A stretch of DNA of 64,000 nucleotides, from positions 1 through 64,000 of the forward strand of contig BCJC01000009.1 in NCBI GenBank assembly GCA_001600175.1. The letters are read 5' to 3'. Below the pieces are notes generated by a model. That model had not been told where the DNA came from and ran no database searches. It was given only the letters and a program-made list of their open reading frames with translations. Source of the DNA: Erythrobasidium yunnanense (Eukaryota; Basidiomycota; Cystobasidiomycetes; Erythrobasidiales; Erythrobasidiaceae). This document shows positions 1 to 64,000 of the stretch, one piece after another; within the stretch, counting starts at the first letter, position 1, and each line of letters starts with the position of its first letter. The position numbers and the translations under genes are program-made.

Positions 1-230
1 TCATGGCAAGGGAAGAGGGAAAATGGGCTGTTGAATGGCACAATGGGTAGCTGCGCAAGCAGTAATCCGCCTTTAACAGTTCAGACTCCTGAATCGTCTA
101 GCGATTACGATGCCTGCATTGCAATCGTCTATCGGCCTCAGTGCCAGAACGTCCTCGATCGTCTATCGGTTAAGATTTCCGCTTTTCATTCTCTTGAATG
201 CTCGCGGGAGAGCTGGGTTCGATTCCCAGT
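1..230 (+). repeat. Inverted repeat, left copy (carries tRNA-Glu)
   Basis: This segment matches the reverse complement of 7756-7985 base for base without gaps. By eye there are only five mismatches, about 98% identity. The match stops exactly after the T-stem of the tRNA-Glu gene; in the left copy the acceptor stem then continues normally. The left end is cut by the window, so the full repeat may be longer. Upstream of the tRNA, the D-arm-like string tcgtcta appears twice more, near 94-100 and 124-130. Confidence 0.9.
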
Positions 231-237
231 CGGGGAA
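152..237 (+). tRNA. tRNA-Glu (UUC) with a 14-nt intron
   Basis: The cloverleaf can be folded by eye. The acceptor strand tcctcga pairs with tcgggga, with one G-T wobble. The D-stem is gtct/agat, the anticodon stem is tccgc/gcggg, and the T-arm is ctggg-ttcgatt-cccag. The loop reads ttttca, then an insert of 14 nt, then c. This puts anticodon TTC at 34-36 and the intron in the canonical 37/38 position. The insert is ttctcttgaatgct (198-211 approximately). The discriminator base is A237. All parts needed for a working gene are present. Confidence 0.88.
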
Positions 238-692
238 GCTTTTTGCAGCATCCACATATCATCTTCTCCCCCCCCCCCCCCCCCCCCCCCTCCCCCTTCC
301 TGTTTGAGAGGAAAAGCGAAAAAATGCGAGGGAGGCCGAAAAAATGCGTGGAGGGGTTGGCGCGACTCTAGAGCCTTCTACACCTCTCTGTCGTTTCATT
401 TTTATTGCTGTGCGGCATGCTGCGACCTCATGCGAAGTCTTGGGTCGCATGCGGCTGCTGTGCCTGAAGGAAGAAAAGCTCGGCGACGTTCCGGTTCCTA
501 CAATCATCGCCTTTGCTTGAAAGGGTTGCCTTGATGGTCATCTGCGACACAGCATGCAACCTCTGAGCCCGCCGTAGCCCATGCCCACTTGCGCCTGTCG
601 AAAAAGAGAGAAAAACCAGAATCGAACGAACTGCCATTGATGACAACAGCTTCCACGCCTATAAAGCTACACAAGAATAATGGAGTGTCATC
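238..692. other. Gene-free stretch
   Basis: Apart from the poly-C tract I see no gene here. The reading frames that cross it are low-complexity artefacts of the C-run and the tRNA. It probably holds the 3' end of the UPF2 transcript. Confidence 0.6.
268..290. repeat. Poly-C homopolymer tract
   Basis: A run of 23 C residues is followed by a T and five more C. It lies just downstream of tRNA-Glu in a stretch with no gene. The exact length may be a sequencing or assembly estimate. Confidence 0.9.
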
Positions 693-3600
693 CTACGACC
701 CCCCGAACCGCCGTTCGTAATCAAGTACCAGCTTTTTGAGCTGTTGCTGCTCCGCCCGATCCCGCTCCTGCTTACTCATAGTCTGCATCGCAAGTGCAGA
801 CTCTCTCGGTACGGCCATCGAGCGAGTCTGCTGCTTGGAACCTTTCTTCATCAGAAGGGTGAAGTTCATCTGGCCAGCTGCGGGCGCGTCTGCCGAGGTG
901 GTCTGGCGCTTGACTGCAGGCAGATTAACGTCTCCGAGGCCTGATTTATTGGTAGCAGCCCTTCTCACGTCCCCGCTGTTTTCCGCCATCATCTTTGCAA
1001 GTTCGCGAGCGAATTCGTCATCTTCCTCCATTTGTGCTTCGTCTTCACTGGAGATCTCGGACGACGAAAGCTCGTCGTCTGAAAAGTCACTCTCATCTTC
1101 CGTCGATTCGGGTCCTGCTGTCACCACTGCCTCGTCTTCGCTACTTTCCTGAAGGCCATCTGGACGAAGCCCGTCTTCTTCGAGGTCTGGTTCCGCAAGA
1201 TCGGGATACTGTAGATTGGTCGTATAGATCGCATCGACGGCAGCAGCTGCCTCATCGAAGGTACTGTACATCGCCATTTTGGGGCGCAAGGTTTCGAAAG
1301 TATCGGATACCATGAAACCAATATCCATGGGGAGAGCATGCTTTGACTTGATGTACATTTGGAAAAATACCAGAAAGTGGTCCATCTTCTTCCGCAGAAG
1401 GCCCCGATCGAAGTAAACACCGCAGGTGTCTAACAGAGTGCAGACCAATCTTATGCGAAAGAAGTCTTCAGGCGTATCGATAGATGATTCTGTATCTGGC
1501 ACAGGCCTTCCGTCCGCTGTCGACGGATTTCAGCTCAGACTGTGAGGTGACCTACATCTGAACTTACGATGCCCGAACGTGACCAAAGACCACAATGTAT
1601 CGAGCACCAGACGCGCATCCACCATACGATACGTATACATCTCGCCAAGGTATTTGACGGTAGCCACTCGTTGTTGATTATACTTGAAATTGTTATGCTG
1701 CAAGCCGGTCAGCAGAGCTTGAGCACATAAACACAAGTACACACCTCCATCCCGATAGTAATGTTCTCCAGTACGCCATCGATGACAGACACGCAAAAGT
1801 CCGAATGATAGCGAGCCAGGTCATGCAGCACAATGGCAAAGAGGTAGATGTCGCCAAACTTGATTTTCCATACTTTTGTGAAAGAGTTGTACAATTTGCG
1901 TACGACTTGCGGATCTTCCCAATGCAACTTGCGCAACAGCTTGACTACCCTGTCCAAGGTTGCCTTGACGAGCACATCATATAGTAGATGCCGTATATAG
2001 ATTTGCATTGGTGTACGCTCTTTCGGCACCACGACAGGTCGATCAGGCGGATCGCACTGATAATAAGCGTTGTCGAGCATGGTAATGTAGCGCTGATCGA
2101 GGTTCGTGACGTTCTTCTTGCGCTTGAGCGTATCCAGCTGCAGAATCGTCAGTTTCCAGCATAGGAGTCCAGTTCAGCTTACGCACCATCGCAGCCATCG
2201 TTTCGCGTGTAGACTCGCTTCGCAAAAGGTATCTACCGCATGTTTCCAGCACAATGCAGATATTCTCGATACTAGGTCCTGTAAAGTCGTCTAAGGATGT
2301 CTTGATGACATGCAATATTGAGTGTACTGGCGTGACACCAAATTTGGCGAGCTCCGACAGAAAGCGCACAGTCTAGGCCAGACGTATCAGAATCAAAAAG
2401 CATTAGGATAGGGCTTTCCCACCTTGGCACGCTGCTCCGCTAGATCTTGACGAGCGGAATCTTGTGCCCTTCGCCTTTGTAGCGATTTGAAATCGTCCTC
2501 AAGCTAGCATCGATATTCAAGTTAGTCTCACGAGATGTGTATAGCATATTTCGGAACTTACCAACGCAATGACGCCTCCGCCAATATCAGGCATGTATTG
2601 ATGGAGCGTTGCCGTTAATCTCGAATAGTAGGGTATAAGATCTAGCCGGTGACGAGGTATTCCCGCTACCAGCTGGAGTACAGACTTGTAATCAGTATCG
2701 GGACGAGCAGAGCTAGGAAAACAGTCTATGTACCTTGATCAAGCGCTTTCGGGCTGCCTTGGAGTTAAGGAATGTGAAGTCAACCGCAGCTTTGTCCATA
2801 GCTTCTTTGCTGCTCATTTCGGGAAGTCGGGCAAGCAAGGCAGATAGCTGTGCAGCCGGGGCAGGTGCTAGGCCTTCTTCTGCATCGGCAGGCCTGAAGG
2901 GAGCAGAGAAATGCGTCATCTGAAGGGCCTGTATCGTCGGTTCGGTGTCTAGCTTACTCTGCCATTTCTTTGCCTTCGGCCGCATCACCGGCGCCAATGA
3001 GCTCAGATTGCTTGACAGACGCGTCCACTCCGTCCTTTGCACTGTTCAGCAAGGATCCAGGCACCTCGCCTCTGAGGTCTAGGAGATCTGTATAAAAGCG
3101 CCTTTCTTCTTCGTCATTCCAAATGCCCTTCGAGCCGCCTGATCCGTCTGCATCGTCACTCAATGCATTCAGCAAAGAATTGCCAGAGCCAGTCACGACT
3201 GTATTAGAAGCAAGAGGCGGAAGCGTAGGTAAAGGAACAGCCAACGCCTCCGACAGACTGTACGGAGATAGTGTAAGCGTGACACAATGTACTCCGATGC
3301 CGTTCGCACCTTTGTAGACCTGCCCACAGCTTGTCCCAACCCTTGACCAGCTTTTCGTAGCTTTGCGCCCTATCTTCGAAGATTTCGCCGCTGCGAATAT
3401 ATGCATCGTGGTTGCGACGGTCGGTTTCTAGCAGGTGCTAAGACGGGTTGTCAGCTGAAGACAGCCGGCTACTCGGCTAATCTTACAGTATGCTCTTTCA
3501 CGGCACGTCGCGATAGAGCTTCATAATATGCCGCCAGCAGCTTCTTGAACTTATCGCGCTGTTGGGTAGGAACCAAGACGCCTTCCCTGTTTGCCTCGTC

Positions 3601-4502
3601 TGGCGCCGGAGTTGAGTGGTTCTCGTCTTCAGGCGCTGACAGAAATATGCTCCCTAGATGCTTGGTAAACGCAATGGCCAACGGGATTGAAACCACTAAA
3701 AGGTCCTTATCGGCTGTAAGCTGTCAGAACGGAACGGTCAGTTGCCTGGTCGCTTAGGTGGATACACAAGATCACTCACAAGGTCTCGAAAGACGCTGAA
3801 TGTAGCATCGCCAAAGCTGATGCGCTTGTCCGGCCTATGCACACCGGTTATCTCGAGTTCTGCATATATTCGTAGCAGCCCACGTTGCCGCAGGATACGT
3901 GAAGCCTCGTCTCTATCTCTTTGTTCTGCGGTCAGAGCTGCCAGTGAGCTTTTCGAAGGTGGTGAAAGAGAGCTTTGTAGATTCGCGACAAGGGGCACCG
4001 AGAACAGTTCAGGGAAGCGCTGATGCAGAGAGGATACGACCTTTGAATACAGTAAGGATCGAAGATCAGAAAGCTGTTCTTCTTCCGCAACTTGAGACTC
4101 TTTCGCCAGCCGAAGCCTGATGCTATCTTCTGCTTACTTCGACAGCTCCAGCTATTTCGGCGCCGCTTTTGCAGCGACTTAGACCTTCTATCGCAGCAGA
4201 AACCAGCTCGCTCGTATACTTCTCCAGGCTCAGCGCGTTGACTTCTTTGACGAGCGCCGATACCGAATCTTGCGCATGAAGGGAGGTTCGCAGGCGCTTG
4301 ATGAAGGCAGTATTACGTTTCAGAGAGGCATCCAGAGATCCAAGGTCTGCAGCGAAACGTTACACTGGCTTTCGGGACCCGGATTCGACGATGTTGCCAA
4401 ACCTTCAGCCTCGGCTCCACCGTTCTCCCAAGCTGCTTGATTGGCACGCCGGAGTTCAGCACGTCGCTGATGCCGCTGCACTTCAGCGCTATCATCAGCC
4501 AT
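693..4502 (-). CDS. UPF2: Nonsense-mediated mRNA decay factor UPF2/NMD2
   Basis: UPF2 is the scaffold of the nonsense-mediated decay surveillance complex; it bridges UPF3 and the helicase UPF1 in the cytoplasm. The start is MADDSAEVQRHQRR at 4502. An intron at about 4402-4347 joins it to DLGSLDASLKRNTAFIKRLR, the conserved beginning of the first MIF4G domain. Further segments follow: LLYSKVVSSLHQRFPELFSV, a middle MIF4G region, and a third MIF4G domain with FTGPSIENICIVLETCGRYL and YNSFTKVWKIKFGD. The last exon (693-1502) holds RLVCTLLDTCGVYFDRG and DIGFMVSDTFETLRPK. After that comes a very acidic stretch rich in E, D and S, and a basic tail near MSKQERDRAEQQQLKKLVLD, which is the UPF1-binding part in known UPF2. 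About nine short introns separate the exons. The gene appears complete and of normal family length (about 1,050 residues). Confidence 0.93.
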
Positions 4503-4855
4503 CCTGAGCCAGCATGTAGGTGTTCTATCGCAGGCAACCACAGGCTCAGCAAAGCCGGGGAATGGCGGATCAGAATATTTGCTGGAGGACAGCCCAAGGA
4601 TACATACAACAACCATAGCTTCACTATGGTACTTGCCTACCAATCACTGACCTACTAAGCCTTTACTTCCCAAAAGTGCGCCGTAAGAAATGGCTACTAC
4701 GATAGATCACACTACAGACTTTCACTGCAACCTTCATCAATATAGAAGAGTCTGCGGTCAGATACATGCGTTTATTTCATCTTGCTGACAGCTCCCTGGA
4801 CAGTTTGTATAGATGGAGGTAGATCTCTTTACATCAGACCACTGCAGAGAGTAAT
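4503..4855. other. Gene-free stretch between UPF2 and G-alpha
   Basis: No gene is recognised. The stretch holds the UPF2 promoter on the left and the 3' end of the G-alpha gene on the right. The open frame reaching 4758 could be an alternative tail of the G-alpha protein if a different splice is used. Confidence 0.5.
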
Positions 4856-6688
4856 TCAGTCGCAGCCTGCATGACATCTGAATAAGACGCACGAGTATGC
4901 AAGGTTCTTGCGTAGTATAGTATCGTTGACGCTGACCAAGACAACGCGAACCTGTTTCGTGTCGCTGTTGATCGAATGGGTTAGCCTTTGCAGAAATGAC
5001 ATAGGAGACCGGTGACATACGTTGCGCAAGTAAAGTGCGAATCTGTGTGCCAGATGCTGTATCAGCCCGCCATAGCGCTGTCAAAAGCAACATGACCTAC
5101 ATAGCTCGTTCTTGCTGCGATATAGAGCTTTGAATTTCCGCGCCATGAATAGGGAGCTGCAGGAGACAGGGTCAGCAAGCACATAATCTACAAGCCCTCC
5201 TCGAAGACTCACGCAGATTCATAATCGTTTGAACCTTCGTAATCTGGGCAGTAATCGACCAGTTTGGCTCCGGATTCGAGTTTCGCTTTGAACAGATCGA
5301 TTTTGTTTAAAAAGAGGATAATAGAGCTACTGCTGAAGTAGCGCGAATTCGCCACACTCTCGAAGAGGGTGATGCTCTCTTGCAACCGATTCACGGATTC
5401 ATCTTCATATAGAGTCTGATCGAATTCTTGAATAGCGACGAGGAAGAGCAGAACAGTCACATCCTGTATATAACCGACTGGTCAGAGAGGTTCGCCGTGC
5501 ATTGAATTATTGCGCACCTCGAAGCAATTCAGCCATTTCCTACGTTCCGTCCGTTGCCCTCCGACATCGAGCAGACGATACCGCAATTCTCCGACCTTCA
5601 GTATAGTTTCGTTGATTCCCGTTGTTTTCACTGCAGGGACAGTCAGATATGCGCCTCTTTCGCCTCCGCTTCATTTAAGCTTGTACCTCTGCAACGAAGG
5701 ATGTCATCATCTGTGGGCACAAAGCCCCCTTGTGTAGTCCTCTCTACATTTTCAAAGAAGTACTGTTGAAGTCACAAAGAGGCAGCCGAGATTGTCAGTC
5801 TTTGCATCCAACAATAAGGGCTCGATCAATAAGGAGGACACACCTCGGCTGAGTCGTTCAGCTGGAATTCGTTCCTCCTTGCTGTGATGCAATGAACAAT
5901 CAGCATTGAGGCTTTTGCAGCAGGCCGTGTATATGCCGCACCTATCGCTTTTTTGACGCCTTGATCCGCATATAGATTAGTCACAGACTTGGCGACGCTT
6001 TGTGGTACAGGCCACTGTGCATTATGGCATATGTTAGGATCGTACTGCCAAGAGGGAAAGCCTTGTGCGAACCTCTGGATACGATCCAATGTCGGCAATG
6101 ACGAGAGCATGTTGTGAACTTGATGGATTCGCAAAAGAAAGTCCAAGCATCTCCATAGCATCCAGTACGACAGAAAGGGATTGGAAAGCTGTGCGAAAAT
6201 CGCAGTCAATTCACTGTGCTGATCATGCGGAATCGAGGCGCTTTGCACGTACTGTTGGCAAGAATGATTTCGCGATAGCCCAGGCGCTCTTCCTGTATGG
6301 ACGATACATATACTGTTAGTTTCTTTGAAACTGCCTTCACCATGCAGACTTGCCTGCTCCATGGCCTTGTCATACATGAGCCTGAATTGCTTTAGGACCG
6401 TCGATTCTGAATAAGGTGAAGCGTCTAAGCACGTTTCCAGCACTGTTATAGAAGATGCGAACGCACTGCCAGACTCTCCAGCACCCAGAAAGAGGATCTT
6501 AATGTCTTGACGGGCCTGAGCACGCATACATCCATGTTAGATTCGGACGATCTGGCTTCGCGAATGCCAATACAGCGATATGGCAGCTTGCATACCTCCT
6601 TCTCAGCCTTCTTGAGCTGCTTCTCTATTTCTTCATGGCGTTGCTTTGCAGCCGTATCCTCGACAGGCGCCGATTGACCGCAACCCAT
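4856..6688 (-). CDS. Heterotrimeric G-protein alpha subunit
   Basis: This is a signalling GTPase of the plasma membrane that couples receptors to effectors. The N-terminus [16 protein letters not shown] has Gly2 for myristoylation and Cys3 for palmitoylation. The P-loop GAGESGKS is restored when an intron is removed inside the Lys codon (near 6472-6411); [17 protein letters not shown] follows. Downstream are [15 protein letters not shown], a helical-domain part with [18 protein letters not shown], switch [19 protein letters not shown], the guanine-specificity motif FLNKIDLF, and [14 protein letters not shown] with the TCAT box. So all nucleotide-binding motifs are present, spread over roughly nine exons. 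The C-terminus, which selects the receptor in this family, reads ILRKNLAYS and then departs from the usual final residues. The tail is unresolved: in the unspliced reading it ends at 4856, and an alternative splice would run on to about 4758. Confidence 0.9.
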
Positions 6689-7755
6689 TTCGACTTGGGC
6701 TTATATTCGATGAATGAAGGCAGGAGGGAGAGAAGCTGCAATACAGATGGCCGGGGATCGCCCTTGGAGCTTGAAGGAGACTTTGCAGGGACAGGAGTGC
6801 CTCCGGTCTGACGGCGACGCCTCGCTAATGCAGAAACGACCTGAGCGTACTGGCTTCTTGAGCGACAGCCCTCCGTATCTGAGCAGGACAAGACAGCTGT
6901 CGGAGCTTGCTGATCTTCGCAACGTGCTAGTCGTGTGGTACGAACGCCCTGAGCCAGTCCAAGCCGCTAGTCTCGAGGTGTATGCTGAAACGCAAAGGCG
7001 TTGTCCGATTTTGCAAGGTTGGGCAAAGGCAGCGACTGTTCCAGCGAGCAACGTCTGCTTGTTGTGCCCACAAGGTGAATAATGCTCGATAGCATTCAAG
7101 CCCTTTCACGGCCGTTCGCTCTATTCAAGTTGCGAACAAAAAGGACTGGGAGACAGCATATCTATTGCAAATATTTGCTCGTCGGGAAGCATCACTATGT
7201 ATCATCATTGTACAAAATCACATCTGATCTTACTGATCAGCTCCCCGGGACCGACCACCAGAAGTGCTAACAAAGAAGCCCACAAAATCGAAGGCCTAGG
7301 ACAGGATCAGCAGCCGACAGCGTATTACTTTGACGATGCTCATCTCAAGGATCGAATACTGTACGCGTCGCTTTTCTGGCGCTGTATCCAGTCGCGCTCT
7401 TCTCCCAACTCACCCACCTCTGCTCTTGATCCGTACCGAAGGGTCCTGACGAGCAACTAGGTAGGACAGTTGAAGTAAGCTCGGCACCTAGACGTGATCT
7501 ATCGCTGCAAAGGAATAAAACTCGGGGTTACAGGAACGAAGAACCCTTCTGTGTCGGTGTCGCAGTCAATCGAGCGGGAGGGAAGGTATGGCATGGGCAC
7601 CACACTGCGAGTACAAACTCCAGACTGCACTCAGGGGTGCCATTGATCATAGCCAGATTGAAACCGGCATCTCGGAGCGCCCTCCCCATGATTCGACGAC
7701 GTCAGTGTGTGGTGGTCCGGTGGGTAGAGCTTGGTGATGGGAAGCCTGTCATAAA
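6689..7755. other. Long stretch without a recognisable gene
   Basis: Several open frames of 80-130 codons overlap on both strands between 6700 and 7450. None resembles a protein I know, and their composition differs between frames. I see no tRNA or clear repeat before 7756. The part next to 6689 is the promoter of the G-alpha gene. Confidence 0.5.
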
Positions 7756-7834
7756 ACTGGGAATCGAACCCAGCTCTCCCGCGAGCATTCAAGAGAATGA
7801 AAAGCGGAAATCTTAACCGATAGACGATCGAGGA
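7756..7834 (-). pseudogene. Broken tRNA-Glu copy
   Basis: On the minus strand this copy keeps the acceptor 5' strand, the D-arm, the anticodon TTC, the 14-nt intron and the whole T-arm of the left tRNA-Glu. Immediately after the T-stem the sequence becomes tttatgacagg instead of tcggggaa. The 3' acceptor strand is therefore absent and the 7-bp acceptor stem cannot form. It should not give a working tRNA. Confidence 0.85.
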
Positions 7835-7985
7835 CGTTCTGGCACTTTGCCCGATAGACGATTGCAATGCAGACATCGTAATCGATAGACGATTCAGGAG
7901 TCTGAACTGTTAAAGGCGGATTACTGCTTGCGCAGCTACCCATTGTGCCATTCAACAGCCCATTTTCCCTCTTCCCTTGCCATGA
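7756..7985 (-). repeat. Inverted repeat, right copy
   Basis: This is the reverse complement of 1-230, collinear over the full 230 bp with about five substitutions clustered between the D-arm-like repeats. The outer edge cannot be placed, because the partner copy is cut by the window start. Confidence 0.9.
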
Positions 7986-8454
7986 ATTGGTGCGCTTCCA
8001 AAGTGATACTTATAGGTCGCAGAATGTCCTTCATTGATGGGCTTTGCGGTGCAGAGTTCGTGTATTCTGGACTTGACTCAGTCGCAATTAGGGCCCCCGC
8101 AGTTTTGGACGTATAGGGGTGTCTGACAGGCGGATGCGTTCCGGATCACCGTGCAGGTAAACAATAGCGTGTAAGTGTATGGAAGAAGAGCGAAGCCTTG
8201 TGTACGAAGAGCTCCCCAGCTGACACCACGCGCTTCCCGAGAAGCTGTAATGGCCATGATCTGGTTTTCTAGTGTGTATAATCTTGGCTGAAGGACATGA
8301 GTCCATATAATACGAAGCTCTTGTAGCATATTTCGTACCAGCGACCCGGTCGCGTAAAGTAATTCAGGCCTGACAGCATCCGGCTTCGAGCGTTTCTGCC
8401 AATTACCAACCGAATCAGAATCAAAACAGAAAGAGGTGTAAACTACTCTCACGC
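7986..8454. other. Gene-free stretch upstream of condensin
   Basis: Short overlapping frames only; none is supported. This interval should contain the promoter of the condensin gene that starts at 8455. Confidence 0.5.
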
Positions 8455-11400
8455 ATGGACTTCAACTTGGCGGACGAGCTGCAGGCTCTCCAGGCCAACA
8501 CCTACGATATTCCGAACCCAACGACGGCCAGCGATGCCAACATAAACAAAGCCATGGACGCCATCGCCGGGTCTTCAGAGGCCATTGCAGAGGTTTTCGA
8601 CGCGTTCAGATCATTCTTGAAGCATGCCAGCAGCCTGGAACCGAAGCAGCTGTCGAAGATTCTGGACGCTTTGACTTCGGGATTCACGTCCGAGATCGAT
8701 GCAACAGTACGCGATGGACACGACTTGCAGGATTTATCGTCATATAGGAGTCGCAAGACGTCGCTGGAGCTGTACGCCTTCCTCCTGCTGTGGTTTGTGC
8801 AGGCCGCAGAAAGATACGTAAACAAGCAACAGGCAGAGGACGAGACAGCTGGGAAGAAGAAACCAGCGCGAGGAAAGGCAGCAAAGGGAAAGACCAAGGA
8901 TGGTCTCAACTGGGTGGACAACATCCCTCACGTTCTGGCTGTACTGGCGAAAGGCTTGCGACTGAAGATTGAGCGCATATGGCAAACAACGCAAGACAGG
9001 GATACTTTCGTCAGGTAGGCAGTCAATCTAGGTTCGCAACACCTCTAACATGCTCTTGCAGCTGCTTTACCAAGCCGGCGAACCTGTTTGCGGAATCTGA
9101 GGCCTACATGAAGACTGCCGACATCAAGCTGGGTGTATACAAAATACTCTGTATCGCGGCTAAGAACCATGGACAAGGGCTTGCTATCCAAGTCATGATC
9201 ATGCACAACCTTACAGCGCACGAACATTCTCCGGAACCGATGGCAGAACTGGTCGCCATTCTCGTCAAGGAATTCGACTATACTCAGCTGGGAGAGGAGC
9301 TTTTACGCGATATAGCAGGCAAACAGTTCACTGGAGGCGCAGACACGAAAGCGCAGAAACCCTTCCCTAGATTCTTGGTCAAGCTATCCGAACTGTGTCC
9401 AAGATTGGTCCTCAAGCAGATGGTGTTACTGCAGAAACACCTAGACAGTGATGTAAGATTACTATATCAGTGGCTGTGCATCTGCTGACCTGTCGTTTCA
9501 GTCCTACCTCATGCGAAACTCGATTATCGAAGTTGTTGGCAACCTGATCAAGGAAGTAGCAAACAGCGAAGATGAAGGCGAACCGGGGCAGCAGAAGCGA
9601 GATCTTGAGAACTTCTTCGAGCTTCTGTTTGACCGCTTCTTGGATCTACACGGCTTCGTAAGAAGCAAGGTTGTCCAGACATTCGCAAAGATTCTGGACC
9701 TCCATACAAGCCGTTTCGCCGAGGCTCGACTTCGACTTACTGCCCTGGCTGTACGATCCTTGCAGGACAAGACATCAACTGTCCGCAAGAACTGCATCGC
9801 ATTGCTAGTCAAGCTCATTCTCACGCATCCGTATGGCGCCCTGCACGGAGGAGAGCTCGAGCTGGCAAAGTTCCAGGAAGGGTACGACAAGGTCGTTGCG
9901 GAGCTGGAGCCTATGGAAGCACCAAGTCAAGAAGTTTTGGATGCTATGGCAGACGACAAGTCGGTCGCAGATGAGGCAGAGGATGCAGAGCAGGACGAGA
10001 ACGAAGATCCGGAAGGGAGCGAGGATAAAAAGCCCAAGATCAAGGTCAAAAAAGAACCCGGATCCGATGCAGAAGACGGCGGAAGCGAGGAAGATTCTTC
10101 GGATGATGACGAGCCAAAGGAGGTTCGCAAAGCTAAGGCCGCAGCTGCGAAAGCCGAACAGCAGAAGAAGAGGAAGTCAGGCGCTCGCAAATCATCAATG
10201 GCTATCGTCCACGCATTCGCACAGATCGATCAAGAGAAGCTCATCAAGCTCCGCTTAACGAAACGATACTATTCAGATGCTATAACCTTCATTACAGAGC
10301 TCATGAAAGCTATGCCTCAAGTAGAAAAGCTGTTAGCCAGCAAAGTTCGCAGCGAAGTCTTGGAATCTATGGAGTTCTTCAAGGTGGCGCACGAGTATCA
10401 GATCGATGGCGCGAAGGTAAGTGCTCTATTCCAAATGGCAGTCTTGCTAGCTAATGGGTCGACCAGTCGGGCGTCAGACGTATGTTACATCTAGTCTGGT
10501 CAAAAGACAACTCCACCGTCGAAGACGGGCAAGAGCTAAAAGGCATAAGATCTCGCTTGATCGAATGCTATCGCTCACTCTACTTCGATCCACTTCGTGA
10601 CCTTTCGCCGCTGGAAAATGTCAACCGGATCACCCGCAACATGATCCAGTATGTCTTGCTCTGTACGCTTCTGACCGCGACTGACGATATTAAAGCCTCA
10701 CTTTCGACGCTTCGCTCGCCGAGCTAACCTCACTGGAGCAATTGATGCAAATCCTGGTTTCCGAAGACTATGTCCATGATGATATAATCGCCAAGCTATG
10801 GCAGGCGTACAGTAAGTAGAGGCAGCTAGAATTCTGGAACGCTATTGACTCGTTCTGCAGGCACACCCAAAGATATTCCTCGAATGCAGAGAAGAGGAGC
10901 TATCATCATACTTGGAATGCTTGCGACTGCAAAGCCAGAAATCGCCTCTGTGCATATTGACCATCTACTCCGCATAGGCTTGGGTCAGCTAGGAAAGGTA
11001 TGCATACATTTCACATCTCCTCCTGGGTGAAGCTAATCGACTGCTGTAGTCGGACCTGATTCTGGCCAAGTACAGCTGCATCGCGCTGAGGCGGATAGGC
11101 GGATCGCAGAAGAAGGTCAAAGGTGCTCTCTCGGACAACTCCATGCGGCTGCCCATGGACAACCCCGTCTTCGAAAGACTGCAAGAAGCAGTCGAAAGCA
11201 AGACTGTCGACTCCGAATGGTATGTTACTATGTCGTTGCACGAGGTTTTGTGGCTAATGTTTGCACAGGTTTGGTATGGCGGAGCAAGCAATCAATACAA
11301 TCTATGCGCTCGGCGAGCAGCCAGACGCATTGTGCTCAGTTATCATCAAGGACCTCGCAGACCGAGTCTTCCAGGAGAATGCAGAGGCCGCGGAGGAACG

Positions 11401-12950
11401 GGCACCTGAAGCAGCAGACAAGCCTGCGGACGACGTTGTGGAAGAAGACGCTGGCGACATGCAGGAGAAGACGCAAGATGCTGAAGATACGCAACAGCCT
11501 CCCGCTACGCAGACTGCGGAAGATCCGCAATACGCGAATGCCTTTCAGCTTGCTCAGCTTCTGTTTGCAGCTGGACACATCTCAGTCAAGCATCTTCTCC
11601 ACCTTGAATTGCTCGAGCGCGAGTTCAAGCGAAGAAAGGCTGAGACAGACAAGGCAAGCACCGCCAAAGCCGCACCTACAGAAGAACTCGATCAAGTAGT
11701 TGGCTCCGTCGAAGACGATATTGCAGATGCAGTTGCGCATGCGAAAGAGAAGGAAATCATGTATGGTCCAGAGTCGCTTCTGGCCGTCTTCGGACCGATG
11801 AGCGTAGCGATATGCTCTCAGCCCAAGGTCTACAAGGTGAGCTCAACGGTCAGATGAGCTGTGATAAGTGGTACTAACGCTTGCATCGCAGAATCGCACA
11901 CTGCGGATAGCAGCAGTATCTGCACTAAGCAAATTTATGTGTGTTTCTGCACAGTTCTGCGAAGATCACCTCATGTTACTGTTCAAGATCCTGGAAACGA
12001 CTACAGATCCTGTCATCCGCAGCAATCTGGTTATAGCGCTAGGAGACATTGCTGTCTCCTTCAGCACCTTAATGGACCAGAACAGCGATCGACTTTACGC
12101 TGGCCTGACCGATAGTGATCTCACAGTCAAGAAGAATACTCTGATGGTACTTACCTATCTCATCCTGAACGGCATGATCAAGGTCAAAGGTCAGCTCGGC
12201 GAAATGGCCAAATGTTTGGAAGATGAGGAGACTCGAATATCCGATCTGGCGAAGCTGTTCTTCGAGGAGCTGGCATCGAAGGAGAACGCAATTTACAACA
12301 ACTTGCCAGATGTAGGTGAGGCCTCTGTAGGGCGAGCTGCGAAGGCTAATTCGCCTGCGGCTTACAGATCATCAGCCACTTGTCTGTGGGCAAGCATGCC
12401 GTCGAGGAAGAAACGTACCGCAGCATTATGAACTACATATTCCGCTACATCGAGAAGGAGAGACAAGCCGAGTCTATCATCGAGAAGCTGTGCTTGCGAT
12501 TCCGAGTAGTGACGGACGAGCGGCAATGGCGTGATATTGCGTACTGCATGTCGTTACTACCATTCAAATCCGAAAGATCGGTCAAGAAGCTGGTCGAGGT
12601 GAGTGGGAATCTCCTATACAATGTGATTATACTGACCTGCTTGCTATCAGGGTCTACCATTCTACCAAGACAAGCTGAAGGAGGAAGGTGTATACACGCT
12701 CTTCCTCGAGATTCTCAACAAAGCTCGTTCGAACAAGGCTACCAAGAACGAGAACGATCTTCTCGAGTTTGAGAAGGCTCTGACTGAACACAAGACCGTC
12801 GGTCAAGAGAACGCAGCAATCGAGCAGAGAGCGCAGAAGAAGACGAGACGCAAGGCTGCTGCGGGTCCAGCCCGAGGCAGAGCTGGTGCAGCTGCGAAAG
12901 GCAAAGGGAGGCGGAATGCTACGACCCCACCTTCCTCGCCTGAGAGGTGA
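8455..12950 (+). CDS. Condensin complex subunit 1 (Cnd1/CAP-D2/Ycs4)
   Basis: This is the HEAT-repeat, non-SMC subunit of condensin, needed for mitotic chromosome compaction. The N-terminus MDFNLADELQALQANTYDIP is typical of the Cnd1 N-terminal domain. A Lys-rich linker and long alpha-helical HEAT regions follow, then an acidic, Lys-containing insertion near 9960-10190. The hallmark Cnd1 block lies at about 11890-12310: TLRIAAVSALSKFMCVSAQF, CEDHLMLLFKILETTTDPVI, SNLVIALGDIAVSFSTL and TLMVLTYLILNGMIKVKG. The C-terminus is basic and ends RRNATTPPSSPER, a likely nuclear-localisation and phosphorylation tail. About ten short introns are present. Length, near 1,250-1,300 residues, fits the family. 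The start is the first in-frame Met before the conserved N-terminal motif. Confidence 0.93.
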
Positions 12951-13131
12951 AGAGAACGCAGCGTCTCTGTTAGCTTGGCTTTTTCATTCGCCTTTCTTCT
13001 GATGATGCATCGAATTGGTGTCACAACAACCTTTGTCTACCGATTATTACTATTACCGGTACTATCAGTGCCCGACCAAGCCCTCCATGTTGTTCCCTTA
13101 CAGCAGTCTGGAGATATCTGTCCGTTGTATC

Positions 13132-14171
13132 TCACATATAGTGTCCGTCCTCATCGCTACTGTGTCCAGCATCTTCGAATTCTTGAAGCTCAGGCGGAAG
13201 AGGTGCCTTCTCCCTATTCAACACATCCTGCGGCGGTACCTGCCACTCGTCCTCTGGTATCGGCAGCAGCAGACGGAAAGCATCGCTTGCATTCAGGTAG
13301 AAGCGGTACAGTCGTTTCAGACGAATGAAGCCAAGTCGCTCATATAGGCGCAATGCGCCTTCGTTCGACACTTCGGTTTCGAGGACGATCTGAACATGCG
13401 AAACAGTCATCTCAGCATAGATCTTACTGAATAATGCTGTTGCGAACCTCTTGGGCGCCCTCCCGCTTCATGGTACCGATAGCTTTCTCGACAAGGGTGG
13501 TTGCTGGAGGTTCAAGCTCAGCTAGACTTAAGTTATAAGTTACGAGTATATCGGTATACATACCTATGCCCAGCTTTCGATATTCAGGCTTTGTTGCGAG
13601 CATGGCAATATAGCCTCGCATCAATTTTCCTCGATGTACATCCTGCTTGCAGACGATAACTCCAACGGGAACGTCGGTATAGTAGGTCTGCGACGCGTTG
13701 CGAACTTGATTAGCTTGTTCTTCGATGTTAGACAGAAAAGTCGCGCGAACGAGGATGCATAACTGCGGCCTGAGGAGGAGACAGCGCAAGCGAGGGAGAA
13801 AGATGAGCTGCATTGTACGAAGAAAAGGGAAGAACAGTAATGCCCGCTTACCATCCGTGCAGGAAATATCGATAGCAATAGATTGAATAAGGCTCGCTGA
13901 GGTAGGGCGCTATGAGGTCCATAATGAGGGGGATATCATCTTCATTGCCGTATGTTCTGTATGTGAGCAGCTCTGGATTGAGCGATGAGATTGCTGCCTT
14001 TTCTCCAGAAGCTGATGATGCTGCAGGTACTATTCGTGCATCTTTTGAAGAGGGAGGGGCAGGTTCGCTAGATAAAGAGAGTGAAGCGACCTGTTCTGTC
14101 AGATGTGCGCTTTGTTCCGACGTTTCATGCTGATGCATAGACTGGTCAGATGGTAGGGAGTCAACGAACAC
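13132..14171 (-). CDS. N-alpha-acetyltransferase NatC catalytic subunit (Naa30/Mak3)
   Basis: NatC acetylates the N-terminal Met of proteins starting Met-hydrophobic, co-translationally on ribosomes. A Ser-rich head of about 70 residues precedes the family signature [20 protein letters not shown] and [17 protein letters not shown]. The middle exon has [20 protein letters not shown] and the acetyl-CoA loop EYRKLGIG (form RxxGxG). The last exon has [20 protein letters not shown] and [19 protein letters not shown], typical of the Naa30 C-terminus, and then an acidic tail. At least two introns interrupt the gene. The start could be 14171 or the Met at 14138; both leave the catalytic domain intact. 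Confidence 0.9.
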
Positions 14172-14383
14172 CCAACTTGCATGAGCATTTACTAATTAAT
14201 GGATGGAGACACTCGTTGACATTGTCTGGACAGGTCGCTTGATGTTAACGTCCCATTCGCATTGCGGTCTCTCCTAAGAGTACAGAAGAATACAATAGAT
14301 GCATGCTGCTTGAACGATATCCCTTGACTTCACATAGACTCGGCACCCCCGCGCTTGAAGTATCGTATGTAGCACGAAGCCTT

Positions 14384-15251
14384 TTATGCCTTCCAGAGCT
14401 TCTTGACAAGCTCAGTGATGCCTGCGCGAAGAGAGAGCGTGAGCTGAAGCAGAGGGGAGAAGAAGACATTCCGGCTCACCGATGTCATTCGTTTCGAACT
14501 CGTAGAGACCGTAAAGGGTACCGCCAGTAAGGATTCGGACGGTCCACTTCATGACCGGACCAAGGATTGGGAACTTGCGCTCGTGCAAATAGTCGATGAG
14601 CACTTGGTCAAAGCCCTGCATACACCAGAGTCAGTCACTGCTTTGCTACAGAGTTACTGCAACCGACCATGTGCGAATGGAGGACGAGGGAGACGCAGAT
14701 GACACCGTCTAGGATTGGGTTTGCGGATGTGACAGCGGCGCTCGCAAGGATAGGGACGAGTGCTGCCGATGTTAATCTTTCGAACGTCCAGTGGTATGAT
14801 CCATGGGTCTTGCTCTGTTAGCGTCGCCAGCAAAAGTACACAATCAGTAGGCCATCATTGGCTGACCTCGATCTGCAAGAGCTGCGACTAACAGGAGGAG
14901 GGAAGGTGGTTGCATCGTTGACTGTTCCTTTGACGTATGCTGTATGTGATATTAGTACCGAACAGCTGGATCTTGCTACTATCTTGCCAGCACTCACGCC
15001 CTTGGTTTGATGCGGCGACGGCTTTCAGAACAGGCGATGGCTTCGCTGCCAGAATGCGGGCTGCACACACAGCACAACATAATCATTTAGATATGTTTCT
15101 TGATCCCAGATTCGCCAAAAAGCTAGCGATTCTGCGGCTGGCTTCGCTAGCTGTTGGCTGGCCCACCTTGGGAGAAAGTCCTCGACGTCGAAGCCGACAG
15201 CGCCCTGCTCGAGCGGGATGCTGTATTGAGTATGAACCTGTGCGATGCCAT
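14384..15251 (-). CDS. SDH4: Succinate dehydrogenase membrane anchor subunit Sdh4 (CybS)
   Basis: This small membrane anchor of mitochondrial complex II helps bind haem b and ubiquinone. I chose the start at 15251 because it gives a classic mitochondrial presequence (MASHRFILNTASRSSRALSA, rich in R and S, no acids). Splicing then continues through ARILAAKPSPVLKAVAASNQ, AYVKGTVNDATTFPPP and SKTHGSYHWTFERLTSAAL. The first membrane helix is LVPILASAAV; LHSHMGFDQVLIDYLHERKF follows, with the conserved His-rich and Asp-Tyr positions. The last helices contain WTVRILTGGTLYGLYEFETN, and a tiny final exon encodes ITELVKKLWKA. Four introns are inferred; all joins keep the frame. Confidence 0.93.
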
Positions 15252-15451
15252 CGTGCTCGTTGATTCTCTGACTTCCTGCGAGATTATCAGATTTACGACA
15301 AAAGACAACCTTCAGACTGGCCCGGGAAGCATCGGAGCACCCGGCAAAGGGCATGATTCTCTATACAAAGTGAGAGACGTAGCAATACATCGAATGACAG
15401 GTATACAACTTCTGCTGTGCGTGCTACTGATTGCGATTTGCGTGATCTCGA

Positions 15452-17282
15452 CTACCTCTTCAGACGACGTCTCTCGGCCCGGGTCGCCTTTCTACGCTTC
15501 TTGAACCTAGACAGTCGCATTCCATCAGCATGAACCTCGCCAGAAGCTGTCAAAGACTTACTTGTGCCTGCTGATTCTCTTCTTGCGCTTACGCTTGACG
15601 GAATCGAGGTGTATCGACCGAGCCATATCAACTCCTCTGGCCGCCAGTCTCTCCTGCAATTGCGGTCGCAGAGTACGCCCTCGGCTGCTCTGAACCATTC
15701 CTATCCGTGGTCCGACTATTGTGCGTCGATGCTGACGGTCTGCGACTGTGCTGTTCTTGTCCGAAGCTTCTTCGCCTTCAAAGTTGAAGCGTCGAGAATT
15801 GCTTTCTTCCATCCGCATGACTTTGGTGTTCCCACTCTCTGTATCCCACTCGACCTCCATGTCGATAGTCTTCACTTCGATCCGCTTGCGGCCTTCCATC
15901 TCGCCTTGATCTGCGAAATCGACAGACTTATCGAAGAAGTCTTTGAACTTGCTGGCCTGCTTGAGCATGCTGTGTATGTTCTCTTGTAATGACTTCTGAT
16001 CTGTCTCGGTATCCAGATTGATCTTCCCTCCCTTATTCCTCACATCAGTCATATTGATGACTATAACTCCGTCGCCTGGCAGTTTCCCTAACAGCTTCTT
16101 CAAGTCCATCACATCTCGCAGCTCGTCGAACTGATCTCGCTTCGCTCTAGCACGCTTGCGGATGCGCGACCTCGATATCTGCCGCAGACTTTCGAGCGGT
16201 TTCTGCAGACCTTCGTCTGATGCTGCCACTGATTTGCCTTTGCCTTTCTTGCCCTTATCAGCCGTCGCGGCAGACAGAGCTCTATATACCTTCTCCCACT
16301 CCCATAACGATTGCCACTGGCACTTGCTCGCCTGATCAACGACAAACCGGCTTGCCATGGTTCTCGTCGGTGATCTATCCTGCTTGTGCAGCTCTGACGA
16401 TGAAAACAGCGGGCGCACGGTGAAGTTTGAAAAGAGCTTCTTCGTGTCTTCGCTTGCGCGCTTCTCTTCTGCTTGGATGGGGAAGAGGTAGTCTATGTGA
16501 TTCCGGCGAATGGCAGCTTTATTGGTAGATTTGGGAGTGGCAGAAGCTGGCGCTTTGGAGGAAGTAGAAGCTGCTGGCCAGATGAGATGTGATGTAGAGA
16601 CGGGCGGAGGGACTGTATGGTCCAGAGTAGCGAGAAACCTATCGACTCCATCTGACCACGCAGAATTCGCTCCATCCGGTTCCGTAATAAGGTATGAATC
16701 GTATTCTCCTGCTTCTAGGAATGCAAAGCCATGCATGTCGTCCGGCTTCTCTGTCGGCTCGCCTACTATCTCCATAAACTTCTTATCGGCCTCTGAAGGG
16801 TACTGTCGCTTATCCAGAGAAACGGTAGCATTCAGCAACGGCCGGTCGAGAGAGAAGAAGGAGTCGAGTCGTATTTGTGTAGGATGTGCAGAGAGGATGG
16901 GGACAGGAAGTATGCTCCGCGGTACTTCGAGAGGTCGTGCGCTCGTCTTGGAGGTTTCGCTGGACTCCGCTGCTGCACTTGCATCGGATGTCGATGCAGA
17001 CTGTTCGCTGTTCAATGTCGTTGCAGTACTGCTGGTCTTGCTATTGACGCTGTTCTTCCCTTTACTTCTGCTAGCTTTCGCTGGGCCATTGCTGGCAGCA
17101 CTGCCCGTCTTGCTACTCGGCGGCCGCGACCTTGAAGAATCGCTGAAGTTCTGACTGCGATATGAAGACTGGCCAGAGATGGTTCCTCGACTCCCTGACG
17201 AAGGCTGACGAGACGCAGTAAAGAAAGCGTTCGGGAAAGGCGGTCGCTGATTGTGCTGCGCCAGCCGCAGAAGCCGCTGCAT
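15452..17282 (-). CDS. Mitochondrial small-ribosomal-subunit protein mS38 (COX24/AURKAIP1 type)
   Basis: The diagnostic part is the very basic C-terminus: SVKRKRKKRISRHK, which after one intron near 15560-15500 continues FKKRRKATRAERRRLKR to a stop at 15452. This is the AURKAIP1/COX24 domain; in yeast the family is needed for mitochondrial translation, including Cox1 mRNA. The N-terminus MQRLLRLAQHNQRPPFPNAF is basic and could be a targeting peptide. A long Ser/Thr/Ala-rich region of about 100 residues follows, then an unrecognised middle portion. At about 590 residues the protein is much longer than the 110-200 residues common in the family. Apart from the last small exon it is a single open exon, which is unusual for this window. 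Confidence 0.85.
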
Positions 17283-17768
17283 CGCCAGCTGTATCTATAC
17301 CGCAAAGGTATCAGATGAGGGTGCCGTCAGAGCGAGTTTGAAAGTTGGTACGGAAATGACAGGCCAAGTCAGCACGGACAGGCAAAAAAGGTGCAAGCTG
17401 TAAATGTACAATGCACATCCAACTATGGTGAACATGGAACAAGCTCTTTGAGAGCACTAGATTCCTGAATCACGCTATACCCTATGCTATACTATGGATA
17501 GCAGCTTACTTCATCATTTCACGCTCGACCTGTCTTCCACGCAGGTATGCGCCGCTCGATGCAGAGAGCAGTCTGCTTACCAATCACTGGATCTCTATCA
17601 TGGCTGGACGCGTTTGCGCGACCGCACGACGCCGGTCCTGCCAGTTCGTAGAACAGAGTGGGTTGTAAGACAGATCTGGCGTTCCGCGAATGAAGAAGGG
17701 ACTGAGGGGCAGAGAATCTCGATGTTCACTCGCAAGGTCAGGCTGGGCTCTTGCCTTCGGACTGCACA
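17283..17768. other. Divergent intergenic stretch
   Basis: No supported gene. It lies between the starts of the mS38 gene and the myristoylated-protein gene and probably holds both promoters. Confidence 0.5.
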
Positions 17769-18478
17769 ATGGGTCAGAAAGCTTCAAAATCGAAATCGAG
17801 ATCGTTCTTCAAGCACCGACACGCTGCAGAGGTAGCTTATTCAGAAGCCGAGACCAAATGGAATGCTCTTCCTCTGTCCCTTGTCGATGCCACGCCTGGC
17901 CATGAGCCAGTCCAGCGCGCCTTCGGTCCAGACTTTAAGCCGATTGGGAGGCACTTCCCGACGAGTGGAAGGACAGCCGCAGAGGTTCGAGCGAACATGA
18001 GATACTTCAAGGGAGAGCTGTATCGATGGGATCATTCGATCTGTATCGTGTCGGACAAGCTGAGTGCCATTTGGGATGGGACTGTATGTTCAGCCTCTCA
18101 CAAGACGCTATGGCATAGCTGATTGCGCTTATACAGAAGCTGCAGCCTTTTCGCAAGCTTCTCCAGGCTCTCGATATCAGGCTTACCAACGAGAACTGCC
18201 GCACGATCGAAGCCAGCTTGCGCAAGGCTCTAACGCATCTGAAACCGCTCGCAGGCTATATTTTGAGAGATTTCGAGGAGGAAAGGGACCTAGCAGTGCA
18301 TGTCTGCGCTGCGCATATCATCCTGATCGACGCTCTTCGAGTAGTCGGCTTGACTGGACTGGGGATGGAGACGCAGGAGTATATGGCAGAACTGAGGGAG
18401 CTATCAAGGTTGATGATTGAATCGACTGCTACATTAGCGAAAGTAGTTGCTGCAACTGGAGAGAAGGCTAGGTGGTGA
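17769..18478 (+). CDS. Hypothetical protein, putative N-myristoylation
   Basis: I do not recognise the family. The chosen start gives MGQKASKSKSRSFFKHRH, a good N-myristoylation context (Gly2, Ser6) followed by basic residues that favour membrane association. An upstream Met at 17751 would bury this signal. One intron (about 18084-18138, gtatgt...acag) joins SDKLSAIWDGT to KLQPFRKLLQALDIRL. The second half is alpha-helical, with heptad-like leucines (ALTHLKPLAGYILRDFEEER) and a hydrophobic helix AHIILIDALRVVGL. Total length is about 218 residues. It may be a peripheral membrane protein; function unknown. Confidence 0.6.
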
Positions 18479-18647
18479 AGCAAGAAGTGACGGAGGGACG
18501 GGCAGCTGGCCCTAGTAAATTGTCTCTCTGAGTTCGCACGCAGCAGAAGTACGTAATACGCCAGAGGAAAACTTCGTTGTACCGGGTTGCGAACTTGTCA
18601 TCTTGCTTTGGCTTTGGTCTCGTCCAAAGGCTGTGTCATTCAGCTGC

Positions 18648-20380
18648 ATGGCTGTACCGCCAACCACATCTTCATCTTCGCCTTCATCTTCCTCATCGTC
18701 TTCTTCGTTCACTCGTTTGTGGTTGCTGCTCTTCGTCTCTGTCGCTGCCATCCTCTTTGCTGCACCATCGTCGTTCATCCAGCCAAGATCTGCCGTCATG
18801 CACTTCCAGAACCCGTTCTCGTCGTCCTCTTCTTCTGGCAGTAACGTTCCTCGTCCAAATGGAAAGGTCAACATTGGCGAGTCGTCGTGTTCGTGGCGGT
18901 CAAAGCGAGGCTAATGCCGTAAGATAGGGTACTTTACGAGTTGGGGGATCTACGGCCGCAAGTACAGACCACAAGATGTCCCTGCCGAGCATCTGACGCG
19001 TATGTACGCCCTATTTGGCGCCTGACATCTGCTGAATTCTGGCCCTAGACATCCTGTACTCTTTCGCGAACGTCAGGCCAGAGGTGGGATGACGCGTTCT
19101 GAGCTTGGCATCAAGCTGATATATACATTTGTAGACCGGCGAAGTATATTTGACCGATAAGTGGGCGGACGAGGACATTCACTGGGACGGCGACTCGTGG
19201 AACGATGTTGGCACAAATCTTTATGGCTGCTTCAAGCAGCTTTACCTACTCAAGCAGAAGCATAGACATCTCAAAGTACTCCTCTCCATAGGAGGATGGG
19301 TATGCCCTCATAAATTAGCGTTGGCCGCCGGAGCTAATTAATTCGACAGACATATTCACCGAACTTTGTGGAAGGCGCAGCAACGCCCGCGAAACGCGGA
19401 GCATTCGCAAGATCCTGCGTCCAGCTTGTCGAAGACTACGGCCTGGACGGGATCGATATCGATTGGGAGTATCCTCGGAACTCCCAGGAAGCTCAGAATT
19501 ACGTAGAGCTGCTGAAGACAGTACGAGAACATCTGGATCAGCTGGCCAGTCGGAAATCGGAAGGCGACAATGGCTACGAGCTAACGGTGGCTGCTGTACG
19601 TGTACCACCTTGATATAGCTGACTACGCTGATCTGATTATTGCCAGCCGTGCGGAGCCAGCAACTACAATAATCTCGACATTAAAGGCATGGATCGCTAT
19701 TTGTCATTCTGGAACCTGATGGCATACGAGTAAGCGGTCCCTCATCTCCATGCGAACGGAAGACTGATAGGTTATCAGCTACGCAGGCAGCTGGGACAGC
19801 ACCGCGGGGCATCAAGCCAAGCTATATGGCACAGGACCCAACGACGTATCGACGGACACGGCTCTTCGTCACTATACCCAGCAAGGCGTGCGAAACGATA
19901 AGATCGTGATAGGAATACCTCTGTATGGAAGGTCATTTTGCGATACTGGCGGACCAGGTCAGCCCTACAATGGTATTGGCCAGGGTAGCTGGGAGCAAGG
20001 CGTCTATGACTACAAGGCATTGGTGAGCCTCTCCCAGTCCACGACTATAGTCTTATGGCTGATAGACGTTCCAGCCACTACCTGGGTCGCAAGTCCAGAC
20101 AGATAATCAGCTAGTTGCTTCCTGGTGCTACAGTTCAAGTAGTCGCGAGATGGTATCTTATGACACGCAAGAAGTCGCATGCACGAAAGCCGATTTCATC
20201 GCCAAGAATGCCTTTCTGGGTGCCATGTACTGGGAATTATCAGGCGATCACACGTACGAAAGTGGGAAAGCAATCGTTTCTAGCGTATCTTCTAGACTAG
20301 GAGGCCTCGATGAGCGACCCAATCACTTGAACTTCCCGAATAGCAAGTTCGACAATCTGAAGAAGGGGATGGCATCGTGA
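18648..20380 (+). CDS. GH18 family chitinase with N-terminal membrane anchor
   Basis: This enzyme hydrolyses beta-1,4-GlcNAc chains of chitin. The catalytic signature [10 protein letters not shown] (DxxDxDxE) lies near 19450, and the upstream strand is [10 protein letters not shown]. After removal of an intron following PRPNGK, the barrel begins [20 protein letters not shown], then [12 protein letters not shown] and [16 protein letters not shown]. The later barrel strands contain [13 protein letters not shown] and [16 protein letters not shown]. There is no obvious secretory cleavage site. Instead a Ser/Thr-rich cytosolic head is followed by the hydrophobic stretch [16 protein letters not shown], a likely type II signal anchor, with a Ser-rich stalk after it. 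No chitin-binding domain is visible. About eight small introns; estimated 430 residues. Confidence 0.88.
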
Positions 20381-20538
20381 ATCGCGGAGAAGTACTGCCT
20401 CCTTTCCCATGTAGCTGTAGTACTGTATCAGCCTTGCTCTCCCAATATACATCGCTCTATTCGATCGCGACTTCACTCCCAAATCTCGTGACTTTCTCAT
20501 ATACGTTTCTTCTCCTCTTGACGCAAGCTCGCGACAAC

Positions 20539-20893
20539 ATGACAGACACTCCAGTAGACGTACAAGGCCAGAAAGCTTCGCTCATGGCCGATGCTTCGCG
20601 TGAGCTCATCCCCGATGTTTGGAATGACAAATGTCTAATGACGCTGATTGTCCATGATAGTCGACCACGAAATGAAAGTTGGGCTAGAGAATCAGATCAA
20701 TACCGATGGAGGGCAATCATTAGGGACATCAATCAGCAACATCGTGAACGAAAGCTCTTCCTCGGACTTCGGTGCATCGAATTCGAAAAGTGCTGGAGCT
20801 GTTGGAACCTCTTCGATATCTCAAGCTACCGAATCGACGCCGGCAGAGGAGGTTCGTAGCGTTGATGTGTCAAATATCAAGGAGTTTAGCTGA
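20539..20893 (+). CDS. Small Ser-rich hypothetical protein
   Basis: A start MTDTPVDVQGQKASLMADAS joined across an intron (about 20600-20661, gtgagc...gatag) to LDHEMKVGLENQINTDGG keeps the frame open to a stop at 20893. The second half is rich in Ser, Ala and Thr and ends VDVSNIKEFS. About 98 residues. I do not recognise it; the clean splice signals are the main support. Confidence 0.4.
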
Positions 20894-21226
20894 ATGTTGG
20901 CGTCCTGCAGATCCCAACAGGGTTGGCCGCGATTAAAGCAAGAGGCCCTCAAGGCAAGACGCCAAACCATCCATACTCGGTCTAAAGCTTGCAAGCGGTA
21001 GCAGCCCAGTATCCCTGTAGCGCCCTAGACTAATTCGTAATGCATGAAATGCCTATCTGGCCATGATTGGCTTGAAATTTATTCTACCGATACAACAGCA
21101 GGATATCTCTATACTGCATCCTGTGACTATGAACCTTCTCTTCGCCTCCATGTATTGCTTATTCCAGACTTGGTGAAGAAAAAGGAAGAAACGCGAAACG
21201 CTGATTGGACTTACAACGATACAGCT
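20894..21226. other. Convergent intergenic stretch
   Basis: No gene or repeat is seen; it separates two 3' ends. Confidence 0.5.
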
Positions 21227-22701
21227 TTACTTGCTGCCCGTGGTAGCTTTCGACCGTAGATATTCGTAATCGGACATATTGTCCTTGATGGTCTTGTGCA
21301 CAACCTCAGGCATGTCCGCGATATCTTTTGCTTTCTTGGCTTCGGCAGCTTTTCTTTCTTCATCTGTTCCCGCATGTTTTGCTATGCCATTAGACTTCTC
21401 AGCGTCGTCCTGTCAAATCAGCTGGGCTCAGTTGAATGCGCCATTTGTAACGAGAAAGGCACGTACATGGAAACCAATCCATTTCTGATCGAGACAGAGA
21501 TGAGATGGTCGTGGATCGTCAGTAGCTGAAGTGGGACAGTCAAATAAAACAGTTGATATACTCACCTTGAACTGCTCTTGAGCTTCTCCTCCCTTCCATT
21601 CCAGCATGTGCTCGCTGAAATCCACCTTGCAGTCCTTGCAGAAGTATTCCATGACAGCAGGCGGGTCCTTCAGCAAGTCCGAAGAGTCGATAACAAGCGC
21701 TTTTACGCCTTTTGTGATAAGCCAGTCATAGAGAATCCTGTGTGATACGCCAGATCAGCATATCAGATCGATAGCCTGAAAACCCCCGGCAAAGGCTTAC
21801 TTTGACTCTCGAAGACCGACTTCTGCGGGATCAAAGTAATCGAATCCAGTTATTTCCGCTTTCGGAGGCCCACATAAGCGATAGTAGCCTAAACGAGGAT
21901 ACAGTCAACTTGTCGAAGCCGATCGAGCGAAAACACATGGATACTTACTTGGGACGGCCTTTGCAGGCGTGCGTATCAGAAAGGCGTGGTGAATATCAGG
22001 GTGTAGCAGGATATCGGAGGGAATAACGGTGGGATTGCCATCGTTCTCGAAGTCTGGCAGGGTAGGAGTTGTAGGCGCAGCGTTTGTTGGTGGTACAATG
22101 TATTGTGCCATCTGTAGTCAGATGTCAGGTGATGCTAGACCTCACCTCTTTGAGGTAGAATACTAGAATACTGCTCACATCTTTAACAAACGTCCGCTTT
22201 TTACCCTCTGCATTTACAGCTGTCGTTTCATCCCAGATCTGCCGCACCAGACTGCATCAGAGAAAGCTTATGTGAACATGTCGTGAAAGTGCTCACCTTT
22301 CTGAAAGTCAGATCTGCATACTTCTTGAAGTCCTCCGGCCGCGACTCTGCGGTAAAGCGCGGGCTCATTCGTTCGGGACCATAGTAATAGGCTTCGCCAT
22401 AGGGCTCATGGCAGACTCTGTGCAGGATGTACCAAGTCAGTCTGAATTCCACAATACGAAGCTTTCATAGGTCATCGAGCCTACCTGAACTCGTCTCGCT
22501 GGACGAAGGCCATCTCGAACATGGTGGAGCATCTGTGAATATGTACATACAGTCAGTTGACTCATTCGGAGCGGATGGCGCCTTGGCGGCATCTCAAGGC
22601 TGGAAAAGCTTTCGGGACAAGGAGGTATGGAATGGATCGGAGTATGCGTACGAGCGAGGATGTGACCAGAGGATGATAACGCGGGCGTTTGAAGCTGCCA
22701 T
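21227..22701 (-). CDS. Sulfotransferase-like P-loop protein
   Basis: The first exon MAASNARVIILWSHPRS joins across an intron to CSTMFEMAFVQRDEF, and then to VCHEPYGEAYYYGPERMSPR. This arrangement (strand, SHPRSxST phosphate-binding loop, HEPxGxAYYYGPER) is the pattern of a fungal and bacterial P-loop family related to sulfotransferases. The real substrate is unknown. Later exons include ALVIDSSDLLKDPPAVMEYF and FCKDCKVDFSEHMLEWKGG, then an Ala/Lys-rich tail ending SDYEYLRSKATTGSK. Six or seven introns are inferred. About 340 residues and apparently complete. Confidence 0.75.
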
Positions 22702-23460
22702 GGCTACTTTGTGTGAATGTCGGAGTTTGCGATGTAAAATCTTGCTTTCGGAGACTATAGTCGCAGGTCTTCTTTCAGATTAGATATATAGACACGTTAT
22801 TTAGACCTTTCTTGATGGTATACTGCCTTGAATGCCCTGAAAAGCTTTACTTCAGGTCGGTCTACGTCAAGAAGCAAGTCGTAGGCGTCAGAGCTAAAGA
22901 AGTACTTCGTTTTGGCCTTTATCTTCACACCTCCTGTAGACAATTCGTACACATACATGATACATCTACAGATGAAGCTATATACATTGCGTCTTGCCAA
23001 AAAGCTCGCACTTTTCGGCGTGCACGGTGCGCGCTATTAATTGCGGACCTTTTCTTATCTTTCTGGCAACCAAGACACTGGAAAACAGCTACATCCAGCC
23101 AGTACAGACAGTGTTCAAGCAGTCAAGACGTACTGGCTTTGCACGCGCGAGCTGCGCCGAAATTGGAACACTGGGAGATCTAGCGAGGTCTTTCGCCGAC
23201 GCAAACGACAAAGAAGCATCGAAACAGCCTGTAACACTTCCTGGATACGTTCATTACACCGTCCTACATACTGTCAAGGCAAGCTACCTGCTGGAAGACC
23301 GCGCGAACCTCTTACAGCTGGCACTGACTAAACCCACGTAATATTGACGCAGATAGTTCGACCGGGTGCACACAGGCTGCTTTGGAGCCAGGGGCAAGGC
23401 CTGTACCACACACCAACTATAATTTACCTATCTGGACGGTCCAGCTAGCTCGCACACGTT
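22702..23460. other. Divergent intergenic stretch, no supported gene
   Basis: Frames of up to 123 codons cross it on the plus strand (22812-23341) in several overlapping phases, with no protein similarity that I recognise. It should contain the promoters of the sulfotransferase-like gene and of the PH-domain gene. Confidence 0.5.
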
Positions 23461-26331
23461 ATGAGCGGAACAGGAGGAGACTTGATCGATTTCAGCGATG
23501 ATGCTGCTACGCCCGCTATATCTGCAGCAGCTAGCAGCCAAGGGAGAAGAGGCAGTATAGTAGCAAATGCAGATGATCAGCCTCTGCAGCGAACGACAAC
23601 AAGAGACTCGCAAGCTAGCGCGGGGGGCGGCAAAGATAATACCGGAGCTCTTTCAAATCTACTCAGCAATACTATGACCTTCTTCAACAGGAAGAGAGGG
23701 TCGGTATCAGCTGCAGATAGCGGCAACTATCCGTCTGCGCCTGCATCGACATTGTCACCAGCCGTGCAAAATGGATCTCCTGCTTCTTCAAACCTCGCAC
23801 TATCGCAATCACAGAGCTCAGGAATCGCATCTAGCCCAAAGAACCCGTCGGCAACATCTCTGCCATTCCAAGGAGGCGCCAGAACGTCTGCAGAGAACTT
23901 GCCGCAAGGCGCAGCGATTCCAAGGGGTGCTTCAGCCATCGCACGTCCTAGGGCATCCACAGCTTCTCCATCGAGTAACACGGCTCCTCTACCTCCTGAT
24001 TCGACAAGCGTCGCAGGTTCGTCTACAACCCCGTTAGCTCCTGCTTCTGCTATAGCGACCCAAGCTCGCTTGAGGACCCTGCCCAGACTAGACTCGTATA
24101 AGGTCGAGAGGCAAGGGGCGACAGTGGCAGATAGTTCGCTGGCCCGCACAGAGTCCCGCGACAGCGAGGCAGGCGGCGATGACGGAAACGACACTACGAC
24201 AAGCATGTCTGGCACAGAGACTGAGCAGGAAACAGAAGGAACAGAGACCGATGATGACGACGAAGAAGGTGATGAAGATGAGGACGACGATGTCCATACC
24301 GAGGCGGACGTTCGTGGCGGTCTTCAAAGAACCCTACAAAGGCCTGCTTTACCGACCTTGAACTCAACACGAGGGTTCAGTAGAGTCGGCATGCCCACTC
24401 CATTCCAGACGCCTCACGCACAAGCACAGCCAGTATATAATGGCTGGACTACCTTTGGCACTTCCACGCCTACTCCAGGTCCTCTTAGGACTGCTCGACC
24501 TACGCCTGGCGATAATGCGCCAAACGTATCATATTTCGATGCGCGACCTACATCTGGCAGAAAGACACCTGCGCAAACTCCCAAAGCGCTCGCAAGCGAT
24601 TCTCCTGCCGCTCGCAGCTACAGGTCGCCCACGCAAGCTCGAACGCCTGGTGCTTCAATGTCCCCGCAGCAGCGAATACGATTAGAGTCTCGTCAGTCTG
24701 GCATGCCGCATAGTCGACAGGGAAGTACGATCACTTCGCCTATCACTTCTGCGACCGGCCAGTCTATACCAGCTTCAGCCATTCCGTCTATACCGACTAC
24801 GAGCCAACCTGCATCTCCTTCCCGTCCTTCGTTCTACCAAAGACAGTCTCGAAGCTTGGTAGATCTCAGTAGATCGCTCGACTCGGATGATTTGGACTTC
24901 GCGCCAAGGCCCACAACAGCCGAGAGGCGTGTACCATTTATTTCAACACAGCTTCCTCAAGCTGCGCCCAGCGATGATGCGGCTGCTTCTTCATCTTCGC
25001 TTCCGCCTCCTCCGCCTGCAGTGGTTGCTGAAGGCTCTGGAAAAGAGGGAGCTGCTATCCTGCCTGACCCTGTCGCGCCTGCCTTAGCGCAGTCTCAAGC
25101 ACAGGAGAGCCCAGCTGCTAAAGTTGTCCAACGCCGACAGTCTATGCCTGAGATGCGCCTGGACCCACCTATTTATTCCATTGATGACGATTTCTTCGTC
25201 CAGTACCGAAAAGATGTGCCGATGCCCGTCTCGCGAGAGGAAGAGGGTCACGAGCCATTGCCTGTATATTCGTGCGATGTTCATATCGAAGGATACGTAC
25301 CCAGAAAGATGGAGTTCCTGAAACCTGGCGTACAAGCGAAAGACAGAAGATGGAAGAGACAGTATCTCATCCTTCATGGAACAAGCATCAAGATCTATAA
25401 ATCTGATCCTAGATCGAAACCTGTAGCAGGAGAAGAGGCACCTCCGTCTCCCGGTATACATAAAGCGGATGTCAAGCCAGATTTCGGTAGCACTGCCGCG
25501 GGGAAGAGAGCAGCTGTGTCTTCGGCAGCAGCATCGTCTAGTACCAGAGCTAGAAGCGGTACCCAAGCCTCTCGCACGTCCACCTCTTCTGCGACATCGG
25601 GACTATCATCATCAACCTCCACTTCGGCCGCTTCCGTCGATTCCGAGAAGATCGCACCATCAGCTGTAGCAGGGAAGACTGTCTCTGCAGCCAATTCGAG
25701 AGTCTTCGATCCAGATGTACCGGTACATGTACACGCACAGGACGACGATGAAGGTACTTTGGCGACTTTGCAACACCCTACCCATCTCATCTCCAAGGCT
25801 GGTGACAACCGAGTTGTCAGACACTATACATTGCAAGGTGAGTCATATGATCATGACGAGTGCGATCGTGTCTCATTATGCGAATTTCGCAGGTGCCGAG
25901 TCGGGCCTTGCGGCAGACTATCTAAAACGAAGGCATGTAGTACGCATCCGAGCAGAAGGCGAACAATTCCTGGTGCAAGCCAAAGATGACCGTAATGTCA
26001 TTGACTGGATTGAGGCAGTAAGTCGCGCTTCTCACCGTATACAAGCATAAACTGACCCGCCTCTAATCGCTTTACAGTTACAAGCGGCGACCAACACCGC
26101 TCTCGATCTCGATGTACGACCCTTACCGAAATTCATCACTCTGCCACGCAGAAGACGTAGAAGACCTAGGCCAGATGGTGCAGCTGCGCCCGCTACAGCT
26201 GCTACCGGCACAACAGGAGCTGCCGCTTCAACGACTGCAGCTGGTGCCACTTCACAAAGAGACCGATTGAACAACATGCTTGCCGAGGACCAGGAGAACT
26301 ATTTGGCGAGGCCAGGCGGTATGGTAAGTTA
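23461..26331 (+). CDS. PH-domain protein with long disordered N-terminus
   Basis: The protein starts MSGTGGDLIDFSDDAATPAI. About 600 residues of Ser/Thr/Pro/Ala-rich disordered sequence follow, including an acidic block near 24230-24300. The pleckstrin-homology fold starts at YVPRKMEFLKPGVQAKDRRW and KRQYLILHGTSIKIYKSDP. It is then interrupted by a Ser/Ala-rich insertion of about 130 residues, and resumes with NRVVRHYTLQ, RRHVVRIRAEGEQFLVQAKD and DRNVIDWIEALQAATNTALD. PH domains bind phosphoinositides or protein partners at membranes. Two introns split the C-terminal half. The visible end is RPGGMVS, but ATG is followed by a consensus gtaagt donor at about 26323. A short further exon before 26580 is therefore possible. 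Confidence 0.8.
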
Positions 26332-26579
26332 GGCTTAAGTGTGTTTCGCAGCAGTCACAATCAGTTTGTTGCTCGCCCGGTCCATCACGAAGACAGTAGT
26401 GTAGACTAGACAATTGTACAGCAGCATACATACATGGACGATCATACTACATACTCTGCCAAGGTCGCCTTGATCGGCTCGCTTATCTTCGTGTTGGACA
26501 TGGACCGTTAGGATCTGAAAATTCTGCTGCAACTCCGTATGGACATCAAGCACTCCCTTTTCTGTTCCAACGCAGAGTC

Positions 26580-29500
26580 ATGAAGTTCGCGCAGCAGCTG
26601 CGACAAGGCGCTGTCGAAGGTGCATATTTCGCGTTAGAGCTGTCACGTTCTCCGGCAAAGTTTGGCGAAATCTAGGCGCAAAAGCTGACGTTCGTGCTCG
26701 CGTATACCTATAGAATGGAGACGAGCCTATGTCGACTATCGCCTGCTGAAAAAACTCATCAAAGCTGCGAAGAAATCCGAAGAAGACCATGACGATCCGG
26801 ACGCTGGAACCGAAGATAGCTCTCAGCCTTTGAACGTTCCAACAGACTACGTCTCGCCAGCTTCAAGTGGCTTCGTAACGCGAGATGGATCATCCTCTGA
26901 CGAAGTCGACAACTCCGGCATCACGGGCAGCAGGCCACGGGCTGTAAATCGAAATGTAGCAGCAAACAAGATGGCAAGGATACAGAGTAGATCTTCTGCA
27001 AGGAGCGAGCAAGGTGCTCGAGCTGGAGGGCTCCGAAACCGAAAGAAGAGCTCCGCGCCTAGCTTTAGAGAAGGTAAGCTAAGGGCATACCGTGCTGATC
27101 CACCGACGCCAGTACTGAATGGTTGTTCTCAGCTCGCTGGAGATATCCTCCTGATCTAAGCTTGGACGAGCTTATGGACGTGTTGAACCCACAAGAACGC
27201 AGGTTCTTCACGGTTCTTGATGCCGAGCTCGAGAAGGTGATTACCTCCGCTTAGTAGATGTATAGATCCTGTCAAAAACCTGACACAAAGCTTGTGTTTT
27301 AGGTCGAATCCTTCTATGAGGAGCGAGAAGCGGAAGCGATGGCTCGATACAAGGTGTTACGCGAACAGCTGGACCAGCTTGCGGAGCACAGAGCAGCGTA
27401 TCTAGCTTCCCACTCGAAAGCTGCAAAAGGCGAGATTCCGATAGGCAAGACCGCAGTGGATATTCATCCAGCTGAGGGCCATCTGCGCCAAGAAAGCGAT
27501 TCAAAGCCGAAACAAGGTGTCTCCGGACTTGCTGGAAGAGCTGTTCGACCAGTGTCTTCTTATCTACCATTCTATCACGAAGCAGAGGGGTATGTAGCTG
27601 CTCGTCGCAAGCTGAAGCTGGCGGTCTTCGAGTACTACAAGTACCTTGGCTACGTCAAGAACTACCGATTATTAAATCGAACAGGCTTCTCCAAAAGTAC
27701 TAAGAAGATGGAGAAAGTGACAAAGATCAAATGCCAAGAAGCGTACATGCACAAAGTACACATGTCGCATTTCAGCAATTCGGCAGTCATAGACGATCTG
27801 CAAAGCCAGACGGAGACCATGTTTGGTGCGAGCTTTGAGAAAGGATCGAGAAAGAAAGCTGTACAGCGCCTTCGATTTGCCGGAGCTGCGACTAGGAGTC
27901 ATCACTTCGCAGCTTGGAGAAGCGGTATTCTGCTAGGCCTGGCTATTCCAGCGCTAATAGACGGACTCGTGAAAGGTACCCTTCAACATCCTTGATATAA
28001 CGTATAAAAGCTGACCATATTTTGTTGGTAAGCTACATCGGAGGAGACTCAGCGAAGAATGCCGTCAGCTCCATCTCGTAAGTCTACACTACAACGGACG
28101 TGTTATATCCAGCTGACCGAATATACAGTCCTTCAGCTATACGGCGCACTTTTCCTTCCAGTTCTTTTGGCCTTCGGCATCGCGCTCAACCTCGTTGGCT
28201 GGCACAACGCGCATATCAATGTTCCTCTAGTCTTCTACTTCGATACGCGCACGAACATCGACTTTCGCGAATTCATGGAGATGCCCACTCTTCTTCTCTG
28301 TACTTTATGCTACTGCTTCTGGCTCTCATTCAATGTCGTCTCAAACACTATATCACCGCAAGTTTGGCCGCTTGTATGGCTTTTCGGCTTCTTCTTGTGG
28401 ATGTTCAACCCTTTACCGATCCTGTACATGCGAGCAAGATGGTGGCTCATTCGAAGCACTTTTCGAGTCTTTACGGCGGGACTTGTGCGAGTCGAGGTGA
28501 GTCACTACGCTCTCATATTCCAGACTATAGCTGATGGAGGACTCTTATATTCTAGTTCCGCGACTTCTACCTCGGAGATCAATTCGCTTCGCTCTACTAT
28601 ACCGCCTACAATCTTGGCTGTAAGCAGCATAGCATACATCGAGACTATCTAAACTGACTAGAGTCCGGCTAGTTATCGTCTGTCTCTACACTCACCACTT
28701 TGCACCCGATGTAAACTCGGTTTGTTCGACAAACGAGACATGGGCAAGTCCCGTCCTAGCATCTCTTCCCTATTGGTGGCGTCTTGGACAGTCTATCAGG
28801 CGTTATTACGATTCGCCTGAAGTCAAGTAAGTTGAAAGTCTGCCCTGCCGCTGACATTGGCTAATTCATCAATTTTCAGGACTCATTTGGTCAATGCAGG
28901 AAAATATGCGGCTGGCATTCTGTATTTCTTCATGTATTTCAACTTCCGAATCAATGGTACGTCACCATCTGTACGTATGAGGCGACAAGCTTATCGATGT
29001 GTCTGCCTTGCAGGCTCGCAACACGATGCGAGATTCGCCATCTTTATCGTCTTTGCAGCTATAAACAGTTCGTACTCTTACGTTTGGGATCTGCTCATGG
29101 ATTGGAACCTCTTCAAGAGAGGCTCAAAGCATCGCTTCTTGCGAAACGAGCTGGCATACCATAATCAGAAATGGGTAGGTCCGCCACGAAATCCTCACGC
29201 AGGTTAAGAAGTCGAGCTGACGCTATACAAACGCTCTTTAACAGTTCTACTACTTCGCTATCGTTACCAACTTCATTCTTCGCTTCTCGTGGTTTATATA
29301 CCTCTTCCCGCAAGGCAATCTCCGCCTTAAAGGCTTTATTGTGTCTCTGTTCGAGACTATCAGGAGATTTCAGTGGAATGTTGGTCACATCCAATTATAT
29401 TTCTGTCCGGGTCTGTCTAACAAACCTCTACTATGCAGTTCATTCGTGTCGAGTCAGAACACGTCGGAAAGTGAGTAGCTTAGCTTTGACTCGTCAGGTA

Positions 29501-30014
29501 TACAGAGTGCTGACATTCTTACAGCGTCGATGGTTTCCGTGTCACTCGCGATGTGCCCTTACCATACACCTTACCAGGCTCAGCCTCCCATCTTCCCGAG
29601 ACTCCCGGGGCAGTCGACATCGGTGACGATGATCCCGAAGATGCAGATGCTGGCGAAGGCTTCCGACAAGAAAAGGACGGCGAAGGGACTGAACTTGCAG
29701 CTAAACGGAATGTGTTCTCGAATGTCCTTCCTGGACTCGTGGCTCAGAGATTGAAGTCTGTCATCAAGGGAAAAGCTTTGGCGCCTGATGAAAGTGATGA
29801 TGAGGAAGACAGTCCTGCTTCGGATAATAATGCGATGCCTAGACATAGGCATACAAGCGCGGCGACGAGCAATGCCCTCACGCAGGTCGAGGAGGATATG
29901 GATAATGATCATGTCGTGAAAGACCAAAGACATAGAGGGTATAATACGTTCGGATGGGATTCGGACGTGGAGAACGTAAGGGCGCCGGAGCAAGCACATG
30001 CGGCAGGCAGGTAG
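26580..30014 (+). CDS. SYG1/XPR1 family phosphate exporter (SPX-EXS)
   Basis: XPR1/SYG1 proteins export inorganic phosphate and sense inositol pyrophosphates through the SPX domain. The start MKFAQQLRQGAVE joins over a ~90-bp intron to EWRRAYVDYRLLKKLIKAAK, the classic SPX beginning. The rest of SPX contains LNPQERRFFTVLDAELEKVE and FEYYKYLGYVKNYRLLNRTG. The membrane part includes WRSGILLGLAIPALIDGLVK and FGIALNLVGWHNAHINVPL. The EXS domain has RRYYDSPEVKTHLVNAGKYA, YFFMYFNFRINGS, SSYSYVWDLLMDWNLF and FIRVESEHVGNVDGFRVTRD. A long acidic, Ser-rich cytosolic tail ends EQAHAAGR. Roughly ten introns; about 900 residues. It lies about 250 bp downstream of the PH-domain gene on the same strand. Confidence 0.93.
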
Positions 30015-30195
30015 TCATCTTGTAATAATACACTACTGCAATGTTACTTCGCCATGGAATAAGCTACTGTTCCTACTGTCTCTTGTTCCTGAAATGACGT
30101 GGCTTGTTTGGGTCATGCATATGCGTCTCGAGCGCGTCGACCTTGTTTCTCTTTCTCTTCTTTCTTCTGCTCCAACACTTACTTCCACTACCACA

Positions 30196-30535
30196 ATGAG
30201 CGTCACATCAGCCATCAATGACTTTATCCATGCCATCCTCGGTGTCATCTCTGGCATCTTCAATATCGTCCTCTCGCTCTTCAGAGGCGTCTTCTCCATC
30301 TTTGAAGGAGCCATCAGCGCCGTAACACAGGTCGTCACTGGCATCCTGGCGTTCATGTGGAAGTGAGCAGTCGCCGTTGATTATCTTTGCAGCCAAGCAA
30401 GCTGATGCCCTAATTCCCAGCCATATCGGCGTCATCCTGCTGTCGGGCATGTCGCTGCTCGCATACCAGATCTTCGTCGTGGAGAAGAGACAAGGCGCTG
30501 TTCGCACACGCAGTGGACCCAAGAAGCTGAAGTAG
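30196..30535 (+). CDS. Small two-helix membrane protein
   Basis: About 94 residues in two exons. The first exon, MSVTSAINDFIHAILGVISG through ILAFMW, forms an amphipathic-to-hydrophobic helix pair. An intron (about 30363-30420, gtgagc...cccag) joins it to NHIGVILLSGMSLLAYQIFV, a second hydrophobic segment, and a basic tail RTRSGPKKLK. The tail may act as an ER retention or positive-inside signal. I believe similar small proteins occur in other fungi, but I know of no assigned function. Confidence 0.7.
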
Positions 30536-30825
30536 AACGACAGTCACAACTGCAGGAATAGGGGTCATTCGGGGAGAAGAAAGAACGAAAGATGCGATTG
30601 CTGGTGGAACTACCTGCTTCTGTTATACATATGATACACGAATCACATCTGGTCTATCCTCTACCTCCTCGCTATACCCTCTCCTCTCCGTAAAACATGT
30701 AGCCATAGTACCGTAAGTGAGGGAAGTGGTCGCTTCGAGGAATATAGCGTATGCTCTCCTAGCACAGCGTGAATGGACCTGACGTCGCTGCCGAAGTGTT
30801 CGCTGGTGTCTGCCTTCAAGTCGTA

Positions 30826-31344
30826 TCACGGGCGTCTTCTAGCTGATGCTGATGTCGTCGAGGGCAGCTGCGCTACTACCTTCTTCACGTTGTCTGCGAC
30901 TTGTTCCTTCTTCACTCCACTTTCTCTGGCCTCAAGCACTCTCGCCCTTAATAGCTGACCTCTCTGCCCAAGCACATCTTGGAAAGTGTTTTTCGTCAAG
31001 TACTGATCCAGCCCTCCTACTTTATCTATATCTCTCAATGCAGAAGTAGTCACTTTGATCTGTATCCGCTCATTCAAGGCAGCTGAATAGAGTGTTGCAT
31101 TGTGGATATTGGGAAGCCATGAACGGCGTGTCTTCTGATGTGACTCAGGGACGTTGTTGCCTGATAAACCCATCATAATAAATCAGTATACTTGCAGGCT
31201 TGAGATGCTAGAGGTGTATCAATGCCCACCAAACACCTTCAATTTTCCCCCGAAAAGGCCTTGATGGGATCGCTTGAAGACGTGCGTCGCTGAAGGGCTG
31301 CGTGTATGGTGTGCTTTTGCAGCACGACACAGAGTGGGGAGCAT
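30826..31344 (-). CDS. Mitochondrial large-ribosomal-subunit protein bL28m
   Basis: This is a ribosomal protein of the mitochondrial large subunit. The first exon MLPTLCRAAKAHHTRSPSAT is a basic presequence and leads into HQGLFGGKLKVF. Removing an intron (about 31231-31169) gives GNNVPESHQKTRRSWLPNIH, the conserved L28 core, then LYSAALNERIQIKVTTSALR and DIDKVGGLDQYLTKNT. The C-terminus is Ala/Lys-rich. About 150 residues, a normal length. The splice restores the usual GNxVSxSxxxTxRxWxPN signature exactly. Confidence 0.9.
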
Positions 31345-31458
31345 CCCTTGACGCTGAAATTATACTAGTTTGTATCGATCAGAGCCAACCTTTGAAGCTC
31401 GTTGTCTCTCTGCTTTGCTCGCTTCAATTCACTTCAATCTCTCTTTTCTTTCGCAATC

Positions 31459-31929
31459 ATGGTACGTTTATACATTGAATAAGCTATCAATGATCAATCC
31501 TGACGGTGTGCTCTAGCGAACGTCCCCAATCCGCATGGGAGGTGGTGCCCAGTATCCTTACCCGAAAGAAGTCTGGACGCCGTGTGAGCAGGAAATCCCG
31601 CAACGACAATCACTACAAAATCTGATATGTGATGTCTATGCAGCCGGAGGATGGTGGACACGCCCGACTGCCTGGAAGTCAAACACTGCTATCGTCGCTA
31701 CGGGACTGGCGTTCGCATGCTATGGCATATGGACATTCTCAGCTGAGAGAGAGGTGCGTCTCTACGCTCAGGATGAAGTAAATGTGCTGAGAGGTATTGA
31801 TTCGAACTGCCGCAGGTCCGGACGGTCCAGCCTACGAGGTGGATACCCAGCATGCTATGGAGCAAACAGGCGAGAGAGATAGGAATCAAGGATGAAGGGT
31901 ATCATCCAAGTTCAGGCGGGCATCACTAG
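31459..31929 (+). CDS. Small single-span protein, probably mitochondrial
   Basis: The start codon ATG at 31459-31461 is followed at once by gtacgt, so the first coding exon is only the initiator codon. After the intron the protein reads RTSPIRMGGGAQYPYPKEVW, then (second intron) GGWWTRPTAWKSNTAIVATG and one hydrophobic helix AFACYGIWTFSAERE. The last exon gives VRTVQPTRWIPSMLWSKQAR and a Gly/His-rich end GYHPSSGGHH. About 105 residues. The layout resembles small accessory subunits of inner-membrane respiratory complexes, but I cannot name the family with confidence. Confidence 0.7.
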
Positions 31930-32043
31930 TCTGTCCTGCAGGGGATGACCATGTATAATCAAGCACCCGTTTTCTTTTCATGCACAAGCTAGCTCAACAA
32001 AGTCATGCTACATCTTCTTCTAATTATCCTATATTGCTAAAGT

Positions 32044-33774
32044 TCACGCAGCTTCTATCCCACCGCCTTCACTCATCCCATCCTCGTCATCCTCCTCTTT
32101 CGGCTCATCGCTATTCTCCGGATCAGACGGTTCTTTCCCCGAAGCAGCTGTAACTTCTGCCTTCTCATCTTCGCTCGGTACTTCTTCCTCTTCTTCCACT
32201 TCTTCCTCCTCCTCTTCTTCGTTCTCGGACCCGGATTGGGGATGCGTCATGTCGTTGATGAGCTGCACGAGGGGAGCCATCACCTCTACGGCATCGCCTA
32301 TGATTCTCTTGAAGTCTGGCGACAACACTTCTTTGTCCGTGAAGCTGCAGCACACCGATACATGATCAGTATCTCGATATCAATCACGCACTCAAAAGCG
32401 TCAAAGACGACCTTCGACTCACTGATGCACCACTGAGATCGTCCTCAGCTTGAGTAGATCTATATCCTTATGGTTCTTATCCACTCCATTCATCTTCGGC
32501 GCGACTTTCAGCATATCATCATTTCCAAAGACACTACATCTCTTTCCCTTCCCTTTTCCATCCACTTTCGGCGGCCCAAACATGTCCACAAACTTCTTTT
32601 CACTGAGGACTTTTCTGAAAGCTTTACTGCTGCGTAGGATGTTGGACCGGATTGTGGACAGATCATTCTTGTCAGGAGACCATTTCCCGGCTGCTAAGAG
32701 GCTGTTGTGAGGACTGATTTGAAGATAGTAGCCTGCGAATGGGCCTTTACGCCCTGTTCGCGAGAAGGAGGCGGAAAAGTTCTTCTTGTAGGGGGTCTGC
32801 CGTCGACATTAGTTGGGATCGCACATGAGCATGTAGCGAACGTTGACACACCTTGTCGTTGGAGAACCTGACATCGCGATAGATACGATAGACGAGATCT
32901 TTCGCTGGCATTTCTGGGATACTCCAGTCTCCTCTGGTCAACTCGGGCTGGACAGCTTCCACAAACTCGAGCCAGTTCTTATGTGCGTGTCTGTACCGTG
33001 CGTCTGTAGGTCTATCAATCAGACTTTCCGGCGAAAAGGACGCGTAAAGTGACATACCGTTTCTTGCGAACCTGTAAGAGACGAGTGAGCAATGATCGCC
33101 GAAGGACGTAGTGAGATGAAGGATACGCACCATTCTCGCTCGTTGTTTACAGTCAGATCTCTCAAGAACTGCATAGTATGCGCATCGATATGTCCCGGCT
33201 TGACGCTACTTTTAGGCGCTTTGACAAGCTTTGTCTTTGTGACTTTCCTTCCATCGCTGAGCACTCCATCTTCATTTTCATCGTCTTCTTCTACATCGCT
33301 AAGCTCTGCTTCATCATCGCTTTCGGCTTTCTTGAGTCGTTTCGACGGGGATGAAGTTGGAGTAGCTTTTGCACTGCTGGAGTTTCCTTTGCGTTTACGT
33401 GCTGAGACTGTTGTGGTGGTGGTTGTAGATGTCTCTTTCTTGACAGTGAAGTCTAGCACTTCTTCTCCATCATCGTCGTCGTCGTTGTCGTCACTTTCCG
33501 GCGCGCCTTTCAAGATGATATCCTCGTCTTCTTCGCTCTTGACAGCGTCGTCGTCGTCGTCGTCGCTACTACTCTCATCGATGTTGTCGCTGTCCTTCTC
33601 TTCGTAGTCATCGGCCTGCTCCCCGTCATCGTCGCTTGAGCTTTCGCTGGAATCTCCTCCTTGACTCTGCTCATCATCGCTGTTCTCCCTCTTGCTTCTC
33701 CTCCTACTCTTACTTGCACTGCTGCTCAGCTGTTGTTTAGCTTTTCCCGCTGCTGCTCGCGCCGGTCTGGCCAT
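32044..33774 (-). CDS. DUF2461 (TIGR02453) family protein with acidic flanks
   Basis: The N-terminal ~170 residues are basic and then very acidic (runs of D, E and S; a stretch of T), as in nuclear chromatin-linked proteins. The DUF2461 domain follows: GHIDAHTMQFLRDLTVNNER, WLEFVEAVQPELTRGDW, DLVYRIYRDVRFSNDK, then GPFAGYYLQISPHN and SPDKNDLSTIRSNILRSSKA. The C-terminus is again acidic (EEEEEEEVEEEEE). The domain occurs in bacteria and fungi; its activity is not established. Five introns are inferred. The start at 33774 lies only 75 bp from the start of the divergent neighbour. Confidence 0.85.
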
Positions 33775-33848
33775 AGCTTATTACAGAAAGTGTTATACAG
33801 AGTGTTAGACAATTTCAAGACCCTGCTTAACCCAGGTTAATCCATGCA

Positions 33849-34730
33849 ATGCCCCATAAACGCGCAAAGAAGTCTGCAAGGGACGCAGACAGGTTAGAAA
33901 AGGGATACGACAATGCACCGACAACAGACATTACACCAAAGACCAACGAGAATGCCGACGTCCTGAGCAAAAATCTCTATCGCATCTTGAACGCAGAGAA
34001 GATCAGAAAGGAGCGCGCAGAACGCATAAAGAGCAGAGAGAACCCTGTATCCACCAGTACTACTGCGGGAAACAGCAAGAAACGCAAAGCTCAGGATGAT
34101 CAAGCGAGCTCCCTCACTATCCAGCCGGGAGAAAACTTGAAGGCCTTCAACAAGTGGGCTGACCTTCCAATACACTGTAGATTGACCGTCTGATATGTCC
34201 TGATCGTGACAGCCGCGTCGAGATGGCTCTGCGACCCGAGATCTCATCAGCAATCAAGCATTCGAAAACAGCGAGCAAGAAGGCCAAACTGGCGCGATCC
34301 GGCAAGAAGACCACTTCTACCTCGAACGACGACGACGAAGATACGCATGATCCTACGCGGCGTCCTCCTCCTCGTCGACAGGATCAAGGCAAAGAACGCG
34401 CATTGGATTTCGCAAGTAGAGAGAAGTTGCGCTTGAATGATATAGCGCTGGAACCGCCTTCGTTCAAGAATAACAAGAACAGTAATGGAGGGAAGAAGCA
34501 GGGAGGATTACTGGAGAAGAAGACGGTAAAGAAGAAGGAATTGCCAGTGTCCATGAAGCAGAAGGACGAGATGGAGGCTGCAAGGACGCAAGCTATAGAG
34601 CGGTAAGTTTGCGCGAATGATACATCGTGGGAAGCTATGCTGATTGCGCTACATTGCATTCTGCCTGGACTTTCTGTCATGTCTTTACAGATATCGACAG
34701 CTTAAAGCACAACAACTCGCTGCGAATTGA
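33849..34730 (+). CDS. Basic nuclear or nucleolar-type protein
   Basis: This is a Lys/Arg-rich protein of about 255 residues. The first exon is MPHKRAKKSARDADRLEKGY through ENLKAFNKWADLP. The second has VEMALRPEISSAIKHSKTAS and many basic clusters (KKARTKK type). A final small exon encodes YRQLKAQQLAAN. The composition and the RxxVExALRP-type segment suggest a nucleolar or ribosome-biogenesis factor, but no enzymatic domain is visible. The exact first splice is uncertain, because the donor and acceptor I can see near 34176-34212 do not agree in phase. Confidence 0.6.
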
Positions 34731-34804
34731 GTCACATCAGATACTCGGCATGATCCTTCATTTGCGTTTTTTTGGCTCAGTTCCCGTTTGCTCGGCAAGA
34801 CCTT

Positions 34805-37389
34805 CTATCCTTCCGCCCCAGCTATCGACGGGCCCTCCTGCTCTTGCACTGCCTCCTCAGTACGTTGTGCTAATTGTGTTGTTGTTTCTATCGACAAGGT
34901 TAGAAGCGGAGCATTCTCCGTCCTCTCGTTGTCTTCGTCGTTTGTAGCTTTGCGGCCAAGCGCCATATCATATCGGTTATTCATCGGGTCTTCGCGAGAG
35001 GAAGCCAGAGGAGTCATCAGATCCAGCTCCTCACTAACTATATTCTGCTGAATCAATGCTTCCTGCCTCTTCTTCCTCCTAGCGAACGCCCTCGATTTTT
35101 TCCGATATGTGTGACAGCGCCTGACCAGCACGAGTCACCATTTGCCCAGGACGTATTTCGCCAACCAACTCCTTGTGATCCACAATTTCTGCGCGACGAC
35201 CGCATACGGTCCACTATTCTGATCCCTTATATATATCGCGACTATCACGCCCGCCAACCCCGCAAGTAGGAGGAGCGTAGATCCTTTCTTTGCAAGTATG
35301 TCTGAAAGTAATCTCTTCCGTTGTACTTGGCGCCGTTTGATGAGCTCTTCTTCTTCTTTCTTTTCGAGTTCTTCTTCCTCTTTCGTCTTCGGCTCAGGTA
35401 GGATGACATCCACTCCTTCTCTCACGATCTTCTCCGCCTCTTCTTCTGTCAAAGCCTTGTTCTCCCACGTGAAGATCGCAGAGAGCGGGCCGAAGATACT
35501 ATTCGCTGCAATCTCAGGGTGTGAAAGGGGGTATTTCTCATATAATTCCAGAGCGGTCCCAAAGAGTGTTTCGAGTAATATAGGAGAAGGAACCTTCTTT
35601 TTAGGCGTACGACGGATCTCGGAGAGAACGTCATTCCACCCTGATGCAAGACTGTGGAAGATTACATCGATGTCTTGGTCCAACAAAGATTGATCGGCGG
35701 GATAGGAAGTGTTGAGACTGGTAGAGGAGAGATTGCTGCGTGTGGGAGTATCGCTCATTCGCACGGCTTGGACTTGTGGTGAACTTGGAAGGGATGGGGA
35801 AGGTGTAATAGGATGTTCGACTGCTAGTTGCGGTAGCTTCGATAAGACGGTGTGGAGTGTAGCGGGGTCGTTCGCAATATCAGGATCCAAGTTCTGTAGA
35901 TCCGTCTTCTTCGCCATTACGATCTGGACAAACGTAATACATCATAGAAATACATCAGACGAAAACCTCTCTAGCCGGATGGGCTGCACTTACAGCCGCA
36001 CAGAGGTAAGCTACCATAGCTGGATTATGAGATAGGAGAAAGTCGAAGATACGGTCGATGAGTTCGGTAGAGGTGAGATCGTGGGACATGAGAGTGAGGA
36101 TCCAGGAGAGGGAAAAGTAGGGAAGGGAGGAGGCTCTGCAGTGGAAGTATAGTGAAGTCAGCTTTGATGATGCGAGTCGCTTGCAGGTATGTACATACTT
36201 TTCAACTGCTTCAGCCAGAGAAGGATCTGCTTGTGCCAATATCCTCTTCAGGAGGCTATATCGTGCAGGGCCGTCAGTGAGTGCCACACAACAAGAAGGA
36301 AAGAGATGAAATCTACCGCAAGTAGCCCATAACAGGGTCCAGACCGGCCATCATGCTATCTCTGATGTGGAATAGCGATATCCGGTCCGTAAGGCGAGCC
36401 GCGAGATCCATATCATCGTCGCAGATTAACAGAACGATGGAGACTATATCGTGATAGCCCTGTCACGAAGTCATTAGTCGAAGTACGACCTTTGGTATAG
36501 CTTAGACATACCTGAAAATAGTTGAGAGCGGGATGTCGCCGCAGTATTGAGGTCATAAGATGGCTGAGCTGATGCCTCCTCTTATCGCGAGTCTCGTCTG
36601 CACTCCGCAAGTCAGTACTGAGTCGACTTAAGCATATTGGCGATCAAGCCGGCTCACCGAACGGAAAGTTGATGAATGACCGGTTGACATCGAGCTGTAC
36701 TTGGTATTCATCTTTATGTTCTGGCTCTTTCTCGTCTTCCTCGCGCGGGCTATTGCTGTCTTCCGGTTCTTCATCTATCCTCTCGCTGACCGAGAAGCGC
36801 CGTCTCTTCTTGTAAACGTCCTCTTCGCGTATGTGTAGGAGTGGATGTGCCTGAGCTCCCAGTATGAGCGGCCTTTCAACCATACAATCAATCAGTCAGA
36901 ATAATGTGACCGCAACGCAATTAGCGCGGGAACACACCAGACAAGTCTTCGCATAGCATCGTTTACGAAACCTTTGGGCGATATTTTGCGTAACGCTTCT
37001 ACATCTTTCTTCAAGAATGCTTCTCGGACGTCTCGTTTGATGGGCGTATCAATCTCGACAGAACTTCGGCGACTGCTTGCTCTGCTATTTGCGCGAGAAG
37101 TGACTCTGCTCGTAGGCGCCGATGAATAACCATGGCCAGATCCAGTATACGATGATAGTACGCTGCTCAGCGCCGAAGACCCGCCAAATGTAAAGCCAGA
37201 AGAACTCGTCGAGGCTGTGGTGCGCGTGCTCGCTGAATCCGCTAAAGTAGCATTTGATGTCGATGGATTCGGACTCGCCGGCGTACTGCTACTGCTAGAT
37301 GTACTCGCTGCTGGTTTGGTACTCTTCTTTTTGGCGCTCGGAGGTGGTGCACGCCAGTATTCCTCTGGCGGTATAAAAGGTTGGAACAT
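34805..37389 (-). CDS. TBC-domain Rab GTPase-activating protein (Gyp8/TBC1D20-like)
   Basis: It accelerates GTP hydrolysis by Rab GTPases of the early secretory pathway. The start MFQPFIPPEEYWRAPPPS at 37389 is followed by a Ser-rich region. The TBC domain then begins LRKISPKGFVNDAMRRLVW-PLILGAQAH. Both catalytic fingers are visible: Arg in QLDVNRSFINFPF (IxxDxxR) and Gln in ALNYFQGYHDIVSIV (YxQ). The domain continues with ILTLMSHDLTSTELIDRIFD and AMVAYLCAA, and then with MAKKTDLQNLDPDIANDPAT across an intron. The C-terminal half has one hydrophobic segment, GSTLLLLAGLAGVIVAIYI, so the protein is probably tail-anchored, as Gyp8 and TBC1D20 are. A final small intron at about 35158-35124 links it to a basic tail. 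An alternative start lies at 37470. Confidence 0.85.
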
Positions 37390-37501
37390 GGGTGTGAAAG
37401 AGACAAGCAAGAATCTGTCAGGATTTGTCGAGAGGATCATATATGATGTTGGTACATATACTGCATGCACTGCATCCTACACATCACGTCGTGTACCCGC
37501 T

Positions 37502-39236
37502 TTACTGCCCCTTCGACTTCTCGCCAACAGATTCTGGCAAAGTCATCATCTCGTCATTCGCACTGCTGCCTGACTGCTGCCCACTTCCAACTATCTCGAG
37601 ATACTCATTATGAATGCCTTGCACGAACTTGTCTGTTGGAAGATCGTTGTCTTGCCAGCCGAAAGGATCGGAGAGCTGAGCAGCTGCCGAGTCGACACCA
37701 AAGAATGTCCAGGCGCTGTTGAATCGGAGGACGTCAGCTTGTCGATCTTAGACAGTATTACTACTTCCAGCTTACACGACCGCTGAGACGGGAACTACCC
37801 ATAGGCCCAAGATTTCTACCAATTGAGGAGGAATAGACACGCAGTAGAGGACAAGCATTTGCTGTACGTGTATCCCGAGAGCTAACGGGATAGGCGTGTC
37901 TCTGATACGCTCAGCCTGGCTGAGCTGGTCTGTCATTTCCTTGAGAACACCGAGGCAGTTTGCCCACGTAGGGGTCTCCAGTAGGACAGTCTCGCTGCCT
38001 GGTGAGCCTCTAGACGGCGCCAATGTTGTGTGGAAGTCGTTCAACATGGATTGCTGAAAATTAGGACATGTCGCAAGTCAGCTCTGCCTCTCCATGCCTA
38101 GCTCAGCGAATATGACTTACAATCTGGCGCAAGAGCAGGAGAGGCATGTTCCTTGGTCCACCAAGCTTGGTTGCACCGACTTTCGAAGGCGTAGTCTTTG
38201 CAGCCGCTTGCTTGTCATTGAGGATCCGTGTAAAGTTCTCAGAATCGTCTAATGCCTCCGCAGAGAACGTCCTCTGTGGAATAGGAGTCGTTTGAAAGCT
38301 ATATAATAGCTTCTTGGGTAGGAGTGCCGTAAAAGCAGGATCTGACAGCGGATCGGCATCGCGAAGATGGTGTCTGTCGTGTAAAACTGCAGCGTAAGCT
38401 TGGTTACTCGACGTGTCTAGCTTTACGGCCTCACTTGAATGCATACGCGTACGCTACTACGAGCGAAAGCAAATCGTCTACAGACTGCTTCTGACGCAAA
38501 CGTTCTTCGGCATTCGAGCTCGGAGGCGGTAGACTGAGCGTCAATGTCGTAAGCAGCACGCGTGTCGAACTTGTCAAGCTTGCAAAGATCTTGCGCCCTT
38601 CATGCCATCGGTCCTGAAATAGGTCGTCACAATCAGCTTAAGGAGCTTGAGCGCTGGAATACCGCGAAGAGAGCTTACAGAGCTCGAGCCTGAACGATAT
38701 GAGATCATGAGACCGGTGATCATAGCCAGAACGCTGCTTAACGATGAAGCGCCGCGTCCTACATTTGGCGCCAGATTCGCTTTGTTCAGGACATAGATGA
38801 GGAAGCCATAGATTGTGAATGCGACGATGGGGATGCGTGTGGATGACCAGACAGAGCCGCGTGTCTGCAGGAACAACGGCCTCTTCGAAGATGCGAGCTC
38901 GCGTTTCGCACGAGCTTGAAGTCGCTGAAGATCAGTCTGCATCGTCCAGAGCTCTTCCTCAGACTGTGGAAAGTGTGGTAGGAGCGAAAGCAAGGTCGAA
39001 AGGTTTGCGAAGTGTTTGAAGTCGTCCCTAGAACAAGGTGACGTCGCGTAGAAGGTAAGTGCGAAGGCGTCAGGCAGACGTACAGACGATGACGATAAAG
39101 TAACTGTTACATTCTCCGAATGATGAACTGCTCGGAGGATACACCGACTCGCGTATGAAAGGTTGAGAAAGCTACGACAACAGCTAGGAGACTCAGAACA
39201 CACTGCTAAACCTTCTTTCTTCCACTGACTATACAT
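37502..39236 (-). CDS. Bestrophin-like anion channel (YneE/UPF0187 family)
   Basis: This is a multi-pass membrane protein of the bestrophin family, typically a chloride or other anion channel. Recognisable parts are SVWSSTRIPIVAFTIYGFLI (first helix with the family RGSV start), ISYRSGSSSV (the usual RxxxxYxR-like loop), HVQQMLVLYCVSIPPQLVEI and the final LSDPFGWQDNDLPTDKF, which fits the ENPFGxDxNDLPLD signature. The gene has about four introns. The beginning is uncertain: the conserved part starts soon after the Met at about 38943, while the longest reading starts at 39236. About 400-500 residues. Confidence 0.8.
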
Positions 39237-39308
39237 ATCTAAGATATACCATGATTCACCAGGGCTACGTATTGGCTAAACTTGCGCTGCATCGATCGCT
39301 ACTCGGCC

Positions 39309-41285
39309 TCATCTGATCTTGGCGAACGGATTCAGCAGACCAGCTTCTAGCTTCTTCTCCGGTCTCCCCTTCGCAAAGGCATTCCAGAATCTCAGCGTCT
39401 CGTCTCCTGCGCCAGTAACGATGGTCTGGCCATCTGGTGACATCGCTAGGTAGAGTACTCGCAGAGTATGCCCCGTAAGAGTAGCGACTTGTTGCATTGA
39501 GGGATATTTCCAGACGCAGACTTGGTTCTGCACTGTACTGCCGCCAGAGAAGCCATGTGTGGACACGAGTTCGTTTGAGCTGGTAGAGAAATAAGCCAAA
39601 GCACAATGGAAAGCAATTGTGAAAAGCTCACTTCTTAGACCACATCAGATTACATACTTGCGACCCGGTATCTACCTCACTCAACAGACTTCCCGTCAAT
39701 GTATTCCAGAACCTGATCTTCTTATCCGCCGTCCCTCCTCCACTTGCCAGTATACCATGTTGGTGGTTGTTCCAAGTGATAGCTTTGACAGCCGCTGTAT
39801 GATCTGCAAACTTGTAGAGGATCTTGTCTTGTATTCCATCCCATACAATGAGCTTGTTGTCGTTTCCTCCGCTTGCGAGTTGCGTGCCGGAAGGAGACCA
39901 CTTGATGCCGCATACTTCTTGACGATGGCCTTGCAGCCGCCGGAAGTAGTGGTCGGGAGAGCGCACATCTCGATGCAATATTGCCCGGTCCCTTGAGCCG
40001 GTGGACAGAACATAGTCGTTCCAGGTCAATGTTCCGGCTCGAGCATCGTGCCCGCTCATAGTCCTGTCGCAAGTCTGTGTCTCCGCATCATATATCTTGA
40101 CAAGGCCTTTATTCGTGCCCACTGCTATCCGAGAGCCCTGCATTCTGAAATTAGCGGATGTCTAGGTGATTCTGGGTCAGTAATCTCACCTTCTGAATCC
40201 AGCCAAGGCTCGTCACGGAGTCGTTCTCATCTGTAAGGTCGCATAGCTTGGTGACTGAGCTTGTCTGAGCTGACCAGAGGTATACCCGAGGTCCAAGCCC
40301 GACTGCGAGGATATTGGTGGACGACCAGTCCACGAGGTTGAGGTAGAAGTCGTCCTGCGGGCAACACTGTCAGCAAGTCTCCTTAATGAAGTGAAAGAAA
40401 TGCTTCGACTGACCGCCAGCTCTGGCGCATCGAGCACCTTGAAAGGCACCTTGCTGAGCGACTTTGGGGTTTTCCTCGGGCTGAGCAGCAGCTTCTGACT
40501 CTCGAACCGGACAGGACTAGCACTATATTTCTCGTGCGTAGGCGAGTCTAGCGGTGTCTGCCCTCCAGTCTTTGCAGCTCCCGACCCGCCTGCTGATCCA
40601 CGTTTCTTCGACGGGCTAGCGTACGAGAAGAGGTTTTTGGTCCGAGTAGGCGTAGTAGGTCCAGATGCTGCTGTTGATAGAGGAACATTGCCAGATGCAT
40701 ATCTTGAAGTAGAGGGAGAATGCGTCAGGTAGGTCGCGTCCATGGATGAGTTGGCAGAGGATGGTCCATCGTTGATTGCAGCAGATCCAAAGAGCTCGTT
40801 TTTCAGTAGAGCATTGAACGTCTTGTCGGCTTCCTCTACAATCATATCTCAGTCAGAACAAGCCGGGCCGTATTGGCAATATCAGTCGCCCGAATACATA
40901 CCCTTCTGGGCATCGCAGTCGGGTCCTCTGTGAATTCTACGCTTAGGAGAGCCATGGCCAAATCCAGGAGCTGATACTGAGCCAGAAGCTGACGCTGAGC
41001 CGCTGTCAGCTAGCAGGCTGAACGATGTCGCGAGATCGCTTGAAGAGTTGCGCTGGGGAATGAACCTATAGCCCTACGGCGTCAGTACGCTAGGGCAATG
41101 ACTGCGATTCTTGCGGTTGCCCACCTATCGCCGTAGATTGCTACGCGCTCCTTGCCTTTGCGCCAACTCGAATTCGTCGGGCTTGCCGTTCTTCCCGTCG
41201 TCGCAGCTTCATAGCTAAAGCTCCTGTTTCGGCTCTCATTTCCACTCCCACTGGTGCTAGCTCTGGCGCTCCCTTTGCTGTCCAT
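39309..41285 (-). CDS. APC/C activator Cdh1 (Fizzy-related)
   Basis: Cdh1 recruits substrates to the anaphase-promoting complex at mitotic exit and in G1. The N-terminus is Ser-rich. After an intron the C-box reads DRFIPQRNSSSDLA. The Cdh1-type linker follows: KVPFKVLDAPELA and DDFYLNLVDWSSTNILAVGL. A seven-bladed WD40 propeller comes next, with VGTNKGLVKIYDAE, DVRSPDHYFRRLQGHRQEVC, SGGNDNKLIVWD and GAGDETLRFWNAF. The protein ends in the Ile-Arg tail (NPFAKIR) that docks on APC/C subunits. The linker and the C-box wording favour Cdh1 over Cdc20. About five introns; near 540 residues. Confidence 0.93.
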
Positions 41286-41417
41286 ACCTTCAGAGCGCCA
41301 GTCGGCTACCGGTAGAAGGGAGGCTTAGGGAGCCTGACAAGATCCACCGGGCGCAGTCAAGCCTATCATACCTTTATCCAGTTCTATATCAACTCATCGT
41401 CACGCCTCCATCCTATC

Positions 41418-42361
41418 ATGGCCGACTACAACCCTCGCCTGGTCAAACCCCTTGGGCCGGCACCCGTCTTTGCTTATGGCAACGTCTCTGCAAACGTCGC
41501 AGCTCCAGCAAACCCCCTCGATCCGAACGACCTCAATAAAGCTGTGTACGCAGTCGGAATGCTTGCGGACGCCTTCTTGTCTGAGAACACCGAACTGTGT
41601 ATGTAGAAGATACTTCTGAGATCGACTACAAGCTTTGGCTGACAGTATGATTATTTCTTCTACCCTCTGCGATAGGCCAAGCAAATACCACTCAGCTCCA
41701 AGAGGCTCATGGACTACTCAGCGAATCGATTCGCAGTGGTGAGCCGTCTATCGTTGGACAAACTCATAATGCTAAATCCGCGCCATCATGCCGAACAGAT
41801 CAACAGCGACAGATCATGGAAATGCTGCGAAACATACAAAATACTGTGACGGACAACGGCCGTAGATTGACCGGAGTTGAGGACAGATTGACCCGAGTTG
41901 ATGACAGATTGACCCGAGTTGAGGACAGATTGACCCGAGTCGAGGATAAGCTTGATAGAACAGCGGCCAAAGTAAGCAGGCCGCCAGAGTGCCACGACAT
42001 GACGCGGTCTGACTTCAAGATACAGCAAAGCAATTTTTTGGCTCATTCTTGGGATAGCAAGACCCTCGTGTTTGTCCCTACGGCCGTGCGCGATCAGAAC
42101 GGCATACTTCTAGCACCCCCGGCTCAGGTGAGCTGCTTGCGGCTATGATCGCACAACGACTAGCTGACGAGACTTCCACAGCCCGCAGGTGGAATCGTCA
42201 GTCTCGCCATTCTTAACGATTTGGACGTAGAGGTCATACGAAAGTGGCTCATTTACTATGGCAAGCCAGCCGATGGAAGACTCCTGAAGGCTAGACATCT
42301 CGCTTCTCTCAAGGAAGAACTGGGTATTCCAGCCCCTCTTTTAATTACGAAGGCCGTCTAG
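41418..42361 (+). CDS. Coiled-coil protein with heptad repeats
   Basis: It starts MADYNPRLVKPLGPAPVFAY. After two introns it passes into a short coiled coil made of the repeated heptad RLTRVED (four units, 41864-41947). The C-terminal third has NFLAHSWDSKTLVFVPTAVR, then over an intron PAGGIVSLAILNDLDVEVIR and YYGKPADGRLLKARHLASLK. That globular part loosely resembles the Mug135-like C-terminal domain found in fungi, but this is a weak impression. About 240 residues; function unknown. Confidence 0.65.
41864..41947. repeat. Four tandem 21-bp units coding a heptad coiled coil
   Basis: Units agattgacc[c/g]gagttgaggac begin at 41864, 41885, 41906 and 41927, with one to three differences each. 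The period of 21 bp keeps the frame and gives seven residues per unit (RLT-RVED/RVDD). Confidence 0.9.
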
Positions 42362-42497
42362 GCGGTCGCTATCTGTTCTCTGTGTCGGTTCATTCTATCT
42401 TCGAGGTTGTCGCTTGTGCTACCAAAGTTCTCATTTTGTTGCCTATTGCTAGATCCATCGTCAGAATAATACCCGTTTTCGCTCCATTTGCAAGCAT

Positions 42498-44361
42498 CTA
42501 AGGCTTCTGAGGCTTTCGGACTTCTTCATGTTCCTTCTTTGCAGCCTTTGCGAAGTTCTCATCTGTGAGGATCCTCCATCCTACGGCTGCTAGACCTTTT
42601 GCGACCTGAATCGTGTTCTGGTGCGCTTCCTTTGTTCGTGCAGCTTTCGCAAAGCCCCTAAAGACATTAGGTATGACCAGTCAGTGCATGCGGTATGGAA
42701 GAGAAATGGACATACTCTGTATGATTGCCCTCGCCTGGTCCGACAGGGATAGCAAACATCGGGTGCAGACCTGGCAGTTCGTAAGTGACGTCGCCCTGGA
42801 TTATACAACGGTATCGTTAGCATCGTATGCGTAGATCGAAAGGCAGGCTGGCTGTGAGTCTGCTAGAACGTACGAAGTCCGTCGAGCCAAATGCCGAAGT
42901 GCTTTGCGGGATCTCGATCTTGAGCTCAGACTCCATGTAGCGTTTGTACTCGCTGCCGAGAGTGGAGTCTGCAGTATGCTCCTATCAGTGCGAGCATTAC
43001 TGTGATCTCCATCAAGACTCACTGTTCTGCATGTCGAGATACTGCATGATCCACTTGATCTCGACACGGCAGCCTGTAGCCAGACCAGCGGCTTTGATGC
43101 AGTTGTCGATCTTCTTCTTGAGTATCTCAACTTCCGATTGCTTCGGGTTGCGGACACCAACTTCGGATCATAATCGAAGATATTAGCATTTTTTGTGCCG
43201 GGCGTTGTTACTTCGGTTAGTACTTCTGCTTACACTGAATCTTGGAATGCCCAGGAATGATGTTACATACCCATTCCTCGGAGCCCATGATGATGCCGTG
43301 TATACGAGAATCTGGGTGGGTCTGCTGTCTGAGGGCAGAGATGTTGCTGTACGCCAAGACTGCTGCATCAAGGGCATTGACACCTTCCCAAGGAGCGCCA
43401 GCAGCGTGAGCCCTGTCGAGCAAGGAGAGCGGTGAGCCAGTTTGTACTAAGTGTTGGGTCGATCGGCGTACTTGTGTCCAAAGAACTCGGCTACACATTC
43501 GCTGACTGCCAGCATAGGTATAAGACCGGTGTATGGTGTAGGATGCGCCATAAGACAGACGTCCATCGATTTGTACCCCCCATTTTTGATCATGACTATC
43601 TTCCCGCCGTCTTTTTCCTCAGCAGGTGTACCTAGTAGTACTACTCTTCCAGGTATGTTGTGTGCTTTCATAGCTTGTGCAGTTGCGATGGCGCCTCCCA
43701 GGCCAGCGACTGGACGAGCCGGGGAAACGTGAAGTCAGGACAGGCAGCGCGACTTGATCAGATGTCAGTACGCACTCGCAATAAGATTGTGGCCGCACGC
43801 TTGTAACTTCCCATTCGGCGAATCAAATCCAGGAAGAGCGTCCATCTCTGAATTGAAGCCAATGGCTCGCCCTCCTTGCCCATGCTGGAAGACAGCTTCG
43901 AATCCGGTCTCGGTTCCGTAGGCTTTGCGAGTAACTTTGAACCCATGCGATTCGATGTACCCAGAGAGAAGCTTTGATGTCTCAAACTCCTCCCAGCCGA
44001 TCTCCGGATTATCTAGCATGGACTTTGAAACTTCCCTCAAAGACGGTGAGAGGTCTTCGACTGCTTTTGCGATAGTTTGCAGACCATCAGATCCAGTATA
44101 GAGTGCATCATATCTAGGTAGGGCTTCGTTGCCAGCCAGAGTCCAGCGAGATGGATCTACTTCGGGAAATGAGCAGGCGCAAGTGCCGGAGTGCTGCTTT
44201 TCGGTCGATGCAGCAGGAGCATGGGGATGGTTCATAAGGGCAGCGGATGGTACATCGTCGCTGTTTCTGTTGCTCTTCTTTCTCAGAAATGGGAAACAGC
44301 CCGGCATTGTGATAGTCAGTCTCCCTTGAACAAAGGCAACCTGGCTTGCTTCTGAACTCAT
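42498..44361 (-). CDS. M20 family metallopeptidase / amidohydrolase (PM20D2-like)
   Basis: This is a zinc-dependent hydrolase of small peptides or N-acyl amino acids. Zinc-site motifs are visible: NSEMDALPG (bridging Asp), QACGHNLIA (His), LLGTPAEEKDGGK (Glu-Glu pair with the general base) and LMAHPTPYTG (His). The dimerisation domain contains AHAAGAPWEGVNALDAAVLA. The C-terminal exon reads GFAKAARTKEAHQNTIQVAK and ends KKEHEEVRKPQKP. Sequence flavour and layout fit the peptidase M20 domain-containing protein 2 group. The start could be 44361 or the Met at 44307 (MPGCFPFLRKK). Seven or so introns; about 490 residues. Confidence 0.85.
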
Positions 44362-44380
44362 CGAAGTTTGAAATTAGCTG

Positions 44381-46473
44381 ATGCCTTCATATCGCCTATC
44401 GTGGAAACTACCATTACTATGCTTCTGCGCCCACTTCCATGCTGCTTTGGCTCTCTCATCACCTCCGCTAGACCTGCTAGCCTACCCTGCCTACTCTGTT
44501 CAGCTGCGGCCTGACCTTCCCATATCAAATACTTCTGCCCAGCGTATCCTGAGCGGAAACAAGGACGATATCGATGCCGAGACGCAAGAATCGCCGCGAA
44601 CTGGCCTGCTCCTCAAGAGAGATGGTGACGAGGCGCAGGCTGGCACAAGCGATGCAATAGCTACCAAGCCGTACCTACTACGATCAGCTGTGAATGGCCA
44701 AGCGTATCTGTGTAGTGTGCCGCAACAAAGCCAGGCCAGCGAAGCTAGATCCAGAAGGGACGGGCAAAGCAGCCAAAGGCCACGTCTTACTGCTGAGGAG
44801 AAAAGTGAGAAGCGGAGAAAGAGCGAGGAGGAGAAACGACAGGCATATGAACGTGGACTTGCTCTGCTTGAGCCTTTGAAGGGTAGCTGTCTGTACCTGA
44901 CTCAGGGGTGGTTTACGTGTAAGTCCGCAGACAGGCAATCTACCACAGCTGTGTTGCTGATGCTATACTTTGTTATCGGCAGACGGCTTCTGTCATGGCT
45001 CCGAGATTCGCCAATTCCATGCTATCCGTACAGCAAATCCAGGAGGTCACGGCTTATCTGAAGATTTGAGCCAGGAATCGTACACGCTCGGACAGTTCAC
45101 CAACCGTGTTGTCGAAGATGAAGGCTTGGTAGACATAAAGCGAGCCAGAGCACTAGGCAGTCTGAGAGAGATTCTCGAAAGCGATGATAAGGTCGATGGA
45201 CAGGCTTTGGATATAGGGTCGCACGGAAGGACATTGGAGGACGATGATATCTCTGTCGATGAGGATAAGAGATACCTGGTGCAGCTCTGGACTGGTGGTA
45301 CGCTCTGCGACAAGACGGGCGCGGAGCGAAAGACCGAAGTTCAGGTAGGCTCGCACATCGTTTCCACTTCTCCAATGACTGACTAGTCTTATGGCTATGG
45401 TAGTTCCACTGCAATTCACAAACGACCGACCGTATCTTTCTCATCCGCGAAACGGCCATCTGCGAATATGTGATCGTAATCCACACTCCACGACTATGTG
45501 GAGAGCCCATCTTTGTGGGCTCAGGAGCAAGTGCAGATGAAGCTGCTCGAGCGAAGAAAAAGAAAGCCGTCAGTGCTATCGAGTGCAGACCTGTCTTGAG
45601 GGACAACGCGCCTGCATTACTGGCAGCTCCGGCGCAAGCTGCACCTGCGCAGGGACTGTCGTTGCAGCAGCCGGCTCTGCTGTCTGGAGATGCCGTGAAA
45701 GAAAGTCAAGAGGAAACAAGGCCTACTCACCAAGAGCAGGAAGCCTCGTTGCCGGCATCACCTGTAAGCGCCAGTTCGACTTAATGACAGAAATACCAGC
45801 TGACATGTCATACCTTGTGTAGGATGCACCTACCGAAGACACGCCAATTCCGCCGCTGGTGGAGCTCAAAGAGGCGAATTCTGTTGTTCAGGAAATTTTG
45901 GCTGAGCGTGCTGCTCAAGATCCGCCAGCCTCGCCCGAAAGTCAAGCCTCAGCGAGTGACAGAGATGTCATGCTCGACTATGTTCTCGTGATGGACCCGG
46001 CAACAGGCGAGATCTCCGTGGAATCGGATTCTGATGGCAAGGCCGGTGAAGGCGAAACGACTATCGAACCACTTCAAGATATTATCAAGCTCTTACGACA
46101 GTCGCTCGAAGATGCTTTGAACATCGTACATCCCGACGAGCGACCTGAAGATACGCCAGTAGAGCCTCTGCAAGCACAGCACACCCAGCATCCCATCACA
46201 CGACAGACAAATACCAACAACAAGAAATTGCAAGACTCCCTATCTCGCTTCCACAAAGCCGGCGCAAGAAACCATAAAGCTATAGCAGAGCAATTCCTGA
46301 AGGGACAGCTTAAAGAGCCGAAGAAGAAAGGGCAGCAGCCTCCGAAGGTGGATAGTCAACAGCCTCAGAGACAGATGGGTACTCCACAGCATCGCAACCT
46401 AAAGAAGGCTTTCGATACGAATTGGGACGACCAGCAAGACGAGAAGCAAAAGCGAGTCAAGGACGAGCTATGA
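44381..46473 (+). CDS. ER lectin OS-9/Yos9 (ERAD)
   Basis: Yos9/OS-9 recognises trimmed N-glycans on misfolded proteins in the ER lumen and hands them to the HRD1 ubiquitin ligase. The N-terminus LPLLCFCAHFHAALALSSPP is a signal peptide. The MRH domain is plain: GSCLYLTQGWF joined over an intron to YGFCHGSEIRQFHA (family CLYxxxGWxxYxFC...QFHA). Then come QLWTGGTLCDKTGAERKTEV, QFHCNSQTTDRIFLIRETAI and CEYVIVIHTPRLC with the paired cysteines. A long acidic and Gln-rich C-terminal region follows. The protein ends QKRVKDEL, an ER retrieval signal of the KDEL type. Four introns; about 610 residues. Confidence 0.93.
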
Positions 46474-46792
46474 GGAGAAAAGTGGAGAAGTAGAATGTAG
46501 CATATTTGCAGGCTTACCTAACGGGGAAGTCTCTTTGAGTATACTGACGATCGTGAGAAGCTGGCCTCGCGATTATATCGCAATCAGCAGCTTGCTCAAG
46601 ACCAAAGGTATTCTTATCACAGCAGCGCATCTCGAAACAACTCCTCGAAGAACGGAAATGCCCAAACTCATTCGACGCGACGGCCTCAATCCATGACAAA
46701 GGGAGACACCCAAAGCACCAAAGTCCTTATGAAGCCAGTCAGGCTTGCCTGTGCTCTTTTCCCTCATTCTGAAAACCCAACATAGCTTACTC
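46474..46792. other. Gene-free stretch before the SRR1-like array
   Basis: No gene is supported. It contains the OS-9 3' end and the promoter of array copy 1. Confidence 0.5.
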
Positions 46793-48015
46793 ATGACAGC
46801 CCACACGGAGAACGCGAATCTATCCTTAATCCGGGAGCCCGTCATGGAATCCATCAACAGTCCTACTTCCTCGATTGGCTCTGTTTCTACTGAAACCACT
46901 TCCTTGAGCAGCACCTCAGATCCTTCCTCAGCTTCAAGCGTTCCGGGGACTGGAGATTGCGACCTCAAGCGTAGTCATGAAGTCTTTCTAGCGCTCGTCA
47001 GGATACTGCAAGATGATACACACTATATCGATGCTTTGAAAGGTGCGCATCGAAAGACGGGTCTTTTGCAAGTCTGACTTATTATCCTTGCCTTTCAGCT
47101 TCAATTGTTGAAGCATTGGAGGCCAATGATACATTGAAGAAGCCTACTGCGTGCAGTTGTCTTGCTCTGGGCGCCGTCAATCAGTGGGAAGATCCTTATT
47201 CGAGCACAATCGGACTCGCTCAACTTGTCGTCCTGACTGCATTGCTTGAGGCTTTCGGAATAGACAGAAGCGGGACGACTGTCGCAGACCCCGGCTTTCG
47301 AGAAGAAGACGTCAGCTTTCTCAGATCTCTCAACTTTAACGCTTCCGTCCTGGGTTTTGGGACTGAGGCAGAGCCAGATTTGCCTGTTTTGACGGAAGTC
47401 ACGCTGGCGTATCACCCAGGCTGCAGCGTAGCACAACTATACGAACGCAATTGGTCTCCTGAGGGTCTATCGAAGATAGTAACTTTAGAAGGGACAGATC
47501 GCACTCTCCGACAAGCCGTGGGCAGATACTTGAACTTCAGGGTCGCCGATCAGAGCGCCAGAGTCGCGGCATCGACTACTCGAAGTGAGCATGTCCCTAC
47601 ATCACCTTCCTGAGCTGACCGTTATGCATGTAGATCGAAATGCGACATTTGTTTCGGCAATCGAAGAGTCTGTGACAGAGCGTCAGGAACCGTCGAGACG
47701 AGCGAGTAAGTAACAGCTTCCGCAGTGGCGACCCTCCCACAGAGTAACACGTATACACATCCAGTGAGTATCTCTGAAGAATGGCGTCTGCCTTCACTAC
47801 CTTCGGTCGACGATCTAGACAATGTGGCCAAGCTGGCGCCACACTTTGAAGCCATGAATGCCGAAACGCTTCAGGGCGCAGTCGCCCAGACGCACACGCT
47901 GTGTTGGACCTCCGAGGCGCTCTTGAAACGGATGCCGCCGGCGTTTTGGAGACTCGTACCGGTGGTGACCAAGGTTTCTGGAGATATTGTGGTTGATCTC
48001 GAGATCATCAAGTGA
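46793..48015 (+). CDS. SRR1-like domain protein, array copy 1
   Basis: Four exons. Exon 1 is Ser/Thr-rich and ends in a helix HEVFLALVRILQDDTHYIDA. Exon 2 carries the SRR1-like domain: CSCLALGAVNQW (Gly-rich strand), IGLAQLVVLTALLEAFGID, DPGFREEDVSFLRSLNFNA, LAYHPGCSVAQLYERNWSPE and GLSKIVTLEG. Exon 3 is tiny (NRNATFVSAIEESVTERQ, ending RRA). Exon 4 is a separate module with EEWRLPSL, ETLQGAVAQTHTLCW and MPPAFWRL. In other organisms SRR1 proteins (plant SRR1, yeast Ber1) are tied to clock or microtubule phenotypes, with no proven activity. The usual V-Y-D-P of the family reads V-A-D-P here. Starts at 46793 or 46844 are possible. Confidence 0.8.
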
Positions 48016-48352
48016 AGCGCTAGGCGAAGCAGAGCCGACCTCACGGAGCACGAGTGGCATAAGCCGCTGCCTTTTACATCACACTTCCCTTTCTTCGGCA
48101 CTCGACATTATCAAGCAGACACAGTATACTCACGTGCAACTGACAGCAAATACAGCATACCTACTTACAAATGACAATGGCAGCAGCAGAAAGTCGAGTC
48201 ATGAGAGACTTTTCAACAGAATGGCTATGCTGATGCTTTTGTCGGGCCTGCAGGTCTGACTACAAAAGCCCCGCTGGTGCCAGTCGGGATTGCTCCTCAC
48301 AAACTACCTGCACACTTGAGATCCCCCACGAACAGCTAACGAACGGGTTTCC
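48016..48352. other. Gene-free stretch between array copies 1 and 2
   Basis: No gene is supported. A non-coding first exon of copy 2 could lie here. Confidence 0.45.
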
Positions 48353-49537
48353 ATGTCTTCAAGTTGAAAGCCCTCGAAAGGCTCTGTCAACAGCCGTGAC
48401 TCATCGGTCGCCCCTGTCAGTCTCGAGTAATGTCTCAACTCGCTCCTTAGCTTCAGGCGCTTCACAGACTGGCTATGCCAACTTTAAGCGTAGCCGTGAG
48501 GTCTTCCAGCAGCTCGTCAAGATACTACAGCACGATACAGGCTATCTCGATGCGCTGAAAGGTAGGGAGAAAGGATACTGCCCCTGATGCAGGCTGACGC
48601 TCCCGCACTCTAGGCTCAATCGTTCAGTCCTTGAACCCAAAAAGCACCTTGAAGGGGCCTACTGCCTGCATTTGTCTCGCTGTGGGAGCTGTCAATCAAT
48701 GGGAGAATGGACGGCAGATATGGTGTAGCACCGTTGGACTGGCTCAACTGATTGTTCTGATCGCGTTACTTGACGCTTTCGGAATAGACAGAAGCAGAAC
48801 CACCATATCAGATCCCCGCTTTCGAGAGGGAGATACATTGTTCCTCAAGTCCCTCGGCTTCAGTGCTTCGACCAGTGCTTTTGGAACCGAAGCAAAGCCT
48901 AACCTGCCGGAGCTCAAGGAAACGACACTGGTATACAATCCGGGATGTAGTATTGCACAATTATACCAACGCAACTTCACAATTAAGGGCCTCTCCCGAA
49001 TCATTACCCTACAAGGCACTGATTGCGTCCGGCACCAAGCTGTCGGTAAGCATGCGAATTTCAGAATTGATGGTCAAAGAGCCAAAGTCACAGCATCGAC
49101 TAGCAACAGTAAGTTCCATTCCAGGGTAGCGAACTGGTCTGATGCTGCCGCGCAGATGAAAGCCCGAAATTCATTGCCGCCATTGAGGAGTCTGTGTCTA
49201 AAGCTCAAGAGCGATCGAGACGTGCATGTTGGTCTGAGTTTGCTCGAACCAAATTCTACTCAGCTGACACGCTTGATTCGCAGTGAGTATCTCCGAAGAA
49301 AACCGCCTACCGGCCATACATGACTTTGTCAAGGAAGGCATCAAGGTGAACAAGTTGGCGACACACTTGGGGGCCATAGACGCCAGACATATCCAATACG
49401 CAGTGGGTCAGACGCACACGCTCTGTTGGGCTTCCGAATCGCTTCTGATGCGCATGCCGCCGGCGTTCTGGAGGATCCCCAAGATGGTAGCGAAAGTCTC
49501 GGGAAATATAGTCGTCGACTTACCACTAGACAAGTGA
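48353..49537 (+). CDS. SRR1-like domain protein, array copy 2
   Basis: It has the same four-part plan as copy 1. The Ser-rich first part holds the helix SREVFQQLVKILQHDTGYLD. The SRR1-like exon has TACICLAVGAVNQW, STVGLAQLIVLIALLDAFGI, DPRFREGDTLFLKSLGF, LVYNPGCSIAQLYQRNF and GLSRIITLQG. The last exon has SEENRLPAI, YAVGQTHTLCWASESLL and MPPAFWRI. The V-Y-D-P motif reads I-S-D-P. The start is uncertain. No Met opens the coding frame directly, so I propose ATG at 48353 with a 31-bp intron (gttgaa...caacag), which gives MSSTVTHRSPLS. An upstream exon is the alternative. The gap to copy 3 is only about 40 bp. Confidence 0.75.
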
Positions 49538-49576
49538 CTGTCTCTTTGAAACGATCGACTTAGGTATACTCGACGT

Positions 49577-51069
49577 ATGTATTTAAACAACGCCATCATG
49601 CTAAGCCTCGGCCGTGAGATCGATCACTCACCAGGCGAGACTGTCGGACTGCAGCAAATTTTCACAAAGCTGTCAAACCGACAAGACTCTCATGCATCGA
49701 GGCTGTGCCTACCGTTGAACAGGTTGGTGCGGAGCGACTACAGGACGCACGCTGACAGACCTTCAGGCTTTCTTTCCTCCATATCACAGATTACTAGTTA
49801 CCTAGCTACGAAAACCATCAAAGACCAGTTACCTCCACGATACACTACGTCCTCCTCCGCGTCTACGGCTTCGTACAGCACCTCTTCAGGTTCTGAACGC
49901 ACTAGTCGACGATCCTCAAGGTCAGGCGCAAAGCCCGTCACTTCCGCAGCTCTGGAGGCATCATACAACAGGCTCAAACGCGGTCACGAAGTCTACAAGG
50001 AGCTCGTCAGAATACTTCACCATGAGACGCCCTACATCAGCCAATTGAAGGGTAAGCATAACGCTCACTATTCTGTGTGGTCCCTTCGTTGACGATCCTG
50101 AGTCTTCAGCTTCCATAGCAGAGACACTGAAGACGGAATCTACACTCAAGAGACCCACTGCCTGCATATGCGTTGGATTGGGAAGTGTCAATCAGTGGAG
50201 TCATTTTCGCAAGGTGCAGGGCAGTACGGTCGGACTTACGCAGATGGTCATCCTGATTGCGTTGCTGGAGGCTTTTGGAATAGACAGACGCAAGACTACC
50301 GTATATGATCCTCGATTTCGGAACGCTGATCGACTCTTCTTGGAGTCTTTCCACTTCAACGCCCCGAAACGCGCATATGGGACTGCGCGCAATCCAGACT
50401 TTCCTGTGCTTTCGGAGGTGACGCTGATATACAGTCCCGGCTGCGATACAAGTCAACTATACCAACGCAATTGGTCACCGAAGGGACTCTCGCAGATCAT
50501 CACCTTGCAGAAGCCGAGTCTCAGATTGCATGCTGTGTACGGTCAACCTGCCAAATTCCGCATCGAGGGTCAAGCGGCCAAAGTCGTAGCATCCAGCAGC
50601 AACAGTAAGTAATCAACAGTCCACATGTTCAAGCCATATATATCCAGAAGCTAAGCCTTTCGGTCTAGATAAATTGCCCACTTATATTAACGTCATTGAA
50701 GAAACTGTATCAATGGAGTACGAGACAGAGAGGCGCGCCAGTGAGACTACTCACAAATCACTTCAGAGCCTCCCGCTGATCAGGGTCTGATCCTTAGTGA
50801 CAATCCAGGAGCAGAGGCCTTTGCCGGATGCCAAAGCGCTGTTTCGCAAGGACATCACAGCTAGTCAAGCATTACCTCACTTTGCAGCCTTGCGCACGGA
50901 CCTAATTAGGGGCGCTGCTCGGCAAATTGATCACGTCTGCTGGGGCAGTGAGGCGCTCCTGAAGCAGATGCCAGACGCGTTCTGGCAGCTGCCTCGTATG
51001 AGATCCTACAGTTCGGGTCGGTCTACGATCATTGACTTAGGGGTAGGCGAACAAGTAGCGTCTCGTTAG
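49577..51069 (+). CDS. SRR1-like domain protein, array copy 3
   Basis: It has the longest first exon of the array, about 155 codons, with a Ser/Thr/Arg-rich stretch and the helix HEVYKELVRILHHETPYISQ. The SRR1-like exon reads TACICVGLGSVNQW, STVGLTQMVILIALLEAFGI, VYDPRFRNADRLFLESFHFN, LIYSPGCDTSQLYQRNWSPK and GLSQIITLQK. It keeps the full V-Y-D-P motif. A tiny exon ending RRA follows. The last exon (about 50797-51069) is the most divergent C-terminal module: PLPDAKALF, RQIDHVCWGSEALLKQMPDA and FWQLPRM, with an extra tail GEQVASR. The start may be 49577 or 49598. Confidence 0.8.
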
Positions 51070-51130
51070 TTCCTTGTTCGGGTAGCTCGCAGATGTTCCA
51101 GTGAAATGTAACTTGAGCCACAACAAGGTA

Positions 51131-52810
51131 TCACACCCAAACGAAAGTACTTGGACTGAAAGAGGGTAGTGCGACCTCCGCGGCGAAAGACAGCTTGCCG
51201 GTTCTCTTGTCGCAACGGTAGACCAGGGCATTCTGAGTCAGCTGTCCACCGATGACCATGTACTCCTGGAGATGAAGGGATGATGTCAGCGTACGTCCAG
51301 CTTCAGATCTATCTCACTCACGTCGGCTGTCGCCTCGCCATTCATAGAGCCGGATGTTGACAGTTCAAAAGATCGGAGTTGACGAGCTGTCTTGATCTGA
51401 GCCGTCTGTACCCGCTTTAGTCGACCGGTCAGGGGCGAGATGGACCAGACTACAACAGTGTCGCCGGGCTATCAGACGGAGAAACTCAGCGATAGTCCGT
51501 AAGTGTGAAGAAACTCGGCTCACATCGCCAGACTTGATGTCCGCTTTGGCAGTCGCGTTACGCCCAGAAGCATAGAGAAATTTTCCGTCCTTTGATGTGT
51601 ACACCTCCGCGCCGCTTATCGAAGGATAGTCAATCTTCGTTCCCTTTGGGTAGATCGTTTGCCTGAAAGGCAAGTATCAGACACCATCAGAGACCGTTGC
51701 GAAACATGTTCATTCAAGCTTACGGAGCTTGGATGAGAACAAGATGACCAGTGGGCAGAACCTTGTAGGGCGTAACGTTCACAGACGCTTCATGCAGCAG
51801 GTACAAGAAATGCCCATCCGGAGAGAAAGAGAGGTGACGAGGAGCAGACCCCGTGCGTTGCTTGATGAAGACCACCTTGGAAAGCTTGCCAGATGAATCG
51901 CGCTTGTACACCTTGACCAAGTCCTCGCCATGATCGATTACGTAGACAAACGGCAGACGAGGGTGAGCGACGATTTGGTGCGGATGAGAGAAGTCCTGTG
52001 TCTCTTGTTGACCTGGCTTAGGCTTGTAACCAGGGTAGCTGAGTAGATCCTTGTTGATGCGTTCGCCAAATTTGCCGGTCTTTGCATCGAAGCGATAAGT
52101 TGAAGCTGTAGCTCCGAAGTCTGGGAAGGAGATCGTTCAGAGTAGCGCTTGATAGTAGCCGAATTGTCTTACAATTGGCAACATCAACCACCTTCCCATC
52201 GGGAAAAGAGCTCGTGTAGCACTGCCGTGCTTCATCAGCAATGTTGAAGGACCCCTTCTAATTCATTGCTCACTGCTGCCACCCCAGACTCAGGCTTGAC
52301 CGGTATACCGCCGGAACTTGCGCTGTCCAGGAAAGAGAGCTGGCCTGTCTTCGCGTCTAAAGCGTAGGAGGACACAAGGCCAGGACCTCCAGCATCATTC
52401 GATGCGAGTATCAGATCTGTCAGTAGAGAGCGGGAGTGTGAAGGAAAGGTAAGTGAAAGTATATTAGAATTAACAGATGGATGGCTCTTTCGCGCAGATC
52501 AACCAACCTGGCCTGGTAGCATGTCGCGACATCCAAGCTTTCTGCTGGCCGTCTGTGGTGTTGTACCATCCAAGAACGGACAGCTTGTTGGGCTTGACGG
52601 TATCATCGAACTCGAGAACAGCGTAATTTCCATCAGTCTTGTTGGCGTCGGGAACTGCTCGCAAGAACCGCTTCAGCTGAAGAGACTGCCCAAGACCCAT
52701 CGACGCTACTCACATCCTCCCACAAGGATCTTGCGCTTCAAGGCGCAATCTGTTGTTGCAGAAGCGAAGATAGGAGCGAGCAAAACACTCAAGACAGCAA
52801 CAGATCTCAT
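51131..52810 (-). CDS. Secreted lactonase-type seven-bladed beta-propeller
   Basis: The N-terminus MRSVAVLSVLLAPIFASATT is a signal peptide. Propeller strands follow, with DGNYAVLEFDDTVKPNKLSV, PRHLSFSPDGHFLYLLHEAS, MVKVYKRDSSGKLSKVVFIK and SKDGKFLYASGRNATA. The end is VYRCDKRTGKLSFAAEVALP and STFVWV. The repeated SxDGxFLYxxxE pattern is that of the 6-phosphogluconolactonase / carboxy-cis,cis-muconate cyclase-like family (lactonase, seven-bladed). The substrate cannot be told from sequence, and the secreted form argues against the pentose phosphate pathway. About seven introns; near 410 residues. It interrupts the SRR1-like array on the opposite strand. Confidence 0.82.
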
Positions 52811-53153
52811 ATCTAGAGGCTGCTGAAGGATGAAGAAGCAAGAGACAGAGCGAAGCCACAACATGCATCCTTTTATAACAGAGCTCGGTCTCGCGCCCTG
52901 ACTTTGTCGTGCGAAGCAGCTTTGGCCGTCGTATAGCCTAGCATAGCTTAAAGCAAGCAAACAAAGAGCTGATAACATGGGCAGCACCGTACGCTTTGAG
53001 AAGCCTGCCATGTGGAAGATTGAAGCATTCCATCCGATGCAGTGGTCAAGAGTGGTGTCAAGGCTGCGCAGGACACCCGAGCAGAACCTGCCTGGGAGCA
53101 GACTGGACATTTGCACATCCAGTCATACCACCTAAAGCTGAAAGAAAGACGAC
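52811..53153. other. Divergent promoter region, lactonase and array copy 4
   Basis: No gene is supported. The two flanking genes start away from each other, so this 343-bp interval must hold both promoters. Confidence 0.5.
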
Positions 53154-54402
53154 ATGCTACCTACACGAAGGCCGTCAATCGCTTCAAGCCATTGCTTCGG
53201 CCGGAAGTCTGTCTCTCCGTCCTCGACTCGTCCGAAGTCTGTCTCTCCTCCTTCGACTCGCCCTGCGTCCGCTTGCAGCAGACGCTCCTCTCAATCATCA
53301 TCCTCAAGTGTACGCTCTGATGTCTCTGCCAGCATCAAGTACGGCAAGGAGGTCCTGCAGGAACTGACGCGAATACTCAAGCACGATACGCGCTATGTGA
53401 GGACCCTGAAAGGTATGTCTAAGCGTTCCTTCCAGCTCAGAGAGGCGTTCTGTTGACGCGCTGCCGGTAGAGACGATCGCAAAGACGCTTACTCCAGGCT
53501 CGAGCCTCAAAAAACCTACAACCTGCATCTGCCTCGGACTAGGAGCAGTCAATCGGTGGACCGATGCCACGCAAAGCAGAGAAAGTACTGTCGGACTCGC
53601 TCAACTGGTCGTATTGATCGCCATACTCGAAGCCTTCGGCATAGATCGGCAACGAACGATCGTATATGATCCCTGCTTTGACCATGCTGATCGAGACTTC
53701 CTGAGCTTCCTGAAGTTCAATGCACCAGGAGAAGCATTCGGAACAGACTCTGAACCGATCTTCTCCCAACTATCCGAAATCACGCTTGTATACCGTCCGG
53801 GTTGCGGTGTTGATGGTCTTTACGAGCGTAATTGGACGGCAGAGGGACTCTCCCGCATCGTCGGTCTCCAAGGCGCCAACAGTGATGCTTCACGCGCGTT
53901 GGGCATGCTCCCTGTCTACAAAGTTGATGGAAAGGCAGCTAGAGTCGTGGCATCACAGAGTCAGAGTGAGTCAATCCGATGCGGTTGCGTACAATAGCTG
54001 ACTGAGTATGTGCAGACGTGAACAACACGTTCCTTCCAGTCGTTGATGCGAGTCTAGCAAGACGAAAGGAGCCAATCAGGCGCGCCTGTAAGTGACATCC
54101 GCGACTCTTGATAACAGAACCACTGACGTACATTGCTCGTGGTGATAGCGACGATTTCGGACGAACTGTCTCTGCCTTCGATAGACGATTTTCTTCATGC
54201 TGGCATCAAAGCAAAGAAATCTGGAGCACATTACAACTATATCAACAGCGAAACTCTCAAATATGCGGTCGGTCAGACTCGAGTGCTCTCATGGGTTCCG
54301 CTTGCGCGAGCGGAAGTAATGCCCCCAGCTTTTTGGAACCTCCAGCCAATGCGGGTCGGAATGCTAGGAAGGGTAGAGGTCGATCTCACTATTGATGCTT
54401 AA
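53154..54402 (+). CDS. SRR1-like domain protein, array copy 4
   Basis: It starts MLPTRRPSIASSHCFGRKSV, a Ser/Arg/Pro-rich head with a short internal repeat (KSVSPPSTRP type), then the helix KEVLQELTRILKHDTRYVRT. The SRR1-like exon has TTCICLGLGAVNRW, STVGLAQLVVLIAILEAFGI, VYDPCFDHADRDFLSFLKFN, LVYRPGCGVDGLYERNWTAE and GLSRIVGLQG. The small third exon ends IRRA. The C-terminal module reads DELSLPSIDDFLHAGIKAKK, LKYAVGQTRVLSW and MPPAFWNLQPM; the usual Cys of LCW is Ser here. Three introns have clear GT-AG ends. About 350 residues. Confidence 0.82.
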
Positions 54403-54809
54403 GCTTTCCCAATAATCGCAGCTCTGATACGCCAGGCAGAAGTCTGGATTGCCTTGCCTTACCGCTGCAACTCCTTGAAGGCTACAACAGTAACTGCATA
54501 AGACCACACAATGCTAACAATGCTCCTGATGATCGAGTCTGCCAACCGAGTCAAGAAGCATGTGCGCGGAACGGTCGGCCAGCAACACAAGGAATCAGAG
54601 CGTCAAGGCTGTGCCACAATCAAATTTCCACGACAGCAAGGTGGTCCTTGTGCTTGCTCTCACTCTGCAACCAAGACCGCCAGAGACCTGCAAGAAGAAT
54701 GCAATTCAGTCGAAAGACATGAAGCACCTCCATCGATGGCGCAGTAGACAAGTCAGCATCGTCGTCTCCTCGCGATCACAGTATAGCAGGTGCTGGCGCA
54801 GCATCAACG
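54403..54809. other. Upstream region of array copy 5, shared with copy 6
   Basis: Words in the same order recur upstream of copy 6: gatcgagtc, gccaaccgagtca, ggtcaaggct-like, tgcttgctctcac and a cag before the coding frame. Open frames here have no protein support. A 5' exon ending near 54788 (cag) is possible. Confidence 0.6.
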
Positions 54810-55915
54810 ATGAGCTCGTCAGCAAAGACAACCGTCGCCCATTCTGACAATTTTGAGAAAAGTCGAGAGGTTCTTGAGGAGGTTACGAGCATACTGGGTC
54901 GTGACACAAGCTATCTACAGGCACTGAAGTGTAGGTCTGTTATAGCTTGACGTTGAGATGTACTCGCTGACGTTGTGTTTCCAGCTTCCATCGCTATGTC
55001 ACTCAAGGAGGAACCGACACTCGAGAAACCTACCGCCTGCATCTGCCTCGCTTTAGGACCGGTCAGTCAGTGGCAAGATGACACTGAAATCAAGAAGAGT
55101 ACCATCGGAATCGCGCAGCTTGTCGGCCTCATCCCTATGCTCGATGCCTTTGGAATAGCTCGACACAACTGCACAGTCTATGATCCTATCTTTCAAGAGG
55201 GCGATCGACTATTCCTGGAGTCTATTGGATTTAATGCACCAAAGGAGGCGTATGGCCCTGCGTACAAGCCGATCTTTCCTGTCTTGCAAGAGATAACCTT
55301 GGTATACAGTCCCGGATGGAAATTTAACGATCTGTATGCATGCAATTGGTCCGTCGATGGACTGTCTCGCATCATCAACGTGAGAGGGGCGGACAGTACG
55401 CTTGTACAGGCGCCGGGCCTCCTTCCGATCTTCACAGTCAATGGTCAAACAGCGCGGATGATTTCAACAACCAGTCAAAGTGAGCATATCACATGAAGAC
55501 TTATTTCCTGCTGCCCTGACTATACCTATTCGTAGACGCAGTGAAAGATCATCTGGCTATGGTCGACGAAAATATGTCGCAGAAACAGGAGCCAGTCCGG
55601 CGCGCAAGTCAGTAATACAGCGGCGACAGCGGCTCTCTACTAATACGCAACGTGTATACAGTGGTGATCGCGGATGAACGACCTCTACCCCTAATTGGCG
55701 ACTTTCTTCCGGGCAGCATTCGAGCATCCAAAACGAGTTCACATTTTTCCTTCTTCGACCAAGAGACACTCTATATTGCGCTTTACACGACTCGCATGCT
55801 CTGTTGGACACCAAAGCTGCGGTTGTCTACAATGCCCCGCGCTTTTTGGAGGATTAGTCCCATGCAAGCTGGGACTGCAGGAGGCGTAGCGATCGAGTTA
55901 AGTACAGACCCGTGA
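54810..55915 (+). CDS. SRR1-like domain protein, array copy 5
   Basis: This copy starts MSSSAKTTVAHSDNFEKSRE with a short head and the helix REVLEEVTSILGRDTSYLQA. The SRR1-like exon has TACICLALGPVSQW, STIGIAQLVGLIPMLDAFGI, VYDPIFQEGDRLFLESIGFN and LVYSPGWKFNDLYACNWSVD. The Cys of the P-G-C motif is replaced by Trp. GLSRIINVRGAD follows. The third exon ends VRRA. The C-terminal module is ADERPLPLIGDFLPGSIRAS, YTTRMLCWTPKLRL and MPRAFWRISPM. If a 5' exon exists upstream, the head would be longer, as the open frame without Met back to 54723 suggests. Confidence 0.8.
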
Positions 55916-56309
55916 GACGTCAGCAGGCCCGGGTTCTATTTGATGTATTTTGACTGAAAGTACGAAATGCCGAAATCCACGACATTCTCCTTAACCTTTC
56001 CCAGTCAAGCGGACATCCTGTTTCCATCTCCTGACGATCGAGTCGCCAACCGAGTCAGCTCAGCAGGCATGTCTGCACAGCGGTCGACCAGTGCTACCTG
56101 GGTTTGGACGGTCAAGGCTATGCAGCAGACCTGCATAAAATTTCACAGTAGCAAGTTGCTTGCTTGCTCTCACACCACAATCTTAATCGAAAATCATCAT
56201 CTGCCTCGATCAACAGCCTTAGACGCAATCCACCCTTTCTCCTCCTCGTCACCGTTGTGTTTCAGGAGCCAGTGCATCTTCAACCGGGAGTTCGTCTTCA
56301 CGGGCATCG
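55916..56309. other. Upstream region of array copy 6, related to that of copy 5
   Basis: It is diverged but collinear with 54520-54809 (shared words as listed for that region). It includes a pyrimidine-rich run and a cag just before an in-frame Ser-rich segment, suggesting a possible intron end near 56266. Confidence 0.55.
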
Positions 56310-57386
56310 ATGACCGAATCAAACAATTTGGAGCACAGTCGAGCGGTTTTCGCGGAACTGGTCCGAATACTCAAGCATGAGACAGGATATGTGCAAGCAA
56401 TACAAGGTATGTCTATGGTAATTCATATCAAGTCTGCGGTCTTAGACCCGTGATCCCCAGATGCATTAGCACATTTGCTCAAGACGGATGTGACTCTCAA
56501 GAAGCCGACTGCCTGCATCTGCCTCGCATTGGGAGTGGTCAACCGATGGGAGGACAGTATCAAGACTCGAGCAAGTACAGTCGGTCTCGTGCAAGTCATC
56601 GTCCTGATCGCGGCCCTGAACGCCTTCGGAATCCCTCGAAACAGAACGACCGTATATGATCCTGCCTTCAGCGATGCGGATCGACTATTCCTCCAGTCTC
56701 TGGGCTTTCACGCACCAAAGCAAGCGTTCGGAACCCGCGAGAACCCGGAGCTCCCTGTACTATCAGAAGTTACTCTGGTCTACAGCCCCCGTTATACCAT
56801 AAGTCAACTTTACAAACGCAACTGGTCGCTGGAGGGCATTTCCAAAATCATCTTTTTGGGGAGTCTAGCAGGAACCTTGAGAGAGTGTAGGGGTGCGTGT
56901 GTGAGCTTCTCTGTCGGCGGGAAAAAAGCTAGAGTAGTGGCAACAACTAGCAAGAGTAAGCTAATTTGCAGCAGTATCGTCTCTATCTGACCATACGCCT
57001 GCAGATACAAATTTCATTGGCCATGTCGTGGCTGCTGAAGAGTCTGTGTCGGAAGCCGACGAGCCAGAGAGACGCGCGGGTAAGGCGCACCCGATTCTTT
57101 CACGCTACAGCAGCTGACTCGATACTACGCAGTGGCGATCTCAGAGGAGAGGCGTTTACCATCTATACAAGACTTTCTTCGCGGCGAGGTCAAGATCGTG
57201 GAGAGAGGCAGTCATTATGAAGGCATCAATGCAGGCACCCTTCTCTATGCAATCGGACGGAACCAAGCGCTTTGTTGGGCCGCCGAACCACTCCTAAAAC
57301 AGATGCCCGCAGGCTTTTGGGAGATTCATCCCATGGAGCTCAGATCGGCAAAAGAGATTGACGTAGCCCTTGAAGTGTGTGAGTGA
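56310..57386 (+). CDS. SRR1-like domain protein, array copy 6
   Basis: It starts MTESNNLEHSRAVFAELVRI, continuing LKHETGYVQAIQ. The SRR1-like exon has TACICLALGVVNRW, STVGLVQVIVLIAALNAFGI, VYDPAFSDADRLFLQSLGFH and LVYSPRYTISQLYKRNWSLE. The P-G-C motif is altered to P-R-Y. GISKIIFLGS follows. The third exon ends ERRA. The C-terminal module reads SEERRLPSIQDFLRGEVKIV, LLYAIGRNQALCWAAEPLLK and MPAGFWEIHPM. Three introns, same positions as in the other copies. This is the last array member; the next gene, GAPDH-like, is convergent. Confidence 0.8.
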
Positions 57387-57535
57387 CGAAACGTATCCTT
57401 GTACTGCTCGATTCACCTAGGAATGTGTCCAATGAGTTTGGAGTGATTTGAGAGGGTCCGAAAGCTGCAATCTACCCTTGAAACAAGTCTGAAGTACAAC
57501 AGATGCGTAGAAGTCAAACGGAAGTCTAATGTATT

Positions 57536-58916
57536 CTAAGATTGTCAAAGTTTGTCGGTACTGGCGACGCGCGCCCTGAGGCTGTGGGTGTGCCTGCTTG
57601 AGATACAGCTGGAGTGGCCGCTACGCCCAAGTCGGTCTTGTACATGTAGCACGCCAAGTCAAGCAGGCGCACAGAGTATGCCTGGCCACGCAAGGTACCT
57701 TCAGCAACTAAGCTCCCCTGCCCTGAGTGTATTCGTACTCACGAATTCGTTATCGTAGAAAGCAATGATCTTGGCTGTTGTTTCGTTGAGCATGACTGTC
57801 GCGGCTGAATCGACGATACAGCTTTGCTCCCAGCCGAGGAAGTCAGAGGAGACCAGCTCATCATCGTTGACTGTGATGACCGTAGTGAGAGGACCGATCT
57901 TCCAGTTTGAACGGCCAGCTGCAGCTTCCCGAAGCGGATGCAGGAGTTCTTCCTTGTCTTTTACGGGACGACTGAGGCCGACCGTCAAGTCGACCATCGA
58001 AACGTTGTTGACAGGCACCCGCACAGATATACCGGTGAATTTGCCAGCTAGCTCTGGAAGGACCAGCTTAACGGCCGTGGCAGCGCCTGTCGTCGTAGGG
58101 ATAATGTTACTGGCGACTGCTCTCCCTAATCGCCTACTCTTCTTGCTGTAGCCATCGAGGATATGCTGAGATGAGGTGGATGCGTGAACGGTGGTCATCA
58201 TGCCGTACTCGATACCAAAGGCATTCTGCAGAACTTTCGCTAATGGTGCCAAGCAGTTTGTTGTGCAAGACGCATTGGACACCACAGCTTGGGAAGAATC
58301 GTAATCACGACGGTTGACTCCGACTACGATGGTCTTCGTCTTTGTGTCCCTAGAATTACGGCAATCAGCATGTATGATAGTGCATGTGGAGAATATAATG
58401 CGTACTTTGCTGGTGCAGAGATGATGACCTTTTTGGCTCCGCTCAAGACATGCTGATATGCCGCATCGTACGTGGTAAGCTTGCCCGTCGATTCGATGAT
58501 GTATTCTGCTCCCGCACTCTTCCAGTCTAGCTTTGTCGTATCTCTCTGGCTGAAGAGCGTAATTTTGCGACCTCGGAAAACGAGGTAATCTCCGTCGATA
58601 GTAAGATCCTTAGCTTGTTTGCAGAAGCCATGGGTAGAGTCGTATTTGATGGCGTGGAGCAGGTATTCGAGACTGGGAGCGGTGTGATTGATAGCGACAA
58701 CTGAAGCATCGTGTCAGTTCACTCAGTTCCTGTCTCAGCGCACGTGCCCGTACCTTCGACGTCGGTCCTCTCTAGCGAAGCTCGAAAAGCAGTACGGCCT
58801 GCCGAGTATACATCAGCCAGCTAGTCTACTTACTTCTGTCACGGATTCCTACCGATTCTGCCAAATCCATTGATACCAAGCTTGCAGACGGGTGAAGGCT
58901 CGGTGAGTGAAACCAT
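57536..58916 (-). CDS. Atypical glyceraldehyde-3-phosphate dehydrogenase
   Basis: GAPDH oxidises glyceraldehyde-3-phosphate with NAD. The start MVSLTEPSPVCKLGINGFGR (58916) carries the NAD-binding GxGxxG and joins over two introns to TAFRASLERTDVE and VAINHTAPSLEYLLHAIKYD. The catalytic block SNASCTTNCLAPLAKVL has the active Cys, TTVHASTSSQHILDGYS has the active His, and TGISVRVPVNNVS has the phosphate-binding Arg. Beyond the usual end the protein continues: after EF an intron (about 57743-57690) joins AYSVRLLDLACYMYKTDLGV to a 30-residue extension rich in T, P, A and S, ending NFDNLRIH. Sequence divergence from the housekeeping enzyme and the added tail suggest a specialised paralog. Confidence 0.88.
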
Positions 58917-59380
58917 CTTTAACGTTCCTTGGCTTGCTCGAGGGAGCGAAACAGTATTGTATGTGGACTACAGAAAGAGAATGTTCCTTCGTGAGTTGGT
59001 AATTGATGAGACTTTTGTATTGATGGGCTGTGTGTGTGCCTGGGTAATCACGAAAACCCGCCGGGGGCGAACCATGAAGCGCTCTCGGAAAACAGCGGGA
59101 TCAGCGAGACTGCGACCCCACATCGGGAATGCAGTCTGAATTTGATAGAGAATGCAGGTGGATCTGGCCGTTGTAGAGGTCGGCAGTGCCATATGCGCCT
59201 TGCCTTACGGCCGGCGCTCGATTTCGGCCACCACTCTATTCGCTGGGTAGTCGCTCAGATAGCGTCAGAGAGTCTTTGCTTCAGCTGGAGGCGTTTCATC
59301 AGTCAATCGAAAAGGCCTCAAATGCCATCATGCAGCCAGCAGCTAGGCTACACGCTCCAGGCACGACTCGATACGCGTTC
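58917..59380. other. Gene-free stretch
   Basis: Overlapping frames without similarity. It contains the GAPDH promoter and the 3' end of the next minus-strand gene. Confidence 0.5.
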
Positions 59381-61079
59381 TTACTTCTTACGCGATGGAG
59401 CATTCGGCCATATCCCTTCATCAACGAATGTCTTTAGGACCTTTTTCACTTCATCCGCTGTAACTTTTGGATATTTCGGTTTCCAACCCGTCATCGTCCT
59501 CAGCTTGGTACTGTCGAGATGACATCTGTTCTTGCGAAGTATCGACGGCGGAAGTGATGGTGAGAAGGGAGTATTCGAGATGGGAGGCTTGGACTTGGAA
59601 AGCATCTCTAGCCAAGGCTCAGAATGCTTCTCTTCGGCGATCTCGAAGACTTCCGTCATATTCATCTGCAAAGGAAGCATTGAATGATCAGCGCGATGGC
59701 TCAGCGTCCAGATGTACTGAACAGCTGACTTTCGCCAATGCGTTTGTGATGGCCGAAAGCTGCGCAACACGTCGGTTAGCCATTTTAACAAGGCTAGAGC
59801 TGAATAATCACTTACATAGTCGACCTTGATACCCATGACCTTCTCTAGCACTTTCCCAATATCCTCCTGCGTCTGTGCACTCCCATCCGAAACATGAAAG
59901 ACGGGTGCCCAGAGAGTTTCCTGTCTCTTCGGCAAATCTTCAATTTCCTTCTCGTCCCATTCTGACGCTTTGCCCTCTTCTTCACCCATGTCCGCAGGTG
60001 CTGCAGACGGTCTACAAGGCGGAAGAGGCGCTTTCGCCAGCTCATCTGCTTTCGCACGCGTCTTGGCTGTATTGAGTTGCCATTCCGCGAGTGCCCAGAA
60101 AGCAGATGCAAGATCGTAGGAATGGATATGCTCCAGCACGAGGTCCTTGCCCCAAAGTACTTCCATAGTCTCGCCTTTCCCGAGATAAGCATAGACAGAT
60201 GCGACCGTCATTCGCCGCGTCAAGCCAATCATCACGCCTGGTCCCCAAGGATTTGCTATCCGTGCTATAACGAGGTTCAGGCTGCGAGGCGGATTCAGCG
60301 GAGTCTAAGGCACGCTGAAGGTGTGACCTACTCGCTTAATGCAGCCAGAGCCCTGTCGCCTTCCATTCCCCACTTGGCCCAGTCGTTCGTTGGCCGTATC
60401 TGGTCGTTGCTTTCCTTGAGCGGACACTGTGCGAACCATGATTAGCTAGACCGCGGATCGTTGCGGGCAGAAGTACGTACTGCTTTCGATGGCTGCGTCA
60501 CAAAGGCTGCATACATACTTAGTCGTACTCTAAAGTGGCTTGTGGATTATCGAATGTAACTCGTGCTAAGACGAATGTACGCGCCCACACCTCCATTCTT
60601 CAAGGCTTCCAATCCCAACAACCGCGCGAGTTTCGCTGCAGACTGCGTACAAAACATATCAGCAAGGACAGTTAGTTGCAGAGAGGTAGGTGCACCTCTA
60701 TCGTGACAGTCTCCGAAGCCGACGCGATGGAGGATATCTGAAGATCAAAGACGATATCGTATGCCTTCTTTCCCGTACTCGGCGGAGGAGAGAATATCTT
60801 TGCGCGTGATTCTGCGTTCGCCAAATTCGCCTGAATGTATTCTACGCCATTATCGAGACCTTGTTCGAGGACCTTGCGAGCGTCAGGATGGACCCAACCG
60901 CGTAGATAGACCTTGTTCTGGGGCAGGAAGAGCAGACGGTCCGTTACTCTGACATGGCCAGCTCGCCGCTTGTCAGCCTTGACGCTGAGATCCCAGAGAT
61001 ATACGAGCAAAGCCGAGAAAGTGCCTGTTTCGCAGCCGCCCAGGATCAGCACAGATGGGAGCTGGCTGAGCGTGGTCAT
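59381..61079 (-). CDS. NAD-dependent epimerase/dehydratase-like protein (extended SDR type)
   Basis: The start MTTLSQLPSVLILGGCETGT begins with a hydrophobic strand and a Gly-rich turn at the place of the Rossmann dinucleotide motif, though the turn is not the textbook GxxGxxG. Later parts include VHPDARKVLEQGLDNGVEYI, AYDIVFDLQISSIASASETV, then MIGLTRRMTVASVYAYLGKG and VLEHIHSYDLASAFWALAEW, typical of the substrate half of sugar-nucleotide epimerases. After an inserted acidic linker come APVFHVSDGSAQTQEDIGKV and KLRTMTGWKPKYPKVTADEV, matching the end of fungal epimerase-like proteins. The substrate is unknown. Five or six introns; about 460 residues. Confidence 0.75.
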
Positions 61080-61766
61080 GGAGTGTCAGCAGTGGTGTTG
61101 AGTTGTCAGGAAAGGAGACGAGAGGAAGCCGCCAACATTTCAGCTCAGCCCGGCGAAACGCTCAGGCCTGATGCATAGGCGCCCATTGTCTGCTTTCCTT
61201 CGGACGACTTCGAGCATAATCGCAAGTGCGAAGTTCTGCAAGATCTAGCTAGCAAGAACAAGTTACGATAGCTCGCGTAGCTGCGACGGCAGAGAACAGC
61301 GAGCTCGTAGGACCACTTTGCGCGTAAGTTTCGTCGATTTTGGTCTTTTCGACGAAATGCTGGCTGCGCACCTCTCACGTTCGCTGCGAAACGATGAACT
61401 CATCACGAGTACAAGCACTGGGCACCTAGACGGGGATCAAACGATTCCACCGTCGTTGACGATGCAGCTTTTTAGACCTTACGGGGCGCTGAGCCTAGAA
61501 AACTCAGCTACTGATATTAAGCTTTCCCTTCTTCTCCTCATGCACATATCCTACTGCTCCTCTGTCGGCGAATTGATGCTGACTTGTTTTGCCTTGTTCT
61601 GTTCGCTCGGCAGGTCGAGTTGGACGCTATTACCGCGATATAAAACCTGTAGATGCGCTGGCTGCGTGAGATCCGTTGTAGATGTGCAATATAGCTACCG
61701 TAGCATCGCAATGATAACTCTCGCTTGACTTGCTCGCCTTTGCCCAGCACTGACTGGCTCAATTCA
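61080..61766. other. Divergent intergenic stretch without supported gene
   Basis: One plus-strand frame (61318-61728) is open for 136 codons but resembles nothing known. This interval lies between two divergent gene starts. Confidence 0.5.
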
Positions 61767-63903
61767 ATGACGGACAAGCGGGCGCTCGACTATTCGTACG
61801 ACGACGACGAAGATGGCCAGGCGTACGAGGCGTATGTGCCGCTGAAGAAGCGCAGGGAGGAACAGCTTAAGCGACTGGCAGCTGGCGGACGAACGAGCAG
61901 GAGCGCAACGCCAGGCGGCAACGACAGCCAGAATGAACAGCAACAACAGCAAGAACAGCTGGATCCAGAAGACTTGGCTGAGCAGGAACGAGCGAGGAAG
62001 CGAGTAGAGAGAACGCTGCTCGCTGAAGCGCAAGAAGTGAAGGCGCAAAAGGCGATAGAAGGTGCGCCGAATAGCATATACATTATATAATACACTCGAT
62101 ACTAAACTCTAACCTCAGATGCAAGCAAGACCGAGCAGGACAAGAAGCGCGAGGAAGAAGATAAGATCCTCAAAGCTATCGCAGCAAAGCGAAAGCTGGC
62201 TTCAGATCTGGAACTTGCACAAGGCGTATCATACGCAGAACCATTACCTACATCGTGCGTCATCTCCCCACGAAAGCCTTGAGTATCCTGGAAAGACAGC
62301 TGACGATTTGTCATCAGATGGACCGCACCACATTACATTCGCAAGCGGACAGAAGCGCAGAACGACAAGATACGAGCAAAGAATCACATCATGGCGGAGT
62401 GCCAGCCAGACGATGTGATCCCGCCTCCAATACCCGACTTCGCAGATATGAAGCTACCGCAACCTCTGCTCATCTGGCTAAAGGAGAAGAAGATCAAAGC
62501 CCCTACGCCTATTCAGCTGCAGGGCATACCTGTCGGCTTTGCGGGCAGAGATATGATCGGAGTCGCATTCACTGGATCTGGAAAGACTCTGGCTTTCTCC
62601 TTACCTATCCTGATGCGAGCGCTGGAGGAAGAACGTAAACTACCTTTTATCGCTGGAGAAGGTCCTGTAGGGTTGGTTGTCTGTCCATCCCGAGAGTTGG
62701 CGAGACAGACGTACGAAGGATTCGTTTCGATGGCAGAGAAGCTCGTTCAAGGCGGATATCCGCAAGTTCGCAGCCTGTTGGCGATTGGAGGCATTTCCAT
62801 GGCAGACCAGCATCACGTCCTAAGCGGAGGCGTACACATTGTCGTCGCTACACCTGGACGTCTGCAGGATCTACTGAAGAAAAAGACGATCTCGCTCGAT
62901 GGATGCAAGTTCCTATGTATGGACGAAGCAGACAGGATGATAGATATGGGTTTTGAAGACGATGTCCGAAACATCATGTCGTATTTCAAGAATCAGCGGC
63001 AGACACTCCTCTTCTCGGCTACCATGCCTGTCAAGATCCGTGATTTCGCACAACAGTCGCTCATCAAGCCTATCATCTTGAATATTGGAAGAGCAGGAGC
63101 TGCTTCCATGGACATCATCCAGGAAGTCGAGTATGTCAAGCAAGAAGCGAAGATGGTCTATCTCCTGCAGACGCTCGAGAAGACACCTCCTCCCGTCATT
63201 ATCTTCTCGGACAACAAGAACGAAGTAGATGATATACAAGAATACCTCCTGCTCAAAGGAGTAGAAGCGGTGGCTATACATGGAAGCAAGACGCAGGAAG
63301 AGCGTGAATATGCCATTCGGTCATTCAAAGCTGGAAAGAAGGACGTCATGGTCGCTTCAGGAGTCGCTTCTAAAGGTCTGGATTTTGCAGAGATCCAACA
63401 CGTCATCAACTTTACTATGCCGAAAGAAATTGAAGATTACGTCCATCAGAGTAGGTCAGAGGCTCTAGGAAGCTTTCACAGTGCTAACCATGTGCTTGTA
63501 TAGTTGGTCGTACGGGACGTTCGGGAAACACCGGTATTGCGACAACCTTTGTCAACATGAACACAGCCCCGGAAACTTTACTCGATCTGAAGTATCTGCT
63601 GAAGGAGGCCAAACAACGGTACGTTTCCCTCTTTCTTCCCCTTTCCACTGTCGCTCCAAAGCTCGGTATGATGAACGTTGACATGTCATGCTGTTTGTCT
63701 CTCTCCCTTCGCAATTACGCAGAATTCCGCCGTTCTTGGAGACTATCGACGATCCGAACGAGGGGCAAGGCCGAGCGATGGGATGTCAAAACTGTGGTGG
63801 TCTTGGTCATACTATCTCGAACTGTCCGAAGCTCGAAGACACGCAGCGGAGGCAGATGGCTACGGTCAGGGTATCCACGATGGGAGGAGGTGGATCGTAC
63901 TAG
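61767..63903 (+). CDS. DEAD-box RNA helicase DDX41 (Abstrakt)
   Basis: This is an ATP-dependent RNA helicase; DDX41 relatives act in pre-mRNA splicing. The N-terminus MTDKRALDYSYDDDEDGQAY is acidic and is followed by a coiled Gln/Glu/Arg-rich region. The core starts IPDFADMKLPQPLLIWLKEK and has the Q motif PTPIQLQ, motif I FTGSGKT, Ia PSRELARQ, GG, Ib TPGR, motif II DEAD (MDEADRMIDMGF), motif III SAT, and motif VI, which splits over an intron as YVHQ-IGRTGRSG. The C-terminal zinc knuckle CQNCGGLGHTISNC (CCHC) is the DDX41 hallmark. Four or so introns. About 620 residues, as expected; ends VRVSTMGGGGSY. Confidence 0.95.
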
Positions 63904-64000
63904 CTACGTCATTGTCATTATCATTGCGAGTGGTTATTATGCAGTGCTGTTGTTGTGCTATGTTGTGCTACGTGGAGCTTTGCAATGCAAACTCCAAGTG

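Follow-up and report, generated by a model that had tools for sequence, protein, structure and literature searches.

Six old, diverged SRR1-like genes in tandem in Erythrobasidium yunnanense

This study focused on a run of neighbouring genes in a 64,000-nucleotide stretch of Erythrobasidium yunnanense DNA (the window), which could represent either several doses of an ordinary SRR1 protein or a set of relatives that have taken up other work. SRR1 proteins, whose biochemistry is described as unknown, are reported from plants, animals and fungi (PMC10219947, PMC12455975). A sequence-only reading of the window had placed six plus-strand genes with a common four-exon layout at positions 46,793-57,386, and start, end and strand were all correct: the interval runs from the ATG of copy 1 to the final base of the copy 6 stop codon, and each gene splices to a single open frame (Table 1). 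All six have four exons, separated by three GT-AG introns of 47-64 nt that are in phase 1 throughout and occupy homologous positions. The second exon measures 495 nt in all copies but copy 1 (486 nt). The tiny third exon, of 72 nt except in copy 6 (75 nt), codes at its end for RRA in every copy, as had been noticed, and the fourth, counted with its stop, spans 251-272 nt.

Table 1. Positions of the SRR1-like genes, of features within and beside them, and of other genes in the window
Feature	Position	Strand	Details
SRR1-like copy 1	46793-48015	+	exons 46793-47042, 47099-47584, 47634-47705, 47765-48015; 352 aa; PF07985 E 1.4e-12
SRR1-like copy 2	48221-49537	+	exon-1 open frame 48234-48561; exons 48614-49108, 49156-49227, 49284-49537; PF07985 E 3.3e-13
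SRR1-like copy 3	49577-51069	+	exons 49577-50051, 50110-50604, 50669-50740, 50798-51069; 437 aa; PF07985 E 6.4e-15
SRR1-like copy 4	53154-54402	+	exons 53154-53412, 53471-53965, 54016-54087, 54149-54402; 359 aa; PF07985 E 7.1e-16
SRR1-like copy 5	54810-55915	+	exons 54810-54930, 54985-55479, 55536-55607, 55662-55915; 313 aa; PF07985 E 1.9e-12
SRR1-like copy 6	56310-57386	+	exons 56310-56406, 56461-56955, 57005-57079, 57133-57386; 306 aa; PF07985 E 7e-13
Repeat in copy 4 head	53204-53263		30-nt unit, tandemly repeated once
D-P motif, shown for copy 4	53668-53673	+	exon-2 columns 66-67
P-G-C in place of P-H-C, shown for copy 4	53797-53805	+	exon-2 columns 109-111
5'-flank stretch, copy 5	54523-54663	+	matches 56028-56173
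5'-flank stretch, copy 6	56028-56173	+	matches 54523-54663
Lactonase-match ORF	51720-52136	-	PF10282
GAPDH C-terminal domain	57704-58609	-	PF02800, E 2.2e-50
DDX41-like DEAD-box helicase	62304-63500		closest PDB chain DDX41, E 2.4e-153

When the six copies were aligned, 44 of the 164 columns of exon 2 were invariant. Several of the motifs first quoted for the family turned out to be consensus rather than exact strings, YAVGQTH being exact in copy 2 alone and GLS being replaced by GIS in copy 6, while W-x8-MPxxFW is held in all six. Some irregularities might suggest that certain copies are decaying: the exon-1 frame of copy 2 contains no ATG, and the intron-3 donors of copies 2 and 5 are non-standard (GTTGGT and GTCAGT, respectively). 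However, none of the six spliced frames is interrupted by a stop or a frameshift, and a start for copy 2 could be supplied by a short 5' exon at 48221-48253 (donor GTCTGA, intron 48254-48335), a possible structure and the single option that a scan returned, so that decay appears improbable.

The likeness of the copies is far beyond chance, because cross-copy tblastn gave E-values down to 1e-87 and all six proteins match the Pfam SRR1 profile (see below); chance similarity was rejected by the tblastn comparison. Along the array the exon-2 cores are spaced at 1,524, 1,496, 3,361, 1,514 and 1,476 bp. The long step between copies 3 and 4 contains an ORF on the minus strand that matches a lactonase profile (a 7-bladed propeller, E 2.8e-21), which probably belongs to a gene lying at about 51.2-52.8 kb and interrupts the regular spacing; because it separates copies 3 and 4, the array is a 3+3 arrangement. 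No seventh copy was found by tblastn in the remainder of the window, where other matches up to E 1 were all at E 0.18 or worse. The window also carries, on the minus strand, a GAPDH C-terminal domain, which may represent a divergent GAPDH because its best PDB match was 182 bits over about 200 residues. It further holds a DDX41-like helicase, a type of protein not known from budding or fission yeast, and a possible though weak taxonomic marker that would point to a basidiomycete. The short introns and the gene density are in keeping with a fungal source. No relative of exon 2 or of copy 2 exon 4 turned up in viral and prokaryotic contigs searched by pattern and tblastn, a result that says little about fungi.

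Regular spacing is the one feature that could point to an assembly artefact of one or two loci, the outcome that the sequence-only reading had named as fatal to its proposal. It is refuted by divergence: with synonymous sites saturated or nearly so, and no pair above 63% identity in the SRR1 part, these are not assembly duplicates, and an artefact is barely conceivable. Protein identity among the copies is 48-63% in the conserved helix plus exon 2 (the SRR1 part) and 28-59% in exons 3-4 (the tail). By the Nei-Gojobori method, dS over the whole coding sequence was saturated in 7 of the 15 pairs and was 1.71-3.06 in the other eight, values high enough to be rough, with omega at 0.17-0.31. For exon 4, omega was 0.15-0.45 in seven pairs, the remaining eight being saturated. 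With saturated pairs set aside, no omega above 1 was obtained over the whole genes or over exons 1, 2 and 4; for exon 3 one pair reached 1.28, over at most 25 codons. The copies are therefore old, constrained genes, with dN well below dS in the non-saturated pairs.

Trees of the copies are in keeping with tandem growth. With the heads removed, whole proteins gave sister pairs 4-5 (support 98/96) and 1-2 (85/91), which are in both cases neighbours. The SRR1 part alone supported 1-2 at 95/94 and 4-5 at just 73/79, and the tail alone supported 4-5 at 99/98, with copies 1, 2 and 3 in an open, weak group (72/73). In the 5' flanks of copies 5 and 6 lies a common stretch with 69% identity across 153 alignment columns (E 1.3e-9). 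Together with the homologous introns and the regular spacing, these sister pairs and the common flank support an old tandem expansion.

The proposed membership of the SRR1 family was supported by a profile search of the kind that had been suggested for it. All six proteins exceeded the curated gathering score of PF07985 (24 bits), at 47.8-59 bits and E 1.9e-12 to 7.1e-16. In none of them did the match cover the whole domain: it stopped at profile position 102-120 of 172 in every copy, leaving the last 52-70 positions unmatched. As a yardstick, a putative Arabidopsis SRR1 sequence was used, which scored 147 bits over positions 16-172 and is thus at least a good family member. Searched with the array's own profile, this plant yardstick gave a weak match (hhalign probability 22%, E 0.00096; in HMMER, 2 of 500 shuffles outscored the plant sequence), so the family link rests on Pfam. 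NCBIfam gave no match at E 1 for the three proteins submitted (two exon-2, one exon-4), and sequence searches of the PDB with copy 6, the exon-2 profile and the exon-4 profile returned nothing credible (best E 0.67, 0.17 and none, respectively).

A conserved module of some 85 residues, encoded by exon 4, closes each protein; 11 of its 89 alignment columns are invariant, including a W and MP..FW. This module had been described as extra to the SRR1 domain. Its conservation stands; the word "extra" needs qualifying, since the Pfam match ends about two-thirds of the way into the domain, and by sequence the module thus occupies the place of the domain's end. It may be a replacement, or a domain end that has diverged beyond recognition. 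No Pfam match to exon 4 was obtained in any copy at a threshold of E 10 (few matches above about 0.1 pass the filters of HMMER), and exon 4 showed no relation to the C-terminus of the plant yardstick (hhalign probability 0.9%). AlphaFold models built from six-row alignments were poor, with mean pLDDT of 44.3 for exon 2 and 46.2 for exon 4, the latter being the structure check named in the earlier reading, and Foldseek searches with them gave nothing at E 0.001 or better. Methyltransferases and FolD were among the top exon-2 rows (best E 0.27) and were not taken as evidence. The S. pombe SRR1-like domain is reported to resemble methyltransferases by Dali (PMC10219947).

Within exon 2, two motifs bear on function. 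The D-P pair is invariant in all six copies and would be equivalent to D111,P112 of S. pombe Srr1. The histidine of the P-H-C motif of the plant yardstick, which lies at profile position 96, falls at column 110, where copies 1-5 have Gly and copy 6 has Arg, a loss on which the sequence-only reading had not remarked. The register was supported in several ways. Fragments of each copy that run one residue past the conserved Pro, to the G or R, gave matches halting at that Pro as position 95 and leaving the G or R out; extending the copy 4 fragment to the next Cys carried the match to position 97 and raised the score from 53.5 to 56.5 bits; and both hhalign and HMMER alignments pair P-G/R-C/Y with P-H-C. 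Copy 1 has a His immediately ahead of the Pro (column 108), which could be a displaced histidine. The other five copies have no His within 20 columns on either side, the nearest being at column 83 or farther, or at 140. In S. pombe, the Srr1 mutants D111A,P112A and H148A are both reported to show reduced rearrangement rates and raised damage sensitivity (PMC10219947), and H148 is probably the P-H-C histidine, judging from its spacing after D-P. That histidine is not required by the Pfam definition, and its absence bears on function more than on membership.

These results can be set against the view that the array retains ordinary SRR1 function, with its roles in genome stability, microtubules, light or the clock, and provides dosage or stage-specific expression, the histidine being dispensable in a fungal subtype. 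Lack of the histidine may indeed be common throughout a fungal SRR1 subtype whose members still perform the usual role, and the retention of D-P in all six copies, as well as the constraint between them, is in keeping with this. SRR1 gene number also varies elsewhere. The family had been said to be encoded normally by one or two genes, which does not hold generally: Acacia is reported to carry 17 SRR1 domains spread over 15 genes, against 1-3 copies in the other angiosperms compared (PMC9565413), and Brassica napus has five SRR1 genes (PMC11979331). C. elegans, humans and mice are each credited with a single one (PMC12455975). Against ordinary function stand the impaired S. pombe Srr1 mutant H148A (PMC10219947) and the unrecognised domain end of all six proteins; identity of 48-63% is also lower than one would expect of duplicates kept for dosage. 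On balance, ordinary function is rather unlikely. Fungal SRR1-domain genes appear in expression tables for Malassezia (PMC11481519) and Fusarium graminearum (PMC5133918), and in a variant table for Fusarium verticillioides (PMC5488033). A fungal SRR1 tandem array was not found reported in the open-licence literature, which is not proof of its absence.

The N-terminal heads differ strongly between copies. Ser-rich heads had been ascribed to the whole set; they are present in copies 1-4 (58-133 residues, 27-41% Ser+Thr, the length in copy 2 being measured from the upstream stop as its exon-1 frame has no ATG) and absent from copies 5 and 6, which have just 15 and 7 residues ahead of the conserved helix. 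In the head of copy 4, the two units of the 30-nt tandem repeat are 87% identical, a sign of what may be local expansion of the Ser-rich head. A tandem array with variable heads and faster-evolving tails could also be a diversifying defence or self-recognition set, perhaps directed against RNA viruses or foreign nuclei. The F. graminearum SRR1-domain gene is reported to rise about 40-fold on hypovirus infection (PMC5133918), and nematode viro-9 affects virus replication, though by helping the virus (PMC12455975). This literature link comes, however, from distant fungi and animals; omega was never above 1 for whole genes or for exons 1, 2 and 4 in the non-saturated pairs; and no repeat domain passed the Pfam cut-off, copy 3 having a sub-threshold HEAT_GCN1 match (E 0.15). 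A defence or self-recognition role is accordingly considered a long shot.

The explanation we favour, at a probability of roughly 45%, is that this is an old tandem array of diverged SRR1-fold adaptors or regulators that no longer perform the usual SRR1 task, and not six housekeeping doses; the array would consist of diverged, probably refunctioned SRR1 paralogues. The proteins would be intracellular (inspection of copies 1 and 3-6 revealed no hydrophobic start) and would employ the SRR1 fold as a scaffold for binding. The absent histidine and the altered end would reflect loss of the ordinary task. What each copy binds, or when, might be set by its variable head and its faster-evolving tail. 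That the copies could act as diverged adaptors or regulators is suggested by analogy with rose RcSRR1, which is reported to bind CSN5B and to lower cullin deneddylation, an instance of SRR1 working via protein binding (PMC11979331). A more specific history is offered tentatively, and may well be wrong: the array would be a new SRR1 branch that exchanged the last third of the domain for a new C-terminal one, lost the key histidine and was then amplified in tandem, giving refunctioned adaptors with copy-specific partners.

Six paralogues that keep D-P, are without the P-H-C histidine and have a tail of their own amount to natural variants; they could separate the roles of the two motifs and could reveal how functions are distributed over the domain. 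Compared with the PF07985 family at large (Arabidopsis SRR1, S. cerevisiae Ber1, S. pombe Srr1 and animal SRRD), the array shares the first 102-120 of 172 positions and D-P, but differs in the absent histidine, the 52-70 unmatched final positions and its own C-terminal module. Acacia pycnantha resembles it in that its SRR1-domain genes have expanded within the lineage and sit on long branches, but is a plant, with 17 domains in 15 genes and no other domain type in those genes, and the accessible part of that report mentions neither a tandem array nor a new C-terminal module (PMC9565413). S. pombe Srr1 offers the closer fungal parallel in its SRR1-like domain with D-P (D111,P112), but it is described as the product of one srr1 gene, with disordered termini and a functionally needed H148 (PMC10219947).
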